From Pseudomonadales bacterium (lineage in GTDB: Bacteria; Pseudomonadota; Gammaproteobacteria; Pseudomonadales; Azotimanducaceae), in contig JAJDVW010000105.1 in assembly GCA_022825925.1 (NCBI GenBank), positions 26,624 through 90,623 of the forward strand: a stretch of 64,000 nucleotides of DNA, in the 5' to 3' direction. The stretch's first letter is position 1. Every line of letters begins with the position of its first letter. Positions 1 through 64,000 of the stretch are shown in pieces. Under the pieces are notes generated by a model. It was not told where the DNA came from. It did no database searches and saw nothing but the letters and a program-made list of their open reading frames with translations. Made by a program: the position numbers and the translations under genes.

Positions 1-1
1 C

Positions 2-73
2 TACCGCGTCACCGCGACCGACCCGGAAGGCCGCGCGGTGTGCCGGATCATGCCCGCGGGGCGGCCATGCTGA
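2..73 (+). CDS. C-terminal fragment of an upstream gene truncated by the window edge (YRVTATDPEGRAVCRIMPAGRPC*)
   Basis: Frame 2 reads protein-like sequence to TGA; too short to identify. Confidence 0.3.
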   Translation, partial: YRVTATDPEGRAVCRIMPAGRPC

Positions 74-164
74 CGGCGGCGCACCTCTGACCGCGATCGC
101 GGGGCCGTTCCCCCCTCCGCACCGACGCGCTATGCTTCGCCACCGCCCGCAAACGCGCGGCCGC

Positions 165-240
165 GCCGGAATAGCTCAGTTGGCAGAGCACCGCATTCGT
201 AATGCGGTTGTCCGGAGTTCGAGTCTCCGTTCCGGCACCA
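165..240 (+). tRNA. tRNA-Thr (anticodon CGU) with encoded CCA
   Basis: GCCGGAA/TTCCGGC acceptor stem, CCGCA-TTCGTAA-TGCGG anticodon arm, GAGTTCGAGTCTC T-arm, terminal CCA. Confidence 0.95.
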
Positions 241-400
241 AGTGCCCTTGCCCGAACATTCCTAGGGGGTGGCAGCAGGGTTTCCTCGTCCAAACGCCCG
301 CCGTTACCATCGGCCACCCCTTGACAAACCGTGGGTCGGGGTCTAATTGCGGTCCTTAAGTGGCACTTTCAGCGTTGACAATGCGCCGGAGTCTTCGAGC

Positions 401-964
401 ATGACGTACAGGGTTACGGACCGTACTCGGGCCGAGATTTGGCATGAGTATCGCGAGTCCATGCGCGGGGCGGCCTATTACCAGGCATTGCACCGGCGCT
501 TCACGCAACGGCACCAAACTACGACCTGGCTTCTGATCGCCTTAGGATCAGGGTCCGTGGTCACAGCCACCAGCGCGATTATCGGCGCGCAAGAGTTTGG
601 AGTTTGGGCAGTGGTGCAGGGTGTCCTGGGCCTCTCGCTTGCGGGGGTCAGCGTGACGGTCATCGTCGGCAATTACGCACTAAAGGCGGCGGTCGCGCTA
701 ACCATTGCCCGCGAGTGCGAAGACGCTTCCGTAGTGTGGTCGAATCTGTTCGCGGCGATTGACACCGAATCCATGGAAGAACAGGAGGTGCGAGAGGCTC
801 GCGAGCGGCTTTCGCGTCAACTCACGGTGGCAACGTACCGGTCAGGAGACGTCGGCATCGTTGATGATGCCAAGCTCAACGAAAAGGCGACGGACATCGC
901 CAACAGTCAGTTGCAGGGAATCTACAGTGACGGACCGGACAATCAAGCCGCCGCCGCCGCCTGA
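401..964 (+). CDS. SLATT-like two-TM membrane protein
   Basis: Short N-terminal region, two adjacent TM segments (WLLIALGSGSVVTATSAII, GVWAVVQGVLGLSLAGVSVTVIVG), helical C-terminus. Confidence 0.5.
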   Translation: MTYRVTDRTRAEIWHEYRESMRGAAYYQALHRRFTQRHQTTTWLLIALGSGSVVTATSAIIGAQEFGVWAVVQGVLGLSLAGVSVTVIVGNYALKAAVALTIARECEDASVVWSNLFAAIDTESMEEQEVREARERLSRQLTVATYRSGDVGIVDDAKLNEKATDIANSQLQGIYSDGPDNQAAAAA

Positions 965-1082
965 TCGGCCAGCACCCCCGCCTCCGACACGGCCGCAGCG
1001 GCCGCGAACGCCGCCACAAGATCGACCGGCGCCGAACCGCCTGCCTCAGCAAGATGCACCTCCGCCGCGGCGTACGCGTTGA
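927..1082 (+). CDS. Small proline-rich protein (51 aa) overlapping the end of the SLATT-like gene
   Basis: GTG start preceded by AGGGA; VTDRTIKPPPPPDRPAPPPPTRPQRPRTPPQDRPAP... Confidence 0.4.
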   Translation: MTDRTIKPPPPPDRPAPPPPTRPQRPRTPPQDRPAPNRLPQQDAPPPRRTR

Positions 1083-1943
1083 CGTTTGGCGAGTTGCCAC
1101 TTCGGGTCGTCGCGTCGGTTTCCGCGCATCCTTGTGCACCACGACGCGCAACGACCCGCGCAGGGAGCGAACAGCCTAGCCAGCCAGCTAGGCGGGCACT
1201 CGGGCATCCCGCCATGGATCGCGAGCAGCTGGGCGATGATCGGTCGCCGGTGGGCGGGCATGAGTTGACGCCCCTCAGTGGTCGCCCGGTGGAGTAGGAC
1301 GGTCCTCGCAGCGTTGCGAGGGCCACCTCACAGCGTCCTGCCGCCCCTGTGTTGCTCGGCGGCGTGGCCGGCGACCTCGGTGTCGGTCGGGTACGCCACA
1401 AGGCCTATGACGATCAGTTTCGGCCATCCCAACCACATGCACGCCGGGCGCGCGACTCCCCGGACGCCAGAACTCGAGGGAAAGGCCCAGATTCGCCGCT
1501 TACGTGGCGCTCGTTCAAGCCGGGGACGATGGACGTCCGGGGAACAAGGAACCGTCCCTCGTCACTGACGGCAGGATGCCATCCCAACTCCGGCGGCGGG
1601 CGGGTAGTACCAAGAGATTCGGAACGCGAACGGAGCGGCCCGCCAACGGCGTCCCGCCCGAAGCCGAGCTGCTCGGCGTTTCCGCGCAACCCGTAGCGTC
1701 AGCGTGTGGTGAGCCGAAAGCGTCAAGCCGAGCCACGGTGAATCAGCGGGCCGTACTCAACCGGTCCGTTTCGCTCCCGCGCGATGCAACGCCCTGGGTG
1801 AGCTCACGCGTCAAGCCATAGGCCATCCGACCATCCGACCGCACGTTGGGTGAGACGTCAGATAAGAGGTCGGTCTGGCGACTGAAAGCCAGTGGTGGCG
1901 GGGTTTCAGAGGGAGGCCTGCTTTCCGGCACCCTCCAGAGTTC

Positions 1944-2789
1944 CTATTCGAACCGCATCGACAGGTCGAGCGGCGTGACGTGCTTCGTGATCCAGCCGAC
2001 CGAGATGTAGTCGACCCCGGTCCGGGCCACCGCCGCAAGATCGTCCACGCCAAGGCCTCCAGAGGCTTCCAGGCGCGTGCCCGTGTCGTTCGCGCGCACG
2101 GCCGCCGCCATCTGCGCCACGGTGAAGTTGTCCAGCATCACGATGTCCGGGCCCGCCGCGAGCGCCTCCTCCAGTCCGGCCAGGTCCTCGACCTCCACCT
2201 CGAGCGGCAGGTCCGGGCGGGCGGCGCGGGCCGCGAGAATCGCGGCGCGAATGCCGCCCGCCGCGAGGATGTGGTTCTCCTTGACGAGGAAGGCGTCGAA
2301 GAGTCCCATGCGGTGGTTGTCCGCTCCGCCCACGGCGACGGCGTACTTCTGCGCCGCGCGCAGGCCGGGGACGGTCTTGCGCGTGTCGAGGATCCGGGTC
2401 CCGGTGCCCGCCACCGCCCGGGCGCACGCGCGGGCGGCTGTCGCCGTGCCGGAGAGGAGCTGCACGAAGTTGAGCAGCGTCCGCTCCAGGGTGAGCAGGC
2501 TCCTCGCCGGCCCCGCGAGCGTGAAGAGCGTGCTGTCTTCCGCGATCTCCGCCCCGTCCGCGAGACGCCAGTCGATGCGGATGTCCGCATCCGTCTGCGC
2601 GCAGGCCTCGCGCACCCACGGCGCCCCGCAGAAGACGCCGGGCGAACGCGAGATCACCGTTGCCCGCGCGATCCGGTCGCCAGGGATCAGCGCGGCGGTC
2701 ACGTCGCCGTCGCCCACATCCTCCGCGAGCGCTGCGCGGACGTGGCGCCGCACCGCCGCGTCCGGCGGCGGCGTCACGCAGTCATGCAT
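1944..2789 (-). CDS. nadC: Nicotinate-nucleotide pyrophosphorylase (carboxylating)
   Basis: ILDTRKTVPGLRAAQKYAVAVGGADNHRMGLFDAFLVKENH and EASGGLGVDDL motifs. Confidence 0.95.
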   Translation of the reverse strand: MHDCVTPPPDAAVRRHVRAALAEDVGDGDVTAALIPGDRIARATVISRSPGVFCGAPWVREACAQTDADIRIDWRLADGAEIAEDSTLFTLAGPARSLLTLERTLLNFVQLLSGTATAARACARAVAGTGTRILDTRKTVPGLRAAQKYAVAVGGADNHRMGLFDAFLVKENHILAAGGIRAAILAARAARPDLPLEVEVEDLAGLEEALAAGPDIVMLDNFTVAQMAAAVRANDTGTRLEASGGLGVDDLAAVARTGVDYISVGWITKHVTPLDLSMRFE

Positions 2790-2815
2790 GGCGGGGCGTC
2801 GCTTATCATCGTCGC

Positions 2816-3400
2816 GTGATTGTAAGCCCCGACCACTGGCTCACGTCCGCGCGGCGCGTCCCGTCTCCGAACGATAACGCCCGGCCCGACCCTCGCGATA
2901 TCTCGCTGGTCGTCCTCCACGGCATCTCCCTGCCTCCCGGGGAGTTCGGTCGCGGCCTCGTCGAGGACCTGTTCCGCAACCGGCTCGACTGCACGGCGGA
3001 TCCCCGGCTCGCGGACCTCGACGGCGTGCGCGTATCCGCCCATCTCTTCATCGACCGGGAAGGGGCGACCACCCAGTTCGTGCCCTTCGACCGGCGCGCC
3101 TGGCACGCGGGCGCGTCGTGCTGGGGCGGCCGCAGGGACTGCAACGACTTCGCCATCGGCATCGAGCTCGAAGGGACGGACGATGTCGCCTACGCGGAAA
3201 TCCAGTACGACGTCCTCGAGCAGGCCCTCGACGCCCTCGCCCGCCGCTATCCGCGCCTCGACCCCGCGGCCATCGTCGGGCACAACGAGATCGCCCCGGG
3301 GCGCAAGACGGATCCCGGCCCCGCCTTCGACTGGCACCGCGTGATCCGTGCCGCGGCAGGGCCGGTCGCGCCCGGGCCGGACGCGAGCGAAGGCTTATAA
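2816..3400 (+). CDS. ampD: 1,6-anhydro-N-acetylmuramyl-L-alanine amidase AmpD
   Basis: LVVLHGISLPPGEFG, VSAHLFIDREG, GHNEIAPGRKTDPGPAFDW; GTG start. Confidence 0.9.
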   Translation: MIVSPDHWLTSARRVPSPNDNARPDPRDISLVVLHGISLPPGEFGRGLVEDLFRNRLDCTADPRLADLDGVRVSAHLFIDREGATTQFVPFDRRAWHAGASCWGGRRDCNDFAIGIELEGTDDVAYAEIQYDVLEQALDALARRYPRLDPAAIVGHNEIAPGRKTDPGPAFDWHRVIRAAAGPVAPGPDASEGL

Positions 3401-3440
3401 TCGGTTCCCGACCCATCGGCCGCGGCCGCTACGGAGGACG

Positions 3441-6113
3441 ATGGACTACCCCAGGGGTCTGCGGGACATCGACCCGGACGAGACGCGCGAGTGGCTCGAC
3501 GCGCTCGAATACGTACTCGACCACGGCGGGACGGACCGCGCCAACTTCCTGCTCGAGCGCCTGTCGGCGCGCATGACGCAGACCGGCGCGCGTCTCCCCT
3601 ACACCATCACCACGCCCTACCGGAACACCATCCCGACCACCCAGGAAGCCTTCATGCCGGGCGACCTGTTCATGGAGCGCCGCATCCGCTCGCTGATCCG
3701 CTGGAACGCGCTCGCGATGGTGGTGCGGGCGAACCGGGGCGACGGCGACCTCGGCGGGCATATCTCGACGTTCGCCTCGGCCGCGACGCTCTACGACGTG
3801 GGGTTCAACTACTTCTTCCGGGGTCCGACCGACGACACAGCCGGGGACCTGATCTACTTCCAGGGACACAGCGCCCCCGGCATCTACGCCCGTTCGTTCC
3901 TCGAGGGCCGGCTGACGGAGGAACAGCTCGACCTGTTCCGGCGCGAGGTCGACGGCGGCGGACTGTCCTCCTATCCCCACCCCTGGCTGATGCCGGACTA
4001 CTGGCAGTTCCCCACCGTGTCCATGGGGCTCGGGGCCATCCAGGCGATCTACCAAGCCCACATCATGAAGTACCTGGACCGCCGCGGGCTCATCCCGATG
4101 GGCGACCGCAAGGTCTGGGCGTTCCTCGGCGACGGCGAATGCGACGAACCCGAGTCCCTCGGCGCGCTGGCGCTCGCGGGGCGGGAGCGGCTCGACAACC
4201 TCATCTTCGTCGTCAACTGCAACCTGCAGCGGCTCGACGGACCCGTCCGCGGCAACGGCAAGATCATCCAGGAACTCGAAGGCGAGTTCCGGGGCGCCGG
4301 CTGGAACGTGATCAAGGTGATCTGGGGGCGCCTGTGGGACCCGCTGCTCGCGAAGGACACGGCGGGGCTCCTGCTGCAACGCATGAACGAGACCGTCGAC
4401 GGCGAGTACCAGAACTACAAGGCGAAGGGCGGCGGGTACACGCGCGACCACTTCTTCGGCCGGCACCCGGAGCTGCTCGAACTCGTCCATCACCTCTCCG
4501 ACGACGACATCATGCGGCTCAACCGGGGCGGGCACGACCCGTTCAAGGTCTTCGCCGCCTACCACGCGGCGATGCACCACACCGGCGAGCCGACGGTCAT
4601 CCTGGCCAAGACCGTCAAGGGCTACGGCATGGGCGACGCCGGCGAGTCGGAGAACACGACGCACCAGGTCAAGAAGCTCGACCTCGACGACCTCAAGCAC
4701 TTCCGGGACCGCTTCGACGTGCCGCTGACCGACGACGAACTCGCGAGCGTGCCGTACTACCGTCCCGCGGAGGACGCCCCGGAGACGGTCTACCTGAACC
4801 GGCAGCGCGAGCAGCTCGGGGGACCGCTGCCGGCCCGGATCGTCGACACGGCGGACATCGCGGTCCCGGGAATCGACGTCTTCAAGACGCACCTGCAGGG
4901 CAGCGGCAAGCGCAGCGTGTCCACCACGATGTCGTTCGTGCGCATGCTCTCGACCCTCGCCCGCGACGGGACGATCGGCGACCGGGTCGTGCCGATCGTG
5001 CCGGACGAGGCGCGCACGTTCGGCATGGAGGGCATGTTCCGCCAGCTCGGCATCTACTCGTCGGAGGGACAGCTCTACCAGCCGGAGGACCACGGCGAGA
5101 TCGCCTCCTACCGCGAGTCCCTCGACGGGCAGGTCCTGGAGGAAGGCATCAACGAGGCCGGCGCCTTCTCGGCGTGGCTGGCGGCCGCGACGTCCTACAG
5201 CACGCACCGCTACACGCTCATCCCCTTCTACATCTTCTACTCGATGTTCGGCTTCCAGCGCGTGGGCGACCTCGCCTGGGCGGCGGGGGACACCCAGGCG
5301 CGGGGTTTCCTGCTCGGGGCGACCGCGGGGAGGACCACCCTGAACGGCGAAGGCCTGCAGCACCAGGACGGCCACAGCCACGTGCTGGCGTCCACGATTC
5401 CCAACTGCGTCGCGTACGATCCCTGCTACGCGTACGAACTGGCCGTCATCGTCCACGAGGGGCTCCGGCGCATGTACGCGGAGCGCGAGCGCGTCTTCTT
5501 CTACATCACGCTCATGAACGAGAACTACGCGCAGCCCGCCCTCCCCGACGGCGCGGCGCCGGGCATCCTGAAGGGCATGTACCGCGTGCACACCTGCGGC
5601 GCGTTCGAGGACGAGGGGCCAAGACGCGTGCGCCTGCTCGGCAGCGGGGTCATCCTGCGCGAAGTGCTCGCGGCGGCGGAACGCCTGCACGCGGACTACG
5701 ACGTGGCGAGCGAGGTCTGGAGCGTCACGAGTTTCACGGAACTCGCGCGGGAAGGCGCCGACGCCGAACGGTGGAACCTGCTGCATCCGGGCGAGGAACC
5801 CCGCCGCAGTCACGTCGCGTGCTGCCTCGACGGGGACGTCCCGGTGGTGGCTTCCACCGACTACATCCGGACCCAGGCAGAGTCCATCCGGGGGCACTTC
5901 GACGCGCCTTACCGCGTACTCGGCACCGACGGCTTCGGCCGCAGCGACACCCGCGCCAAGCTGCGCCACTTCTTCGAGGTGGACGAGAAGTTCGTGACGC
6001 TCGCGGCTCTCGAGCAACTCGCGCGGCGCCAGGTCGTTCCCGAGGCCCGGGTCGCGAAGGCCATGGTCGACCTCGGCATCGATGCCGACAAGCCGGACCC
6101 GAGGTACGTGTGA
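3441..6113 (+). CDS. aceE: Pyruvate dehydrogenase E1 component, homodimeric type
   Basis: Full-length; GDGECDEPESLGAL TPP motif; AceE signature throughout. Confidence 0.97.
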   Translation: MDYPRGLRDIDPDETREWLDALEYVLDHGGTDRANFLLERLSARMTQTGARLPYTITTPYRNTIPTTQEAFMPGDLFMERRIRSLIRWNALAMVVRANRGDGDLGGHISTFASAATLYDVGFNYFFRGPTDDTAGDLIYFQGHSAPGIYARSFLEGRLTEEQLDLFRREVDGGGLSSYPHPWLMPDYWQFPTVSMGLGAIQAIYQAHIMKYLDRRGLIPMGDRKVWAFLGDGECDEPESLGALALAGRERLDNLIFVVNCNLQRLDGPVRGNGKIIQELEGEFRGAGWNVIKVIWGRLWDPLLAKDTAGLLLQRMNETVDGEYQNYKAKGGGYTRDHFFGRHPELLELVHHLSDDDIMRLNRGGHDPFKVFAAYHAAMHHTGEPTVILAKTVKGYGMGDAGESENTTHQVKKLDLDDLKHFRDRFDVPLTDDELASVPYYRPAEDAPETVYLNRQREQLGGPLPARIVDTADIAVPGIDVFKTHLQGSGKRSVSTTMSFVRMLSTLARDGTIGDRVVPIVPDEARTFGMEGMFRQLGIYSSEGQLYQPEDHGEIASYRESLDGQVLEEGINEAGAFSAWLAAATSYSTHRYTLIPFYIFYSMFGFQRVGDLAWAAGDTQARGFLLGATAGRTTLNGEGLQHQDGHSHVLASTIPNCVAYDPCYAYELAVIVHEGLRRMYAERERVFFYITLMNENYAQPALPDGAAPGILKGMYRVHTCGAFEDEGPRRVRLLGSGVILREVLAAAERLHADYDVASEVWSVTSFTELAREGADAERWNLLHPGEEPRRSHVACCLDGDVPVVASTDYIRTQAESIRGHFDAPYRVLGTDGFGRSDTRAKLRHFFEVDEKFVTLAALEQLARRQVVPEARVAKAMVDLGIDADKPDPRYV

Positions 6114-7390
6114 CCGCGCAAGAGGTAGTGATTCCGGACATCGGCGACGCCGAGGACGTCGAGGTCATCGAACTCTGCGTCGGTCCCGGCGACAGCGTCG
6201 AGATCGACGGGGCCCTGATCGTCATCGAGTCCGACAAGGCGTCGATGGAGGTCCCCTCGCCGTTCGCCGGCACGGTCGCCGAGATCAGGGTGGAACTCGG
6301 CGACGTGGTCAACTCCGGTCACGTCGTCGCCGTGCTCGAGGTGACGCGGGAAGCGTCCCGCGGAAGCAACGAAGAGCCGAAGGCCGTGGAACCGCCGCCC
6401 ATGGTGGCGCCTGCCGCACCGAAGGCGCCGCCGCCGGCCCGACCTGAGCCTCCACCACCCGCAGCGGCCGAACTCGACGGGGCCGCCGATGGCGCGGGCG
6501 TCTACGCCGGCCCCGCGGTCCGCCGCCTCGCGCGCGAACTCGGGGTCAACCTCGGCGACGTCCGCGGTTCCGGACCCCGCAGGCGGATCGTGAAGGACGA
6601 CGTCAAGGGCTTCGTGAAGACGGCCATGGCGCGCGGACCCGCCAACGCCGCCACGGCGCTTCCCGCGATGCCCGCCATCGACTTTTCGAAGTTCGGACCC
6701 GTGGAAGAGGTCCCCCTCACGCGCATCCGCAAGCGGGGCGCCGGCAACCTGCACCGGAGCTGGCTGAACGTCGTCCACGTGACCCAGCACGACGAGGCGG
6801 ACATCACCGACCTCGACGGATTCCGCCGCTCGCTGGCCGATCAGGCCGAAGCCCGGGGCGTCAAGCTCACGCTGCTGCCCTTCATCGTGAAAGCGTGCGC
6901 GGAGAACCTCGGCGCCTTCCCCCGGTTCTGCGCCTCGCTCAATCCGGCCGTGGACGGTCTCATCCTCAAGCACTACCGCCACATCGGCTTCGCCGTGGAC
7001 ACTGACGACGGGCTGATCGTCCCGGTGTTGCGCGACGTGGACAGGAAGGGCGTCTGGGCGCTCGCCGCCGAGATCGCCGAACTGTCCGCACTCGCGCGGA
7101 ACGGGCGCCTGACGCCCGACCGGTTGAGCGGCGGCTGCTTCACCGTCTCGAGCCTGGGACGGCTGGGGGGCACGGGATTCACCCCCATCGTGAACGCCCC
7201 GGAAGTCGCGATACTCGGCGTCGGACGGCTCGAGACGAAGCCCCGGTGGAACGGCGCCGCGTTCGAGCCGCGCGCCATGCTGCCGCTCTCCCTTTCGTAC
7301 GACCACCGCGCCCTAAACGGTGTCGAGGGCGGGAACTTCGTCGTCGAGCTGACGCGCCTGCTCGGCGACATCCGGAGGCTGGTGCTGTAA
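6110..7390 (+). CDS. aceF: Dihydrolipoamide acetyltransferase (E2) with one lipoyl domain
   Basis: IVIESDKASMEVPSP lipoyl site, peripheral subunit-binding domain, SYDHRALNGVEG catalytic motif; GTG start overlaps aceE stop. Confidence 0.93.
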   Translation: MTAQEVVIPDIGDAEDVEVIELCVGPGDSVEIDGALIVIESDKASMEVPSPFAGTVAEIRVELGDVVNSGHVVAVLEVTREASRGSNEEPKAVEPPPMVAPAAPKAPPPARPEPPPPAAAELDGAADGAGVYAGPAVRRLARELGVNLGDVRGSGPRRRIVKDDVKGFVKTAMARGPANAATALPAMPAIDFSKFGPVEEVPLTRIRKRGAGNLHRSWLNVVHVTQHDEADITDLDGFRRSLADQAEARGVKLTLLPFIVKACAENLGAFPRFCASLNPAVDGLILKHYRHIGFAVDTDDGLIVPVLRDVDRKGVWALAAEIAELSALARNGRLTPDRLSGGCFTVSSLGRLGGTGFTPIVNAPEVAILGVGRLETKPRWNGAAFEPRAMLPLSLSYDHRALNGVEGGNFVVELTRLLGDIRRLVL

Positions 7391-7437
7391 CGCCGGGCCC
7401 CCGCGGCCTTCCGCGGCCTGCCGGGGCGTCAGCCGCG

Positions 7438-8854
7438 CTACTGCCGGAGGCTGCAGTACATCCGGTTGGCGAGGATGCCGACCACCATCCCGACGCCCGC
7501 TTCGTTCAACACCGTCGCGAAACCCAACGCCTCCCAGACGTACGCCGCAGCCAGGCCGAAGAGTACGGCCAGCGTCAGGGAGGTCGCGTCATGCCTCCAG
7601 CCAAAGACCTTGATCGCCACCGGCGCCGCGATCGCGGCTGCCATCTTGGAGAACGCCCCGGTTGCGATGCTGAAGACGTTGCCCGCCAGCACGAACGACA
7701 GGAGGATCGTGACGATCCCCACCGCGCCGATGATCCAGAGAGGCGTGGAGCGCTCTTTCAGGCCCCCGGTCCTACCGGGCAGGATGTCCCTGCTGACCGA
7801 CTGCGAAACCGCCACGATGATGCTGTTCGCGGTCGATCCGATGATCGCGTAGATGTAGGCGAAGACGAGCCCGGCGACGATCGGGTGCGCGACCATGTCG
7901 AAGAACACGACGAGGCCGGATTCCGGGTCCTCGAGGCCGGGCATGACGCCGCGCAGAACGGCCCCGAACACCGTCATGGACAGCCAGGTGACCTGGATGA
8001 AGCCGATGTAGATCCAGCGCGCCGCCCGGGTCTCTTCCGGACTGCTCCCGGCAAAGTACCTCGTGATCACCTGCGGCTGGCTCAGGCTGAAGCCGAAGCC
8101 CGCCGCGGCGAAGCCGAACAGCACGCCGAGGCTTGCCCCGTACTGCCCATGGGGCGCCAGCGAGAAAAAGTCCGCCGGCGCGTCCCGGACGTTGGCGGCG
8201 AACGCCGCCCCGTCGGCAAGCGCCACGGAGGTGATGAAGACGAGCGCCAGCACGGTGCTGCACAGGCTGAGGACGGCCTGCATGGTGTCGACGTAGACGG
8301 ATCCACGAAACCCGCCCAGCGTCGAGTACGCCACGATCGTCACGGAAAACAGCAGGAAGGCGCCGTACCCGCCGAACCCGAAGGCGGACGCCAGGAACTT
8401 CTGGCCCGCCAGCCACTGGGCGGAGGTGTAGGTGGCCAGGAACACCGCCAGGACGACGGCCACCAGGAGTCGCAGGAGTTGCGCCGACCGACCGGAGAGG
8501 CCATCGCCGAGGAACTCCGACAGCGTCGTGGCCCCGGCCTTGCGCGCCTGCCGGTTGAGTCGCTCCGGAAACAGGAACCAGAACAGCAGGTCCCCGAGCA
8601 GCCAGCCAAGCGGGATCAGGCTCCACTGCAGGCCTCCCACGTAGCCGAGTCCCACGGCGCCTGTGACGATGTAGCCGCTGTTGCCCGTGGCCGCCGCGCT
8701 GAGACCGACCAGCCACCTGTTCAGCCCGCGTCCCGCCAGGTCGCGATTCGCCCGTATCCCGCGCGGACACCCGCCGCCCGATCCAGGCGAACGTGAACGT
8801 GGCGACCAGAGACAGCGCGAAGACGACAGCCGCGAGGTCGAACCTTTCGGGCAT
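7438..8854 (-). CDS. Sodium:solute symporter family protein, apparent frameshift near 8758-8760
   Basis: N-terminus MPERFDLAAVVFALSLVATFTFAWIGRR in one frame; LAGRGLNRWLVGLSAAATGNSGYIVTGAVGLGY... continues in another. Confidence 0.85.
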
Positions 8855-8859
8855 CCAGC

Positions 8860-10896
8860 CTACAGGTCCTTCACCAGCCTCAAGGCGTCGAGGATCGCCG
8901 CGTGCGTGTTGCGGGAGGCCACCGCGTCGCCGATGCGAAACAACTGGAACCTGCCTCCCGGGTTCGCGCGGACCTCTTGGGGACGCCCTCCCACGAGCGC
9001 TTCGTGATCGATCTCGCCCAGGTTCCTCGAAAGCGGCTTGAGCTCCGCGTACAGGTCGTCCAGCGGACGGGTCCCGTGGTTCACGACGATCTGGTCGACC
9101 AGGCGTTCGCGGTTGGCGCCGCCATAGTCGCTGCCCACGACGGCGCGCAACTCGTTCCCGGCCCGGTACGCGCCCAGGAGGCGCCAGGTGACCGTGAACG
9201 TCACATCGAGTTCCTGGAGGCTACGCATGTAGGGCACGAGATTCATCGCCATGACCTCGGGCGAGAGGGTCCGGTCAGGCGTCATGAGTTCAACCTTCGC
9301 CCCCGTGCCGGCGGCGACCTCGGCGGCCTGCAGCCCGGTGTGATCCCCCGCGTCATCGTAGACAAGGACATTGGAGCCCGGCTGGACATCCCCGGACAGG
9401 AGGTCCCATGCCGATACCACCAGGTCGTTCCCGTCTTCGAGGACCTCCGTATGCGGAAGGCCCCCGGTAGCGACGATCACGACGTCCGGGCTCTCCGCAA
9501 GGACGCCGTCCGCATCCGCGAAGCCGTTGAAACGAAAGGCGACACCCATCCGTACGCACTCTTCGTACCGCCAGTCGACGATCGACATCATCTCCCGCCG
9601 CCGTTCGGACCGCGCCGTGAGGCGCACCTGTCCGCCTGCCGCATCGGCGGCCTCGTGCACGGTCACGTCATGCCCGCGCTCGGCGGCCACGCGCGCGGCC
9701 TCGAGGCCCGCCGGGCCGGCGCCGACGATAACGAAGCGCCGCTTCACGGCCGCCGCGGGAACCTCGTGCGGAATCGTCAACTCCCTGCCGGTCGCCGGGT
9801 TGTGAATGCAGTAGGCCTCGCCGCCCTGGTAGATGCGGTCGAGGCAGTAGTTCGCCCCCACGCAGGGGCGAATGCGGTCTTCGCGTCCCTCGACGATCTT
9901 GCGGACCAGGTGCGGGTCCGCCAGGTGCGCGCGCGTCATCCCGACCATGTCCAGCTTGCCGCTGGCGATCGCGTGACGGGCGGTCGCCACGTCCGGAATC
10001 CTCGCGGCGTGAAACACGGGAAAGTCGGTTGCCGCCCGGACCCTGCCCGCAAAGTCGAGATGGGGAGCGCCGCGCATGCCCTGGACGGGAATGACGTCCG
10101 TCAGGCCGGCATCGGTGTCGATGTGCCCGCGGACGACGTTCAGGAAGTCCACCATCCCGCTGTCCCTGAGCAGCAGCGAGATCTCGAGCCCCTCCTCTTC
10201 CGTGAGACCCCCCGGCAAACGTTCGTCCGCCGTGTAGCGCACGCCGACGATGAAGTCGGGGCCGACGCGCTTGCGTATCTCGGTCAGGACATCCATCGTC
10301 AGGCGCACCCGGTTCCGCAGGTCGCCGCCGTACGGCCCTTCGAGGGAGTTCGTCAGGGGCGACCAGAACTGGTCCATCAGGTGGCCGTACGCCTGCAGCT
10401 CGATGCCGTCGAGCCCGGCCGCCTGCATTCTCTCGGCCGCATCGGCGTAGTCGCCCACGATACGCGCGATGTCCCAGTCCTCGGCCCGCTTCGGGAAAGC
10501 CCGGTGCGCGGCTTCGCGCTCATGCCCCGCGGAAACCACCGGCAGCCAGTCCCCCGCATCCCAGCGGGTGCGGCGCCCGAGATGCGTGAGCTGGATCATG
10601 ACCGCCGCGCCGTGGTCGTGGCACTCGTCGGCGATCCTCTTCATCCAGCCGACGACCTCGTCCTTCCAGGCGAGCACGTTGTTGAACACGGGCGGGCTGT
10701 CGCGCGCGACGGACGCCGACCCGGCGGTCATCGTCAGCGCGACGCCGGCCTTCGCCCGCTCGACGGTGTAGGCCCGGTATCGATCCCTGGGCATGCCGTC
10801 CTCGGGATAGGCGGGTTCATGCGCGGTGATCATGATCCGGTTGCGCAAAGTCAGGTGCTTCAGCCTGAACGGCGTCAGCAAGGGGTCGTTCAGCAT
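8860..10896 (-). CDS. NADH:flavin oxidoreductase (OYE + FAD domain), DgcA / N-methylproline-demethylase-like
   Basis: Old yellow enzyme barrel, RPCVGANYCLDRIYQGGEAYCIHNPATGRE Fe-S motif, VGAGPAGLEAARVAAERGHDV FAD motif. Confidence 0.85.
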   Translation of the reverse strand: MLNDPLLTPFRLKHLTLRNRIMITAHEPAYPEDGMPRDRYRAYTVERAKAGVALTMTAGSASVARDSPPVFNNVLAWKDEVVGWMKRIADECHDHGAAVMIQLTHLGRRTRWDAGDWLPVVSAGHEREAAHRAFPKRAEDWDIARIVGDYADAAERMQAAGLDGIELQAYGHLMDQFWSPLTNSLEGPYGGDLRNRVRLTMDVLTEIRKRVGPDFIVGVRYTADERLPGGLTEEEGLEISLLLRDSGMVDFLNVVRGHIDTDAGLTDVIPVQGMRGAPHLDFAGRVRAATDFPVFHAARIPDVATARHAIASGKLDMVGMTRAHLADPHLVRKIVEGREDRIRPCVGANYCLDRIYQGGEAYCIHNPATGRELTIPHEVPAAAVKRRFVIVGAGPAGLEAARVAAERGHDVTVHEAADAAGGQVRLTARSERRREMMSIVDWRYEECVRMGVAFRFNGFADADGVLAESPDVVIVATGGLPHTEVLEDGNDLVVSAWDLLSGDVQPGSNVLVYDDAGDHTGLQAAEVAAGTGAKVELMTPDRTLSPEVMAMNLVPYMRSLQELDVTFTVTWRLLGAYRAGNELRAVVGSDYGGANRERLVDQIVVNHGTRPLDDLYAELKPLSRNLGEIDHEALVGGRPQEVRANPGGRFQLFRIGDAVASRNTHAAILDALRLVKDL

Positions 10897-10925
10897 GTCG
10901 GCACGCTCCTTGCGCGGGCCGGCGG

Positions 10926-11471
10926 CTACAGCGGCTCCCAGAGCACTTCCGCGACGCCGTGCTCCCGCGCGATCGTGCGCGCGAGCACGAAGAGGTAGTC
11001 CGACAGCCGGTTCAGGTAGGCGCCTACCCCAGCCTCCGCCAGCAGCGGGAGCGAGGGCGCTTCTTCCCAGAACGCGCGCTCCGCCCGGCGCGCCAGGCTG
11101 CGCGCGACATGCGCGAGGGCCACGGTCTCGTCACCGCCGGGCAGCACGAACTCCCGCAGCGGCGGCAACTCGGCGTTCAGGCGCTCCGTCTCCTCGGCCA
11201 CGGTCCCGGCGAGGTCCGTCCAGGGCGCCGACGTGCCTCCCGTCGCGACCGCCCCGCCGACGTCGAAGAGTCGCGACTGGACGTTGGCCAGGGTGTCCCG
11301 GTGCCGGGCCCCCGCCTTCGCGGCGAGCAGCCCGAGGAAGCTGTTGGCCTCGTCGAGCGTGCCGATCAGGGCGAGGCGGGGATGGTGCTTGGGGTAGCGC
11401 TTGCCGTCGGCCAGCGAGGTCTCCCCGCCGTCGCCGGTGCGCGTCACGACCCGGCTGATGCGGTCCGCCAT
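10926..11471 (-). CDS. Cob(I)yrinic acid a,c-diamide adenosyltransferase (PduO/MMAB type)
   Basis: TRTGDGGETSLADGKRYPK, GTLDEANSFLGL, FVLPGGDE, LNRLSDYLFVLAR. Confidence 0.93.
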   Translation of the reverse strand: MADRISRVVTRTGDGGETSLADGKRYPKHHPRLALIGTLDEANSFLGLLAAKAGARHRDTLANVQSRLFDVGGAVATGGTSAPWTDLAGTVAEETERLNAELPPLREFVLPGGDETVALAHVARSLARRAERAFWEEAPSLPLLAEAGVGAYLNRLSDYLFVLARTIAREHGVAEVLWEPL

Positions 11472-11504
11472 CCCTTCTCCCTTTCTCCCCGTCTCCCCGG
11501 TGGC

Positions 11505-13106
11505 TCAGCCCGTTGCCCGGGCAGCCGTCGTCTCCCCTTCCCGCCGGCCCTGCAGTCGGGCGGCCCAGACGATCAGCAAGAATACCGGAACGCCGATGGC
11601 CGCCGCGCCCAGGAAGAACATCGGATACCCGAACGTGTCGACCATCTGGCCGGAGTAGCCGCCGAGCAGCTTCGGAAACAGCGTCATGAGCGAGCTCAGG
11701 ACCGCGTACTGCATCGCCGTGAACGACAGGCTCGTCAGGCTCGAGAGGTAGGCGACGAAGGCCGCGCTCGCGAGACCCGCCGTCAGGTTGTCCGCCCCGA
11801 TCACGGCGTAGAGCAGCAACAGGTCCCCGGGCGCCGCCGCGAGCGCGATGAAGAGCAGGTTGGTCGCGACGGTGAGGACGGCCCCCAGCATGAGTACCCG
11901 GACGACCCCGTACTTCAGCGCCAGGGCCGCGCCGAGGAAGCCCCCGAGTATGGTCATCCAGAGCCCGAAGACCTTCGTGACGGTGGCGATCTCCTCCTTG
12001 CTGTAGCCCATGTCGAAGTAGAAGACGTTGGCGATCGCGCCGAGCACGATGTCGGAGACGCGGTAGAAGCCGACCAGCAGCAGGATGGGCACCGCCGCCC
12101 GCCCGTACCGGCGCAGGAAGTCGAGCACCGGCGCGACGTAGGTTTCCCGCACCATCTCGGCGCGCGCGATCCCGGCGCCCACGCACGCGCGCGCCACGGC
12201 GAGGGCCACGCCGAGTGCGAGGGTCAGGCGCCCCGCTTCCGCCAGGAAGCCCGCGAGCGCGCCGTGCATCCCGAGGCCCTCGACGGCCCAGGCATGCACC
12301 GCGTCGGCCGCGTCGGACAACCCCAGGAAGAGGGCCACGAACGACGCCGCCATGATCGCGAACACGCCAAAGAAACGCGCGTAGTCCCCGGCGCCGTGGA
12401 AGTCGCTCGCAAGGTCCCTGCGCACGGGCTCGCCCACGAGGAACGTCGTGACCACGCCCACCAGCATCGCGCCGGCCATGCACAGGTAGGTCCACTTCCA
12501 GGCGTCGTAGACGTAGTGGTCCGCCTCGGTGCCGAAGCCGGCGGCGAGGTACAGCGCACCGGCGCCCGCCACGAGCATGCCGCCCCGATATCCCGCCACG
12601 TAGGCCGATGCGAGGAGCGCCTGCATCTTCTCGTCCGCCACCTCGATGCGGTACGCGTCGATCACGATGTCCTGGGTCGCCGCCGAGAAGCCGAGCGCCA
12701 CCGCCGCGAAGGCCATCGCGGTAAGCCCCGCCGGCGTGCCCGGGTCGCTCATCGCCAGGGCGGCGATCGACGCCATGACGGCGACCTGCGCGGTGAGCAG
12801 CCAGCTGCGGCGCTGGCCGAGGCGAGGGCCCAGCACCGGCAGCGGCAGCTTGTCGATCAGCGGCGCCCAGACGAACTTGAACGAATAGCCGAGCGCCGCC
12901 CAACTGAAGTACGTGACCGCAGCCCGCTCGACTCCCGCCTCCCGCAACCACAGCGACAGCGTCGCGAAGATGAGCAGGAGCGGCAGCCCGGAGGAGAAAC
13001 CGAGGAACAGGAGCGCCGCGACGCGGGGCTGCAGGAAGGCGCGCAGATCGAGCGAGGCGCCGGACCCGCTGTCGCCACCGTCGGCCGGGAGACGCCGGCC
13101 GGTCAA
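11505..13106 (-). CDS. ampG: AmpG-like muropeptide MFS permease
   Basis: LLFLGFSSGLPLLLIFATLSLWLREAGV, SYSFKFVWAPLIDK-type motif, ATQDIVIDAYRIE. Confidence 0.87.
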   Translation of the reverse strand: MTGRRLPADGGDSGSGASLDLRAFLQPRVAALLFLGFSSGLPLLLIFATLSLWLREAGVERAAVTYFSWAALGYSFKFVWAPLIDKLPLPVLGPRLGQRRSWLLTAQVAVMASIAALAMSDPGTPAGLTAMAFAAVALGFSAATQDIVIDAYRIEVADEKMQALLASAYVAGYRGGMLVAGAGALYLAAGFGTEADHYVYDAWKWTYLCMAGAMLVGVVTTFLVGEPVRRDLASDFHGAGDYARFFGVFAIMAASFVALFLGLSDAADAVHAWAVEGLGMHGALAGFLAEAGRLTLALGVALAVARACVGAGIARAEMVRETYVAPVLDFLRRYGRAAVPILLLVGFYRVSDIVLGAIANVFYFDMGYSKEEIATVTKVFGLWMTILGGFLGAALALKYGVVRVLMLGAVLTVATNLLFIALAAAPGDLLLLYAVIGADNLTAGLASAAFVAYLSSLTSLSFTAMQYAVLSSLMTLFPKLLGGYSGQMVDTFGYPMFFLGAAAIGVPVFLLIVWAARLQGRREGETTAARATG

Positions 13107-13175
13107 GCAGCGCTCGCTCGGTGCAGGCCGCCGTCCGTGGCGCGCATCGTCAGGGGTCGACGGACTTCCAGGGCG

Positions 13176-13805
13176 TCATGTCCAGGAGCGGGGCGCCGCC
13201 GGTGTCGTCACGGCCGGCTGGGGTCCGACTCGGGCGCCACCCGCGCGGCCCACGGAGAGCGCCGGAGACGCTTGGGTCCGGATGACGGTGTCCGCCTTGA
13301 TCGTCTCGACTTCCTCGCGCAGCGTAGCCACGTCGCGACGGAGGTCTCCGACTTCCTCCCGCAACCCGGCGACGTCTTCGCGAATCGCACCGAGTTCCGC
13401 ACGCAGTTCCCGGGCCAGGGCGCGCATCTCGCCACGCAGCTCCGTCGCCAGAGCATGCATCTCGCCACGTAGTTCACTCGCGAGCGCGTTCATCTCGCCA
13501 CGCAAGGTTTCGGCCAGGCCATCCATCTCGCCACGCAAGGTTTCGGCCAAGCCATCCATCTCGCCACGCAAAGCCTCGAACTGGGCGTGCGTCTCGGCCC
13601 GATAGTCGATCAACTCGCCACGCAAATCGCGCAAATCCGCCCGAAGTCCCGCGTACCCGGTCAGCATCAGCGTCGCGAGGGCGATGCCCACGCCCAGGAT
13701 GGACAGCGTCTCGCTCGTCAGGCGCTGGCGAGCCCGCCCCGCGTTCGCGCTCCCTGCCGGTTCCGCGTAGCTCGCGGCGTCTCCCTGGCTCATCTCGTGT
13801 CCCAT
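13176..13805 (-). CDS. Membrane-anchored coiled-coil protein with 11-residue repeats
   Basis: One TM segment followed by (LRGEMxxLAxx)n. Confidence 0.75.
   Translation of the reverse strand: MGHEMSQGDAASYAEPAGSANAGRARQRLTSETLSILGVGIALATLMLTGYAGLRADLRDLRGELIDYRAETHAQFEALRGEMDGLAETLRGEMDGLAETLRGEMNALASELRGEMHALATELRGEMRALARELRAELGAIREDVAGLREEVGDLRRDVATLREEVETIKADTVIRTQASPALSVGRAGGARVGPQPAVTTPAAPRSWT
13392..13589 (-). repeat. About six tandem 33-bp units encoding hendecads
   Basis: CATCTCGCCACGCAAGGTTTCGGCCARGCCATC and variants with 33-bp period. Confidence 0.8.
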
Positions 13806-13922
13806 CCACCGGTCGATTGGCCGGGGAGGTTATCGCGGGTCCACTCCGCCGCGTGTGCGAATCATCCTACCGGTTGCGTAGGCCAGCGCAACCGCCGCAC
13901 GCGCGCCTTCGCCACCGATGCG

Positions 13923-14378
13923 TCATGGCCGCCAACGGACCCGCGCCAGGTCCACCCGTCCGCCCACGAACGTCACCCCTTCGGCCTCGAGGAGCGCCCG
14001 CTGACGGGCTCCTCCCGCGCCCCGAATCGAGACGGCGCCGCGCGCATTGACGACCCGGTACCAGGGGAGCCGGGTGTCTGGCGGCAGCCGCGACATCGTC
14101 TGCCCGACCAGCCGCGCGGCGCGCGGCAGTCCCGCGAGTTCCGCCACCTGTCCGTAGGTGGCCACGCGGCCGGCGGGAATCGCCGCGACGACCGCCCAGA
14201 TGCGCTCGCGAGGCCCTCCGGGAACGTTCGATTCGCCGCCCTGCGAAGCGGTTTCCAAGGGACCAGGGGCCTCCCGACCGAGCGCCCCGATTCGGGCCCG
14301 AATTGGGGCCCCAAATTGGGGCTTGAATAACGGGAGCGCGCCCCTATGATATGCACTCCTCCGGGTTAGCACTCTCAC
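13923..14378 (-). CDS. Alkyltransferase-like (ATL) / MGMT-family protein; true start uncertain (TTG near 14263 possible)
   Basis: [29 protein letters not shown]...[15 protein letters not shown] replaces catalytic PCHR. Confidence 0.8.
14284..14322. promoter_or_regulatory. Nested palindromes immediately upstream of the groES promoter
   Basis: GCCCCGATTCGGGCCCGAATTGGGGC (one mismatch) overlapping GCCCCAAATTGGGGC. Confidence 0.6.
14322..14350 (+). promoter_or_regulatory. groESL promoter, sigma32-like (CTTGAA-N13-CCCCTATGAT), also readable as sigma70 TTGAAT-N16-TATGAT
   Basis: Motif match and position just upstream of CIRCE. Confidence 0.6.
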
Positions 14379-14392
14379 GGCGAGAGTGCCAA
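14366..14392. promoter_or_regulatory. CIRCE element (HrcA operator)
   Basis: TTAGCACTC-N9-GAGTGCCAA, one deviation from consensus. Confidence 0.93.
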
Positions 14393-14483
14393 TTCTCGGA
14401 GGTTCGCATCGAGAAGGTGTCGGGCCAAGGAATACGATGGCTACGGCACGCGAATACGTCCAATCTTGGGAGACATTTGGGAC

Positions 14484-14774
14484 ATGAACATTCGACCTCT
14501 ACACGACCGCGTCGTCGTGCGGCGGCTGGACGAGGAGACGATGTCCGCCGGCGGGATCGTGCTGCCGGACACCGCGTCCGAGAAACCGTCGCAGGGCGAG
14601 GTCCTCGCCGTGGGACCGGGCAAGCTCCTAGACAACGGCAACCTGCACGCACCCGGCGTCCAGGTCGGCGACAAGGTCATCTTCGGCCAGTACGGCGGCA
14701 GCACGGTGAAGATCGACGGGGAAGAGCTTCTCATCCTCTCCGAGAGCGAGATCTTCGGCGTACTCGAGGGCTGA
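14484..14774 (+). CDS. groES: Co-chaperonin GroES
   Basis: [18 protein letters not shown]...GGIVLPDTA. Confidence 0.98.
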
Positions 14775-14803
14775 CGCGAGACGCGCCCGCACCGGAGTTT
14801 TGA

Positions 14804-16501
<1,698 letters not shown>

Positions 16502-16520
16502 CAGCCGCGCAAGCACGAAA

Positions 16521-16546
16521 GAACCCCGCCCCGCGCGGGGTTTTTT
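16521..16546 (+). terminator. Rho-independent terminator after groL
   Basis: CCCCGCCCCGCGCGGGGTTTTTT. Confidence 0.85.
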
Positions 16547-16602
16547 CTGCCTGTTCCGGGCAGTATGATCGAGCGGGCCAAGGGAAAGAGGGGCGCCAGA
16601 CA

Positions 16603-17250
16603 ATGGAAGAAGCCATCAACTATCTGATCCGTTGGGCTCACTACTTCGTGGGGATCACCTGGATCGGGATGCTCTACTACTTCAACTTCGTCCAGACGGA
16701 GTACTTCAAGGAAGCCGAGACCGGCGCCCGCGTGGACGCGTTCGTGAAGCTCGCCCCCCGCGCCCTCTGGTGGTTCCGCTGGGGCGCCGCCATGACGTTC
16801 CTCACCGGGCTCTATCTCCTCTATGTCCTGCACATGAGCCTGTCGATAGACATCGTCCTGTCGGCCACCATGGCGACGCTGATGTTCCTGAACGTCTGGC
16901 TGATCATCTGGCCCAACCAGAAGATCGTCATCGCGTCGAACGAGCAGGTCCAGGCCGGCGGCGAGGCCACTCCGGAAGCCGCGGCGGCGGCGCCGAAGGC
17001 CGCTCTGGCCTCCCGCACGAACACGCTGTTCTCGCTGCCGATGCTATTCCTGATGGGCGCGAGCAACCACTTCGGCCACGGAGGTTTCGGCGACAATACG
17101 AACGCGCTGATCGTCGGCCTGATCATCATCGCCGCCATCGAACTGAACGCGATCTTCGGCAAGCAGGGGCCCATCACGACCGTGCGCGGCGTCATCGTCA
17201 GCAGCTTCGCGCTGACCGCGGTCTTCTGGGCGGTCGTCGCATGGCTGTAG
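16603..17250 (+). CDS. Urate hydroxylase PuuD / Urate_ox_N-like membrane protein
   Basis: WAHYFVGITWIGMLYYFNFVQTEYFKE, multiple TM segments. Confidence 0.7.
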   Translation: MEEAINYLIRWAHYFVGITWIGMLYYFNFVQTEYFKEAETGARVDAFVKLAPRALWWFRWGAAMTFLTGLYLLYVLHMSLSIDIVLSATMATLMFLNVWLIIWPNQKIVIASNEQVQAGGEATPEAAAAAPKAALASRTNTLFSLPMLFLMGASNHFGHGGFGDNTNALIVGLIIIAAIELNAIFGKQGPITTVRGVIVSSFALTAVFWAVVAWL

Positions 17251-17335
17251 CGACGCTCGTCGTCGCCCGCGCAGAGTTCGCGCCAGCGTCACCAGGGGCA
17301 CGTCCCGTACGGCGCGCTCTTCGCCCGAGGGAACC

Positions 17336-18079
17336 GTGAGCGAGTCCCCGATCGCCGTCCAACCCGACGACGCCCCGCGGCGGTCCCAGCGCCGCCGCGG
17401 GCGCGACGGCGGCGGGGGTCGCGGCGGCGGCTCCGGGGTCGCGGTCAGCGGCGTCCTCGCGTTCGCCATCGCGGGGTTCGCCGCGGCGGGCTGGTTCATC
17501 CTGCACCAGCAGGGCCAGCTCCGGGACAACGACCGCGCGCTCGCGACCGCCGGCGAGCGACTCAGGCTCCTCGAAGAACGGCTGCAGATGACCGACGAGG
17601 TCATGTCGAAGGCGGGCGAGGACACCACCGAGCAGCTGTCTTTCTGGGAGTCCGAGGTCCGCAAGCTCTGGGACGTCGCGAACAAGCGCAACCGGAAGTG
17701 GATCCAGGACAACCAGGCGACGCTAAAGCGGCAGACCTCGAGCATCGCCGGCGTGCAGTCCACCCTCGCCGAACTGAAGAGCCAGGTCGGCCGCGTCGAG
17801 ACCGCCTTCGACCAGCAGCGGGAGATGATGGACAAGCTGGCGACCATCGAGACGCAGGTCCGCCAGATGGTGAATCAGCAGCGCGACCTGGTGGACCGGG
17901 TCAATACCTCGCGCCAGGTGACGGCGAGCCTGAAGGCGACCCTCGAACCGCAGGTGCGCGAACACGAGGAGGCGATCGCCGCCAACGACGCCCACCGGCG
18001 CCAGCTCAACGCCAGCATCACCCGGCTCGGCGACCGGCTCGCCGCCATCGAGCAGCGCGTGGGTCTGGCCGTCCAGTAG
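17336..18079 (+). CDS. Membrane-anchored coiled-coil protein
   Basis: One N-terminal TM followed by a long coiled coil. Confidence 0.7.
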   Translation: MSESPIAVQPDDAPRRSQRRRGRDGGGGRGGGSGVAVSGVLAFAIAGFAAAGWFILHQQGQLRDNDRALATAGERLRLLEERLQMTDEVMSKAGEDTTEQLSFWESEVRKLWDVANKRNRKWIQDNQATLKRQTSSIAGVQSTLAELKSQVGRVETAFDQQREMMDKLATIETQVRQMVNQQRDLVDRVNTSRQVTASLKATLEPQVREHEEAIAANDAHRRQLNASITRLGDRLAAIEQRVGLAVQ

Positions 18080-18102
18080 GGCCTCGAGAAGACCCGAAAC
18101 GC

Positions 18103-18993
18103 TCAGCCTGTCCCGTCCCGTCCCGCGCGCAGGCCCTCGAGCCTCCGGTCCTTGGCGCCCCACAGGTCGTCGATCCAGGCGCGCAGCGTTTCACGCCCCT
18201 CCGGCTCCGCCACGCCGGCGACGGCCTCGGGCACGCCGAGACCCGTCACGGTCACGTCCACCCGCCGGCACCGGCCGCAGAGGAAGTCCCAGAAGGACGG
18301 CGCTCCGTCCGGGTAGTCGATCGTCACGTCCACCATGCCGCGGAGCCGGGCGTCGAGCGCCTCCGCGACGTACGCGAATCCCGATCTCTTGGGCTTCAGC
18401 AACCAGGCGTGCGGCGACTGCTGCGCCGCGTGCTTGGCCGCCGTGAAGCGCGTCCCCTCGAGGAAGCTCAGCACGGACGTGGGCCGCTCCAGAAACCGTT
18501 CGCACGCCCGCAGCGTCGCGTTGCGGTCGTGCTCGCGCAGCTCCGGGTGCGCCTCGAGGACCTCGCGGCCGTAGCGGCGGACGTAGGGGAAGCCCAACAG
18601 CCACATGGCCACCCCCACCATGGGCGCCCAGATGAGTTCGCGCTTGGTGAAGAACTTCAGCGGCGGTACGCGGCCCAGGAAGATGTCCTGCAGGACGAGG
18701 ATGTCCGCCCACGACTGATGGTTGCTGACGATGAGATACCATCCGTCCCGCCGGAAGCCGGCATCGCCCTGGAACCGGACATCCAGGTTCGTCAGCCGGA
18801 GCGACCACAGGAGTCCCCGGTTGCTCGCGACCCAGCCGTCGATGATCCGATCCATGGCGCCGCCGATCCCGCGGCGCACCGCGCCCACCGGCACGGCGAT
18901 CCGCACCAGTCCCATCACGTACAGCGGAATGCACCAGAGCACCGTGTGCACCGAGATGAACGCGATGGAGACGATTCCGCGCAGCGTATCCAT
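18103..18993 (-). CDS. 1-acyl-sn-glycerol-3-phosphate acyltransferase family protein (YihG-like)
   Basis: LIVSNHQSWADI (NHxxxxD), FLEGTRFT. Confidence 0.88.
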   Translation of the reverse strand: MDTLRGIVSIAFISVHTVLWCIPLYVMGLVRIAVPVGAVRRGIGGAMDRIIDGWVASNRGLLWSLRLTNLDVRFQGDAGFRRDGWYLIVSNHQSWADILVLQDIFLGRVPPLKFFTKRELIWAPMVGVAMWLLGFPYVRRYGREVLEAHPELREHDRNATLRACERFLERPTSVLSFLEGTRFTAAKHAAQQSPHAWLLKPKRSGFAYVAEALDARLRGMVDVTIDYPDGAPSFWDFLCGRCRRVDVTVTGLGVPEAVAGVAEPEGRETLRAWIDDLWGAKDRRLEGLRAGRDGTG

Positions 18994-19014
18994 GCCGGAG
19001 TCTTTAACACAGGC

Positions 19015-20190
19015 ATGCCCGCGCCGCCAACGGCAGGGCCGGGACGCGCGCAACCCGTTCGGGACGTCCCGGTGAGCGTCCCCCGCGGCGCGCTGCCGGT
19101 CCTGGCGGCATTCCTGGCGTGCGTCCCGGTCACCGGGTGCGCCACGCTGTCCTGGTACGGCGAGGCAGCCATCGGCCAGATGCGCATCCTCGCCGCGCGC
19201 CGGCCGGTCGCCGAGGTGCTCGCGGACCCGGCGACGTCGGCGGCGACCGCCGCCAACCTGGCGCGGGTCGACGCGATCCTCGAGTTCGCCGCCCGGGACC
19301 TCGGCCTGGACGTGGGCGGCCGCTACCGGACCTACGTGCACCTGGACCGGGACGCCGTGGTCTGGAACGTCTTCGCCGCGCCCGAGTTCTCCCTGACGCC
19401 GCACCGGTGGTGTTACCCGGTCGTGGGGTGCGCCGTCTACCGGGGCTATTTCAACCGGGACCGCGCACGGCAGGAGGCCGCGGCCCTCGCGGCTCGCGGC
19501 TTCGACGTCCACGTCGGCCGCGTGGCCGCGTACTCCACCCTGGGCTGGTTCGACGATCCGCTGCTGTCGACCTTCATCGGCTACCCGGACGAACGCCTGG
19601 CGGAACTGCTCTTCCACGAACTCGCGCACGGCAGGCTGTTCGTGCCCGGCGACTCCGCGTTCAACGAGGCCTTCGCCACGTTCGTCGGCCGGGAAGGCGC
19701 CGCGGCGTGGCTGCTCGCCACGCGACGCGATCCGGAACGGTTCCTCGCCGCGAAGCACGCGGCCCTCCGGCGGGTCGACTTCTTCCGGGCGTGGCGCGGG
19801 CGGCTGCGCGCGCTGTACGCGGAGGACCTGCCAGACGATCAGCGCCGGCTTCTGAAGGGAGCCCTGTTCGACGCCATGCGCTCGTGTTACGCAGAGCGCC
19901 GTCGTAGGCTCGGGCCCGGGTTCGGAGGCGCCCTGCCGGCATCCTTCAACAACGCCCGCCTCGCCGCGACGAGTACCTACGAGGACCGCACGCCGTCCTT
20001 CGCGGCGCTCTTCGCGCGCGCCGGCGGGAACTGGGGAGCCTTCTACCGGGCGGCGCGCGAACTCGGCGACCGCGAACCGGGGGCGCGCGACGAGGCCCTG
20101 CGCGACCTCGCCCGCGCACACGCCGCGCCCCATCGGCCGGAAGAGCGGGATGCGCTCCTGTGCCGCCACCCACGCGTGGCCGCCGGTTGA
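19015..20190 (+). CDS. Putative aminopeptidase lipoprotein (Aminopep family)
   Basis: Lipobox-like VTGC, LLFHELAHGRLFVPGDSAFNEAFATFVG. Confidence 0.83.
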   Translation: MPAPPTAGPGRAQPVRDVPVSVPRGALPVLAAFLACVPVTGCATLSWYGEAAIGQMRILAARRPVAEVLADPATSAATAANLARVDAILEFAARDLGLDVGGRYRTYVHLDRDAVVWNVFAAPEFSLTPHRWCYPVVGCAVYRGYFNRDRARQEAAALAARGFDVHVGRVAAYSTLGWFDDPLLSTFIGYPDERLAELLFHELAHGRLFVPGDSAFNEAFATFVGREGAAAWLLATRRDPERFLAAKHAALRRVDFFRAWRGRLRALYAEDLPDDQRRLLKGALFDAMRSCYAERRRRLGPGFGGALPASFNNARLAATSTYEDRTPSFAALFARAGGNWGAFYRAARELGDREPGARDEALRDLARAHAAPHRPEERDALLCRHPRVAAG

Positions 20191-20223
20191 TCCGGCGACG
20201 CCCGCCCGCATAGCATCCCTCCG

Positions 20224-21786
20224 ATGGAACAGACGCCAGGGGAGCGTAGCGACCGTCGGCAGTGGTTCCATGGGCGCTCGGTCGGGCTCTGGCTGGGTCT
20301 CGCCGCCTTCGCCCTCCTCCTGATCTACCCCGCCGCTCCGGACAACCCTCCCGCCAGCCGACTGGCCGCCGTGGCCGCCCTGATGGCGATCTGGTGGATG
20401 AGCGAGGCGATCCCGCTCTTCGCGACGGCCCTGATGCCCCTGGTCCTGTTCCCGCTGCTCGGGATCATGCCCGGCCGGGACACGGCGCCGATCTACCTCA
20501 ACAGCACCATCGTGCTCTTCATCGGCGGGTTCATGATCGCCCTGACCATGCAGAAGTGGAACCTGCACCGCCGGATCGCGCTCGACATCATCCACCGCGT
20601 CGGCGGCGGTCCGGCGCGCCTGGTGCTCGGGTTCATGATCGCGGCGGCTTTCCTGTCGATGTGGGTGTCGAACACCGCCACCGCCGTCATGATGGTCCCG
20701 ATCGGCCTCGCCATCGTGCTGCAGGTCGAGAGCCGCGCCGGGGACGCGGCGCATCCGCTGTCCGTGGGCCTCATGCTGGGCATCGCCTACGGTTGCTCGG
20801 TCGGCGGGATGACGACCCTCGTCGGCACCCCGCCCAACCTCTCGTTCGTGCGGATCCACGAGATCCTCTTCCCGGACGCCCCCACGATCGCGTTCGGACA
20901 GTGGATGGTGGTCGCCTTCCCGGTCGGGGTCATCATGCTCGTCGCGGCGTGGCTGCTGATCACCCAGGTGATGTACCGGGCGCCGCGGAACCTCCGCATC
21001 GACCCGGCAACCGTGGCGGACGAACGGACGCGGCTCGGTCCGGTCTCCTTCGAGGAACGCGCGGTGCTCACCGTATTCGCGGTCACCGCCCTGCTCTGGG
21101 TGTTCCGCGTCGATCTCCACCTGGGCGGCTTCACGGTGCCCGGCTGGTCGGACGTGCTGCCCTGGCCCGGACTCGTCGACGACGGTACCGTGGCGATCGC
21201 CATGGCCTCGCTCATGTTCTTCATCCCCGCGAAGAACCGCGAAGGCGGCACGCGGATCATGGGCCCCGAGATCATCCCGCGGCTGCCGTGGAACATCGTC
21301 CTGCTCATCGGCGGCGGCTTCGCGCTGGCGTCGGCGTTCCAGCAGACGGGGCTGGCCCAGCTCATCGGCGCCCAGTTCGATGCCGCCGCCGCGTTGCCGA
21401 CGTTCGCGCTGATCCTCCTCGTCTGCCTCGCCATCACCTTCCTGACCGAACTGACCAGCAACACGGCGACCACCGAGATGATCCTGCCGATACTCGCGGC
21501 CGTCGCGGTCGCCACCGGCACGCACCCGCTCATCCTCATGATCCCCGCCACCATGTCCGCGAGCTGCGCGTTCATGATGCCGGTGGCGACGCCGCCCAAC
21601 TCCATCGTCTTCGGCAGCAACCGCATCTCCATTTCCGAGATGGCGCGCGCGGGCATCGTGCTCAACCTGTTCGGGGCCCTCGTCATCGCGAGCGTCGTCT
21701 ACACGCTCGGCTTGGTGGTGTTCGACATCGATCCCTCGGTGGTGCCCGCCTGGGCGACCTCTCTGGCCGCGGAAGGCGGCCACTGA
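20224..21786 (+). CDS. DASS/SLC13-family anion symporter
   Basis: MSEAIPLFATALMPLVLFPLLGI, MWVSNTATAVMMVPIG, GTPPNL. Confidence 0.9.
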   Translation: MEQTPGERSDRRQWFHGRSVGLWLGLAAFALLLIYPAAPDNPPASRLAAVAALMAIWWMSEAIPLFATALMPLVLFPLLGIMPGRDTAPIYLNSTIVLFIGGFMIALTMQKWNLHRRIALDIIHRVGGGPARLVLGFMIAAAFLSMWVSNTATAVMMVPIGLAIVLQVESRAGDAAHPLSVGLMLGIAYGCSVGGMTTLVGTPPNLSFVRIHEILFPDAPTIAFGQWMVVAFPVGVIMLVAAWLLITQVMYRAPRNLRIDPATVADERTRLGPVSFEERAVLTVFAVTALLWVFRVDLHLGGFTVPGWSDVLPWPGLVDDGTVAIAMASLMFFIPAKNREGGTRIMGPEIIPRLPWNIVLLIGGGFALASAFQQTGLAQLIGAQFDAAAALPTFALILLVCLAITFLTELTSNTATTEMILPILAAVAVATGTHPLILMIPATMSASCAFMMPVATPPNSIVFGSNRISISEMARAGIVLNLFGALVIASVVYTLGLVVFDIDPSVVPAWATSLAAEGGH

Positions 21787-21789
21787 CCC

Positions 21790-23229
21790 ATGCCGAACGG
21801 GCCGCAGAGCTTCTACTGGTACGACCTCGAGACTTCGGGGACGTCCCCCGCCACCGACCGGATCGTGCAGTTCGCCGGGCAACGCACGGACGCCGACCTC
21901 AACCCGGAGGGCGCGCCGTTCGCGACCTACGTCAAGCTGCCGCCGGACATCGTCCCGTTCCCCGAGTCCTGCCTCGTCACCCGGATCACGCCGCAGCGCA
22001 CCCGCGCCGAAGGCATCGACGAGTGGCAGGCGATGACGGAGCTGCACCGCGTCTTCTCCGCCGGCCGGACCTGCGTCGCGGGGTACAACAACCTGCGTTT
22101 CGACGACGAGTTCCTGCGCCACGCGCTCTACCGCAACCTGTTCGATCCGTACGCCCGGGAGTGGCGCGACGGCAACTCGCGATGGGACCTGATCGACGTC
22201 GCCCGCGCGACGGGCGCCCTGCGGCCGGAGGGCCTCGAGTGGCCGAGTTCCGACGGCGTCCCCACCTTCGGCCTCCAGGCCCTCGCGGAAGCCAACGGAC
22301 TTGAGCACGGCACGCCGCACGACGCGATGTCCGACGTGCGCGCCACGATCGCCCTGGCCCGGCTGCTGCGCGACCGGCAGCCGCGGCTCTTCGCGTACGG
22401 GCTGACGCTGCGCTCGAAGCACGCCGCGCGCCGGCTGCTGGTCCCCTTCGGGAAGGAACCGTGCGTGCACGTTTCCCGCCGCATCGCCAACGCACGCTAC
22501 TGCACGGCGCCGGTCGTTTCGGTGGCGCAGCACCCCACGATGGACAACGGCATCATCGTCGCGGACCTCGGACGCGACGTCGCGCCGCTCGTCGAACGCT
22601 CCGCGGAGGAACTGCGCGAGACCCTGTTCGCCGAGGACGTCGAGGAGCGCCCGCCGCTCAAGCAGGTGCGGCTCAACCGGTGCCCGTTCGTGGCGCCGAT
22701 CACCGTCCTGCGGCCGGAGGACGCCAGGCGCCTCGGCATCGACACCGCCCTCGTCGAGGAGCGCCGCGCCACGCTCCGCGCCACGCCCGGACTCCACGAG
22801 AAGATCGCCCGGGTCTACCTGCGTGACGACGGCGACTCCGCGAGAGACCCGGCGGCCGACGTCGAGGAGCGTCTTTACGACGGGTTCACACCCGACCCCG
22901 ACCGGAATGCCTGCGAGCGGCTGCAACGGGAACTGCGCGCCCATGCCCCCTGGCCGGAGCCGCGCTTCACGGATACGCGCCTCACCGAACTCGCGGGGCG
23001 CCTGAAGGCCCGTATCCGGCCTTCGGACCTCGGTGCCGCCGAACGCGCGGACTGGCACCGTTTCGTCGCGGCGCGCCTGACCACGGAGCACCCTCGACGG
23101 TTGACCGTGGCCGCCTACCGGCAGGAAGTCGCCGACCGGCTCGACGCGGTCACGGACGCAGCCGAGCGCGAGGTGCTCCAGGCCCTCGAGGCCTACGGAG
23201 CGGAACTCGAAGCGAGAACGCTGCCATGA
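21790..23229 (+). CDS. sbcB: Exodeoxyribonuclease I
   Basis: FYWYDLETSGTSPATDRIVQFAGQRTD, AGYNNLRFDDEFLRHALYRN. Confidence 0.95.
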   Translation: MPNGPQSFYWYDLETSGTSPATDRIVQFAGQRTDADLNPEGAPFATYVKLPPDIVPFPESCLVTRITPQRTRAEGIDEWQAMTELHRVFSAGRTCVAGYNNLRFDDEFLRHALYRNLFDPYAREWRDGNSRWDLIDVARATGALRPEGLEWPSSDGVPTFGLQALAEANGLEHGTPHDAMSDVRATIALARLLRDRQPRLFAYGLTLRSKHAARRLLVPFGKEPCVHVSRRIANARYCTAPVVSVAQHPTMDNGIIVADLGRDVAPLVERSAEELRETLFAEDVEERPPLKQVRLNRCPFVAPITVLRPEDARRLGIDTALVEERRATLRATPGLHEKIARVYLRDDGDSARDPAADVEERLYDGFTPDPDRNACERLQRELRAHAPWPEPRFTDTRLTELAGRLKARIRPSDLGAAERADWHRFVAARLTTEHPRRLTVAAYRQEVADRLDAVTDAAEREVLQALEAYGAELEARTLP

Positions 23230-23963
23230 GCGCGGGCGTGCGCTTCTCCTCGGTCGGCAAGCGCTTCGGCGAGCACTGGGTGTTCCGCGACCTGTCGCTG
23301 TCTCTCCCCGGCGGCGGCACCACGGCCATTGTCGGGGAGAGCGGTTGCGGCAAGACCACCCTCCTGCAACTCGTGAACGGCGTGCTGCGTCCCACGGCGG
23401 GGCGCGTCGAGGTGTTCGGCGAAGCCGTTCCCCGGGAGGGCATCGAGACCTTCCGGCGGCGGATCGGGTACGCGGTGCAGGGCGCCGGCCTCTTCCCCCA
23501 CATGACGGTGCGCGAGAACGTGACGCTGCTCGCCCGCCTGAAACGCTGGACGGGCGACGCCATCGAGGCCCGCTTCGACGAACTCCTCGACGAGATGGGA
23601 CTCGAGGCCGGCCTGGCGGGCCAGTACCCGGTGCAGCTCTCCGGCGGCCAGCAGCAGCGCGTCGGACTCTGCCGGGCGCTCATGCTCCGTCCGGACATGC
23701 TGCTGCTCGACGAGCCGTTCTCCGCGGTGGACCCGATCACCCGGGAAAGCCTCTACGACCAGTTCCTCCATGCGCGCGAACACGAGGGCGTCGACACGCT
23801 GCTCGTCACCCACGACATGGGCGAGGCGGTACGGCTTGCCGGGCATCTCGTCATCCTGGGGCCCGGCGGCGTACATCAGTCCGGCGCAACGGAGGACGTG
23901 CTCGCGCAACCCGCGAACGACTACGTGGCCCGCCTTCTCGCCACGCGCGCCGGCCCGACGTGA
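23226..23963 (+). CDS. ABC transporter ATP-binding protein, Opu/glycine-betaine type
   Basis: Walker A GESGCGKTT, signature LSGGQQQR, operon with Opu-like SBP/permease. Confidence 0.85.
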   Translation: MSAGVRFSSVGKRFGEHWVFRDLSLSLPGGGTTAIVGESGCGKTTLLQLVNGVLRPTAGRVEVFGEAVPREGIETFRRRIGYAVQGAGLFPHMTVRENVTLLARLKRWTGDAIEARFDELLDEMGLEAGLAGQYPVQLSGGQQQRVGLCRALMLRPDMLLLDEPFSAVDPITRESLYDQFLHAREHEGVDTLLVTHDMGEAVRLAGHLVILGPGGVHQSGATEDVLAQPANDYVARLLATRAGPT

Positions 23964-25453
23964 ACCCCTTCCGCGCCGCCGCGCTCTGCGTCTCCCTCGC
24001 CCTCGCCGCCGGGGGCGAACCTCTCGTAGTCGCCAGCAAGGACTTCAACGAGTCGTACATCCTCGGCGAGATCATGGCGCAGCTCCTCGAATCGGACGGC
24101 TTCGAGGTGGAGCGGCGTTTCGGGCTCGGCGGGACGCTGATCTGCTACGAGGCCCTGCGCACCGGCGAGATCGACCTCTACGCCGAGTACACCGGCACGC
24201 TCGCCACGGCGATCCTGAAACGCCCCGACCGTTCCGGCATCGACGCGCTCAACGACGTGTTGGCCCAGGAGGGCCTGACGCTCCTGCCCCCCTTCGGCTT
24301 CAACAACACCTACGCCCTCGCCGTACCCCGGGCGCTCGCGCGGTCACGGGGCCTTCTGACCATCTCCGCGCTCGTCGACCACCCGGACCTCCGCATCGCC
24401 GTCTCCCACGAGTTCCTCGAACGCGAGGACGGCTGGCCCGGGCTGTCCCGGACGTACGGCTTCGACCGTCCCATCGACGGGATCGAGCACGGGCTCGCCT
24501 ACCAGGCGCTGGAAGAGGGCACGATCGACCTCACCGACGCCTACTCGACCGACGGCGAACTGGTGCGCCATGACCTCGTCGTGCTCCGGGACGACCGGGA
24601 CTTCTTCCCGCGCTACCTCGCCGCGCCCCTCGTCCGGAACGATCTCCCGCAACGGGCGAAGGACCGTCTGCGAATCGTGGCCGACACCCTGGACGACCCC
24701 GCGATGCAGGCGCTCAACGCGTCGGTGCTGTTCGAGGACGCGGACTTCGCCGCAGCCGCGGCCGGCTACCTGGACGGCATCGGCATCGAGAGCGACCATG
24801 CGGGCTCGGGCTCTGGGTCGCACTCTGGGTCGCAACAGTGGCGGCAGCTCGCGCGCAACACGCTGCGCCACCTCGAACTCACCGTCATGGCGCTCGTCCC
24901 CGCGACGCTCGTCGGCATCGGCCTCGGGCTCCTCGTGTTCCGCATCGCCTGGCTCGCCCGCTCGGTCGTGTACGCGGCGGGGCTCCTGCAGACGATACCG
25001 TCGATCGCGCTCCTCGCCTTCATGATCCCCCTGTTCGGGATCGGCGTGACCCCGGCCATCGTCGCGCTCTTCCTGTACTCGCTGCTGCCGATCGTGCGCA
25101 ACACGGTGACGGCGCTCTCGACCATCGATCCGGTGCTGCAGCGGGTGTCGCTCGCGATGGGACTGACGCGTACGCAACGCCTGCGGCACGTCTTCGTGCC
25201 CCTCGCCGTGCCGAGCATCCTCGCCGGTATCCGCACCGCCGCCGTCATCAGCATCGGCACCGCCACCCTCGCCGCGTTCATCGGCGCCGGGGGGCTGGGC
25301 GACCCGATCGTCACGGGCCTCGCCCTGAACGACCACGGGCTGATCCTGCAGGGCGCGCTGCCGGCGGCGCTGCTCGCGATCTTCACGGAGTTCGCGCTCG
25401 AAGGCGTCGAACGGGTGCTGTCGCCGCGCCACCTGCGCGCGGCGACGGCATGA
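23960..25453 (+). CDS. Fused substrate-binding/permease protein of an Opu-type osmoprotectant ABC transporter
   Basis: N-terminal OpuAC-like SBP (VVASKDFNESYILGEIMAQLLE), SGSGSHSGSQQ linker, C-terminal BPD-type permease. Confidence 0.88.
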   Translation: MNPFRAAALCVSLALAAGGEPLVVASKDFNESYILGEIMAQLLESDGFEVERRFGLGGTLICYEALRTGEIDLYAEYTGTLATAILKRPDRSGIDALNDVLAQEGLTLLPPFGFNNTYALAVPRALARSRGLLTISALVDHPDLRIAVSHEFLEREDGWPGLSRTYGFDRPIDGIEHGLAYQALEEGTIDLTDAYSTDGELVRHDLVVLRDDRDFFPRYLAAPLVRNDLPQRAKDRLRIVADTLDDPAMQALNASVLFEDADFAAAAAGYLDGIGIESDHAGSGSGSHSGSQQWRQLARNTLRHLELTVMALVPATLVGIGLGLLVFRIAWLARSVVYAAGLLQTIPSIALLAFMIPLFGIGVTPAIVALFLYSLLPIVRNTVTALSTIDPVLQRVSLAMGLTRTQRLRHVFVPLAVPSILAGIRTAAVISIGTATLAAFIGAGGLGDPIVTGLALNDHGLILQGALPAALLAIFTEFALEGVERVLSPRHLRAATA

Positions 25454-25460
25454 CGGAGGA

Positions 25461-26516
25461 TCAGCGCCCCGCGGGATAGCGGCGCGTCTCGCCCACGGCG
25501 AACGCCGCGAACTCCGACTCCGCGATGCCGGCCTCGGTGCGCGCGGCCGCCAGCGCGTGGGTCGGTGTCAACACGCCTTCCGCCGACAGGATAAAGGCCC
25601 CCCAGTGGATGGCCATGGACGCGGTCGCCCCGATGTCCCGGTGGATCCGGACCGCCTCCTCCGGATTCACGTGCACGGAGCGCATGAAGAAACGCGGCTC
25701 GTAGGCGCCGATCGGGATGATGCCGAGGTCGATCTCGCCGAGCCGCTCGCCGATCTCCCGGAACTGCCGGTCGTTGTAGCCGGTGTCGCCCCCGAACCAG
25801 ACCTGGAAGTCGTCCCACGCGAGGCTCCACGAGGCCCAGAGCGTCGCGTTGCGGTCCGTGAGACTCCGCCCCGAGAAGTGCTGCGAAGGGGTGGCCGTCA
25901 CGCGGAAGGAGCGCTCGCCCGAGGCGTGGTCCCGCCCGTCCCACCAGTCCATCTCGACGATCCGGGCGGAATCGATCCCCAGCCGCTCGAACCACCTGCG
26001 CAGGCCCAGCGGTACGTAGTACACGGGGCCGTCGCCAAGCGCACGCACGCTGGCCGCGTCGAGGTGGTCGTAGTGGTTGTGCGAGATGACCACCACGTCC
26101 ACCGGCGGCAGGTCCCCCAGCGTCAGCGCGGGCCGGGTGATGCGTTTCGGGCCCGCGAAGGACAGGGGTGAGGCCCGCTCGCTGAACATCGGGTCCGTCA
26201 GCACGTTGATGCCCTGGTGCTGGATCAGCACGGTCGCATGCCCGACCCAAGTGACCGTGGCGTTCGCGCTCTCGTCCGATGCCGGGACGGGTGTCGCCAG
26301 CGGCACCCTGTCGCGGTCGGCGTCATACGTCGACCATGCGTCCGAGAAGAATCGCATCCGCACCACCCGGAGAAAGTTGCCCACCCCGCCTTGGACGGCG
26401 TCGGAGAATGGGTTGCGGAAGCCCCCGTCCGCGTGGTGCGCCGGGGTCTCGGCCGCCAGGACCGCGTTGCCGCAGGCGAGCGCCGCGACCAGGAAAGGGA
26501 CCAGCGGAGCCGTCAC
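25461..26516 (-). CDS. MBL-fold metallohydrolase (UlaG / NAPE-PLD-like)
   Basis: VTWVGHATVLIQHQGINVLTDPMF, ISHNHYDHLD. Confidence 0.88.
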   Translation of the reverse strand: MTAPLVPFLVAALACGNAVLAAETPAHHADGGFRNPFSDAVQGGVGNFLRVVRMRFFSDAWSTYDADRDRVPLATPVPASDESANATVTWVGHATVLIQHQGINVLTDPMFSERASPLSFAGPKRITRPALTLGDLPPVDVVVISHNHYDHLDAASVRALGDGPVYYVPLGLRRWFERLGIDSARIVEMDWWDGRDHASGERSFRVTATPSQHFSGRSLTDRNATLWASWSLAWDDFQVWFGGDTGYNDRQFREIGERLGEIDLGIIPIGAYEPRFFMRSVHVNPEEAVRIHRDIGATASMAIHWGAFILSAEGVLTPTHALAAARTEAGIAESEFAAFAVGETRRYPAGR

Positions 26517-27109
26517 GCGCCCTCCTCCGCCAGCAGGAGCACTCCGGCCTTCAGGGCTGCGAGGAGCCGGTCGAGGTCTTCGCGGGATGCCGCGCCGTAC
26601 TTGAAACCCATGACGGACGTCACGGTGAAGTAGGCCGCGTCGGCCACCGTCAGGCCGTGGCGGGCCATCGCCGACGCGTGGCCCGCGAGGACTTCCCGCA
26701 CGAGCGTTTCGTGGCGGCGGTGCGACTCGGCGATGGCGCCGCGACCCGCCTCGTTGTGTCCGCCGAGCAGGTCCTCCGCATCGCCGGCGTCCTCCAGCAA
26801 CTCGAACGAACGCACCACCGTACCCTCGAAATACGCATCCAGGCGCTCCGACAGCGAGCCGCAGCGGGTCAGGGCGTCCCGTACGCCGTCGAGGTTGCGT
26901 TCGGTGACGTGCAGGATGGAGCGCACGATCAGCTCGTCCCTGGTCCCGAAGAGATCGTAGAGGGTCTGCCTGGATACCCCTGCCTCGGCGGCGACATCGG
27001 CCATCGAGGTCTTGCGCGCCCCAAAGCGCACGAACGTCCGGATGGCCGCTTCGACTAGCTGGTCCCTGCGGTCTGTCACGCCGTCGTCGGCAGCAGTCTC
27101 GATGGGCAT
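26513..27109 (-). CDS. TetR/AcrR family regulator
   Basis: ARKTSMADVAAEAGVSRQTLYDLFGTRDELI. Confidence 0.92.
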   Translation of the reverse strand: MPIETAADDGVTDRRDQLVEAAIRTFVRFGARKTSMADVAAEAGVSRQTLYDLFGTRDELIVRSILHVTERNLDGVRDALTRCGSLSERLDAYFEGTVVRSFELLEDAGDAEDLLGGHNEAGRGAIAESHRRHETLVREVLAGHASAMARHGLTVADAAYFTVTSVMGFKYGAASREDLDRLLAALKAGVLLLAEEGA

Positions 27110-27169
27110 CGATTCTATCGGGCGGAACCGCTTGACACGAACTGGAAGGCTACCCGAAACTTACAACTT

Positions 27170-27190
27170 TACAAACATTGACCTTTTGTA
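27170..27190. promoter_or_regulatory. Candidate operator for the divergent TetR regulator
   Basis: TACAAA-N9-TTTGTA in the tetR/SDR intergenic region. Confidence 0.35.
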
Positions 27191-27211
27191 TAGCCGTCGA
27201 GGAGGAAGCGG

Positions 27212-28057
27212 GTGTCGGATCGCAGGACGGTACTCATCACGGGCTGCTCGACCGGAATCGGCCGGGCGACCGCACGAACGTTCCAGCGCCGCGGCTGGAG
27301 CGTGATCGCCTCGATGCGCCGGCCGGAGCGGGAGCGCGAACTGAAGGCGCTCGACCACGTCCTGGTGACCCGGCTCGACGTCACGGACCCCGAGAGCATC
27401 GTCGAGGCGATACGGGCCGGCCAGGACCGCTTTGGCCGCCTCGACTGCCTGGTGAACAACGCGGGTTTCGGCGGCCACGCGCTGCTCGAACAGTCGACGG
27501 ACGAGATGGTCCGCGGCATGTACGAGACGAACGTGTTCGGCGCGATCAACGCGACGCGCGAAGTGCTGCCGATCCTGCGCCGGCGGAACGGTGGGAGCGT
27601 GATCAACGTGACCTCCATGGGCGGCCTGATGGGACTGCCCCTCGATTCCGTCTACTGCTCGACCAAGTTCGCGATGGAGGGGTTCACCGAGGCGCTGGCC
27701 CTGGAATGCCGACCGCTTGGCATCCGGGTCAGTAGCGTCGCTCCCGGTGCTTACCTGACGACCGCGTTCCAGGCGAACACCGTGGACGCGCTGGATTCCG
27801 GCGCGCCGGAGCTGGCGGCGTACGCCCGCCGGCTGCGCGCCCACGTGCAGCGCGCGGTCTCGAGCGGTGGCGGGACCACCGCGGATCCGGCCGAGGTGGC
27901 CGACGTCATCTACCGGTGCGCCACCTCGGACATGCCGGTGCGCAACTCCGTGGGCCGGGATGCGGAGATGTTGATGGGCTTGATGGGCAAGGGTTCGAGG
28001 CAGGCATTCGTCGATCAGGTCGCCGCGATGCTGCTGCCGCCGGCGGAGGAGGAGTGA
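27212..28057 (+). CDS. SDR family oxidoreductase
   Basis: LITGCSTGIGRATA, NNAG, YCSTKFA. Confidence 0.92.
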   Translation: MSDRRTVLITGCSTGIGRATARTFQRRGWSVIASMRRPERERELKALDHVLVTRLDVTDPESIVEAIRAGQDRFGRLDCLVNNAGFGGHALLEQSTDEMVRGMYETNVFGAINATREVLPILRRRNGGSVINVTSMGGLMGLPLDSVYCSTKFAMEGFTEALALECRPLGIRVSSVAPGAYLTTAFQANTVDALDSGAPELAAYARRLRAHVQRAVSSGGGTTADPAEVADVIYRCATSDMPVRNSVGRDAEMLMGLMGKGSRQAFVDQVAAMLLPPAEEE

Positions 28058-28536
28058 TGTCGAGATGGTTGATCGGGGCGGTCGCGCTCCTCGTCGCAGT
28101 CGGCGTACTGGCGTTGACGGGCGCCAAGTCCGTGCACGCCGAGCGTGTCATTCCGCATCCGCCCGAGGCGATCTGGGCCGTGCTCATGGATGCGGACGGA
28201 TACGGAGACTGGAATACGGTCCTCGTACATGCCGAGGGGGCGTTCGAGGAAGGGCGCACCATGCGCTACCGGATGCGAACGGGGGACGGCGGCGCGACGC
28301 CCGTGGAGTCTGTGGTCACGAGGCTCGTCGACGGGCGGGAGATCCACCAGTTCGGCGGGACGCGCGGCGTCCTCACGTTCGAGCACACGTGGCGCCTCGA
28401 GCCGGCGCCCGGCGGCACGCGGGCGATCCAGCACGAGGAGTACCGGGGCATCGGCGTGTGGTTCTGGGACCCCGCCTGGGTGGAAGAAGCCTACCGGGAC
28501 GGGCTCGCGGCCCTGGAGGAACGCTTGCGGGGGTAG
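28057..28536 (+). CDS. SRPBCC family protein
   Basis: ERVIPHPPEAIWAVLMDADGYGDWN. Confidence 0.8.
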   Translation: MSRWLIGAVALLVAVGVLALTGAKSVHAERVIPHPPEAIWAVLMDADGYGDWNTVLVHAEGAFEEGRTMRYRMRTGDGGATPVESVVTRLVDGREIHQFGGTRGVLTFEHTWRLEPAPGGTRAIQHEEYRGIGVWFWDPAWVEEAYRDGLAALEERLRG

Positions 28537-28549
28537 GCTCGTCCCGGCG

Positions 28550-28936
28550 CTATCGCGCTATTCGTCCCAAGGGCTGCGCCATGTGCAGCAGCACGCCGGC
28601 CGGGTCCCAGATGTAGGTGACGAGGGCTCCGTAGTCCTCTTCCTGCGGAGGGTTCACCCGGGGCGGACCGCCGAAGGAACCCTCCTCGATCACCGCCTTC
28701 GCGTGCTCGTACCATGCCTGCGCGTCCTCGACGGTGACGTGCAGCATCGAGTTCTCGCACCACTGCCTGTTGTAGTAGCGCTGCAGGAAGAGCGGACAGC
28801 CGCCGAGTTCGAGTTCCGCCAGTCCATCCCGCTCCCAGTTCAGCTTCCATCCGAGGGCGACGTAGAAGTCCCGCGAGTCCTCGAAGTCCCGCGTGCCGAC
28901 GAACGTCCTGATCCCCGAGACGCCGAGATTCGCCAT
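28550..28936 (-). CDS. VOC (glyoxalase/dioxygenase-like) family protein
   Basis: RTFVGTRDFEDSRDFYVALGWK...WDPAGVLLHMAQP. Confidence 0.82.
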   Translation of the reverse strand: MANLGVSGIRTFVGTRDFEDSRDFYVALGWKLNWERDGLAELELGGCPLFLQRYYNRQWCENSMLHVTVEDAQAWYEHAKAVIEEGSFGGPPRVNPPQEEDYGALVTYIWDPAGVLLHMAQPLGRIAR

Positions 28937-29090
28937 CGTGCCCCCGCGGGAAGCCGTGATCCGGCGGCGGAGTGTACCCTGCCCGCTTCAGTTCCCGGCG
29001 ATCCCGCGCCGCGCCGCCTTGTGATTGGCGAGCCGCTCGTCCGACAATCGCCGCCACGAACCGCACGACCGACCGGAGAGGCATTCCCGC

Positions 29091-29690
29091 TTGGCCACCA
29101 TCGACTTCTACTGGGACATCGGCAGCACCAACACGTACTTCGCGTTCCACCTCATCCGCCCCATCGCGGAGAAGCACGGCGCGGACATCGTGATGCACCC
29201 GTTCAACCTCGGCTTCGTCTTCCGCCATCACGACTACGTGCTGCAGGACGAGCCGGCGGCGAAGCTCCGGAACCGCGGCCGGGACCTGGCGCGCTGGGCG
29301 GAGAAACACGGCCTGCCGTTCCGCGTCCCGGACCGGTTTCCGATCAAGACCAGCCGACCCCTGCGCGGGGGGCTCGCGGCGCGGGAACTCGGCGCCGAGA
29401 CACCGTACCTCGACGCGGTCTTCGCCCGCTACTGGGAGCGGAACGACCCGTCCATCGCCGAGGTCGCCGGGATGGAGGCGGTCGCGCGGGACATCGGTCT
29501 CGACCCCGCGGCGTTCGTCGCCCTGTGCGACGGCCCGGAGATCCGTCAAGCACTGATCGACGAGACCCGGGCGGGGCTCGACCGGGGCGTGTTCGGCGCG
29601 CCGTCGTTCTGCATCGGCGACGAACTGTTCTGGGGCAAGGACCGCATGGAGTTCATCGACGACGAGCTGGCGCGGCTGGGACGGAACTGA
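29091..29690 (+). CDS. 2-hydroxychromene-2-carboxylate isomerase / DsbA-like
   Basis: IDFYWDIGSTNTYFAFH, FGAPSFCIGDELFWGKDRMEFID; TTG start. Confidence 0.83.
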   Translation: MATIDFYWDIGSTNTYFAFHLIRPIAEKHGADIVMHPFNLGFVFRHHDYVLQDEPAAKLRNRGRDLARWAEKHGLPFRVPDRFPIKTSRPLRGGLAARELGAETPYLDAVFARYWERNDPSIAEVAGMEAVARDIGLDPAAFVALCDGPEIRQALIDETRAGLDRGVFGAPSFCIGDELFWGKDRMEFIDDELARLGRN

Positions 29691-29754
29691 CCGCCGCCGG
29701 CCGCATGGGCCACAATCAACGAATCGCAACGAGTCGCAACAGGGGACAGCCGAC

Positions 29755-30984
29755 ATGATCGATTTCGAGATACCGGAAGACGCCAGGGCCGTGCGCAACA
29801 AGGTCCGCGAATTCGTGCAGGAGGAATGTCACCCCGCCGAGGAAGTCTGCACGGCGGACAACTTCGACGAGGTGCTCGCCGGACTGCGGGAGAAGGCGCG
29901 CGCCCAGGGCCTGTGGTGTCCGTTCGTTCCCGTGGAGGAGGGCGGCATGGGACTGCGGCCGCTGGCCAACGCGCTCGTGCAGATGGAGCTCGGCGAGAGC
30001 TTCCTCGGCGCCCTCGCCCTCAACACCCAGGGTCCCGACGACGCCACCATGCTCACGCTCATCGAGCACGGCACGGACGAGCAGAAGGAGAAGTACCTGA
30101 AGCCACTGCTGAACGGCGAGAAACGCATCTGCTACTCGATGACGGAGAAGGCGGCCGGCGCGGACGCCACCGGCATGCAGACATCGGCGGTCCTCGACGG
30201 CGACGAATGGGTCCTGAACGGCGAGAAGTGGTTCAGCTCGTCCGCCAGCGTCGCCGACATCGCGCTGGTGATGGCCAAGACCGACCCGGACGCACCGCGC
30301 CACGAACGCTACAGCACGTTCCTCGTCGAGCTGCCGAACCCGGGCTACCAGATCCTGCGCAACATCGAGACGATGCAGCCGCACACGGAGCTCGGGCTGA
30401 AGCTCGGGGGCTCCCACTCGGAGATCCGTATCGACAACCTGCGCGTGCCCCGGGACAGCATCCTCGGCGGTCGCGGGCAGGGCTTCAACATGGGCCAGCA
30501 CCGTCTCGCGTACGGCCGGCTGCGCCACGGGATGCACAACGTGGCCATGGCGCAGCGCGCCCTGGACCTCGCGACGGCGCACGTGGTCAAGCGCGAGACC
30601 TTCGGCGAGCGGCTCGCCGACCGCCAGGGCGTGCGCTGGATGCTCGCGGACTGCGCGGCGGAGATCTACAAGGCGCGGCTGATGCTGCTGCACGTCGCCT
30701 ACAAGGCGGAGAGGGGCATGGACCTGCGGCAGGAGAACGGCATCGCCAAGGTGTTCCTGGCCAACATGGTCCACCAGGTGGTCGACACGGCCCTGCAGCT
30801 CCACGGCGCGCTCGGCTACAGCCACGACACGCCCCTCGCCCGCTGGTACACGGGCATCCGCTCGCAGCGCCTGGTCGACGGCCCGGACGAGGTCCATCGC
30901 TGGCGCACCGGGGCGCACGTCGTGAAGGCCTTCGAGAAGCACGGCACGACGGCCTCGGCCTGCGGAGGGGAGCTGTTCGACTAG
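29755..30984 (+). CDS. Acyl-CoA dehydrogenase family protein
   Basis: CYSMTEKAAGADATGMQTSA, QLHGALGYSHDTPLARWY. Confidence 0.93.
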   Translation: MIDFEIPEDARAVRNKVREFVQEECHPAEEVCTADNFDEVLAGLREKARAQGLWCPFVPVEEGGMGLRPLANALVQMELGESFLGALALNTQGPDDATMLTLIEHGTDEQKEKYLKPLLNGEKRICYSMTEKAAGADATGMQTSAVLDGDEWVLNGEKWFSSSASVADIALVMAKTDPDAPRHERYSTFLVELPNPGYQILRNIETMQPHTELGLKLGGSHSEIRIDNLRVPRDSILGGRGQGFNMGQHRLAYGRLRHGMHNVAMAQRALDLATAHVVKRETFGERLADRQGVRWMLADCAAEIYKARLMLLHVAYKAERGMDLRQENGIAKVFLANMVHQVVDTALQLHGALGYSHDTPLARWYTGIRSQRLVDGPDEVHRWRTGAHVVKAFEKHGTTASACGGELFD

Positions 30985-31024
30985 CCCCCATTTCTCACCA
31001 GGGGCCGCGATGATCGGCGAGGAC

Positions 31025-31055
31025 TTTGGCCCCTGTGCGGTACACAGGGGCCAAA
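31025..31055. repeat. Perfect 13-bp inverted repeat with 5-nt loop
   Basis: TTTGGCCCCTGTG-CGGTA-CACAGGGGCCAAA. Confidence 0.85.
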
Positions 31056-31292
31056 AGACCGTCGAGGAGGCGGCCGGCGCAGTCCGTCTCCGCGTCACGG
31101 CCCGACAGTTCGAGAAACCTGATGAGATCCAATCACCTCCACGCATGTCCAAGCGACCTGGGTACTCGCGGGCGCCGATCATGCCAGCACGACGGCGCCG
31201 TACCGGCCTGCGCTCCCGAACCTCCGCCCGGTGCGGTCCCGTCATCGTGGTAGATTGACCGCTTGCGGGCAGGCGACGGTCAGGGGGAGTTC

Positions 31293-31616
31293 ATGGGCTT
31301 CGTCACCAGGGCAACCAGTGGGGCCTACGGTCTGCGAAGCACTTTCTGGGTTGGAACCCTGGGCATCGCGGTCGGGGTGGCGCTCGTGACCGCGCTCGGG
31401 CTCGCCCTGGAAGCAGCTCCCCGGTTGTGGATCGCGCTCGCGACCGCCGCGGTTTCGTTGCTCGTCGTCGCCTACGCGCTCTTCGTCCTGGTCGCCGTCT
31501 GGAGCGCGGCCGCCCAGTACGAGGGACCGTCGGTCCCGGCACGCCTGGCCATCGTCATCGGCCTTGCGGGCGTGATCTGTGCGGTTGTCGCTGCGAGCCT
31601 GGCGGTCACCGTGTAG
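31293..31616 (+). CDS. Small membrane protein
   Basis: About three TM segments; GGGGGAG upstream of ATG. Confidence 0.6.
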   Translation: MGFVTRATSGAYGLRSTFWVGTLGIAVGVALVTALGLALEAAPRLWIALATAAVSLLVVAYALFVLVAVWSAAAQYEGPSVPARLAIVIGLAGVICAVVAASLAVTV

Positions 31617-31897
31617 CGCCCCGGCACCTCCCCAACGTCCTGATCCAGAAGGGGACACTCCCGCTTTGCGTTGCCCGACGTTGCCCGTTGTCCCGCTTGC
31701 AGCCGACCTGCCGATGGTGCAGGCTGGACGCTGCGTAGCGCGCTTGGGCTTCGCCCGGGCGCAGGGGGGTGCGATGCGACGACGGGGCGTCCCGCTCGTG
31801 CGCGGCGGGCGAGGAGACGAGAGGGCATGAGACCCGGACAACATCCATCGCACATTGCCCACGGTGCGATGCGGCGTCGAGCCCGCTCCGCCGTGTC

Positions 31898-32683
31898 GTG
31901 ACCGCGCGCATGTGGAGTCATGCGCGTCTCGATGGAGGCGGTCGGGCCCTTCTGATGGGGGCCGTCGTGTGTCTGCTGGCGGCCTCATGGACGGACGCCG
32001 CGGCCGATGCGGCCCCCAGCGACGCAGCCCGCACGGCGCTCGCCGCGGGCCTCTGGGAGACGGCCGCGGACCTCGGCGAAGCAACGGGCACGGCGGACGG
32101 ATGGGCCGTTGCCACGGAGGCCCTGGCCATCCACGCTCACTACGTGGCGCCCGAGGCGGAGCGCGAGGCGCTGTTGCAGCGGGCGATGGCGCTGGCCGAG
32201 AAAGCGGTACTGGCGGAGCCGACGAACCCCGCAGCACGCTTCCAGCTCGCGCATGCGGTGGGCCGCTATGCACAGCACCTGTCGCCCATGCGCGCGCTTC
32301 GGGAAGGCTACGTGGGCCGCTCGCGCGACCTGGTCGAAGACGTGCTCGAACTGGACCCCGACATGGTGCTGGCACGCCTGCAGCTCGGTTCCTGGCACGC
32401 CGACGTCGTAGGCCAGGCGGGGCGCCTCGTCGCGCGCCTGACGCACGGGGCGACGGAGAAGAAGGCGCTGCAACATTACGAACGCGCCCTCGAGTTGGCG
32501 GGCGACGACCTCGTCGTCTACACGGAAATCGGCCGCGGGCTGTTGCGTCTTGGCCGGCGCAAGCACGGCGCGCGTGCGCAGGAACTCCTGGGCCGGGCGG
32601 TCGCGCTCGAGCCACGCGACGCCTTCGAGCGCATCCTGCATGCTCGGGCCGCCGGCCAACTGGCCGAGCTGGAGCGGGACTGA
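31898..32683 (+). CDS. Exported TPR-like protein
   Basis: Signal peptide, TPR-like helices (AVLAEPTNPAARFQLAHAVGRYAQ). Confidence 0.65.
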   Translation: MTARMWSHARLDGGGRALLMGAVVCLLAASWTDAAADAAPSDAARTALAAGLWETAADLGEATGTADGWAVATEALAIHAHYVAPEAEREALLQRAMALAEKAVLAEPTNPAARFQLAHAVGRYAQHLSPMRALREGYVGRSRDLVEDVLELDPDMVLARLQLGSWHADVVGQAGRLVARLTHGATEKKALQHYERALELAGDDLVVYTEIGRGLLRLGRRKHGARAQELLGRAVALEPRDAFERILHARAAGQLAELERD

Positions 32684-32686
32684 AGG

Positions 32687-33847
32687 ATGCACGTGCCCTC
32701 CGCCTACAGCGCCGGCCTGCCGCGCGGGCGCGCCGTCGACGCCGCGCTCGCGGACGGCTACGTGGCGCACACGAGCGTCGGCGATCCGCAGCTCGATCCG
32801 GTGATGGAGGAGCTGAGCGAACTCCCGCCCCAGGACCTGCACCGGTTCATCCGCGCGGGCATCGAACAGCAGAGCGACCTCTGCCACGCGCCCGACGCGC
32901 TACGCCGTTTCTTCGCGGAAGCGGCGGAGCCGCCGTCATGGCTCGACCACGAGGCGCACAGGCCGGCGCAGCGGGCGTTCGTTGCGAACAGCACGAACGT
33001 GCTGATCGGTTTCGTCGCCGGCGTCCTGATCGAGGGCTTCTCCACCCTGATCGCCAAGTCGTTCGCGGCGACGGGCCGCGTGTTGACGCCGGCGTCGGCG
33101 CGGCGGCGCCTGATGCAGAACAACCGCCACCTGCTGGAGGTCTTCTTTCCCGGCGGGCTGGAGCGCGTCGGCGACGGCTGGAAGCTGTCCATGCGGCTGC
33201 GGTTCGTGCATGCCCGCGTGCGTCACCTGCTGGCCCACTCTCCCGTCTGGGACATCGCGCATCTGGGCACGCCGATCAGCGCCGCGCACATGGCGTTCGC
33301 CACCAGCGTGTTCTCGGCGCGCCTGCTCCACCATGCGGCGCTCGTCGGCGCGGTCTTCGACGACGAGGAGGAGGCCAGCGTGATGCAGGTATGGCGTTAC
33401 GCCGGGCACGTGATGGGCGTGCCGGAGACGGCCCTGTTCGCCGACCGGGAACATGCCGATCGCATCGTCACCGTAGGGCGGCTGTGCGAACCGGAGCCGG
33501 ACACGGACTCGGCCGCCATGGCGAACGCCCTCATCGGCGCTATTCCGCTGGTGGCCGGCATCGACGATCCGGCTGAGCAGCGCCGCGTGTCCAAGCTCGC
33601 GTACCGGCTGTCGCGGGCGTTGATCGGGCACGACCTCGCCGATAAGCTGGAGTTTCCCAGGATGTACACGAGCGGCGCCCTGCTCGGCTTCCGCTTGAGA
33701 CAGCGGCTGGAGAAGTTCCGTGCCGGCGCGAGTGGCGTCCGCTCGCAGAACTTCACGCAGATGCTGGACATTTCCGTGTACGACGACCCCGACGTCACCT
33801 ACCGCATGCCGGACCATTACGACTCGACGAGGTCGAGCCAATGGTAG
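32687..33847 (+). CDS. Oxygenase MpaB family protein (DUF2236 / rubber-oxygenase-like)
   Basis: FVANSTNVLIGFVAGVLIEGFSTLIAKSFAATGRV, RVRHLLAHSPVWD. Confidence 0.75.
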   Translation: MHVPSAYSAGLPRGRAVDAALADGYVAHTSVGDPQLDPVMEELSELPPQDLHRFIRAGIEQQSDLCHAPDALRRFFAEAAEPPSWLDHEAHRPAQRAFVANSTNVLIGFVAGVLIEGFSTLIAKSFAATGRVLTPASARRRLMQNNRHLLEVFFPGGLERVGDGWKLSMRLRFVHARVRHLLAHSPVWDIAHLGTPISAAHMAFATSVFSARLLHHAALVGAVFDDEEEASVMQVWRYAGHVMGVPETALFADREHADRIVTVGRLCEPEPDTDSAAMANALIGAIPLVAGIDDPAEQRRVSKLAYRLSRALIGHDLADKLEFPRMYTSGALLGFRLRQRLEKFRAGASGVRSQNFTQMLDISVYDDPDVTYRMPDHYDSTRSSQW

Positions 33848-33905
33848 CGGCCCCACCCGTGTGCGGCGGTGGGGCGACGGCGTGCCCGAAGCCACGGAGG
33901 CGGCC

Positions 33906-36224
33906 ATGAGCGCGCCCCTGCTGGATCGGTTCGCCGCCGGCGTCCTGCAGCGCCGCTGGCTGGTGGTGGCCATGGCCACCGCGGTCATGCTCGGTGCGAC
34001 GGCCGGCGTCCCCTTCATCGGGGTGACCAACGATCACCGCGTGCTGTTCGACGAGCACGACCCGCAGCTGCTCGCCCTGGAAGCGCTGGACGAGACCTAT
34101 ACCGAGTCCAACACGGCCCTCATCGCCGTCGGCCCGGCCGAGGGAACCGTGTTCACGGAGCCGATACTCACGATCGTCGAAGAGTTGACGGAGGCGGCGT
34201 GGCAGGTCCCCTACGCGACCCGCGTGGACTCGTTGACCAACTACTCGCACAGCGAGGCCGACGGCGACGACCTCGTGGTCGGGCCGCTGGTGGTCGGAGC
34301 GTCGGCGCTCGACGCCGCGGAGATCGCGCGGGTCGAGTCGATCGCGCTCGGCTCCGTCGAGACCGCCGGGCGCCTGGTCTCGCACGACGGCCGGGTGGCG
34401 GCCGTATCGATCAACTTCGCGCTGCCGGAGGACAAGGACGCGGCGGTCCTCGAGATCACGGACTACCTGCGCGCGCTGCTGGACGAGTGGCGCGCCACGG
34501 CCGGCGAGCGCGGCGTGGACGCATCGTTCCACGTCACGGGCGAGGTGCCGATGAACCGCGCCTTCGCCGACGCCACGCGGGACGACCTGGAGCAGCTCAC
34601 CCCCATCGTGTTCCTGGTCATCGTCGCGATGACGTTCGCGCTCCTGCGTTCGCTGGTCGCGACGCTCGCGGTCGTCGGCATGCTCATGTTCACGATCAAC
34701 ACGACCATGGGGCTGGCCGGGTGGGCCGGCGCCGTGTTCAACCCGGTGAACGCGGGCGTCCCCATCATCGTCCTCACCATCGCCGTGGCCGACTCCATAC
34801 ACATCGTGACCACGACCCTCGCCGGCCTGCGGCGGGGCCTGGAACGCAACGCGGCGATCATCGAGTCCCTGCGGGTCAACGCGCATCCCGTGCTCCTGAC
34901 TTCCGTGACGACCGCCATCGCCTTCCTGACGCTGAACGCCTCGGAATCGCCGCCGTTCCACGTCCTTGGCAACCTGGTCGCGTTCGGCGTGCTGGCCGCC
35001 TTCGCATACTCCATGACGCTGCTGCCGGCGCTGCTGTCGCTGCTGCCGCTGCGGGCACGCGGCGAGCCGCTCGGGCCCGCAAGCGGGGCCGCGTTCTTCG
35101 ACCATCTCGCCGACTTCGTGACGCGCCGGCGGCACGTGCTGCTGTGGACCGTCGGACTCGCAACCGTGGCGCTCGCCACCGGCGCCTGGCGCATCGAGTT
35201 CACGGACAACTGGACGCGCTACTTCGACGACCGCTACGAGTTCCGGCGTGACACGGACTTCGTCATGGACCACCTGACCGGACTCGAGTCCTGGGAGTAC
35301 TCCCTGGACGCGGGGCGCGAGCAGGGCATCACCGACCCGGAATACCTGCGGCAGGTCGATGCGTTCGCCGAATGGCTGCGGGAACAGCCCGAGGTGAGCC
35401 ACGTGCAGGCGTTCCCCGACATCATGCGGCGCCTGAACCGCAACATGCACGGAGACGACCCGGCGTACGACCGGCTCCCGGACGACGCCGGGCTCGCGAG
35501 CCAGTACCTGCTGCTGTACGAGCTCTCACTGCCGTTCGGGAAGGACCTGAACGACCGGATCGACGTCGCCAAGTCCTCGACCCGCCTCACCGCGACGGCG
35601 CAAGGCGGGTTGACCTCGGCGCAGCAGCGCGCGCTGGACGCCCGTGCGCAGGCGTGGCTGCGCGCCAACGCGCCGGACCTGCACACGGCGGCGACGGGCT
35701 TCACGATGACCTTCGCGCACCTGTCGGAACGCAACATCGACAGCATGCTGCGGGCGACCGTACTGGCGATGGGCGCGATCTCGCTGGTGCTGATCTGGGT
35801 GCTGCGGAGCTGGCGCGTGGGGCTCATGAGCCTGGTGCCGAACTACGTGCCGGCGCTCCTGACGTTCGGACTATGGGGCTACGTGGTCGGGCAGGTGGGA
35901 CTCGCCGGGTCGGTGATGACGGCGATCGCGTTCGGCATCATCGTCGACGACACCACGCACTTCCTCACCAAGTACCAGCGCGCGCGACAGGCCGGCGCCG
36001 AGGCCGCGGAGGCCGTGCGCGCCGCATTCGCCGCAACCGGCCGGGCGCTGTGGACCACGACGGCGATACTCGCCGCCGGTTTTCTCGTGTTCGCGTCGTC
36101 CGGCTTCGAAGTGAGCTTCGCGCTCGGCACAATGGTCGCCATCACCGTCGTGTTCGCGCTGTTCGCGGACTTCCTTCTGCTACCGCCCATCCTCATGGCG
36201 CTCGACCGGAGAAGCAAGCAATGA
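33906..36224 (+). CDS. MMPL/RND family transporter
   Basis: Two six-TM blocks; AFGIIVDDTTHFLTKYQRAR. Confidence 0.9.
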   Translation: MSAPLLDRFAAGVLQRRWLVVAMATAVMLGATAGVPFIGVTNDHRVLFDEHDPQLLALEALDETYTESNTALIAVGPAEGTVFTEPILTIVEELTEAAWQVPYATRVDSLTNYSHSEADGDDLVVGPLVVGASALDAAEIARVESIALGSVETAGRLVSHDGRVAAVSINFALPEDKDAAVLEITDYLRALLDEWRATAGERGVDASFHVTGEVPMNRAFADATRDDLEQLTPIVFLVIVAMTFALLRSLVATLAVVGMLMFTINTTMGLAGWAGAVFNPVNAGVPIIVLTIAVADSIHIVTTTLAGLRRGLERNAAIIESLRVNAHPVLLTSVTTAIAFLTLNASESPPFHVLGNLVAFGVLAAFAYSMTLLPALLSLLPLRARGEPLGPASGAAFFDHLADFVTRRRHVLLWTVGLATVALATGAWRIEFTDNWTRYFDDRYEFRRDTDFVMDHLTGLESWEYSLDAGREQGITDPEYLRQVDAFAEWLREQPEVSHVQAFPDIMRRLNRNMHGDDPAYDRLPDDAGLASQYLLLYELSLPFGKDLNDRIDVAKSSTRLTATAQGGLTSAQQRALDARAQAWLRANAPDLHTAATGFTMTFAHLSERNIDSMLRATVLAMGAISLVLIWVLRSWRVGLMSLVPNYVPALLTFGLWGYVVGQVGLAGSVMTAIAFGIIVDDTTHFLTKYQRARQAGAEAAEAVRAAFAATGRALWTTTAILAAGFLVFASSGFEVSFALGTMVAITVVFALFADFLLLPPILMALDRRSKQ

Positions 36225-37036
36225 ACCTTCCCGCATTCCGTTGCACGGCGGCCCTGCTCGCGGGCGCCTGCGTGACCGTCGGCATGCCGACCGAGGTGGC
36301 GGCGCAGGCCGACACCGCCGCGGAGGAGCGGGGGCTCTCCATCGCCCGCGAGGCGCGAGATCGCAAGGCCGGCTTCGGGAGCTTCACCGCGGGTCAGACG
36401 ATGCTGCTGCGCAGCAAGTCGGGCAGGGAGAGCCTGCGCCACCTGCGGGTCAAGGTCCTCGAGGCCGCGGGCGACGGCGACCGCAGCCTGTTCGTGTTCG
36501 ACGAACCGCGCGACGTGCGCGGCACCGCCTTCCTCGTCCACGCGCACAAGGACCGGGCCGACGACCAGTGGCTCTACCTCCCGGCGCTGGACCGGGTCAA
36601 GCGCATCAGCTCGGCCAACCGCTCGGGCTCGTTCATGGGCAGCGAGTTCGCCTACGAGGACATGACGCCGCCGGAGGTGGAGCAGTTCACCTACGCCCAC
36701 CTCCGCGACGAGGCGTGCGGCGAACTGACGTGCACGGTGGTCGAGCGCACGCCGGTGGACACGCGCTCCGCGTACCGGCGCCAGCTCGCGTGGCAGGACA
36801 CGGACGAACTGCGGTTGTGGAAGGTGGAGTACTACGATCGCCGGGACACGCTGCTGAAGACCCTTGACGTGCGCGGCTACGAACGCTACGCCGGCCGCTA
36901 CTGGCACGCGGCCGAGATGACGATGGTGAACCACCTTACGGGCAAGAGCACCGTGCTCACCTGGAGCGACTACGTGTTCGGCGCCGAGGTCAGCCCGCGC
37001 GAGTTCACCCAGACCGGCCTGAGACGCGCGCGCTGA
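36221..37036 (+). CDS. Outer membrane lipoprotein-sorting protein (LolA/DUF1329-like fold)
   Basis: DRWLYLPAL-type motif DQWLYLPALDRVKRISSANRSGSFMGSEFAYEDM. Confidence 0.85.
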   Translation: MNLPAFRCTAALLAGACVTVGMPTEVAAQADTAAEERGLSIAREARDRKAGFGSFTAGQTMLLRSKSGRESLRHLRVKVLEAAGDGDRSLFVFDEPRDVRGTAFLVHAHKDRADDQWLYLPALDRVKRISSANRSGSFMGSEFAYEDMTPPEVEQFTYAHLRDEACGELTCTVVERTPVDTRSAYRRQLAWQDTDELRLWKVEYYDRRDTLLKTLDVRGYERYAGRYWHAAEMTMVNHLTGKSTVLTWSDYVFGAEVSPREFTQTGLRRAR

Positions 37037-38682
37037 GCGGCCGGCGTCCAAGGCTCGCCCGTCGACTCCTCGGCGCGGCGGCCGCGGCGGTCCTTTTCGC
37101 CGCCGCCAGCCAGGCCCACGCCACCGCCGCGGTATTCGGCAGCTTCCGCAGCCTCGACAACGCCGCGCGCGAACACCAGCGCCTCGGCGCCCTGCTGCGG
37201 GTGCCGCTGGCCGTCGTCGCGGTGGAGACCGACGGCGTCACGCTGTACCGCGTCGTGTCGACCGAGACCCCGGACGAGGCGACGGCGCGCGCGCTGGTGG
37301 AGCGTGCAAGGCTGGCCGGCGTCCTGGGCGCGTGGTACTGGCGGGAAGGTCCGCCGGCTCCGGCCGTCGCCCCGACCGCGGACGACGAGACGCCGCCGTC
37401 CGTCGCGGAGCGCGCGGACCCCCACGGGCCAGCGGACGCTTCGGAACCGACGGGCGTCCCCGAAGCTCCGAGGGCCGCGCAGGAAACGCCTCCCGCGTCG
37501 CGCCGCGAACCGTGGATCGACTACTGGGCGTTCTCCGGCGACGTCAGCCTCGAGGGCCGCTGGCATCCGAATCCGCCCCTGCACCCCGGCCAGCGGGCGC
37601 ACGCAAACGGCCTCGTCCTGCGGCCGGAACTCTACCTGGAGGACCGCGCCGGGCGGAGCCTGACGGTCGCGCCGTTCTTCCGGTACGACGCCGCCGACCC
37701 CGACCGCACGCACGGCGACCTGCACAAGGCGTACGTCCTGCTGCTCGGCATGGTGGGCGGCGCCAGCGAGTGGGAGCTGCGGCTGGGGGTCGACCGGGTG
37801 TTCTGGGGCGTCACCGAGTCGCAGCACCTCGTCGACATCGTCAACCAGGTCGATCTCGTCGAGCACCCGAACGAGAAGGCCCGGCTCGGCCAGTTCATGG
37901 CGCACGCAACGCTGTCCGGCGACTGGGGCGCCTTCGAACTGTTCGGCATCACCGGCCACCGCGCACGCACGTTCTCCGGTCGCGCCGGCCGCCTGCGCCT
38001 GCCCTTGCTCATCGACCAGGACGCTCCGGTCTACGAGAGCGGCGCCGGGGAGTGGCACATGGACGTCGCCGCCCGTTACACGCGCAGCATCGGTCTGCTG
38101 GACGTGGGCCTGAGCGTCTTCGACGGCACGGCGCGCGAACCGTTCCTGCTCCCGGTCCTGGACGCCCGGGCGGGGCCCGTTCTTCATCCGTACTACCGCA
38201 AGATCGGCCAGTTCGGCCTCGACGCGCAGCTCACCGCCGGCGCCGGCCTGTACAAGCTCGAGGCCATCCGGCGGAGCGGCGCGTACAACCTCCTCGGCCG
38301 GGAAGAGGACTACACGGCGTTCGTCGTCGGCGGGGAGTACACGTTGTACGGCCTGTTCGGGTCCGCGGTGGACCTCGGCCTGCTGGCCGAGTGGAACTAC
38401 GACGGACGCCGCCAGCGCGCGACCAGCCGCTTCCAGAACGACCTGTTCTTCGGCACGCGGGTCGCGCTGAACGACGCCGAGGGCACGGAGCTGATCCTGG
38501 GTGCGCTCACCGACCGCGACCACGACTCGCAGTTCGTCTCGCTGGAGATCAACCGCCGGCTGTGGGGCAACTGGTCGCTCCGGTTCGAGACGGTGCTGCT
38601 GCGCAACGTCGGCACGACCGACCTGCTCCATGCCCTGCGCGACGACAGCTTCGTGGGGCTGGATCTTGTGTACAGCTTCTAG
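37033..38682 (+). CDS. Outer-membrane beta-barrel protein with N-terminal SPOR-like domain; start codon uncertain (CTG at 37033 possible)
   Basis: Signal peptide RRLLGAAAAAVLFAAASQAHA and SPOR-like repeat lie upstream of the first ATG/GTG/TTG; C-terminal YSF. Confidence 0.65.
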   Translation: MSGRRPRLARRLLGAAAAAVLFAAASQAHATAAVFGSFRSLDNAAREHQRLGALLRVPLAVVAVETDGVTLYRVVSTETPDEATARALVERARLAGVLGAWYWREGPPAPAVAPTADDETPPSVAERADPHGPADASEPTGVPEAPRAAQETPPASRREPWIDYWAFSGDVSLEGRWHPNPPLHPGQRAHANGLVLRPELYLEDRAGRSLTVAPFFRYDAADPDRTHGDLHKAYVLLLGMVGGASEWELRLGVDRVFWGVTESQHLVDIVNQVDLVEHPNEKARLGQFMAHATLSGDWGAFELFGITGHRARTFSGRAGRLRLPLLIDQDAPVYESGAGEWHMDVAARYTRSIGLLDVGLSVFDGTAREPFLLPVLDARAGPVLHPYYRKIGQFGLDAQLTAGAGLYKLEAIRRSGAYNLLGREEDYTAFVVGGEYTLYGLFGSAVDLGLLAEWNYDGRRQRATSRFQNDLFFGTRVALNDAEGTELILGALTDRDHDSQFVSLEINRRLWGNWSLRFETVLLRNVGTTDLLHALRDDSFVGLDLVYSF

Positions 38683-38739
38683 TATGCAAGGGGTGGTAGA
38701 GTGGCGCGGACGGCACTTGCCTCTCGGAAGGAGGCGGCG

Positions 38740-38760
38740 ATGGCGCTGGTGACGGCATGA
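38740..38760 (+). CDS. Candidate mini-ORF MALVTA* overlapping the squalene synthase start
   Basis: AAGGAGG 4 nt upstream of ATG; its stop overlaps ATG at 38757 (ATGA). Confidence 0.35.
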   Translation: MALVTA

Positions 38761-39863
38761 CCGCGGCGGCCAGTCTGCTCGACGGCGAGCAAGCCGTCGC
38801 TTATCAGGAGCAGGCGCTCCTGCACGTCTCGCGCACCTTCGCGCTGACCATCCCACAGCTCCCGCAGGCGTTGCGGGAGGTGGTCGGCAACGCGTACCTG
38901 CTGTGCCGGATCGCCGACACCATCGAGGACGAGCCGGCGTTGTCCGTACCGGACAAGGTAGCGCTCCTCCGCGAGTTTTCGGACGTGGTCGCGGGCCGGG
39001 CTCCGGCCGAGCCGTTCGCCGCGCATCTGCTGCCCGGGTTGTCCGACGCGACCGCGGACGGCGAGAAGGAGCTGGTCCGGCGGACGCCGGTCGTGACCGG
39101 CCTCACCCACGGGTTCAACCCCGCCCAGCGTGCCGCGATCGAGCGCTGCATCGACGTCATGACCGTCGGCATGAGCGAGTTCGGTGGGGGTTCTCGAAGT
39201 GGTCTGGAGACGCCGCGCAACCTCGAGCGCTACACCTACTGCGTAGCCGGCGTGGTAGGGGAGATGATCACCGACCTCGTGTGCGACTACTCCAAGGACA
39301 TCGCGGCGCGGCGCGACCGCCTCTATCCGTTGGCCGCGCAGTTCGGTCACGGCCTGCAGCTCGTCAACATCCTCAAGGACGTGTGGGAGGACCAGCGTCG
39401 GGGCGTCTGCTGGCTCCCGCGAGCCGCATTCCCAAACGGCGTCGACCTGTCCTCCCCCGCGACGCGCGGCCAGCCGGGGTTCGTCGAGGGGTTGACCCAC
39501 CTCGTCGCGACCGCGCAGGGGTACCTCGACGCGGCCTTCGCCTACACCGTCCTGATCCCGGCCCGCGAGACGGGGATCCGGCGTTTCCTGCTATGGACGC
39601 TCGGTCTCGCCGTCCTGACCCTGCGCCGCATCCACGGCAATCCGCGCTTCGCGAGCGGCGCCGAGGTCAAGGTGCCACGGGGGCACGTCCGGGCGATCGT
39701 GCTCACGACCAGCGCCGCGGCCCGGTCCGCCGGGGCCCTGCGCTGGCTGTTTCGGCGCGCCACGGCGCCGCTGCCGCGCCCCGAAGCCAACAAGGGCGCA
39801 TCGGAGGAACGGTCGCGCAAGCGCGCGGCGGCGGGCGCGGACCGGTCGTCCAGCTCCGGCTGA
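38757..39863 (+). CDS. Squalene/phytoene synthase family protein
   Basis: SRTFALTIPQLP, AYLLCRIADTIEDE, GLQLVNILKDVWEDQRRG. Confidence 0.9.
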   Translation: MTAAASLLDGEQAVAYQEQALLHVSRTFALTIPQLPQALREVVGNAYLLCRIADTIEDEPALSVPDKVALLREFSDVVAGRAPAEPFAAHLLPGLSDATADGEKELVRRTPVVTGLTHGFNPAQRAAIERCIDVMTVGMSEFGGGSRSGLETPRNLERYTYCVAGVVGEMITDLVCDYSKDIAARRDRLYPLAAQFGHGLQLVNILKDVWEDQRRGVCWLPRAAFPNGVDLSSPATRGQPGFVEGLTHLVATAQGYLDAAFAYTVLIPARETGIRRFLLWTLGLAVLTLRRIHGNPRFASGAEVKVPRGHVRAIVLTTSAAARSAGALRWLFRRATAPLPRPEANKGASEERSRKRAAAGADRSSSSG

Positions 39864-39991
39864 CCGCCCCGCGAGAGCGGCGGGGTCGCCGGCCCGGGCG
39901 CTCGATCGACACCCCGCCCGGGTCGACTTCGGCTGGCGCCCGGTCCTCGCAGCACTTAGTCTTTGCGCTCCTTTCTCCAGGAGTTCCCGCC

Positions 39992-40753
39992 ATCCACCGC
40001 ACCATCCACCGCACCAAAGACAAGCTCAAGGCCGGCGAGACGGTCGTCGGCACCACGGCCCATGCCGGCAGCGACACGCGTTTCCTGTCCGGCGCCGGGT
40101 TCGACTTCCTGCTCTTCGACACGCAACACTCGACGGACGACATCAAGGGGCTCGTGCGCGCCGTCGGCGGCACCCGCGGCACCGACGCCAGTCCCATCGT
40201 GCGGGTCGGCGACCTGCGGCCGGACCAGATCTGCTACGCCCTCGACATCGGCGCCAAGGGCATCGTCGTACCGATGGTGAACAACCCGGACGAGGCCGCG
40301 CAGATGGTGAACTGGTGCCGCTACCCCTTCGCCGGCGCGCGCAGTTCCGCCGGCATGCGCGGCGACTGGGGCGAGTTCTCGAGCTACCGCGAGTACATGG
40401 ACGCGGTCAACGAACAGCTCCTGATCATCCCGATGATCGAGACGCAGGAGGCCCTGGACGGGATCGAGGACATCCTGCGCGTGGACGGCATTGACGTCCT
40501 CCTCGTCGGTCCGTCCGACCTGTCCATCAACATCGATGTCCCGCTCGACTACACGAACGCGAAGTACCACGCCGCCCTCGACCGGATCGGGGCGGCCTGC
40601 CAGGCCGCCGGCGTCGCGCCGGGGATGTTCTTCGTCCCGCCAGGGATCTCGCCCGCCGAGCTGATGGAGAAGGGTTTCCGGTTCTTCACCCTGCCCTGGG
40701 CGGGCTGGGCGACCGAGGGGATCCAGGCGGGGCTGGCGGCGGTGCGGCGATAG
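39992..40753 (+). CDS. HpcH/HpaI aldolase family protein; start codon uncertain
   Basis: DFLLFDTQHS, DIGAKGIVVPMVNNPDEA, DVLLVGPSDLSI; no ATG/GTG/TTG at the expected N-terminus. Confidence 0.8.
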   Translation: MHRTIHRTKDKLKAGETVVGTTAHAGSDTRFLSGAGFDFLLFDTQHSTDDIKGLVRAVGGTRGTDASPIVRVGDLRPDQICYALDIGAKGIVVPMVNNPDEAAQMVNWCRYPFAGARSSAGMRGDWGEFSSYREYMDAVNEQLLIIPMIETQEALDGIEDILRVDGIDVLLVGPSDLSINIDVPLDYTNAKYHAALDRIGAACQAAGVAPGMFFVPPGISPAELMEKGFRFFTLPWAGWATEGIQAGLAAVRR

Positions 40754-40769
40754 CGGCGGCGGCCTTCGC

Positions 40770-41480
40770 GTGACGCTGCGCGTCGAGGACCTACAGGTCC
40801 TGTTCGAGGTCGGAGACCGGGTCCGGTTCCCCACCGCCGACGGCACGCTGACCGGAACGGTGGAGAAACTCAACCCGGCGCGGGCACGGGTCCGCTGCGG
40901 CGCCGATGTCTGGACGGTGCCGTACGCCGGGCTCGATCACGCCTCCGGCGCATCCGCACGGGAACGCGGCGAACGCGCCGCCAGACTCAAGGACGTCGCC
41001 GCCAATGCCCGCGCCCTCATGGACCGCAACGGCCTCCACGCATGGTCATTCCGGTTCGGCAACGCACGGCAGAAGCTGGGCGAGTGCCGCGCGAAAGAGA
41101 AGCTGATCGTACTCAGCCGCACGCACGCGACGCAGGGCGCGCCCGACGACGTCGCGGACACCATCCTCCACGAAATCGCGCATGCGCTCGCCGGTCCCGA
41201 GGCCGGTCACGGACCCGCCTGGAAGGCGATCGCCCGGCGGCTGGGGGCGACGCCGGCCAGCCGGGCGCACGAGAGCGACGCGGCGCGCCGAACGCGGGAG
41301 GCGGCCAGGGCGGGATTCCGGGCGGGCGACACCGTCGAGTTCACCGGACGGGGAGAGGTCCGCACGGGCGTCATCGAGCGGATGAACCCCAAGCGCGCCA
41401 AGGTGCGCAGCGGCGACACGGTCTGGTTCGTCCCGTATCCGCGACTGCGGCCCATCCGGCGCTCGCGGCCCCGCGAGTAG
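40770..41480 (+). CDS. SprT-like metalloprotease with flanking SH3/KOW-like repeats
   Basis: TILHEIAHALAGPEAGHGPAWKAIARRLG; two similar repeats, FEVGDRVRF... and FRAGDTVEF... Confidence 0.78.
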   Translation: MTLRVEDLQVLFEVGDRVRFPTADGTLTGTVEKLNPARARVRCGADVWTVPYAGLDHASGASARERGERAARLKDVAANARALMDRNGLHAWSFRFGNARQKLGECRAKEKLIVLSRTHATQGAPDDVADTILHEIAHALAGPEAGHGPAWKAIARRLGATPASRAHESDAARRTREAARAGFRAGDTVEFTGRGEVRTGVIERMNPKRAKVRSGDTVWFVPYPRLRPIRRSRPRE

Positions 41481-41613
41481 CGTCGCCCGACGCCACGCTC
41501 AGCGCCTGCGGCCACAGCCTGCCAGGGCCGCAGGACTTCCGAACGTCCCGGCAACGCGGCACACTTGCGCCCGGCCAGTCTCGCTTCACCCTCCAGGAAC
41601 CCAAGGAGCAGCC

Positions 41614-41982
41614 ATGCCCGACTACGATGGCATCATCACCCTGTCCACGCCCGTGAGCGACCTCGACGCCTCCCTGGCGTGGTTCGCCGACAAACTCGGC
41701 CTCGATGAGAGGTTCAAGGCCCCCGAAGCCGGATGGGCCGAGGTCGGAACGCCCACCGAGGGGGTCAGCATCGGCCTCAACCAGCACGGTGAAGGGTCCG
41801 GCGGCGGCACCACGCCCGTGCTGGGCGTCCAGGACATCGACGCCGCGCGCGCCGAACTCGAGGCCAAGGGCGTGCAGTTCGAAGGCGAGACCGAGGAGAT
41901 TCCCGGCATGGTCAAGCTCGCGACCTTCCTCGACCCGGACGGCAACCGTTACATGTTCGCGCAGTCGCTGGCGGGCGGATAA
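41614..41982 (+). CDS. VOC family protein
   Basis: TPVSDLDASLAWFADKLGL...TFLDPDGNRYMFAQSL. Confidence 0.87.
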   Translation: MPDYDGIITLSTPVSDLDASLAWFADKLGLDERFKAPEAGWAEVGTPTEGVSIGLNQHGEGSGGGTTPVLGVQDIDAARAELEAKGVQFEGETEEIPGMVKLATFLDPDGNRYMFAQSLAGG

Positions 41983-42000
41983 GGCGCGATCCGGGCGCCG

Positions 42001-42360
42001 TCAGTCACGCGACTCGTCCCCCCAGGTCCACGGCATCGTCGCGGAGTCCTGACTCCTCGGACGCGCGCGACGGCGTTCCGTCCCGCGGGCGTCCGCACGT
42101 TCGATCGGGCGGATGTCGTACGCCGGCAACGCGGCGAGCAGGTCGTCGCCACAGCCGAGGGCGATGACCACGCGCAGGAACGTGTCGAGGCTCGTCGACT
42201 GACCCCCCTCCAGCCGGCGCAGGGTCCGAAGACCGACACCCGCTTCACCGGCAAGCGTCCGCTGGGTGACGTTCCTGGCAAGCCGGAGCCTGGCAAGGCG
42301 TTCGCCGATCTCGGCCTGCAGGCCCGGCGCCGTGTCCCGGTAGCCTCCTGTTTCAGCCAC
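42001..42360 (-). CDS. XRE-family regulator, HipB-like, no adjacent HipA
   Basis: RNVTQRTLAGEAGVGLRTLRRLEGGQSTSLDTFLRVVIALG. Confidence 0.82.
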   Translation of the reverse strand: MAETGGYRDTAPGLQAEIGERLARLRLARNVTQRTLAGEAGVGLRTLRRLEGGQSTSLDTFLRVVIALGCGDDLLAALPAYDIRPIERADARGTERRRARPRSQDSATMPWTWGDESRD

Positions 42361-42378
42361 ATTGGGCCTCCAAAAACT

Positions 42379-42660
42379 ATGATATGCCCTTTAGGGGCCA
42401 ATTCTTGCCGCTTATTCGTGACTACATCAAGATCCGCGCACGAGTCTCGACGCACTCGGACTGCGTCGCGCAAGCTTGACCAGCTCGACGCGGCGAGCGG
42501 GCTGCGCGACCTGGCGGGGTCAGGCAACCGCCTGGAGAGGTTGAAGGGCGATCACAAGGGGCAGTGGAGCATACGCATCAACGACCAGTAGCGAATCTGC
42601 TTCGAGTGGGAGGACGAGAGCCCCGGCCCAACGAAGGTGCAGATCGTCGACTATCACTGA
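42379..42660 (+). pseudogene. HigB/RelE-type toxin remnant, amber stop at 42589-42591
   Basis: [62 protein letters not shown]; family has W at the stop. Confidence 0.85.
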
Positions 42661-42676
42661 GAGAGGGAGACAGGAC

Positions 42677-42985
42677 ATGGCGCGCGAACCAATACACCCG
42701 GGGCAGACACTGCGGGAAGACCTCGAGGCGCTCGGCATGAGTGCGGCGGAGCTGGCGCGGCGGATCGAAGTACCGGTGAACCGCATCACGCAGATCCTGA
42801 ACGGTCAAAGGGTCGTCACTGGCGACACCGCACTGCGTCTGGGCCGGTTCTTCGGGACGTCGGGCGAGTTCTGGCTCAACCTGCAAAAGCTGTACGAGCT
42901 GAGGCGTGCGGAACGCGAGCACGGCGCGGAGATCGGACGCCTGCCGTCCCTCGCAGGCGACAGCCGCATGTCGGCGCCGGGTTGA
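42677..42985 (+). CDS. higA: HigA-type antitoxin
   Basis: IHPGQTLREDLEALGMSAAELARRIEVPVNRITQILNGQRVVTGDTALRLGRFFGTS. Confidence 0.92.
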   Translation: MAREPIHPGQTLREDLEALGMSAAELARRIEVPVNRITQILNGQRVVTGDTALRLGRFFGTSGEFWLNLQKLYELRRAEREHGAEIGRLPSLAGDSRMSAPG

Positions 42986-43057
42986 GTCGCCCCCCGGGGC
43001 CGCAACGCGACTCTCCGTGAAGTCGTCCACCAACACGGAGTATTGATCAAGGATCTG

Positions 43058-44296
43058 TCAGTCGAGTGGCACCCGGAGCCGCGACGGAGATGTGGCGTCG
43101 ACACGCACGCCGTCTCCACCGGCCCACTCCGCCAACCGGCGCAACCCGAGGCTGATCGCTCGCAGGAGATCGGCGTCTCGGGCGCTCGCGGAGCGCTCCA
43201 GCCACAGGTGCGGGACGATCAGCGTGCGCGCGGCCCGATCCATCCGCAGGTCCGCCCGCCCGACGAGCCGGTCGCCATGCAGGATGGGCATCACGTAGTA
43301 GCCCCATCGCCGTTCGGCCGCAGGCTTGTACACCTCCCAGACGTAGTCGAACCCGAACCACGTCGCGGCCCGGCTGCGCGCCGTGACGAACTCCAGCGGC
43401 GGCAGGAACGTGGCCTCGGTCAGCGTGTCCGCCCGTCGGGTGCGCCAGGCCCGGGGCACCGATCCCCGCTGCACGGCTTCCAGCTCCCCGGCCCGCTCCG
43501 CAGGCAGGTAATGCGCGGGCCCGTCACCGATCTGCGCCCGTACCGCCGCGCCTGACGTCAGCAGCTCGTCCAGCCTGCGACGTTCCGCGCCGGGATCCGA
43601 GCGGAGGCGGGCGAGGTGCCGGAACCGACGGGCCCACTCGCGGGCCGTCACCAGGCCCTGCAGCGCGAGCGCCTTGCGGGCGAAGAAGTCGTCCGCCTCG
43701 TCCGGCGTCGCCGCGTGCTGGAGCTCGACCGGTGCGACGTCACCGCGCAAGGCATAGAGCCGCTCGAATCCCCGGCGCCCGTACGTCATCAGCTCGCCGG
43801 TCAGCCAGAGATGTCGGAGGGCGCGGGCCGTGTCCTTGTCCGAGCGGAACCTCCCGCGACGATTCCGCCCGGCATAGTCCCGGTTCGCTACCGGCCCTCG
43901 GGACGAGATGTCTTCCCGGAGCGTCTCCAGAAGCTGCCCGTGCTCTGCTGCGAACGCGCGCTGCTTCTCCTCTGCCGCCCGACGCGCCATGGGGACCCGC
44001 CAGTACGGGAGCTCGCCCATGGGCAGCACGTACAGGGTCCCGCCGTAGTCGAAGAACTCGCGGCTCGTGTACAGCAGGTGGTCGAGATGCTCGGGGCGGT
44101 AGTCCCACACACGGGCATGCAGCGCGAGATCGTGACTCCGGCCGACCACGTTCAACGGGTCGATCTGGACCAGGCCCGACTGGTGCAGGGTCCTGCGGGC
44201 GCCGGCACGACCGGCCGACCGCCGCCCGGGCCAGAGTCCCTGACAGCCGAGGATGAACCGCCTGGCGGCTTGCGCGGAGACCGAGAGTGGGGTCAA
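43058..44296 (-). CDS. YcaQ-like winged-helix DNA-binding / DNA glycosylase family protein
   Basis: LVQIDPLNVVGRSHDLALHARVWDYRPEHLDHLL...; TTG start candidate. Confidence 0.82.
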   Translation of the reverse strand: MTPLSVSAQAARRFILGCQGLWPGRRSAGRAGARRTLHQSGLVQIDPLNVVGRSHDLALHARVWDYRPEHLDHLLYTSREFFDYGGTLYVLPMGELPYWRVPMARRAAEEKQRAFAAEHGQLLETLREDISSRGPVANRDYAGRNRRGRFRSDKDTARALRHLWLTGELMTYGRRGFERLYALRGDVAPVELQHAATPDEADDFFARKALALQGLVTAREWARRFRHLARLRSDPGAERRRLDELLTSGAAVRAQIGDGPAHYLPAERAGELEAVQRGSVPRAWRTRRADTLTEATFLPPLEFVTARSRAATWFGFDYVWEVYKPAAERRWGYYVMPILHGDRLVGRADLRMDRAARTLIVPHLWLERSASARDADLLRAISLGLRRLAEWAGGDGVRVDATSPSRLRVPLD

Positions 44297-44340
44297 CGAT
44301 CCTCTCCCGGTTCCGCCGTCAGGACGGCCACACCGATCAA

Positions 44341-44805
44341 TCAGGCCCCGGCATGGTCCGCCACCACGTTGATCGGCGCGCGATGCTCCAGCCAGGCCTT
44401 CGCAGCGATGATCACTTGATTGAAGCCGCCGGTCGAGTCGAGCGCGGCAGCGATGGTCGCCTGCGGATCGCCGGAATACCCGGTCTCCTCCACGCGGAGA
44501 AGGGTTGTGTCCTGACTCTTCCGCTCGAACCTCCACGTCACCGTGGTGAGGCTCCCAGCGTTCTCCCATTCCATGACGATCAAGCGGGGATGCACGAGCG
44601 ACGTGACCCGTACCTCGAACTGTGGCGCATCCGGTCGCGCACCAAGGTACCAGGCCGAGGTTTTGCCGGCTCGCAGGCCATCGTCGCGCCGCGTGAACCA
44701 GAACCTGCTCATGGTTTCCGGATTCACGAACGCGTCGAAGACCTCCGGCACGGGCTTGTGAATGAGCGTCTGCGCCGTCGCGGCGAGGTCAACCTCCAGC
44801 GTCAT
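44341..44805 (-). CDS. SRPBCC/AHSA1 family protein
   Basis: PVPEVFDAFVNPETMSRFWFTR...RFERKSQDTTLLRVEETGY. Confidence 0.85.
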   Translation of the reverse strand: MTLEVDLAATAQTLIHKPVPEVFDAFVNPETMSRFWFTRRDDGLRAGKTSAWYLGARPDAPQFEVRVTSLVHPRLIVMEWENAGSLTTVTWRFERKSQDTTLLRVEETGYSGDPQATIAAALDSTGGFNQVIIAAKAWLEHRAPINVVADHAGA

Positions 44806-44993
44806 GCCAGTATCTCCAATCCCGGGCGGCACCGTTTGCCCACAGGTGTGGTGGCCGCAAGCTGCGGCACAGGTTACGCAACCTTCAGGTCAACGACGAA
44901 TATCCTCATGCGCATGTCCGATCACAGGGAGCTCGCTTGCACTGCAATCATGCCGTAGTTTTAGCCGTGTCCACGCCACTTGGAACCACGCAG

Positions 44994-45242
44994 ATGGCGA
45001 GCATAACGATCCGCAATCTCGACGACGACGTTAAGACGCGCCTGCGAGTGCGCGCCGCCGAGCATCACCGTTCGATGGAGGAGGAGGCACGTCTCATCCT
45101 CCGCGACGCCGTGAACCGTGACGGCACTGCTCCTCGAGACCTGGCAGCGTTCACCCGGGAGTGCTTCGCGCCCCTGGGCGGCGTGGAACTGGAACTTCCT
45201 CCTCGCCGCGGTCCGTTGCGCGAGCCTCCCGATTTCTCCTGA
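44994..45242 (+). CDS. FitA-like (Arc/ribbon-helix-helix) antitoxin
   Basis: MASITIRNLDDDVKTRLRVRAAEHHRSMEEEARLILRDAV. Confidence 0.9.
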   Translation: MASITIRNLDDDVKTRLRVRAAEHHRSMEEEARLILRDAVNRDGTAPRDLAAFTRECFAPLGGVELELPPRRGPLREPPDFS

Positions 45243-45251
45243 GCGGCCGGC

Positions 45252-45410
45252 ATGCTCATCCTGGACACCAATGTCGCCTCCGAACTCATGCGGCCATCGC
45301 CGGCTCCGAGTGTCGTCGCGTGGATTGCCGAGCGCGACGCTACAGCGATGCATCTGACCGCGATGAGCGAAGCGGAGTTGCGCTTCGGCGTCGCGGTCCT
45401 GCAGCGAGTG
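45252..45410 (+). pseudogene. Truncated FitB/VapC-type PIN toxin
   Basis: MLILDTNVASELMRPSPAPSVVAWIAERDATAMHLTAMSEAELRFGVAVLQ then homology ends. Confidence 0.88.
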
Positions 45411-45532
45411 GTCGAGATGCTCGGGGCGGCAGTCCCACACACGGGCGTGCAACGCGAGATCGTGGCTCCGGCCGACGACGTTCGACGGGTCGATCTGGAC
45501 CAGGCCCGACTGGTGCAGCCCTGCGGGCGCCG
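45410..45532 (-). repeat. Fragment duplicating part of the YcaQ-like gene (about 44073-44205)
   Basis: GTGGTCGAGATGCTCGGGGCGG...CAGGCCCGACTGGTGCAG near-identical to 44.1 kb. Confidence 0.88.
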
Positions 45533-45545
45533 GTACGTCGGTGGT

Positions 45546-46154
45546 TCAGAACACCGGATCAAGCGCCAGCAGCAGCCGTTCACCAACTCCATGGGGAGAT
45601 CGGTGAACGACCCCGCCAAAGCCATCGTGCCACGCCCCACCCTTCAGCAACGACCAGTGGCCCGTGGTCAGTCGCCGGATCTGCCCGTTCGCCTGGACCG
45701 GAGGCGCCGCGGTTTCGAGATCGGCGAAGACGTCCCAATCGACATCGCTGTTGGGAATCCACTCTGTGCCGACTCCGCTGAGCGTGATCAACATACGGCA
45801 AGGCACGTAGTCCGCGTGAAATCGCGGGCACACGGGAGCGCTCAGCGTCTCGAGTCGAACACCGACCCGTGCGCAGTCCATGAGCTCGCCCAAGATCTCG
45901 CTGGCCTCGGCGATCTGATCGCGCAGCGCGGCATGCACGTCGGCGTCGACTGTCCCCGGCAGCTCATTCGCCGGGGCTTCGGGATCGTCCGCGGCCTGGA
46001 CCCAACGCAACTGCGGCACCTGACGCGATCGGATCAAGCGCTTTGACAAGGCTTCGCAAGCGCTCGCTTGCGGGCGTGCCACGCTGACGATTTCCACATC
46101 CTCATCGTAGATCGCGGCAAAGTCGCCCAGTTGACCGCTGATCACCTGTCGCAT
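45546..46154 (-). CDS. DUF1826-like protein
   Basis: FHADYVPCRMLITLSGVGTEWIPNSDVDW...LLKGGAWHDGFGGVVHRSPHGVGERLLLALD. Confidence 0.75.
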   Translation of the reverse strand: MRQVISGQLGDFAAIYDEDVEIVSVARPQASACEALSKRLIRSRQVPQLRWVQAADDPEAPANELPGTVDADVHAALRDQIAEASEILGELMDCARVGVRLETLSAPVCPRFHADYVPCRMLITLSGVGTEWIPNSDVDWDVFADLETAAPPVQANGQIRRLTTGHWSLLKGGAWHDGFGGVVHRSPHGVGERLLLALDPVF

Positions 46155-46209
46155 CCGAGGTCTGCCTCCCACGTGCACCCGATGGTCGCCGGGCAGGCCC
46201 CAAACGACT

Positions 46210-46227
46210 GTTACGTTATAACATTTC
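46210..46227. promoter_or_regulatory. Zur-box-like operator upstream of the DUF1826-like gene
   Basis: GAAATGTTATAACGTAAC on the minus strand, imperfect palindrome around GTTATAAC. Confidence 0.6.
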
Positions 46228-46348
46228 TCCTCCGAGGATTGTCTATCCCGCCCGGTTCCGCACGAGTGCACTTCCACCCGAGCGTCTTCGGGGGTGGGCG
46301 GCGCGGCAGACTACCGAACAGGATTGCCCCGGGCGCGCCCTGTGTGGT

Positions 46349-46388
46349 GGTGGAGCCCGTCCACCGATACGGGGTTTTCGGCAGACTC
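46349..46388 (+). repeat. att-like repeat, copy 1
   Basis: GGTGGAGCCCGTCCACCGATACGGGGTTTTCGGCAGACTCT; matches 52331-52373. Confidence 0.7.
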
Positions 46389-46405
46389 TTGCCGCGCCTC
46401 GAAGG

Positions 46406-46484
46406 AGGCCCGCCGAGCAGTCATAGCAAATCGCAGGGCGGTCGCACAGGGACGCAACCCGCTCGCCGGAGGCGTGCCAACCTT
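46406..46484 (+). pseudogene. Integrase gene fragment
   Basis: ARRAVIANRRAVAQGRNPLAGGVPTF; about five mismatches to 52700-52778. Confidence 0.85.
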
Positions 46485-46719
46485 CCCGAAGACGGCATCT
46501 TTCCACGGGATCGCCACGGAGACCCTACCGCAACGCCCCGTCACTCGGACGCCCCGTCTCCGAAAACGCGACCTAGATGCCGAACGAGACCACTCTGCGA
46601 GCGCCCCCTCCGTCACTGGTAGCCGCCAGCTCTATACTGTATGTTCGATCAGTTCAAGGGTGGCTCACCCAGTGCCACGCCTTGGTCACACCGACCCAAC
46701 ATGCAGCGAGGCATTCGGA

Positions 46720-47631
46720 ATGGCCCGTAGAGTCAGCCCTTCACAGCTGCGCAGCCAACTGCGTCAAGCTCAAGCTAAACGCAAGCAGGCCATCGACAGG
46801 TACAACCAGGCGGTCAGGACCTATAACCAGAAGGTCAGGTCAGCCGTCAACCAATACAACGCCAAGGTCCGAGCGCACAACAGCCGAGTCCGCGCCAATC
46901 GCAGCCGTCTGCGCCAAGAACTCGACAAACTGGCACGCGCGGCGTCGAGACCCACACGGAGGACGACCCTTCGAACGTCCGTCGAGACCGTCCATCGCAC
47001 ATACGTGCGTCTCGAATCCGCGGCCGAGACGCGCCAATACGGCGACCACTACAACCAAATCCTCGACCTCTCTGAGCGAGAGGCAGCTAACAGCGCTAGC
47101 GTGATGAACGCCATATTGGGGAATCCGGAGCCCTCAGGCGGCGATGAGAATGTCCGGTCGACCACGCTAGATCCGATCCTGACATTGATCAGTGCCGACC
47201 TGCCCGACCGTTGGCACGGCGCACTTTTTTCCTTGAACCCCAACAATCCGGACGCTGCCCGCCACTTCTGCACCAGCGCGCGCGAGATTCTCACGCGCAT
47301 CCTCGACTCATGCGCGCCCAATCGCACCGTGTTGGCTGAGATGCCTGACTGCGACAAGGTGCGCGAGGGCACTCCCACTCGCAGATCGAAGATTCGCTTC
47401 TTCTTGCACCACGGCAACATGGCCGAAAAGCCCTTGGAGGACTTCGTCGAAGAGGACATGAAGAACGTCCTGCAGCTGTTCCGGGAGTTCAACGACGGCA
47501 CTCACGGCACCGCCGGTCGCTTCTCACTCGACCAACTCTCGGCGATCAAGACACGCGTAGAGGACGCTGTAGAGTTTCTGTGGAGCATCATCCCCAACGA
47601 CCTACGCGACCCGGCCAACCGAGGCGCCTGA
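46720..47631 (+). CDS. Probable pPIWI-associating nuclease-domain protein with N-terminal coiled coil
   Basis: QLRSQLRQAQAKRKQAIDRYNQAVRTYNQKVRSAVNQYNAKVRAHNSRVRANR coiled coil; LNPNNPDAARHFCTSAREILTRIL, FNDGTHGTAGRF motifs. Confidence 0.6.
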   Translation: MARRVSPSQLRSQLRQAQAKRKQAIDRYNQAVRTYNQKVRSAVNQYNAKVRAHNSRVRANRSRLRQELDKLARAASRPTRRTTLRTSVETVHRTYVRLESAAETRQYGDHYNQILDLSEREAANSASVMNAILGNPEPSGGDENVRSTTLDPILTLISADLPDRWHGALFSLNPNNPDAARHFCTSAREILTRILDSCAPNRTVLAEMPDCDKVREGTPTRRSKIRFFLHHGNMAEKPLEDFVEEDMKNVLQLFREFNDGTHGTAGRFSLDQLSAIKTRVEDAVEFLWSIIPNDLRDPANRGA

Positions 47632-47869
47632 ACTGCGGGAGCAAGCCGAAACCACGTTCGAGACCGCGACCGGCTCCGACGTCAATCCCGTCTCGATCGC
47701 GCGGCCTACCTTCCTCGACTCTCTCGCCAACGCAATCGGGCCCAACCCTGAGCTGAAGGGTATCCCGCTCTCCGCGTCGGGCCCCAAAGTGCCGCTGATC
47801 CCGGCGGACGCCGACCTCTCGAAGCTGCCTCACGCGGTTCTCGAAGCGGAAGCCGGCTCGCACGTCGGC

Positions 47870-48085
47870 TCAAGCGTTCAGCGTCCAGCGCCGCGTGTGG
47901 TGGAGTTGGGGCTCGCGCGCTTGGCGACATAGCAGTACGGCGATGGCGATGCCTCCGGCAGCAACCGCCAGCACGGGAAGGACAACGGCCACAGCCAAGC
48001 CGCTGACACCACCGAGGACGCAACCGATCCAGAACCCGCGACGGAATCCTGAGCGAGCGGTGTTTCTGCAAGCGGGGTCGGGCAT
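47870..48085 (-). CDS. Small single-pass membrane protein
   Basis: MPDPACRNTARSGFRRGFWIGCVLGGVSGLAVAVVLPVLAVAAGGIAIAVLLC. Confidence 0.4.
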   Translation of the reverse strand: MPDPACRNTARSGFRRGFWIGCVLGGVSGLAVAVVLPVLAVAAGGIAIAVLLCRQAREPQLHHTRRWTLNA

Positions 48086-48615
48086 GCGCGTACTCTTGGT
48101 CCGTTATCGAGTTGTGAAGCGCGGGCGCGCTGTCTCACCTTGCCAACGATATGCCCAGGGTGATGAACCCGGACTGAACCAAGCCGCTCCCTGTCCCCGT
48201 CTTGCGGCTGCGCTGCCTGCGCGTGGCCATCTCAGACGAGGGGTGGTCGCCACGCATGCTCAGGCTGTCCTCAACGGTATCTCGCCCCCAGCCAGCTCCG
48301 CGCCTCACAACCGCTTGACGACCTTGAAACACTAGAGCAGGGTTTCAGATGGAGGCTTTGGGACGCTTCGGCGCTTCATTGCCTTTTCTCTCCTACCGCT
48401 AGTCGTTCAACCGTTCCGGCAGCGTGCGCCTACACGGCGCGACAACCACTTGCAACGCCGAGAGCAGCCCCAACCGCGTCCGAAAGGACGGAACAGGCCG
48501 AGCCGGGGACGGAATCCGACGAGGCAACCGACCCAGATCCCCCGACGGGACTTCCAGGCCTCGGCCCCCAACCGTCGGCCTTCGCTTGCGCCTGCAACGT
48601 CCGGCCAATGGGCCG

Positions 48616-49735
48616 CTACGGCGGCAGGCCCTTGTACACGTCTCCGCGTGAACCGAAACGCAGCAGCCGAATAACGCCCCGCGCTCCATCCGGCTCGTAC
48701 ACCAACCGGTCTTCGCCAACCCGATACCTCCAGAGCCGTCCGCCGTGCCCTTCGAGACGCCTGACCCCCGGGTTCCTCCGCGACGTGGGCGCTCGGCAGA
48801 TCTCCACGACGGCTCTGACGATCGTCCCGAAATCTCGTCTGCCACGGCTTTTGACGTCGGCGTAGAAACGCGACCCCATGTCGAAAACCCAGAGGCCCTT
48901 GCCCGCGTCAACACTGCTTCCCGAGGGACCAGGGAGCGCCCCGCGCAGGACCTCCTCGGCCTGGTGCGGCTGCCACACTTCCCGCGGATAGCCGCTCGGC
49001 GGCTCGGGGTTCGCGTGCAGCGAGCACGTCCCGATCCGACGACCTTCCCCCTCCAGCACGAAGAGCTCCTCCGCGTCCATCGACAGGAGTTGCTGGAACA
49101 CGCCGCCGAACGACGTCAGCGCGTATTCGCCCGCCGCAGCGGTGTCGAAGCAATGGATGACGCCCGCGTGGGTGCCGACCGTTTGCCAGTCGATCAGCCT
49201 TCTGTACGCCTCCATGGCCGTCAGGTCGACCACGCACGCGATCCCGTTTCGCTGCACGTAGCCGCACAGCATGTCGGTCAGCAGGGAGTCCGCCTGCCAG
49301 ATCTCCGCCACGTCCGGAGTCAAGGGGCAGCTATAGAGTTGTATCGGCTCACCTGCGAGCAGCATGCCGTACAGGCCGGACAACACCAAAGTCCGCCTCT
49401 CGGCCTTGCACCGCTGTCGGCTGTCGGCGTCCAACGTCAGGAAGAAACGCCCCCTGTACCTGTCGACCGCCGGCATGAACTCGACCCGCCGAGTGCCGCC
49501 GAAGTCGGGGCCCCGCGCCAGCGCCCGGTTGTGGGGATGGTCCGCCAGACGTACCCCTGCCAATCCGTGTCGCCGCCACCCTTCACCCATTCGCGCGCCG
49601 CGTTGCGGCGGTCTGACAGCACCTCGACCTGGTGTTGTTCCAGGCTCCCGAGGATCCCGCGCCGCCTTCGTAATCGGGGACGCCGCCCGCCGCCTTGGTC
49701 AGCGAACACGCGGTCACAAACAACGGCGCAGACAC
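48616..49735 (-). pseudogene. YaaA-like protein with C-terminal RelE/ParE-like domain; two apparent frameshifts
   Basis: VSAPLFVTACSLTKAAGG (frame P), ILGSLEQHQVEVLSDRRNAAREW (frame Q), LADHPHNRALARGPDFGG...VLSGLYGML...WRYRVGEDRLVYEPDGARGVIRLLRFGSRGDVYK (frame R). Confidence 0.6.
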
Positions 49736-49859
49736 GTCCTCGTGCAACCTTCAATACTTCAAAGCTCGGATCATGAGGGCCGGCCTGATCGGCCGCAAAC
49801 CGGGTTCGTCTCCGTTTCGGCGCCAGGGGACACCACCGACCGGAGCGAGCCATATGCTG

Positions 49860-50612
49860 CTAGGCGATGCGAGCGCCCTCTACTCGCCTCGCCACGACAT
49901 CGAGGAAAGACGGGGAGTAGCACTCGTCCACGTGCCGGTTGTTCCACAGGCCCGAACGCCGTACCGGTTCGCGGTCGCTGGAAGCCCCCAGCCAACCGGG
50001 CGACGCCGGATCCGCCGCCGGTTCGCGAGAGCTGCTCAGCAGAGCGATCGCGTTGCGCTCGACGAGACCGCGCTCGCTCGACGGGCCCGGCTCGTCGCCG
50101 ATGTCCAACCACAGAAACGGCATCCCGCCCACGTAACGGCTGACGCGCAACTCCAGGTCCGCTTCGGCTGACTTCACATCCGCGCGGTCGATGCCGAGCC
50201 GTCTCGCCGCAGCGCCGGCGTCGGCTCCGACGCCCCAGGACACGGGCAGCGGGGTGACGTCCTGGCGTGCAAGCGCCACCCCGACGAGCAGGCGGAAGAT
50301 CGATCCCCGATGGTTGCCGCCCCCGCCTTCCACGCCACGATGCTGCGACAGCCTTTGCCACAGCGTGCTCCGGCTTCCAGCGGCAAGCGCATGAGTTCCT
50401 ATGCGGACGACCCGCCGTCCTTCACCGGCCCCCGAACGCGGTTCGCCCGCTTCAAAGAAGAAGTACACGCCGCGCCGGGGCCAGTCCATTCGCCCGTTGC
50501 ACTCGCTCAGCCGGCGCACCCCTCCGACTCTCGCCTCGAGCCGCTCAAGCAGTCGATAGAACCGGGCGGTATCGGCGACTCTATCCACGCAGGCGCGCCC
50601 CGAGCCACGCAA
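49860..50612 (-). CDS. GIY-YIG-nuclease-like protein
   Basis: RRGVYFFFEAGE...RVVRIGTHALAAGSRSTLWQRLSQHRG resembles a GIY-YIG core. Confidence 0.55.
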   Translation of the reverse strand: MRGSGRACVDRVADTARFYRLLERLEARVGGVRRLSECNGRMDWPRRGVYFFFEAGEPRSGAGEGRRVVRIGTHALAAGSRSTLWQRLSQHRGVEGGGGNHRGSIFRLLVGVALARQDVTPLPVSWGVGADAGAAARRLGIDRADVKSAEADLELRVSRYVGGMPFLWLDIGDEPGPSSERGLVERNAIALLSSSREPAADPASPGWLGASSDREPVRRSGLWNNRHVDECYSPSFLDVVARRVEGARIA

Positions 50613-51324
50613 GCTGCCGTCCCTGGCTGAGCCCCCTCATCGGCACGTCGAGCGCGACGCCCCGGCTCCTCAACGCCGGCTCGAGGAACTCGCGATAACG
50701 TTCACCGGCGAGGAACACCACGGTGTCCGCATCGGCGAGGCACGGCTCAAGCGCCTCGAGCACGTTGCCTGCCCATGTGCTCCGCTCCACCTTCCGCATC
50801 GTGATCAGGGTCTTCTCGTAAGGCCGGACTACGTCCTCGGGATCGACGAGACCGTACTTGGCGGACAGGATGCGCCACGCGCCGCCTTCGCGTTCGACGT
50901 AGGCTCGCGCCTTCCGGAACCAGTCCGAGACATAGAGGTCCTTCGCCTTGGCAGGCTGCGGCAGCTTGGTCTTCACGCACGACACGAGGAACAGCCGCCG
51001 CCCAACGGCACTGGCGTCAACCGCCTCTGCGGAATCAACCCGGGAAGCCGCGGGTCCCGGCGGCTTCGCCGTGCGCAGTCGAGACTGTGCGGCGGTACCA
51101 GCGCGACGGGGGACCACGTTCCCGGCGCGCGGTTCCACTCGGTAGCGGAACAGCGTCGACGCCAATGCGCTGCACACCGCTGGAACGCGGCAAGTCAAAC
51201 CCAGGTTCCGGTGCACATCGCCGGCCCGAATGGTCACGGTTCGCTCCTGAGCCAGCCGCGCAGGCTCAACGTAATGGTCGAGTGCGTACCGCCGAATCCG
51301 CTCTGCCAGGGACGCCTCAGGCAT
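50581..51324 (-). CDS. DUF6884 domain protein with N-terminal extension
   Basis: RLFLVSCVKTKLPQPAKAKDLYVSDWFRKARAYVE...RILSAKYGLVDPEDVVRPYEKTL. Confidence 0.75.
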   Translation of the reverse strand: MPEASLAERIRRYALDHYVEPARLAQERTVTIRAGDVHRNLGLTCRVPAVCSALASTLFRYRVEPRAGNVVPRRAGTAAQSRLRTAKPPGPAASRVDSAEAVDASAVGRRLFLVSCVKTKLPQPAKAKDLYVSDWFRKARAYVEREGGAWRILSAKYGLVDPEDVVRPYEKTLITMRKVERSTWAGNVLEALEPCLADADTVVFLAGERYREFLEPALRSRGVALDVPMRGLSQGRQLAWLGARLRG

Positions 51325-51416
51325 GGCCAGCGTCCTCCCTCCTATCCCCAGGCGCCACCATCAATCCGCGCGACGACCGACCGACCGGAACCACGCCCAT
51401 TCTCTTACATGCAAAG

Positions 51417-52136
51417 TCAGATCCACCTGGGGCACACCTGGGTCAACGGACAGGGAACGCAGTCCGGTTCTGTGGCGTGGCACCATTGCTGCCCGATCCG
51501 CCACGCCGGCCAGTCCAGTTGGCCCGGGAACCCCGGATTCAGCCGCCGGCCAGCCCGAATCGCTTCGCTCGCGGAGTCGCCTTCCACGAGCCCGGCGCGA
51601 CGGAACACGCGCATGAGATGGACATCCGGCTTCACGTCTATCTGCCGCTCCTGCCCCCTGAAGCAGCCGAAGTCGTCCCGGAGGATCCGTGTCGCCATGG
51701 CAGCGATCCCGGCCCCGAGCCCATGAATCTCCTGCAGCGTCTTCTCCACCTCCGCCCGAGAAGCGTTGCTCCAGATGCCGTCAGCGGCTCCGCCGAACCG
51801 GTCGCAGACCAGGCGCGAAGCATCGGACACGGTTCTCGCGCCTGTCTTCGTGCCGTACCTCGGACGGACAGGCAAGCCGTCAGGCAATTCGATCAGTTCC
51901 GTTTCGCTCATGGATGCGAGCCGCGCGGGATCCAGACAGCCTGCGTGATCGATCTCTACCGGATTCCGCCATGCCTTCTGCCAGGGCATGCCCCGATCGA
52001 AAGCCACGGCGAGAAGGAACGCCAACGGGTTGCTTCGGACGAGGCGCTCCGTCTCCGGGTCCAACGCGCTCCAGTCGGAGACGCCTCGAGACTCGCCGAA
52101 TTCCTTGAGTCGCTCTACGACCGCCCTGGCTTCCAT
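51417..52136 (-). CDS. Endonuclease III-like HhH protein with C-terminal Fe-S cysteine loop
   Basis: IHGLGAGIAAMATRIL (HhH-like) and CHATEPDCVPCPLTQVC cysteine pattern. Confidence 0.65.
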   Translation of the reverse strand: MEARAVVERLKEFGESRGVSDWSALDPETERLVRSNPLAFLLAVAFDRGMPWQKAWRNPVEIDHAGCLDPARLASMSETELIELPDGLPVRPRYGTKTGARTVSDASRLVCDRFGGAADGIWSNASRAEVEKTLQEIHGLGAGIAAMATRILRDDFGCFRGQERQIDVKPDVHLMRVFRRAGLVEGDSASEAIRAGRRLNPGFPGQLDWPAWRIGQQWCHATEPDCVPCPLTQVCPRWI

Positions 52137-52330
52137 CGTCCGACGCGTGCTCCTTACCAACCGAGCCGCCAGTCGTGCTCGGAATTGCGACTGGCCCTTC
52201 CGTAGTCACGGATTACGGGAGCGTGCAACCGGCGTCGGAGGGCATCCGTGGCAGAGTTTAAGACGCAGGAATCCAAGGACCTCTCGGACCCCTAAAGCTT
52301 CAACCAAAACAAATACTTAAGAAACGTACT

Positions 52331-52375
52331 GGTGGAGGCGGCGTCCACCACTATGGGGTTTTCGGCAGATTCTCA
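52331..52375 (+). repeat. att-like repeat, copy 2, upstream of the intact integrase
   Basis: GGTGGAGGCGGCGTCCACCACTATGGGGTTTTCGGCAGATTCT. Confidence 0.7.
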
Positions 52376-52488
52376 ACGCCTCTCAAAGTTCACTTAACGT
52401 ACTGATAACTTACCTATTTTTCAATCTTGACGTTTCATACCGATTGGCTTAGGCTCACACAATAACTGATAACTCAAGTGATTACCCG

Positions 52489-53697
52489 ATGCGCCGACCC
52501 CAACGACTATCGGCCTCCTTCGTCAAGACTGTCAACGTCCCAGGCCGCTACGGCGACGGGCGTGGCGGCCACGGACTCTCCCTGCTCGTCAAGCCAATGC
52601 GTGCCGGCGGCTTTTCCAAGTCCTGGTCGCAAAGGCTACTCGTCAACGGCCGGCCAACCAACATCGGCCTGGGAGGCTACCCCATCGTAACGCTCGCCGA
52701 GGCCCGCCGAGCGGTCATAGCCAATCGCAGGGCGGTCGCACAGGGACGCGACCCGCGCGCCGGGGGCGTGCCAACCTTCGAAGAGGCAGCCGAAAAGGTG
52801 ATCGCCATGCACGAGCCGACCTGGAAGGACGGCGCGAGGTCCGCCGCCATCTGGCGATCGAGCCTGAGGGACTACGCCATGCCGCGCCTTGGCCGAAAGA
52901 CCGTCGACTCCATCACGACGGCTGACGTCATGGCCGTCCTCGTTCCGATCTGGAGCACGAAGCGCGAGACGGCGCGCAGAGTTCGCCAACGCATCGGCGC
53001 TGTCATGAAGTGGAGCGTCGCCCACCGGTACCGACAGGACAACCCTGCCGGGGATGCGATCGCCGAAGCACTCCCGCGCGACGGCACGTCCACAAAGATT
53101 CACCACCGCGCCCTGCCTCATGCCGAGGTCGGTGCCGCGGTCGCCAAAATTCGCGCTTCCGGGGCGTACCGCTCGACCGTTTTCGCTTTCGAGTTTCTAG
53201 TCCTCACCGCCTGTAGATCGGGCGAGGTCAGAGGCGCCCGGTGGGAGGAGGTCGACTTCGAATCTGCCACCTGGACCGTCCCCGCGTCCCGCATGAAGAT
53301 GGCACGCCCGCATCGCGTACCGCTCTCTGACCGCGCCATCCAGGTCCTCAAAAAGGCTCGGGAACTGTCCGCCGACCACGACCTCGTGTTCCCATCACCG
53401 ACCGGCCGCATACTGAGCGACAGCACAATCTCGAAACTTGTGCGGGAAAACGGCATTGGTTGTGTGCCCCACGGCATGAGGAGCTCTTTCCGCGACTGGG
53501 CCGCCGAGTGCTCAGATGCCCCGCGGGAAGTATGCGAGCTCGCTTTGGCTCACGTAAACAGCGACCGCGTCGAGGCCGCCTACCGGCGCTCGGACCTCTT
53601 CGAGAAGCGAAGAGAACTGATGGCCCAGTGGTCAGCCTATATCGGCCAAACGCGCGAGTTGACGTCAGTCCAGATCTCGGCCGTTTCAGCGAGTTGA
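52489..53697 (+). CDS. P4-type tyrosine integrase
   Basis: DUF4102-like N-terminus; CRSGEVRGARW, HGMRSSFRDWAAE, LAHVNSDRVEAAYRRSD. Confidence 0.93.
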   Translation: MRRPQRLSASFVKTVNVPGRYGDGRGGHGLSLLVKPMRAGGFSKSWSQRLLVNGRPTNIGLGGYPIVTLAEARRAVIANRRAVAQGRDPRAGGVPTFEEAAEKVIAMHEPTWKDGARSAAIWRSSLRDYAMPRLGRKTVDSITTADVMAVLVPIWSTKRETARRVRQRIGAVMKWSVAHRYRQDNPAGDAIAEALPRDGTSTKIHHRALPHAEVGAAVAKIRASGAYRSTVFAFEFLVLTACRSGEVRGARWEEVDFESATWTVPASRMKMARPHRVPLSDRAIQVLKKARELSADHDLVFPSPTGRILSDSTISKLVRENGIGCVPHGMRSSFRDWAAECSDAPREVCELALAHVNSDRVEAAYRRSDLFEKRRELMAQWSAYIGQTRELTSVQISAVSAS

Positions 53698-53737
53698 ACC
53701 CACAGCGCGCGGGGTCGCTCTGCGCCTGATGACCCGC

Positions 53738-56700
53738 TCACCGCTCCGCTCCGCCGACGGACTCAGCGCCATCCCCCAAGCCTTCGCTACTCTCTGCCAC
53801 CATGCGCCACGACTCACCGCAGAGTATCCACTTGCCGGCGAGTCGGACGGGGTTTTCTATGGGTAGTACTCGGTGTCGCCCCTCGTCCGTTTTCTCCACC
53901 ACGTACAGATACCACGAGTTCTCCGTCTCAAAAGCCTTCCGGATCTGAGCACCACTAAGTTCCACGACCTCGTCGCCGTTCCAGGGCCGCCCTCTACCCT
54001 TGACCTCGATGAGCCGGACCTCCTGCGTCTTGGGATCAGTGCTACGAATGTCCCAGCCAGCCTGATGCGGATCGCCAAGTTCCGGCTCGCGTCCGGCCTC
54101 TATCTCGTACTGCGCCGCGGCCTCTCGATACTCCTCGTCACCCAATAGTCTGACCTCGTCGCCGTCGCCGTTGCCTTCGTCGGTCATCGTGTCTTCACCC
54201 GTGTCGTCCTCGGCCGGGTCCGGCACGATCTCTCCTTTGAGCGACCCCCGTAACTCGCGCACGAGAGCTTTCTGCTTTGCCAAGGCTCTGTCCTTGCTAT
54301 ACGACCCGCCCAGCGACCCTGCGTCCTCTGATCCTGACTCCTCGCCACCTCCATCGTTGATCTCGTCCGAAAGTTCGCCTCCCGACGTGGGTGAATCAGT
54401 GTCGCCACCACCCCCGGATGTCGATCCTCCGCCGCGTTGCACATCGCCTCGCGTTCCCGCATAGATATCCTGCGGCCTCTCATTGCCCTCATCCGCCACA
54501 CTTTCGAATCCCGCGCTTCCATCAGCAGCCGCGCCCGGTTCTGGTGCGCCCGGCCAGACCAGCGCTGGCGCGTGTGAACGACGGAACTTCTCCGCTGCCA
54601 GGAAGAAATCGCCATTGCCGATCGCCGTGAGCATCCCCGTGAGATCGGCCGCGAGCCCCGCGCGTTGCCCAAAGGAGAAGTCCCTTAGCAACTCCTTCGC
54701 CGCGTCCGCACCGAATTGAAGCGGCGCGCCCGGCAAGCGTCAGCGAACCCGCGTGCAGACGAGCGTTAACTGGTACCACTTCCACCGGGGCATCCCCGAT
54801 ACCGACACTCAAATGAAGCTCACCCACGTGCACCAAATCTGGTCTCGACTGCGCCAAGACACGCGGATTCTCACTGTCTTCGTCCGTCGACTCGCCTCCC
54901 CGGACACCTCGGACGAGCTGGTAGACCAGGTCGAATCTGGACTCCCATTCCGCAGGAACCTGCACGGGCTCGTCACCTCGCCAGTCCATCGTGATGCACG
55001 ACGAAAGTGTCCGCAGCCCGATCGACTCGGCCACGCGAAGTTGCTCCACCAGCGAGCGGCCCAAATGGCCCCCGGTAACCGTGCGGAACTCGCCTTGCCT
55101 CGGAAGAAATCGCCGATCGTCGATGTCGTCCAGATAGACATCCGTCGTGTCCGCCAAGTGGAGCCATTCCCTGTCGGCGAAAACCATCGCCTGAGGTAGG
55201 CCAGACTGCCACCGCTCAAGAAGCCGATGATCGGTCGCGCTATCGTCCAGACAGTACGCATAGGCGGTCGGGAGCACATCACGGACCTCGTTCGCCAAAC
55301 CCTCAGGCGAACTCCTGGCACGACCCCAAACGTCGAATATGTAGTCCAGCGCTTGGCTACCTGTTGTCGTCTCGGGAATCTCCCACGGGAAATCCGGATG
55401 CGTCAGTTCCGCCCGGAGCGCCTCCTCTATCCGGTCCAACGGGACAACCCAGCCACCGAGTGCGCCGCGAAGACGCCCCCCTGACCGCTTGACGAGCCGG
55501 TCGAGTCTGACTCGCCGATTGTCCAGCGTCGGTAGGGCCAAACGACTCAACACCCCCTTGAGCAACTCGCCGTCCGTCGCCGTCGCGATCTCTTCACGGC
55601 ACTCGGCAAGGAGGCCCGAGAGCTCCGACGAGTCGAGATGGGATCCGGTCTTGGCCAGCCTGTGGAGCGATTTCGCTTCGGGGATTTCGACCCCGAATCT
55701 CACACCTTCCTGATCCAGCATGGAGACAAGCTCGGCGGATAGTGTCGCGAACGGCGCGTCCTCACGTGCCGCATCGAATCCCGGGAGAGCTTCTTGCGGC
55801 AATCTGAGTTCACGGTCATCGCAAGGCACCCACGCGAGCTGAGACAGCCGCCTCACCCAGGCGCTAGAGAGGTTTCCTCGTCGCTCAAAGCGTGAGTAGT
55901 ACGAGTACCTCGCCTCCCGCCTGCCTTTGCCCTTTAGTCTCCTGAAACCGTCTTCGAGCCACGCCGCCATGGCCGATCGAAGCTCTCTGGGAGCATCAGG
56001 GTCGGGCAATGGTGGTTCGATGTCGTAATCAAGCAGCGTGTACCCGCTGTCGTTGGACTCTGGAATGTCGCTCGCGTCATCCCCCAGGAACGACGCGACA
56101 ACCTCGCGCTCCCATCGGCCCGCTGTCGCCACGATGCTCTTCACCACCACGCCACCTTTGGCGCCGGCGCTCTCGAAGAACATGCGCCACTCGTGGGAGC
56201 TGGCCCCCTTTGGATCCGTTTCCACATAGGACGGCGTGATCCCCGACGAGTCCGGCCAGATACGACGGAGATCTTGGCCATGCCCGACATACGGATCCGC
56301 GACTAGCGAGTCTCCAACAGGAACACCAAACTCCTCACCTTCCGACCGAACCAGAACGCGATACAACAAATCGGGCCGATTTCGGTGTTTCGCCCATTGC
56401 CCGAACGGAACGAGTAAGGACCAGTCGGGTTCCACCTGCGAGTCCAAATCCCCTAGTGCAGCCTCCGCGACGTCTCGAAGGCCTACGCTATTGGCGTGTT
56501 CTTCGATCCAAGCCCAAGCCCGCCGCGTGTACCCCTGGGTCCGACTCTCGCGACCTCCGTTGGCGAAGCGAAGCGACCCACTCAGTATCCAAGCGATTTC
56601 TATCAGCGACGAACGGTTTGATTAGGCGGCGAGCCGCTGTCCCGCCTGGCTCACCTTCCGCGGGAAGCGCGTCGCTCAGAAAAGTTGCTCGTCGAACAGC

Positions 56701-58341
56701 AACCCACTCTCCCGCCACCGAACGAACGCACCGCAAATCCAGGTCTCCCCAGTCGTCGTTCGAAGACAGCTCCGCGACAGCGGCCCACAGGCGAAAGAGT
56801 TGCTGTCTCCGGTGTACCGATTCTCCAGCGAGCGCCCGCCACCAATCCTCAAGTCCGTCTTTCCAAATCTCTTCCAGTTCCCCCGGCGACATCTCGCCGA
56901 GAAGCCCAATGTCTCGTAGAAGTCCAGCCGCCCCGCGTCCCAGCACGTCGTCCATGAGCACGCGCCCCTTTAGGAGCATTGCTGGCCGCAAGTCCGGTTG
57001 CTGGTCAAACGCGCGCGCCATTGGGGGAGGCGGGACAAGCGTCTCCCTCCCCGAGGCATACGCCACCGTATTCGCCGTGTCCGCCCAAACGGGTATCACC
57101 GCGGCCTCGCCGATCCGTTCACGCAACGTCGACCGCCATTCCTCCTCTACGAGAAGTGACTCGAGACCGCCGGCCTCCGCCGAGGGTCGGGCAAGGACCT
57201 TGAACACCGCCCGCGCTGCAGCCGGGTCTCGATGAGTGTCCGCAGACCATCGGAGCACCAGCGCGAGAACGCCCGCCATCTCCCTTGCGATACCTCGTTG
57301 CCACGGATTGTCCTCGATCTCCCGGAGACCATTCCGCGAGATGTTCAATAGCCAGTCAGCGTTGATGTGTAGACCGAACGGCAGCGTCACTTCGGTAGGC
57401 AACGTCGCGTAGACGCGTCCTCTCCTCGGTGGCTCGGGCATCCCCTCGTTATCGAGGGGTAGCACCCCGAGTACCCGACGAGCCCTGGTTGCCTCAGCGT
57501 AGACCTGCGCTCGGTCCTCTCGCGCGGGCTTGATCTTGCGGTGTTCGAGAAAGCAGGCGATCGCCGCCTTCGAAGGCTCGAATTCCGCCTCGAAGACGCG
57601 CCAGAGCAGGTTCTCATCGTCCGAAAGCGCGGCAACCTCGTAGTTGCCCTCGCTCTCCCTTACGGCGCCCAACTCCCAGATCTGGCGGTTGATCTGAAGC
57701 CTCTCCAAGCCGGACATCGCCAGGATGGCTAACGGAGCGCGGTCTTCGTCGGGTAGCAGGTGCGATATGTCTGATGCTAGTGCCTTGTCTTCCTCTGTTC
57801 GTCGCCGCAACTCGAACCGTGTCGTATAGCCGTGGCCTGGTGGCGCGATCGCCTCATCCCACATCGGAACTACCGCGCCGAGGAACTGTCGCTGTACGTC
57901 TCCGTATTCTTCGCCCTTCTCTTGAGCTATCTCGTACCTGAATTTCCAGTCCCAGCCCGAGACTCTAGCCTCTTGAAAACGCATGAAGACGCTCTTGAAG
58001 CCGATTCCCATGAACCCGACGGAACGCGCTCCCTTCGTTGAGCGAAATACCTTCGAGAGCCCTTCAACATCCTTCTCCTCCAGTGACCGCATTCCGTTGT
58101 GTTGAAACACCAATACGTCCCCAGCCTCTACGACCTGAACGGAAATCGAGTTTGCTCCTGCGTCGAGGGCGTTCTGGACCAGCTCGAAGAGATATACCCA
58201 CCGGCCGTCGAAACTCAGCTCAATCACGTTCAGCAGCCCGAGCCCATCTGGTGACCCGTAGAAGGCGCGGTTCTCTTCGCTCAACTTTGCTATGAACGCC
58301 TGTCGGCTCTCCCTGGTTGTGTCCACTAGGCTCTTTCCCAC
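53738..58341 (-). pseudogene. NO VEIN/sacsin-like ATPase with C-terminal DUF3883 (PD-(D/E)xK-like) domain, split by two frameshifts
   Basis: ORFs 56488-58341 (ELVQNALDAGANSI...GFMGIGFKSVF), 54522-56447 and 53738-54736 (GWDIRSTDPKTQEVRLIEVKG) join into one protein. Confidence 0.75.
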
Positions 58342-59021
58342 AAGTTACGTTGAGATATCGGGACAAGCGCGCACATCTGCCGCACACCAAGCTTGGCGCC
58401 AGCCTGCTTCGGGCCAGACGCGGTTGGGCTCGCCACTCCAGCCCACAACTGCCCGAGCATCCTGACAATCGGAGCGTTTCCTCGACCTATTCTAGCCTCC
58501 GCCAAGCTGCGCTCGCCCGTCTAGCGAGATCGACGGCCAGCCATACAAGACAATGGGCGTTGCCTTCCGGCCCGCGCCCTATTCGCCTACGGCGAACCGA
58601 GCCCGCTACGGCGGTCTCGGCCCATTCGGGTGACGGTCGCTAACGCTTGCGCCCTCCGGGCGCCGATGCCGAGGTCTGCTGTATTGCTGGTCTGTCTGAC
58701 GCCTCAACAGGCCGCGACCGACACGTTCACGAACTTGACGACGGTTCTCTCAGCGTCCGAAAGCACGAAATCAACGCCGCCGCGCTGAACCACAACGCCC
58801 GTGCCGCTCGGCAGCAGTGTTCACCGCCCTGCTGAAGGGCGCAGACCACGACACGACTCCGTCGTATGCCCGCCAGGGTGCCACGCGTGCTCGCGCGGTC
58901 AACCGGACGGTTCTCCGCTTCGCTCCGACCTCGCTGGCGCGAGGTGACCGCCCTGCGCGCGCGTGCCGCCTGTCCAGGCACCGACGCACTCCGCGTCGCA
59001 ACACCTGAACAGGAGACCGAC

Positions 59022-59561
59022 ATGGACCTCGAGATCCTCATCGCCCAATGGAGCGGAAAGCTCCCGCCGGGCTTCGTTCGGCACGCCGTCGTCCAGCTGG
59101 AGCCGCCACGATGCGTGCAGCCGAGATGCAAACGACCAGCCTCGCTTAAGGCCAACGGGGAGTACGCGAAGTCGTGCGAGCCCTGCAGGATTCGTAGAGC
59201 GAAGTCCTGCAAGCGCCGCCGAGCCGCGCTGGTAGCCGAAGGCGGATGCAGAAGATGCGCGTACCGCAAAAGGCTGGAGGGCGACTTCCTTTGCCAGCGG
59301 TGCCGCGACGAGCGCGACATCGAGCGCGCGCAGAAGCGCCAGGACGCCATCGACGCGGCGGCCATCGACGAGTTCGCCGCGCAGCCCGAGCGCGTCCACA
59401 AGGCCAGCGATCTGGACCGCGGCATATCCCCGTGGAACGGCAGACCGAAGCGTGAAGCCAGCGCAGCCTACTGGTCGCCGCTGCCGGATCCGGAGCCGCG
59501 CGAGGAGCGCGAGTGGGCGAAGGCCATCTCGGACACCGGCTGGCGGTACAGGCGTCACTGA
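59022..59561 (+). CDS. Cysteine-rich (zinc-ribbon-like) hypothetical protein
   Basis: CVQPRCKRP...CEPCRIRRAKSC...CRRCAYRKRLEGDFLCQRCRDERD. Confidence 0.6.
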   Translation: MDLEILIAQWSGKLPPGFVRHAVVQLEPPRCVQPRCKRPASLKANGEYAKSCEPCRIRRAKSCKRRRAALVAEGGCRRCAYRKRLEGDFLCQRCRDERDIERAQKRQDAIDAAAIDEFAAQPERVHKASDLDRGISPWNGRPKREASAAYWSPLPDPEPREEREWAKAISDTGWRYRRH

Positions 59562-59638
59562 CCGCATCACAACGCCGGGGCGCGCGGCTCTTCGGGGTCG
59601 CGCGTCCCGGTCCATCAACCCACACAGGAATCTCCACC

Positions 59639-59848
59639 ATGAACGACAACCACAACAACCAGCCCGACTCGATCGAAGAGCAGATCGTGCGCCTCGAAAT
59701 CCAGAAGATCCGCCTCGAAACGCAGCTGATCGAGGCCGGCATGCGCCGCGACCGCGTCCGCCTCGTGCTCGACATCGTCAAGTGGACCGTCATCACGGCC
59801 GCCGTGGCCTTCGCCTTCATCGCCGCCGACCGCCTCGGCTGGCTCTAG
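59639..59848 (+). CDS. Small membrane protein
   Basis: Coiled N-terminus and C-terminal TM; CACAGGAATC upstream of ATG. Confidence 0.6.
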   Translation: MNDNHNNQPDSIEEQIVRLEIQKIRLETQLIEAGMRRDRVRLVLDIVKWTVITAAVAFAFIAADRLGWL

Positions 59849-59875
59849 CCCGGATAACTCACCGATGTAGTGGAA

Positions 59876-59944
59876 AAAGGCTGTTTCCCGTGGCATAAGG
59901 GCTGTGCGATCAACGTCTTACGCCAACAAAAGGAAACAGCCTTT
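59876..59944 (+). repeat. Inverted repeat sequestering the transposase translation start
   Basis: AAAGGCTGTTTCC ... GGAAACAGCCTTT, 13-bp perfect arms, 43-nt spacer. Confidence 0.85.
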
Positions 59945-61361
59945 GGACACACAGTGTAGCGGCGCACAGCTCGATTTCCAGCCCTTCGGAAGGCGTCTGG
60001 TGACGGGCCGCCACGACGGCGGCCACATGAGTTCGGACGGCGGCGGGTTGTTGCTGCGCGAGGTGGACGGACGCATCGGACTGACGGAGCGGCTGGCCGG
60101 TTGCTTCGTGGACCATCGCAACCCCGCGAGCGTGGAGCACGACGTGCGCGCGCTGGTAGCGCAGCGCGTACATGCGCTGGCGCTGGGCTATGAGGATCTC
60201 AACGACCACGACGCGCTGCGGCGCGACGCGGTGCTGTCCCTGCTGGTTGGCCGGGCGGACCCGACCGGTGCGGACCGCGCGCGGGCGCGGCACCGGGGGG
60301 CGGCGCTGGCCAGCCCGAGCACGCTGAACCGGCTGGAACTCGGCCGGCCGGAGCAGCCGCGGGACCGCTACAAGCGCGTCGTGGCGCGTACCGAGGCGCT
60401 GGACGATCTGTTGGTCGAGTTGTTCATGGAGGCCCGCACTGAGCCGCCGCGGGAGCTGTGGCTGGATCTGGACGCCACGGACGATCCGCTGCACGGCGCC
60501 CAGGAGGGCCGCTTCTTCCACGGCTACTACCGTTGTTACTGCTACCTGCCGCTGTACGTGTTCTGCGGCGATCACCTGCTGCGCGCGCGGCTGCGGCGCG
60601 CGGACGAGGACCCGGCCGCGGGCGCCATCGGGGAACTCGGGCCCATCGTCGAACAACTGCGCCGGCGCTGGCCGCGCACACGCATCGTGGTGCGCGGCGA
60701 CTCGGGCTTCTGCCGCGACGCGATCATGAGCTGGTGCGAGGCACGGGGCCTCGACTACCTGTTCGGCCTGGCGCGCAACGATCGCCTGGTGGCGGCCCTG
60801 GGGGACGCGATGGAAGCGGCGCGCGCGGCGCACGAGCGCACCGGCCAGCCGGCGCGGCGCTTCGGCGACTTCGAGTACCGCACGCGCGACTCGTGGAGCC
60901 GCGCGCGGCGCGTGGTGGGCAAGGCGGAACACCTGGCCAAGGGGCCGAACCCACGCTTCGTGGTGACCAGCCTGCCGCGCCGCAAGGCCGCCGCGAAGCG
61001 GCTGTACGAGACGCTGTACTGCGCGCGCGGGGACATGGAGAACCGGATCAAGGAGCAGCAACTCGACCTGTTCGCCGACCGCACCAGCGCCCACGAGATG
61101 CGCGCCAACCAGTTACGCCTGTACTTCTCGTCGTTCGCCTACGTGCTGCTGCACGGGCTGCGACGGCTCGGGGCGCGGGGCACCGAACTGGCGCGCGCGC
61201 AGTGCGGCACGCTACGCCTCAAGCTCCTGAAGGTGGCGGTGCGCGTACGGATCACGGCGCGGCGCGTGTGGTTGTCGTTCCCGCGCGCCCATCCGCACGC
61301 GGAGGTCCTCGCCACGGTGCTGGCGAACCTGCGTCGGGAGCCTTGGCGGCACCCTTCGTGA
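59943..61361 (+). mobile_element. IS1380-family transposase (element ends not defined)
   Basis: LWLDLDATDDPLHGAQEGRFFHGYYRCYCYLPLYVFCGDHLL, RGDSGFCRD, YCARGDMENRIKEQQLDLFADRTSAH. Confidence 0.92.
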
Positions 61362-62114
61362 CGCCCCCGCCGCGTCCTTCACGGCCAACGGAATAGCGGT
61401 CGGCGCACGCCGAGGGCACGCTTCGCCCCGGTCCCCGCGATGCCGCCCCCGCAACCTGCCGCAGGGCCTCCGAGCCCTCCTTCGAGCCGTCAAAACGCGA
61501 CGCGGCCACCCTCACTCATGCCGCCACGTTCATATAACGACCGCAGCCATAACCGAAGGTAACAAGGGTCTTCGGACAACCTATGCGATGGTAGATCGGT
61601 GACGGATCCGGGCTAGGATCATCGGTCCGGGCGCGGCGGCTCCGGTCGCCACGCCTTTTCTCCTGTCGCGGCCACCGCCGCCACTCGCGGCACACGATCT
61701 CCTGGTCGCGCTTCAGCACTGCGCCAGTTGCGCCTTACTGCCCTCCACGGCGCGGCGTGGCCCGTCAAGCGGCACCGGTACCGTCGGCGCGGCGAACCCT
61801 CCACGGTCCGCGAGGCGCGGCCACACTGTCAACGAGGACGGCGACCGCGACCCCTCCGGCACCAGATCTGCGCAACGACGAGGAAATTTCCTCCTTCCGC
61901 GACGCCATCCCTGCCGCGTGGCGAGAACAACGGGGCCGCATCAACAGAGCGCGCAACGACCCAGAAAGTGCCTGTAGGTATCCTGTTGATAACTCCATAA
62001 GCATTTGATAAGAAAAGAGTAATTGCGTTCATCGGCAGCTTCGGCGAAGATCGTCTCCATGCACCCTTCGTCGTTTCGCGCCACGGCCGGAAAGCCGCTC
62101 CCGCGGCCCGCCGG

Positions 62115-62375
62115 ATGACCCGCCTCTTGTCCCGCTCGCGCGACAGACCGACCTTCGACGCTGCCTCCGAGGCGGCGCGCCTGAAAGCCGACACCCGGGC
62201 GCGGCGTCGCCGCCGCCGCACCAGCTCCTGTCTCGATTGCCACACGCACGAACTGCTCGCCCTGCACGACGCGGGCACCACCGTCGCCGAGTTGCAGCGC
62301 TGGCTCGAAGCGCGCCGCGTGCGCGTCCACCAGACCACGGTCGGCCGCTGGCTGCGCCGCCGCAACTGCGACTGA
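62115..62375 (+). CDS. Small HTH-like protein
   Basis: ELLALHDAGTTVAELQRWLEARRVRVHQTTVGRWLRRR. Confidence 0.55.
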   Translation: MTRLLSRSRDRPTFDAASEAARLKADTRARRRRRRTSSCLDCHTHELLALHDAGTTVAELQRWLEARRVRVHQTTVGRWLRRRNCD

Positions 62376-62382
62376 GAGCCCC

Positions 62383-63291
62383 GTGCCGAAGTTCCGCAAG
62401 ACCCGGTCGCCCGAGGATCAAGCCAGGGCCGTCGTTGGCCGTCTGGTCAACCTCGGCGTCCTGCGCCGGAATCCCAACGCCCCCGCGTCCGTCGGCACCG
62501 TGCGCAACATCCGCCAGTGCCTGACCCAGATCGCCCGCCACCTCGCCGGGGACGGCCTCGAACTCCTCGACCTCGACCCGGCGAGGGCCAACGCCTACCT
62601 CCGCTCCCGCGCCGCCGATCTCGGCCAGAAGGCTCTCGATGGGCACCGCCAGGCGCTCCAGAAGCTGCTGATCCATGTCCGCGGATCTCTGCCCGAAGGC
62701 CGCAAGCTGACCATCGTCCGATCGCTCAGGCCGACGCGCAAAGTCGGGCGGGCCTACGCACCGCACCAGGTCCCCATGGTCGCCGCCCGGCAGACGGCGT
62801 CCAACGCGCTCGCCACCCTGATCGCCCACGCGGCCGGATTGCGCGCGCACGAGCTGCTGACGCTCGCCCGGCCCGCCGAGCAGCCCCCCGACCTCCGGCC
62901 CGCGCGCCCGGAGAAGTTCGACGGCCGGTCCGGGACGGACTACACCGTCGTCGGCAAGGGCGGCCTGATCCGCGTCGTCCGCATTCCCGACGATCTGGCC
63001 GAGCGCCTCGAGGAGCGGCGCCTCGACCGACCGGAGCCGGTTGCCGACCGCGGCATTCGCTACCTATCGCGCTACGACATCGGCGGCGGGCAGGCGTGGA
63101 GCCGTAGCTTCTCCCGCGCCTCGCACAACGCGCTCGGCTGGAGTCGCGGCGCCCACGGTGTACGCCACAGCTTTGCCCAGGAGCGCATGGCCGAACTGCA
63201 GCGCCGCCTCGTCTACCGCGACGCGCTCGAAGTCGTCAGCCAGGAGATCGGTCACTTCCGCCCGCAGATTACCGAGGAGTACTTGAGGTGA
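62383..63291 (+). CDS. Tyrosine recombinase family protein (distinct from the P4 type)
   Basis: GLRAHELL, HGVRHSFAQERM, EIGHFRPQITEEYLR. Confidence 0.8.
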   Translation: MPKFRKTRSPEDQARAVVGRLVNLGVLRRNPNAPASVGTVRNIRQCLTQIARHLAGDGLELLDLDPARANAYLRSRAADLGQKALDGHRQALQKLLIHVRGSLPEGRKLTIVRSLRPTRKVGRAYAPHQVPMVAARQTASNALATLIAHAAGLRAHELLTLARPAEQPPDLRPARPEKFDGRSGTDYTVVGKGGLIRVVRIPDDLAERLEERRLDRPEPVADRGIRYLSRYDIGGGQAWSRSFSRASHNALGWSRGAHGVRHSFAQERMAELQRRLVYRDALEVVSQEIGHFRPQITEEYLR

Positions 63292-63746
63292 GCCGCCGGC
63301 TGACACTCCACCTCACGGCGCGCCACGACGCGGCGCTCGACCGGATACTGGGCAGCGACGACAGGCACGACAACAACCAAAGACGGTGCGCGGTCGAGCA
63401 ACTCATCCTCGACCGTGCGCGCGAACCGGAGGATCAGGCCGGCGCGTGCAACGCCGCCGTCGTCGAGTCTCCCGGCGCCACAGGCGACTCCGCGGCCCGG
63501 ATCGACAACGAAAGCACGGTCAGGCTGATCGACCGCCTGAAGGCATCCCGCGACCGGTACCGGGATCTCGCCGTGCGCGCCGAGGCCGCCCTCCTGGGCA
63601 TGCCCGTGCGCGACGACTACGGCAGCATCGAACGCCGCCTCGAACGGGCGCTCCGGGCCAAAGGATTCCAAATGCCCCCTGCAACCGGCTCCGGACGGCC
63701 CGCAGATCGACGACAGGCCGGGAGTCGCCGCCGGGGCGGCCGGTAG
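63288..63746 (+). CDS. Accessory protein coupled to the recombinase
   Basis: Start overlaps recombinase stop (GTGA). Confidence 0.5.
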   Translation: MSRRLTLHLTARHDAALDRILGSDDRHDNNQRRCAVEQLILDRAREPEDQAGACNAAVVESPGATGDSAARIDNESTVRLIDRLKASRDRYRDLAVRAEAALLGMPVRDDYGSIERRLERALRAKGFQMPPATGSGRPADRRQAGSRRRGGR

Positions 63747-63748
63747 CC

Positions 63749-64000
63749 CGTGTTCGTCTTCCTCCTGATCGTCGCCCTGATCGCCGGAGCCGTCCTGCTC
63801 GCCCTGAACGCCCACGAGCGCGTCGAGGGCCTCCTGCTCTACGACAAGGCAACGGGCACCACCGTCCTCGAAGGCTGGTCGATCCTCGCCCAGCACTCGG
63901 TCATCGCCGGCATCCTCGCCACCGTGGTGTTCCTGCTGGCGCTCGCCATCGGCCTCTGCATCTCCGAACTGCACATCCGCCTCGCGCTCCACCGCCATCG
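63749..64000 (+). CDS. Membrane protein, truncated by the window edge
   Basis: VFVFLLIVALIAGAVLLAL...VIAGILATVVFLLALAIGLCI. Confidence 0.5.

Follow-up and report, generated by a model that had tools for sequence, protein, structure and literature searches.

Excision of modified bases from phage DNA can protect bacterial cells, as the glycosylase defenses Brig1 and Brig3 demonstrate (PMC11078745, PMC13160076); according to their authors, both probably originated from uracil DNA glycosylases (PMC13160076). DpdC, a DUF6884-type protein with the YaaA fold, serves in the Dpd DNA-modification defense, where it is described as catalyzing an amidohydrolase step of the 7-deazaguanine DNA pathway (PMC6884629). 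Another DUF6884 protein, YfjM of Bacillus, has been reported to be among the proteins that interact with abasic and RNA-base lesions (PMC11701544). Neither YaaA nor YfjM is known to have a nuclease partner. The described system closest to the locus analyzed here is PDC-M57, a phage defense candidate in PADLOC-DB 2.0 with the two models M57A and M57B. The PADLOC PDCs come from a guilt-by-embedding approach and are mostly unvalidated (PMC12988326), and our literature search found no paper that names PDC-M57.

Here we analyze a cassette of four genes, A through D, in a 64,000-nucleotide stretch of DNA from a Pseudomonadales bacterium (the whole stretch is referred to as the window). An earlier note on this DNA had described the cassette as uncharacterized and had inferred a restriction system of the base-excision kind. 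Genes B and C are in fact the PADLOC candidate PDC-M57, so the set is not wholly uncharacterized; what is new is the joining of a predicted glycosylase to this already catalogued pair. Our tentative proposal is that PDC-M57 is an anti-phage module in which a YaaA-fold DNA reader works with a nuclease, and that the cassette represents a decayed version of it equipped with a glycosylase, gene A, which would excise modified bases.

RESULTS

Layout of the cassette and its surroundings

ORF calling places the four genes on the minus strand in the order A-B-C-D. Gene A (51417..52136) encodes an HhH-GPD (endonuclease III-like) protein of 239 aa; gene B (50581..51324), a DUF6884 protein; gene C (49860..50612), a probable GIY-YIG-type nuclease; and the main ORF of gene D (48616..49590), a YaaA-like domain with a RelE/ParE-like C-terminal domain, the 5' end of this gene being broken. 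The overlap between B and C is exactly 32 bp; a gap of 92 bp separates A from B, and approximately 270 bp lie between C and the D ORF. On the plus strand, a tyrosine integrase gene (52489..53697, from Pfam) and a gene for a pPIWI-associating nuclease domain protein (46294..47631, Pfam PF18165, E = 8.7e-45) provide context and lie outside the module. The arrangement, including the overlap and the two flanking genes, is just as the earlier note had given it.

Further context is provided by the sacsin/NO VEIN-type (TmtA-like) gene or genes at 53738..58341 on the minus strand, with matches to the NCBIfam sacsin domain (1.5e-16), PADLOC TmtA (2.4e-26), and NOV_C (1.8e-11). Split over three ORFs, this is probably another decayed defense gene. 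An integrase fragment and its upstream DNA are duplicated ahead of the pPIWI-associated nuclease gene, at 79-94% identity (46358-46485 versus 52342-52388 and 52699-52779, with approximately 310 bp missing), which suggests a second, decayed integration. Outside the cassette, a direct repeat of 117 nt with 93% identity occupies 44072-44188 and 45402-45518, 1330 bp apart. No Rfam families were found between 44 and 60 kb.

Genes B and C are PDC-M57

The product of gene B matches Pfam DUF6884 (1.8e-48) and PADLOC PDC-M57A (PDLC04712, 1.9e-39), and that of gene C matches PDC-M57B (PDLC04714, 1.3e-83). PADLOC has no glycosylase or YaaA-like/RelE model that matches A and D. The statement that no named defense system has this gene set thus holds for the four genes together but not for B-C.

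B carries CxxxK at residue 116 and LSAxxG at residue 153, motifs that it has in common with YaaA and YfjM. Relative to its homologs, the window copy has a 66-bp in-frame deletion in an N-terminal extra domain, as seen both in the alignment of relatives and in a DNA alignment to locus L009 (OX638346.1, genome G005). This N-terminal domain is also found C-terminally in a Swt1-type HEPN protein and in an ORF judged NYN-like by eye (carriers at L115:976-1746 and L116:1480-2799), and it appears to be a small domain common to nuclease-type proteins. DUF6884 itself is common without C. We rejected it as a constant marker of the system, as only two of about 60 viral loci with DUF6884 also have C. Viral contigs of the IMG/VR set (L130-L189) frequently carry DUF6884 genes in the absence of C, and the source genome has a lone DUF6884 gene, also with no C (L127:3512-3988, contig C107).

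Gene C has no Pfam family. Its AlphaFold2 model (pLDDT 86) begins with a strand at 48-58 (GVYFF), a strand at 66-74 (VRIGT), and a helix at 84-92 (R87 and H91), followed further on by a strand at 165-170 and a helix at 180-192 (E185). Among 29 relatives of C, residues G48, Y50, R70, G72, R87, H91, E185, and N224 are unsubstituted wherever aligned. The strand-strand-helix...strand-helix order, together with a Y/R/H/E/N residue set, is the pattern of GIY-YIG enzymes. In this respect, the order of structural elements and Y50, R87, H91, E185, and N224 fit the prior description of C as GIY-YIG-like. Other comparisons did not bear it out: a Foldseek search of the model against PDB and BFVD returned chance matches only, hhalign probabilities stayed below 2% against the GIY-YIG domains of UvrC and of short GIY-YIG proteins, and the classical YIG reads RIG or RVG throughout the C family, its second Tyr being Arg. 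From Pfam comes a single hint: two of the 29 relatives match GIY_YIG_2, with values of 0.023 and 0.081. PF20815 sequences, sought for comparison with C, yielded one weak match in 38 relatives and none in 200 genomes of the phylum. Taking sequence and model together, we regard C as a likely, if unproven, nuclease of the GIY-YIG type.

Partners of gene C

Relatives of C were collected from genomes, plasmids, and viral contigs; no phage-collection record had C. A hand count that omits duplicates and a single locus truncated by the end of its contig gives 30 readable C loci, the window included. At 24 of these, a DUF6884/YaaA-like gene is adjacent or fused to C, and at two more, both on haloarchaeal plasmids, such a partner lies about 2 kb away; no DUF6884/YaaA-like partner was found at the other four. 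Since a related genome has no more than about one or two YaaA/DUF6884 genes in total, this adjacency far exceeds what chance would give.

Three kinds of partner can be distinguished: DUF6884 at most loci, a second, DUF6884-like kind downstream of C (L016 and L062), and a YaaA-like kind (L019, L025, and L068). This division, with D belonging to one of the three, is new here. Some of the YaaA-superfamily partners of M57B match M57A weakly. Moreover, there are two independent fusions, DUF6884-C in L066 and YaaA-like-C in L068. With a YaaA/DUF6884-superfamily partner at 24 of the 30 loci, the module reads as a YaaA-fold DNA reader plus nuclease, to which the glycosylase is a rare add-on.

On the two haloarchaeal plasmids (L029 and L030), the C relative is followed by DUF6610 and then, about 2 kb downstream, by the DUF6884-type gene; DUF6610 may be part of an archaeal version. 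The source genome has a second PDC-M57 pair (L023, contig C154:22000-40000), in which C is split across frames and which lies beside an AriA/OLD-like ATPase gene. C copies split across frames also occur in G002, G003, and other genomes.

Gene A is a predicted accessory glycosylase

By its sequence, gene A encodes a member of the Fe-S HhH-GPD/endonuclease III superfamily. It matches TIGR03252 (HhH-GPD) at 8.1e-13, which is under that model's own cut-off, and endonuclease III structures at E = 0.0013 with a three-sequence profile. The cysteine loop reported in the earlier note is present with exactly the C-X6-C-X2-C-X5-C spacing of endonuclease III (CHATEPDCVPCPLTQVC), and the HhH motif (GLGAG) and catalytic Asp171 align with those of Nth. 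A differs from Nth in having insertions. In an alignment with Nth-type proteins, it has Gly or Ile at the position of the lyase Lys, unlike the bifunctional endonuclease III proper. Retention of the catalytic Asp and replacement of the lyase Lys predict a monofunctional glycosylase with no lyase activity. An AlphaFold2 model of A, built from three sequences, reached a pLDDT of 43 and was not used.

Outside the window, full-length A was found in two other genomes only (L009 and L011); class-wide, the A profile matches only Nth-type proteins, aligned mostly at the C-terminal end. In all three cases, full-length A is directly upstream of B-C, in the same strand and order, although the genomes with A may be closely related and the three cases a single inheritance event, which would weaken the association. 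A genome of the same genus, G004, has a decayed A remnant with no B-C nearby.

A possible but doubtful reading is that A is a mere neighbor in a defense island and that B-C is the unit, directly sensing a base that is modified or damaged, so that excision would play no part. Indeed, most B-C loci lack A within their flanks, L009 is an island with other defense genes, and A and B are separated whereas B and C overlap. However, the confinement of full-length A to the position directly upstream of B-C argues against a chance neighbor, as does the difference further upstream between two of the three A-bearing loci, with McrBC in L009 and a TonB receptor gene in L011. The absence of A from most M57 loci does mean that A is accessory and that B-C must work without it. 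Base excision, which the earlier note had placed at the center of the system, is thus not the core activity of the family.

Gene D is broken and probably belongs with C

Gene D matches Pfam YaaA at 3.1e-7, just above the cut-off. Its tail matches Pfam ParE at 0.0012 (19.8 bits, below the cut-off of 23), the RelE-like structure 2khe at 0.007, and stand-alone RelE/ParE-type genomic ORFs at up to 8.4e-8. The designation of D as YaaA-like can therefore be retained, while that of its tail as RelE-like draws on the genomic ORFs and falls short of the ParE model. D is 35% identical to the YaaA-like half of the L068 fusion (5.7e-14) and also matches L025 (8e-7), which indicates that D probably belongs with C and is not a chance neighbor; elsewhere, relatives of D are located beside C or fused to it.

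A tblastn search with L068 located the CxxxK N-terminus of D at 49682..49747 on the minus strand, in a frame other than that of the main ORF. The match is collinear and in the right place, with an E value of only 0.68 taken alone. With its CxxxK N-terminus in another frame, D is broken, in agreement with the frameshift suspected earlier. Whole D, as a YaaA-RelE fusion, was found nowhere else among 58 relatives, 274 genomes of the class, plasmids, and viral contigs, in which only its halves have matches. As to co-occurrence of the four families, what recurs is B-C, across bacteria, and A upstream of B-C; A at most loci and whole D at other loci do not.

A and C of the window keep all predicted catalytic residues. 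In contrast, the N-terminal loss in B and the frameshift in D mean that this cassette may be impaired. These two lesions and the split C copies may represent decay or assembly error, and the data fit both. The cassette is probably partly decayed and aimed at phages.

Genomic setting of relatives

Several C loci lie among genes of defense against modified DNA, which supports the earlier reading. In L009, McrC and a McrB-like AAA gene lie upstream, and downstream there is a methyltransferase-like gene; SspC, SspD, and a MzaB-like gene are near C in L014, HmaC in L015, and a type I methyltransferase in L068. An AAA gene and a Schlafen-type gene are nearby in L010. Not every C locus is an island, however, as the scanned neighbors in L012 are metabolic.

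DISCUSSION

Modified-DNA restriction is the best reading of this cassette, and base excision by A is plausible. In the mechanism that we propose, B, and once also D, would bind DNA and flip out or read an abnormal nucleotide, either a modified base or an abasic site, and B or D would bring C to cut at that nucleotide. Support for the reader role assigned to B comes from the report of YfjM among lesion interactors (PMC11701544). In the three A-bearing genomes, A would excise modified bases of invading DNA, leaving abasic sites for B and C to act on, such that A would widen the target range. We infer this excision step, with Brig1 and Brig3 showing the principle. If the proposal for A holds, all three would share base excision of modified phage DNA; A differs from Brig1 and Brig3 in being an HhH-GPD Fe-S protein and in occurring together with the proposed reader B and the probable nuclease C. 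A more specific scheme, in which the Fe-S HhH-GPD glycosylase strips modified phage bases, the DUF6884/YaaA fold reads the abasic site, and the GIY-YIG protein cuts, with M57 as a general YaaA-reader-nuclease defense, we consider unlikely.

The likeness of B to DpdC raises the question of a modification-restriction pair, in which B (and D) would alter a host base in the manner of DpdC and C would cut unmarked DNA. B and the partners in L016 and L062 do match DpdC models weakly, only in part in the case of B; the Cys of CxxxK is conserved, and DpdC works in DNA base chemistry. However, the substrate of DpdC is a base already modified, and proteins of the YaaA family have been described as binding DNA. 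Moreover, no genes of a queuosine-type co-substrate pathway were seen among the scanned neighbors, and the protein scan of the window cassette and the genes around it showed no other Dpd protein. We judge such a pair to be quite improbable. Least probable of all is a mobile cassette that repairs abasic or oxidized DNA lesions and has no role in defense: an endonuclease III-like glycosylase, a relative of a lesion-binding DUF6884 protein, and a probable nuclease would make a full excision set, but the neighbors are restriction, Ssp, Hma, and pPIWI-associated genes and an integrase, the occurrence is patchy (2 of 399 genomes of the phylum, the source genome included), and B-C is listed by PADLOC as a defense candidate.

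PDC-M57 has so far been a catalogue entry without a mechanism, and the present survey supplies one that can be tested, in which its two genes appear to encode a YaaA-fold DNA reader and a nuclease. The reader of PDC-M57 is exchangeable, coming from any of three YaaA-type families, and is sometimes fused to the nuclease; a few loci have a predicted base-excision enzyme in addition. If the proposal is true, the poorly understood YaaA/DUF6884 fold would gain a function in immunity, and the system would constitute a defense that couples an HhH-GPD glycosylase to a dedicated nuclease. The addition of the glycosylase could mean that the system attacks chemically modified phage DNA.
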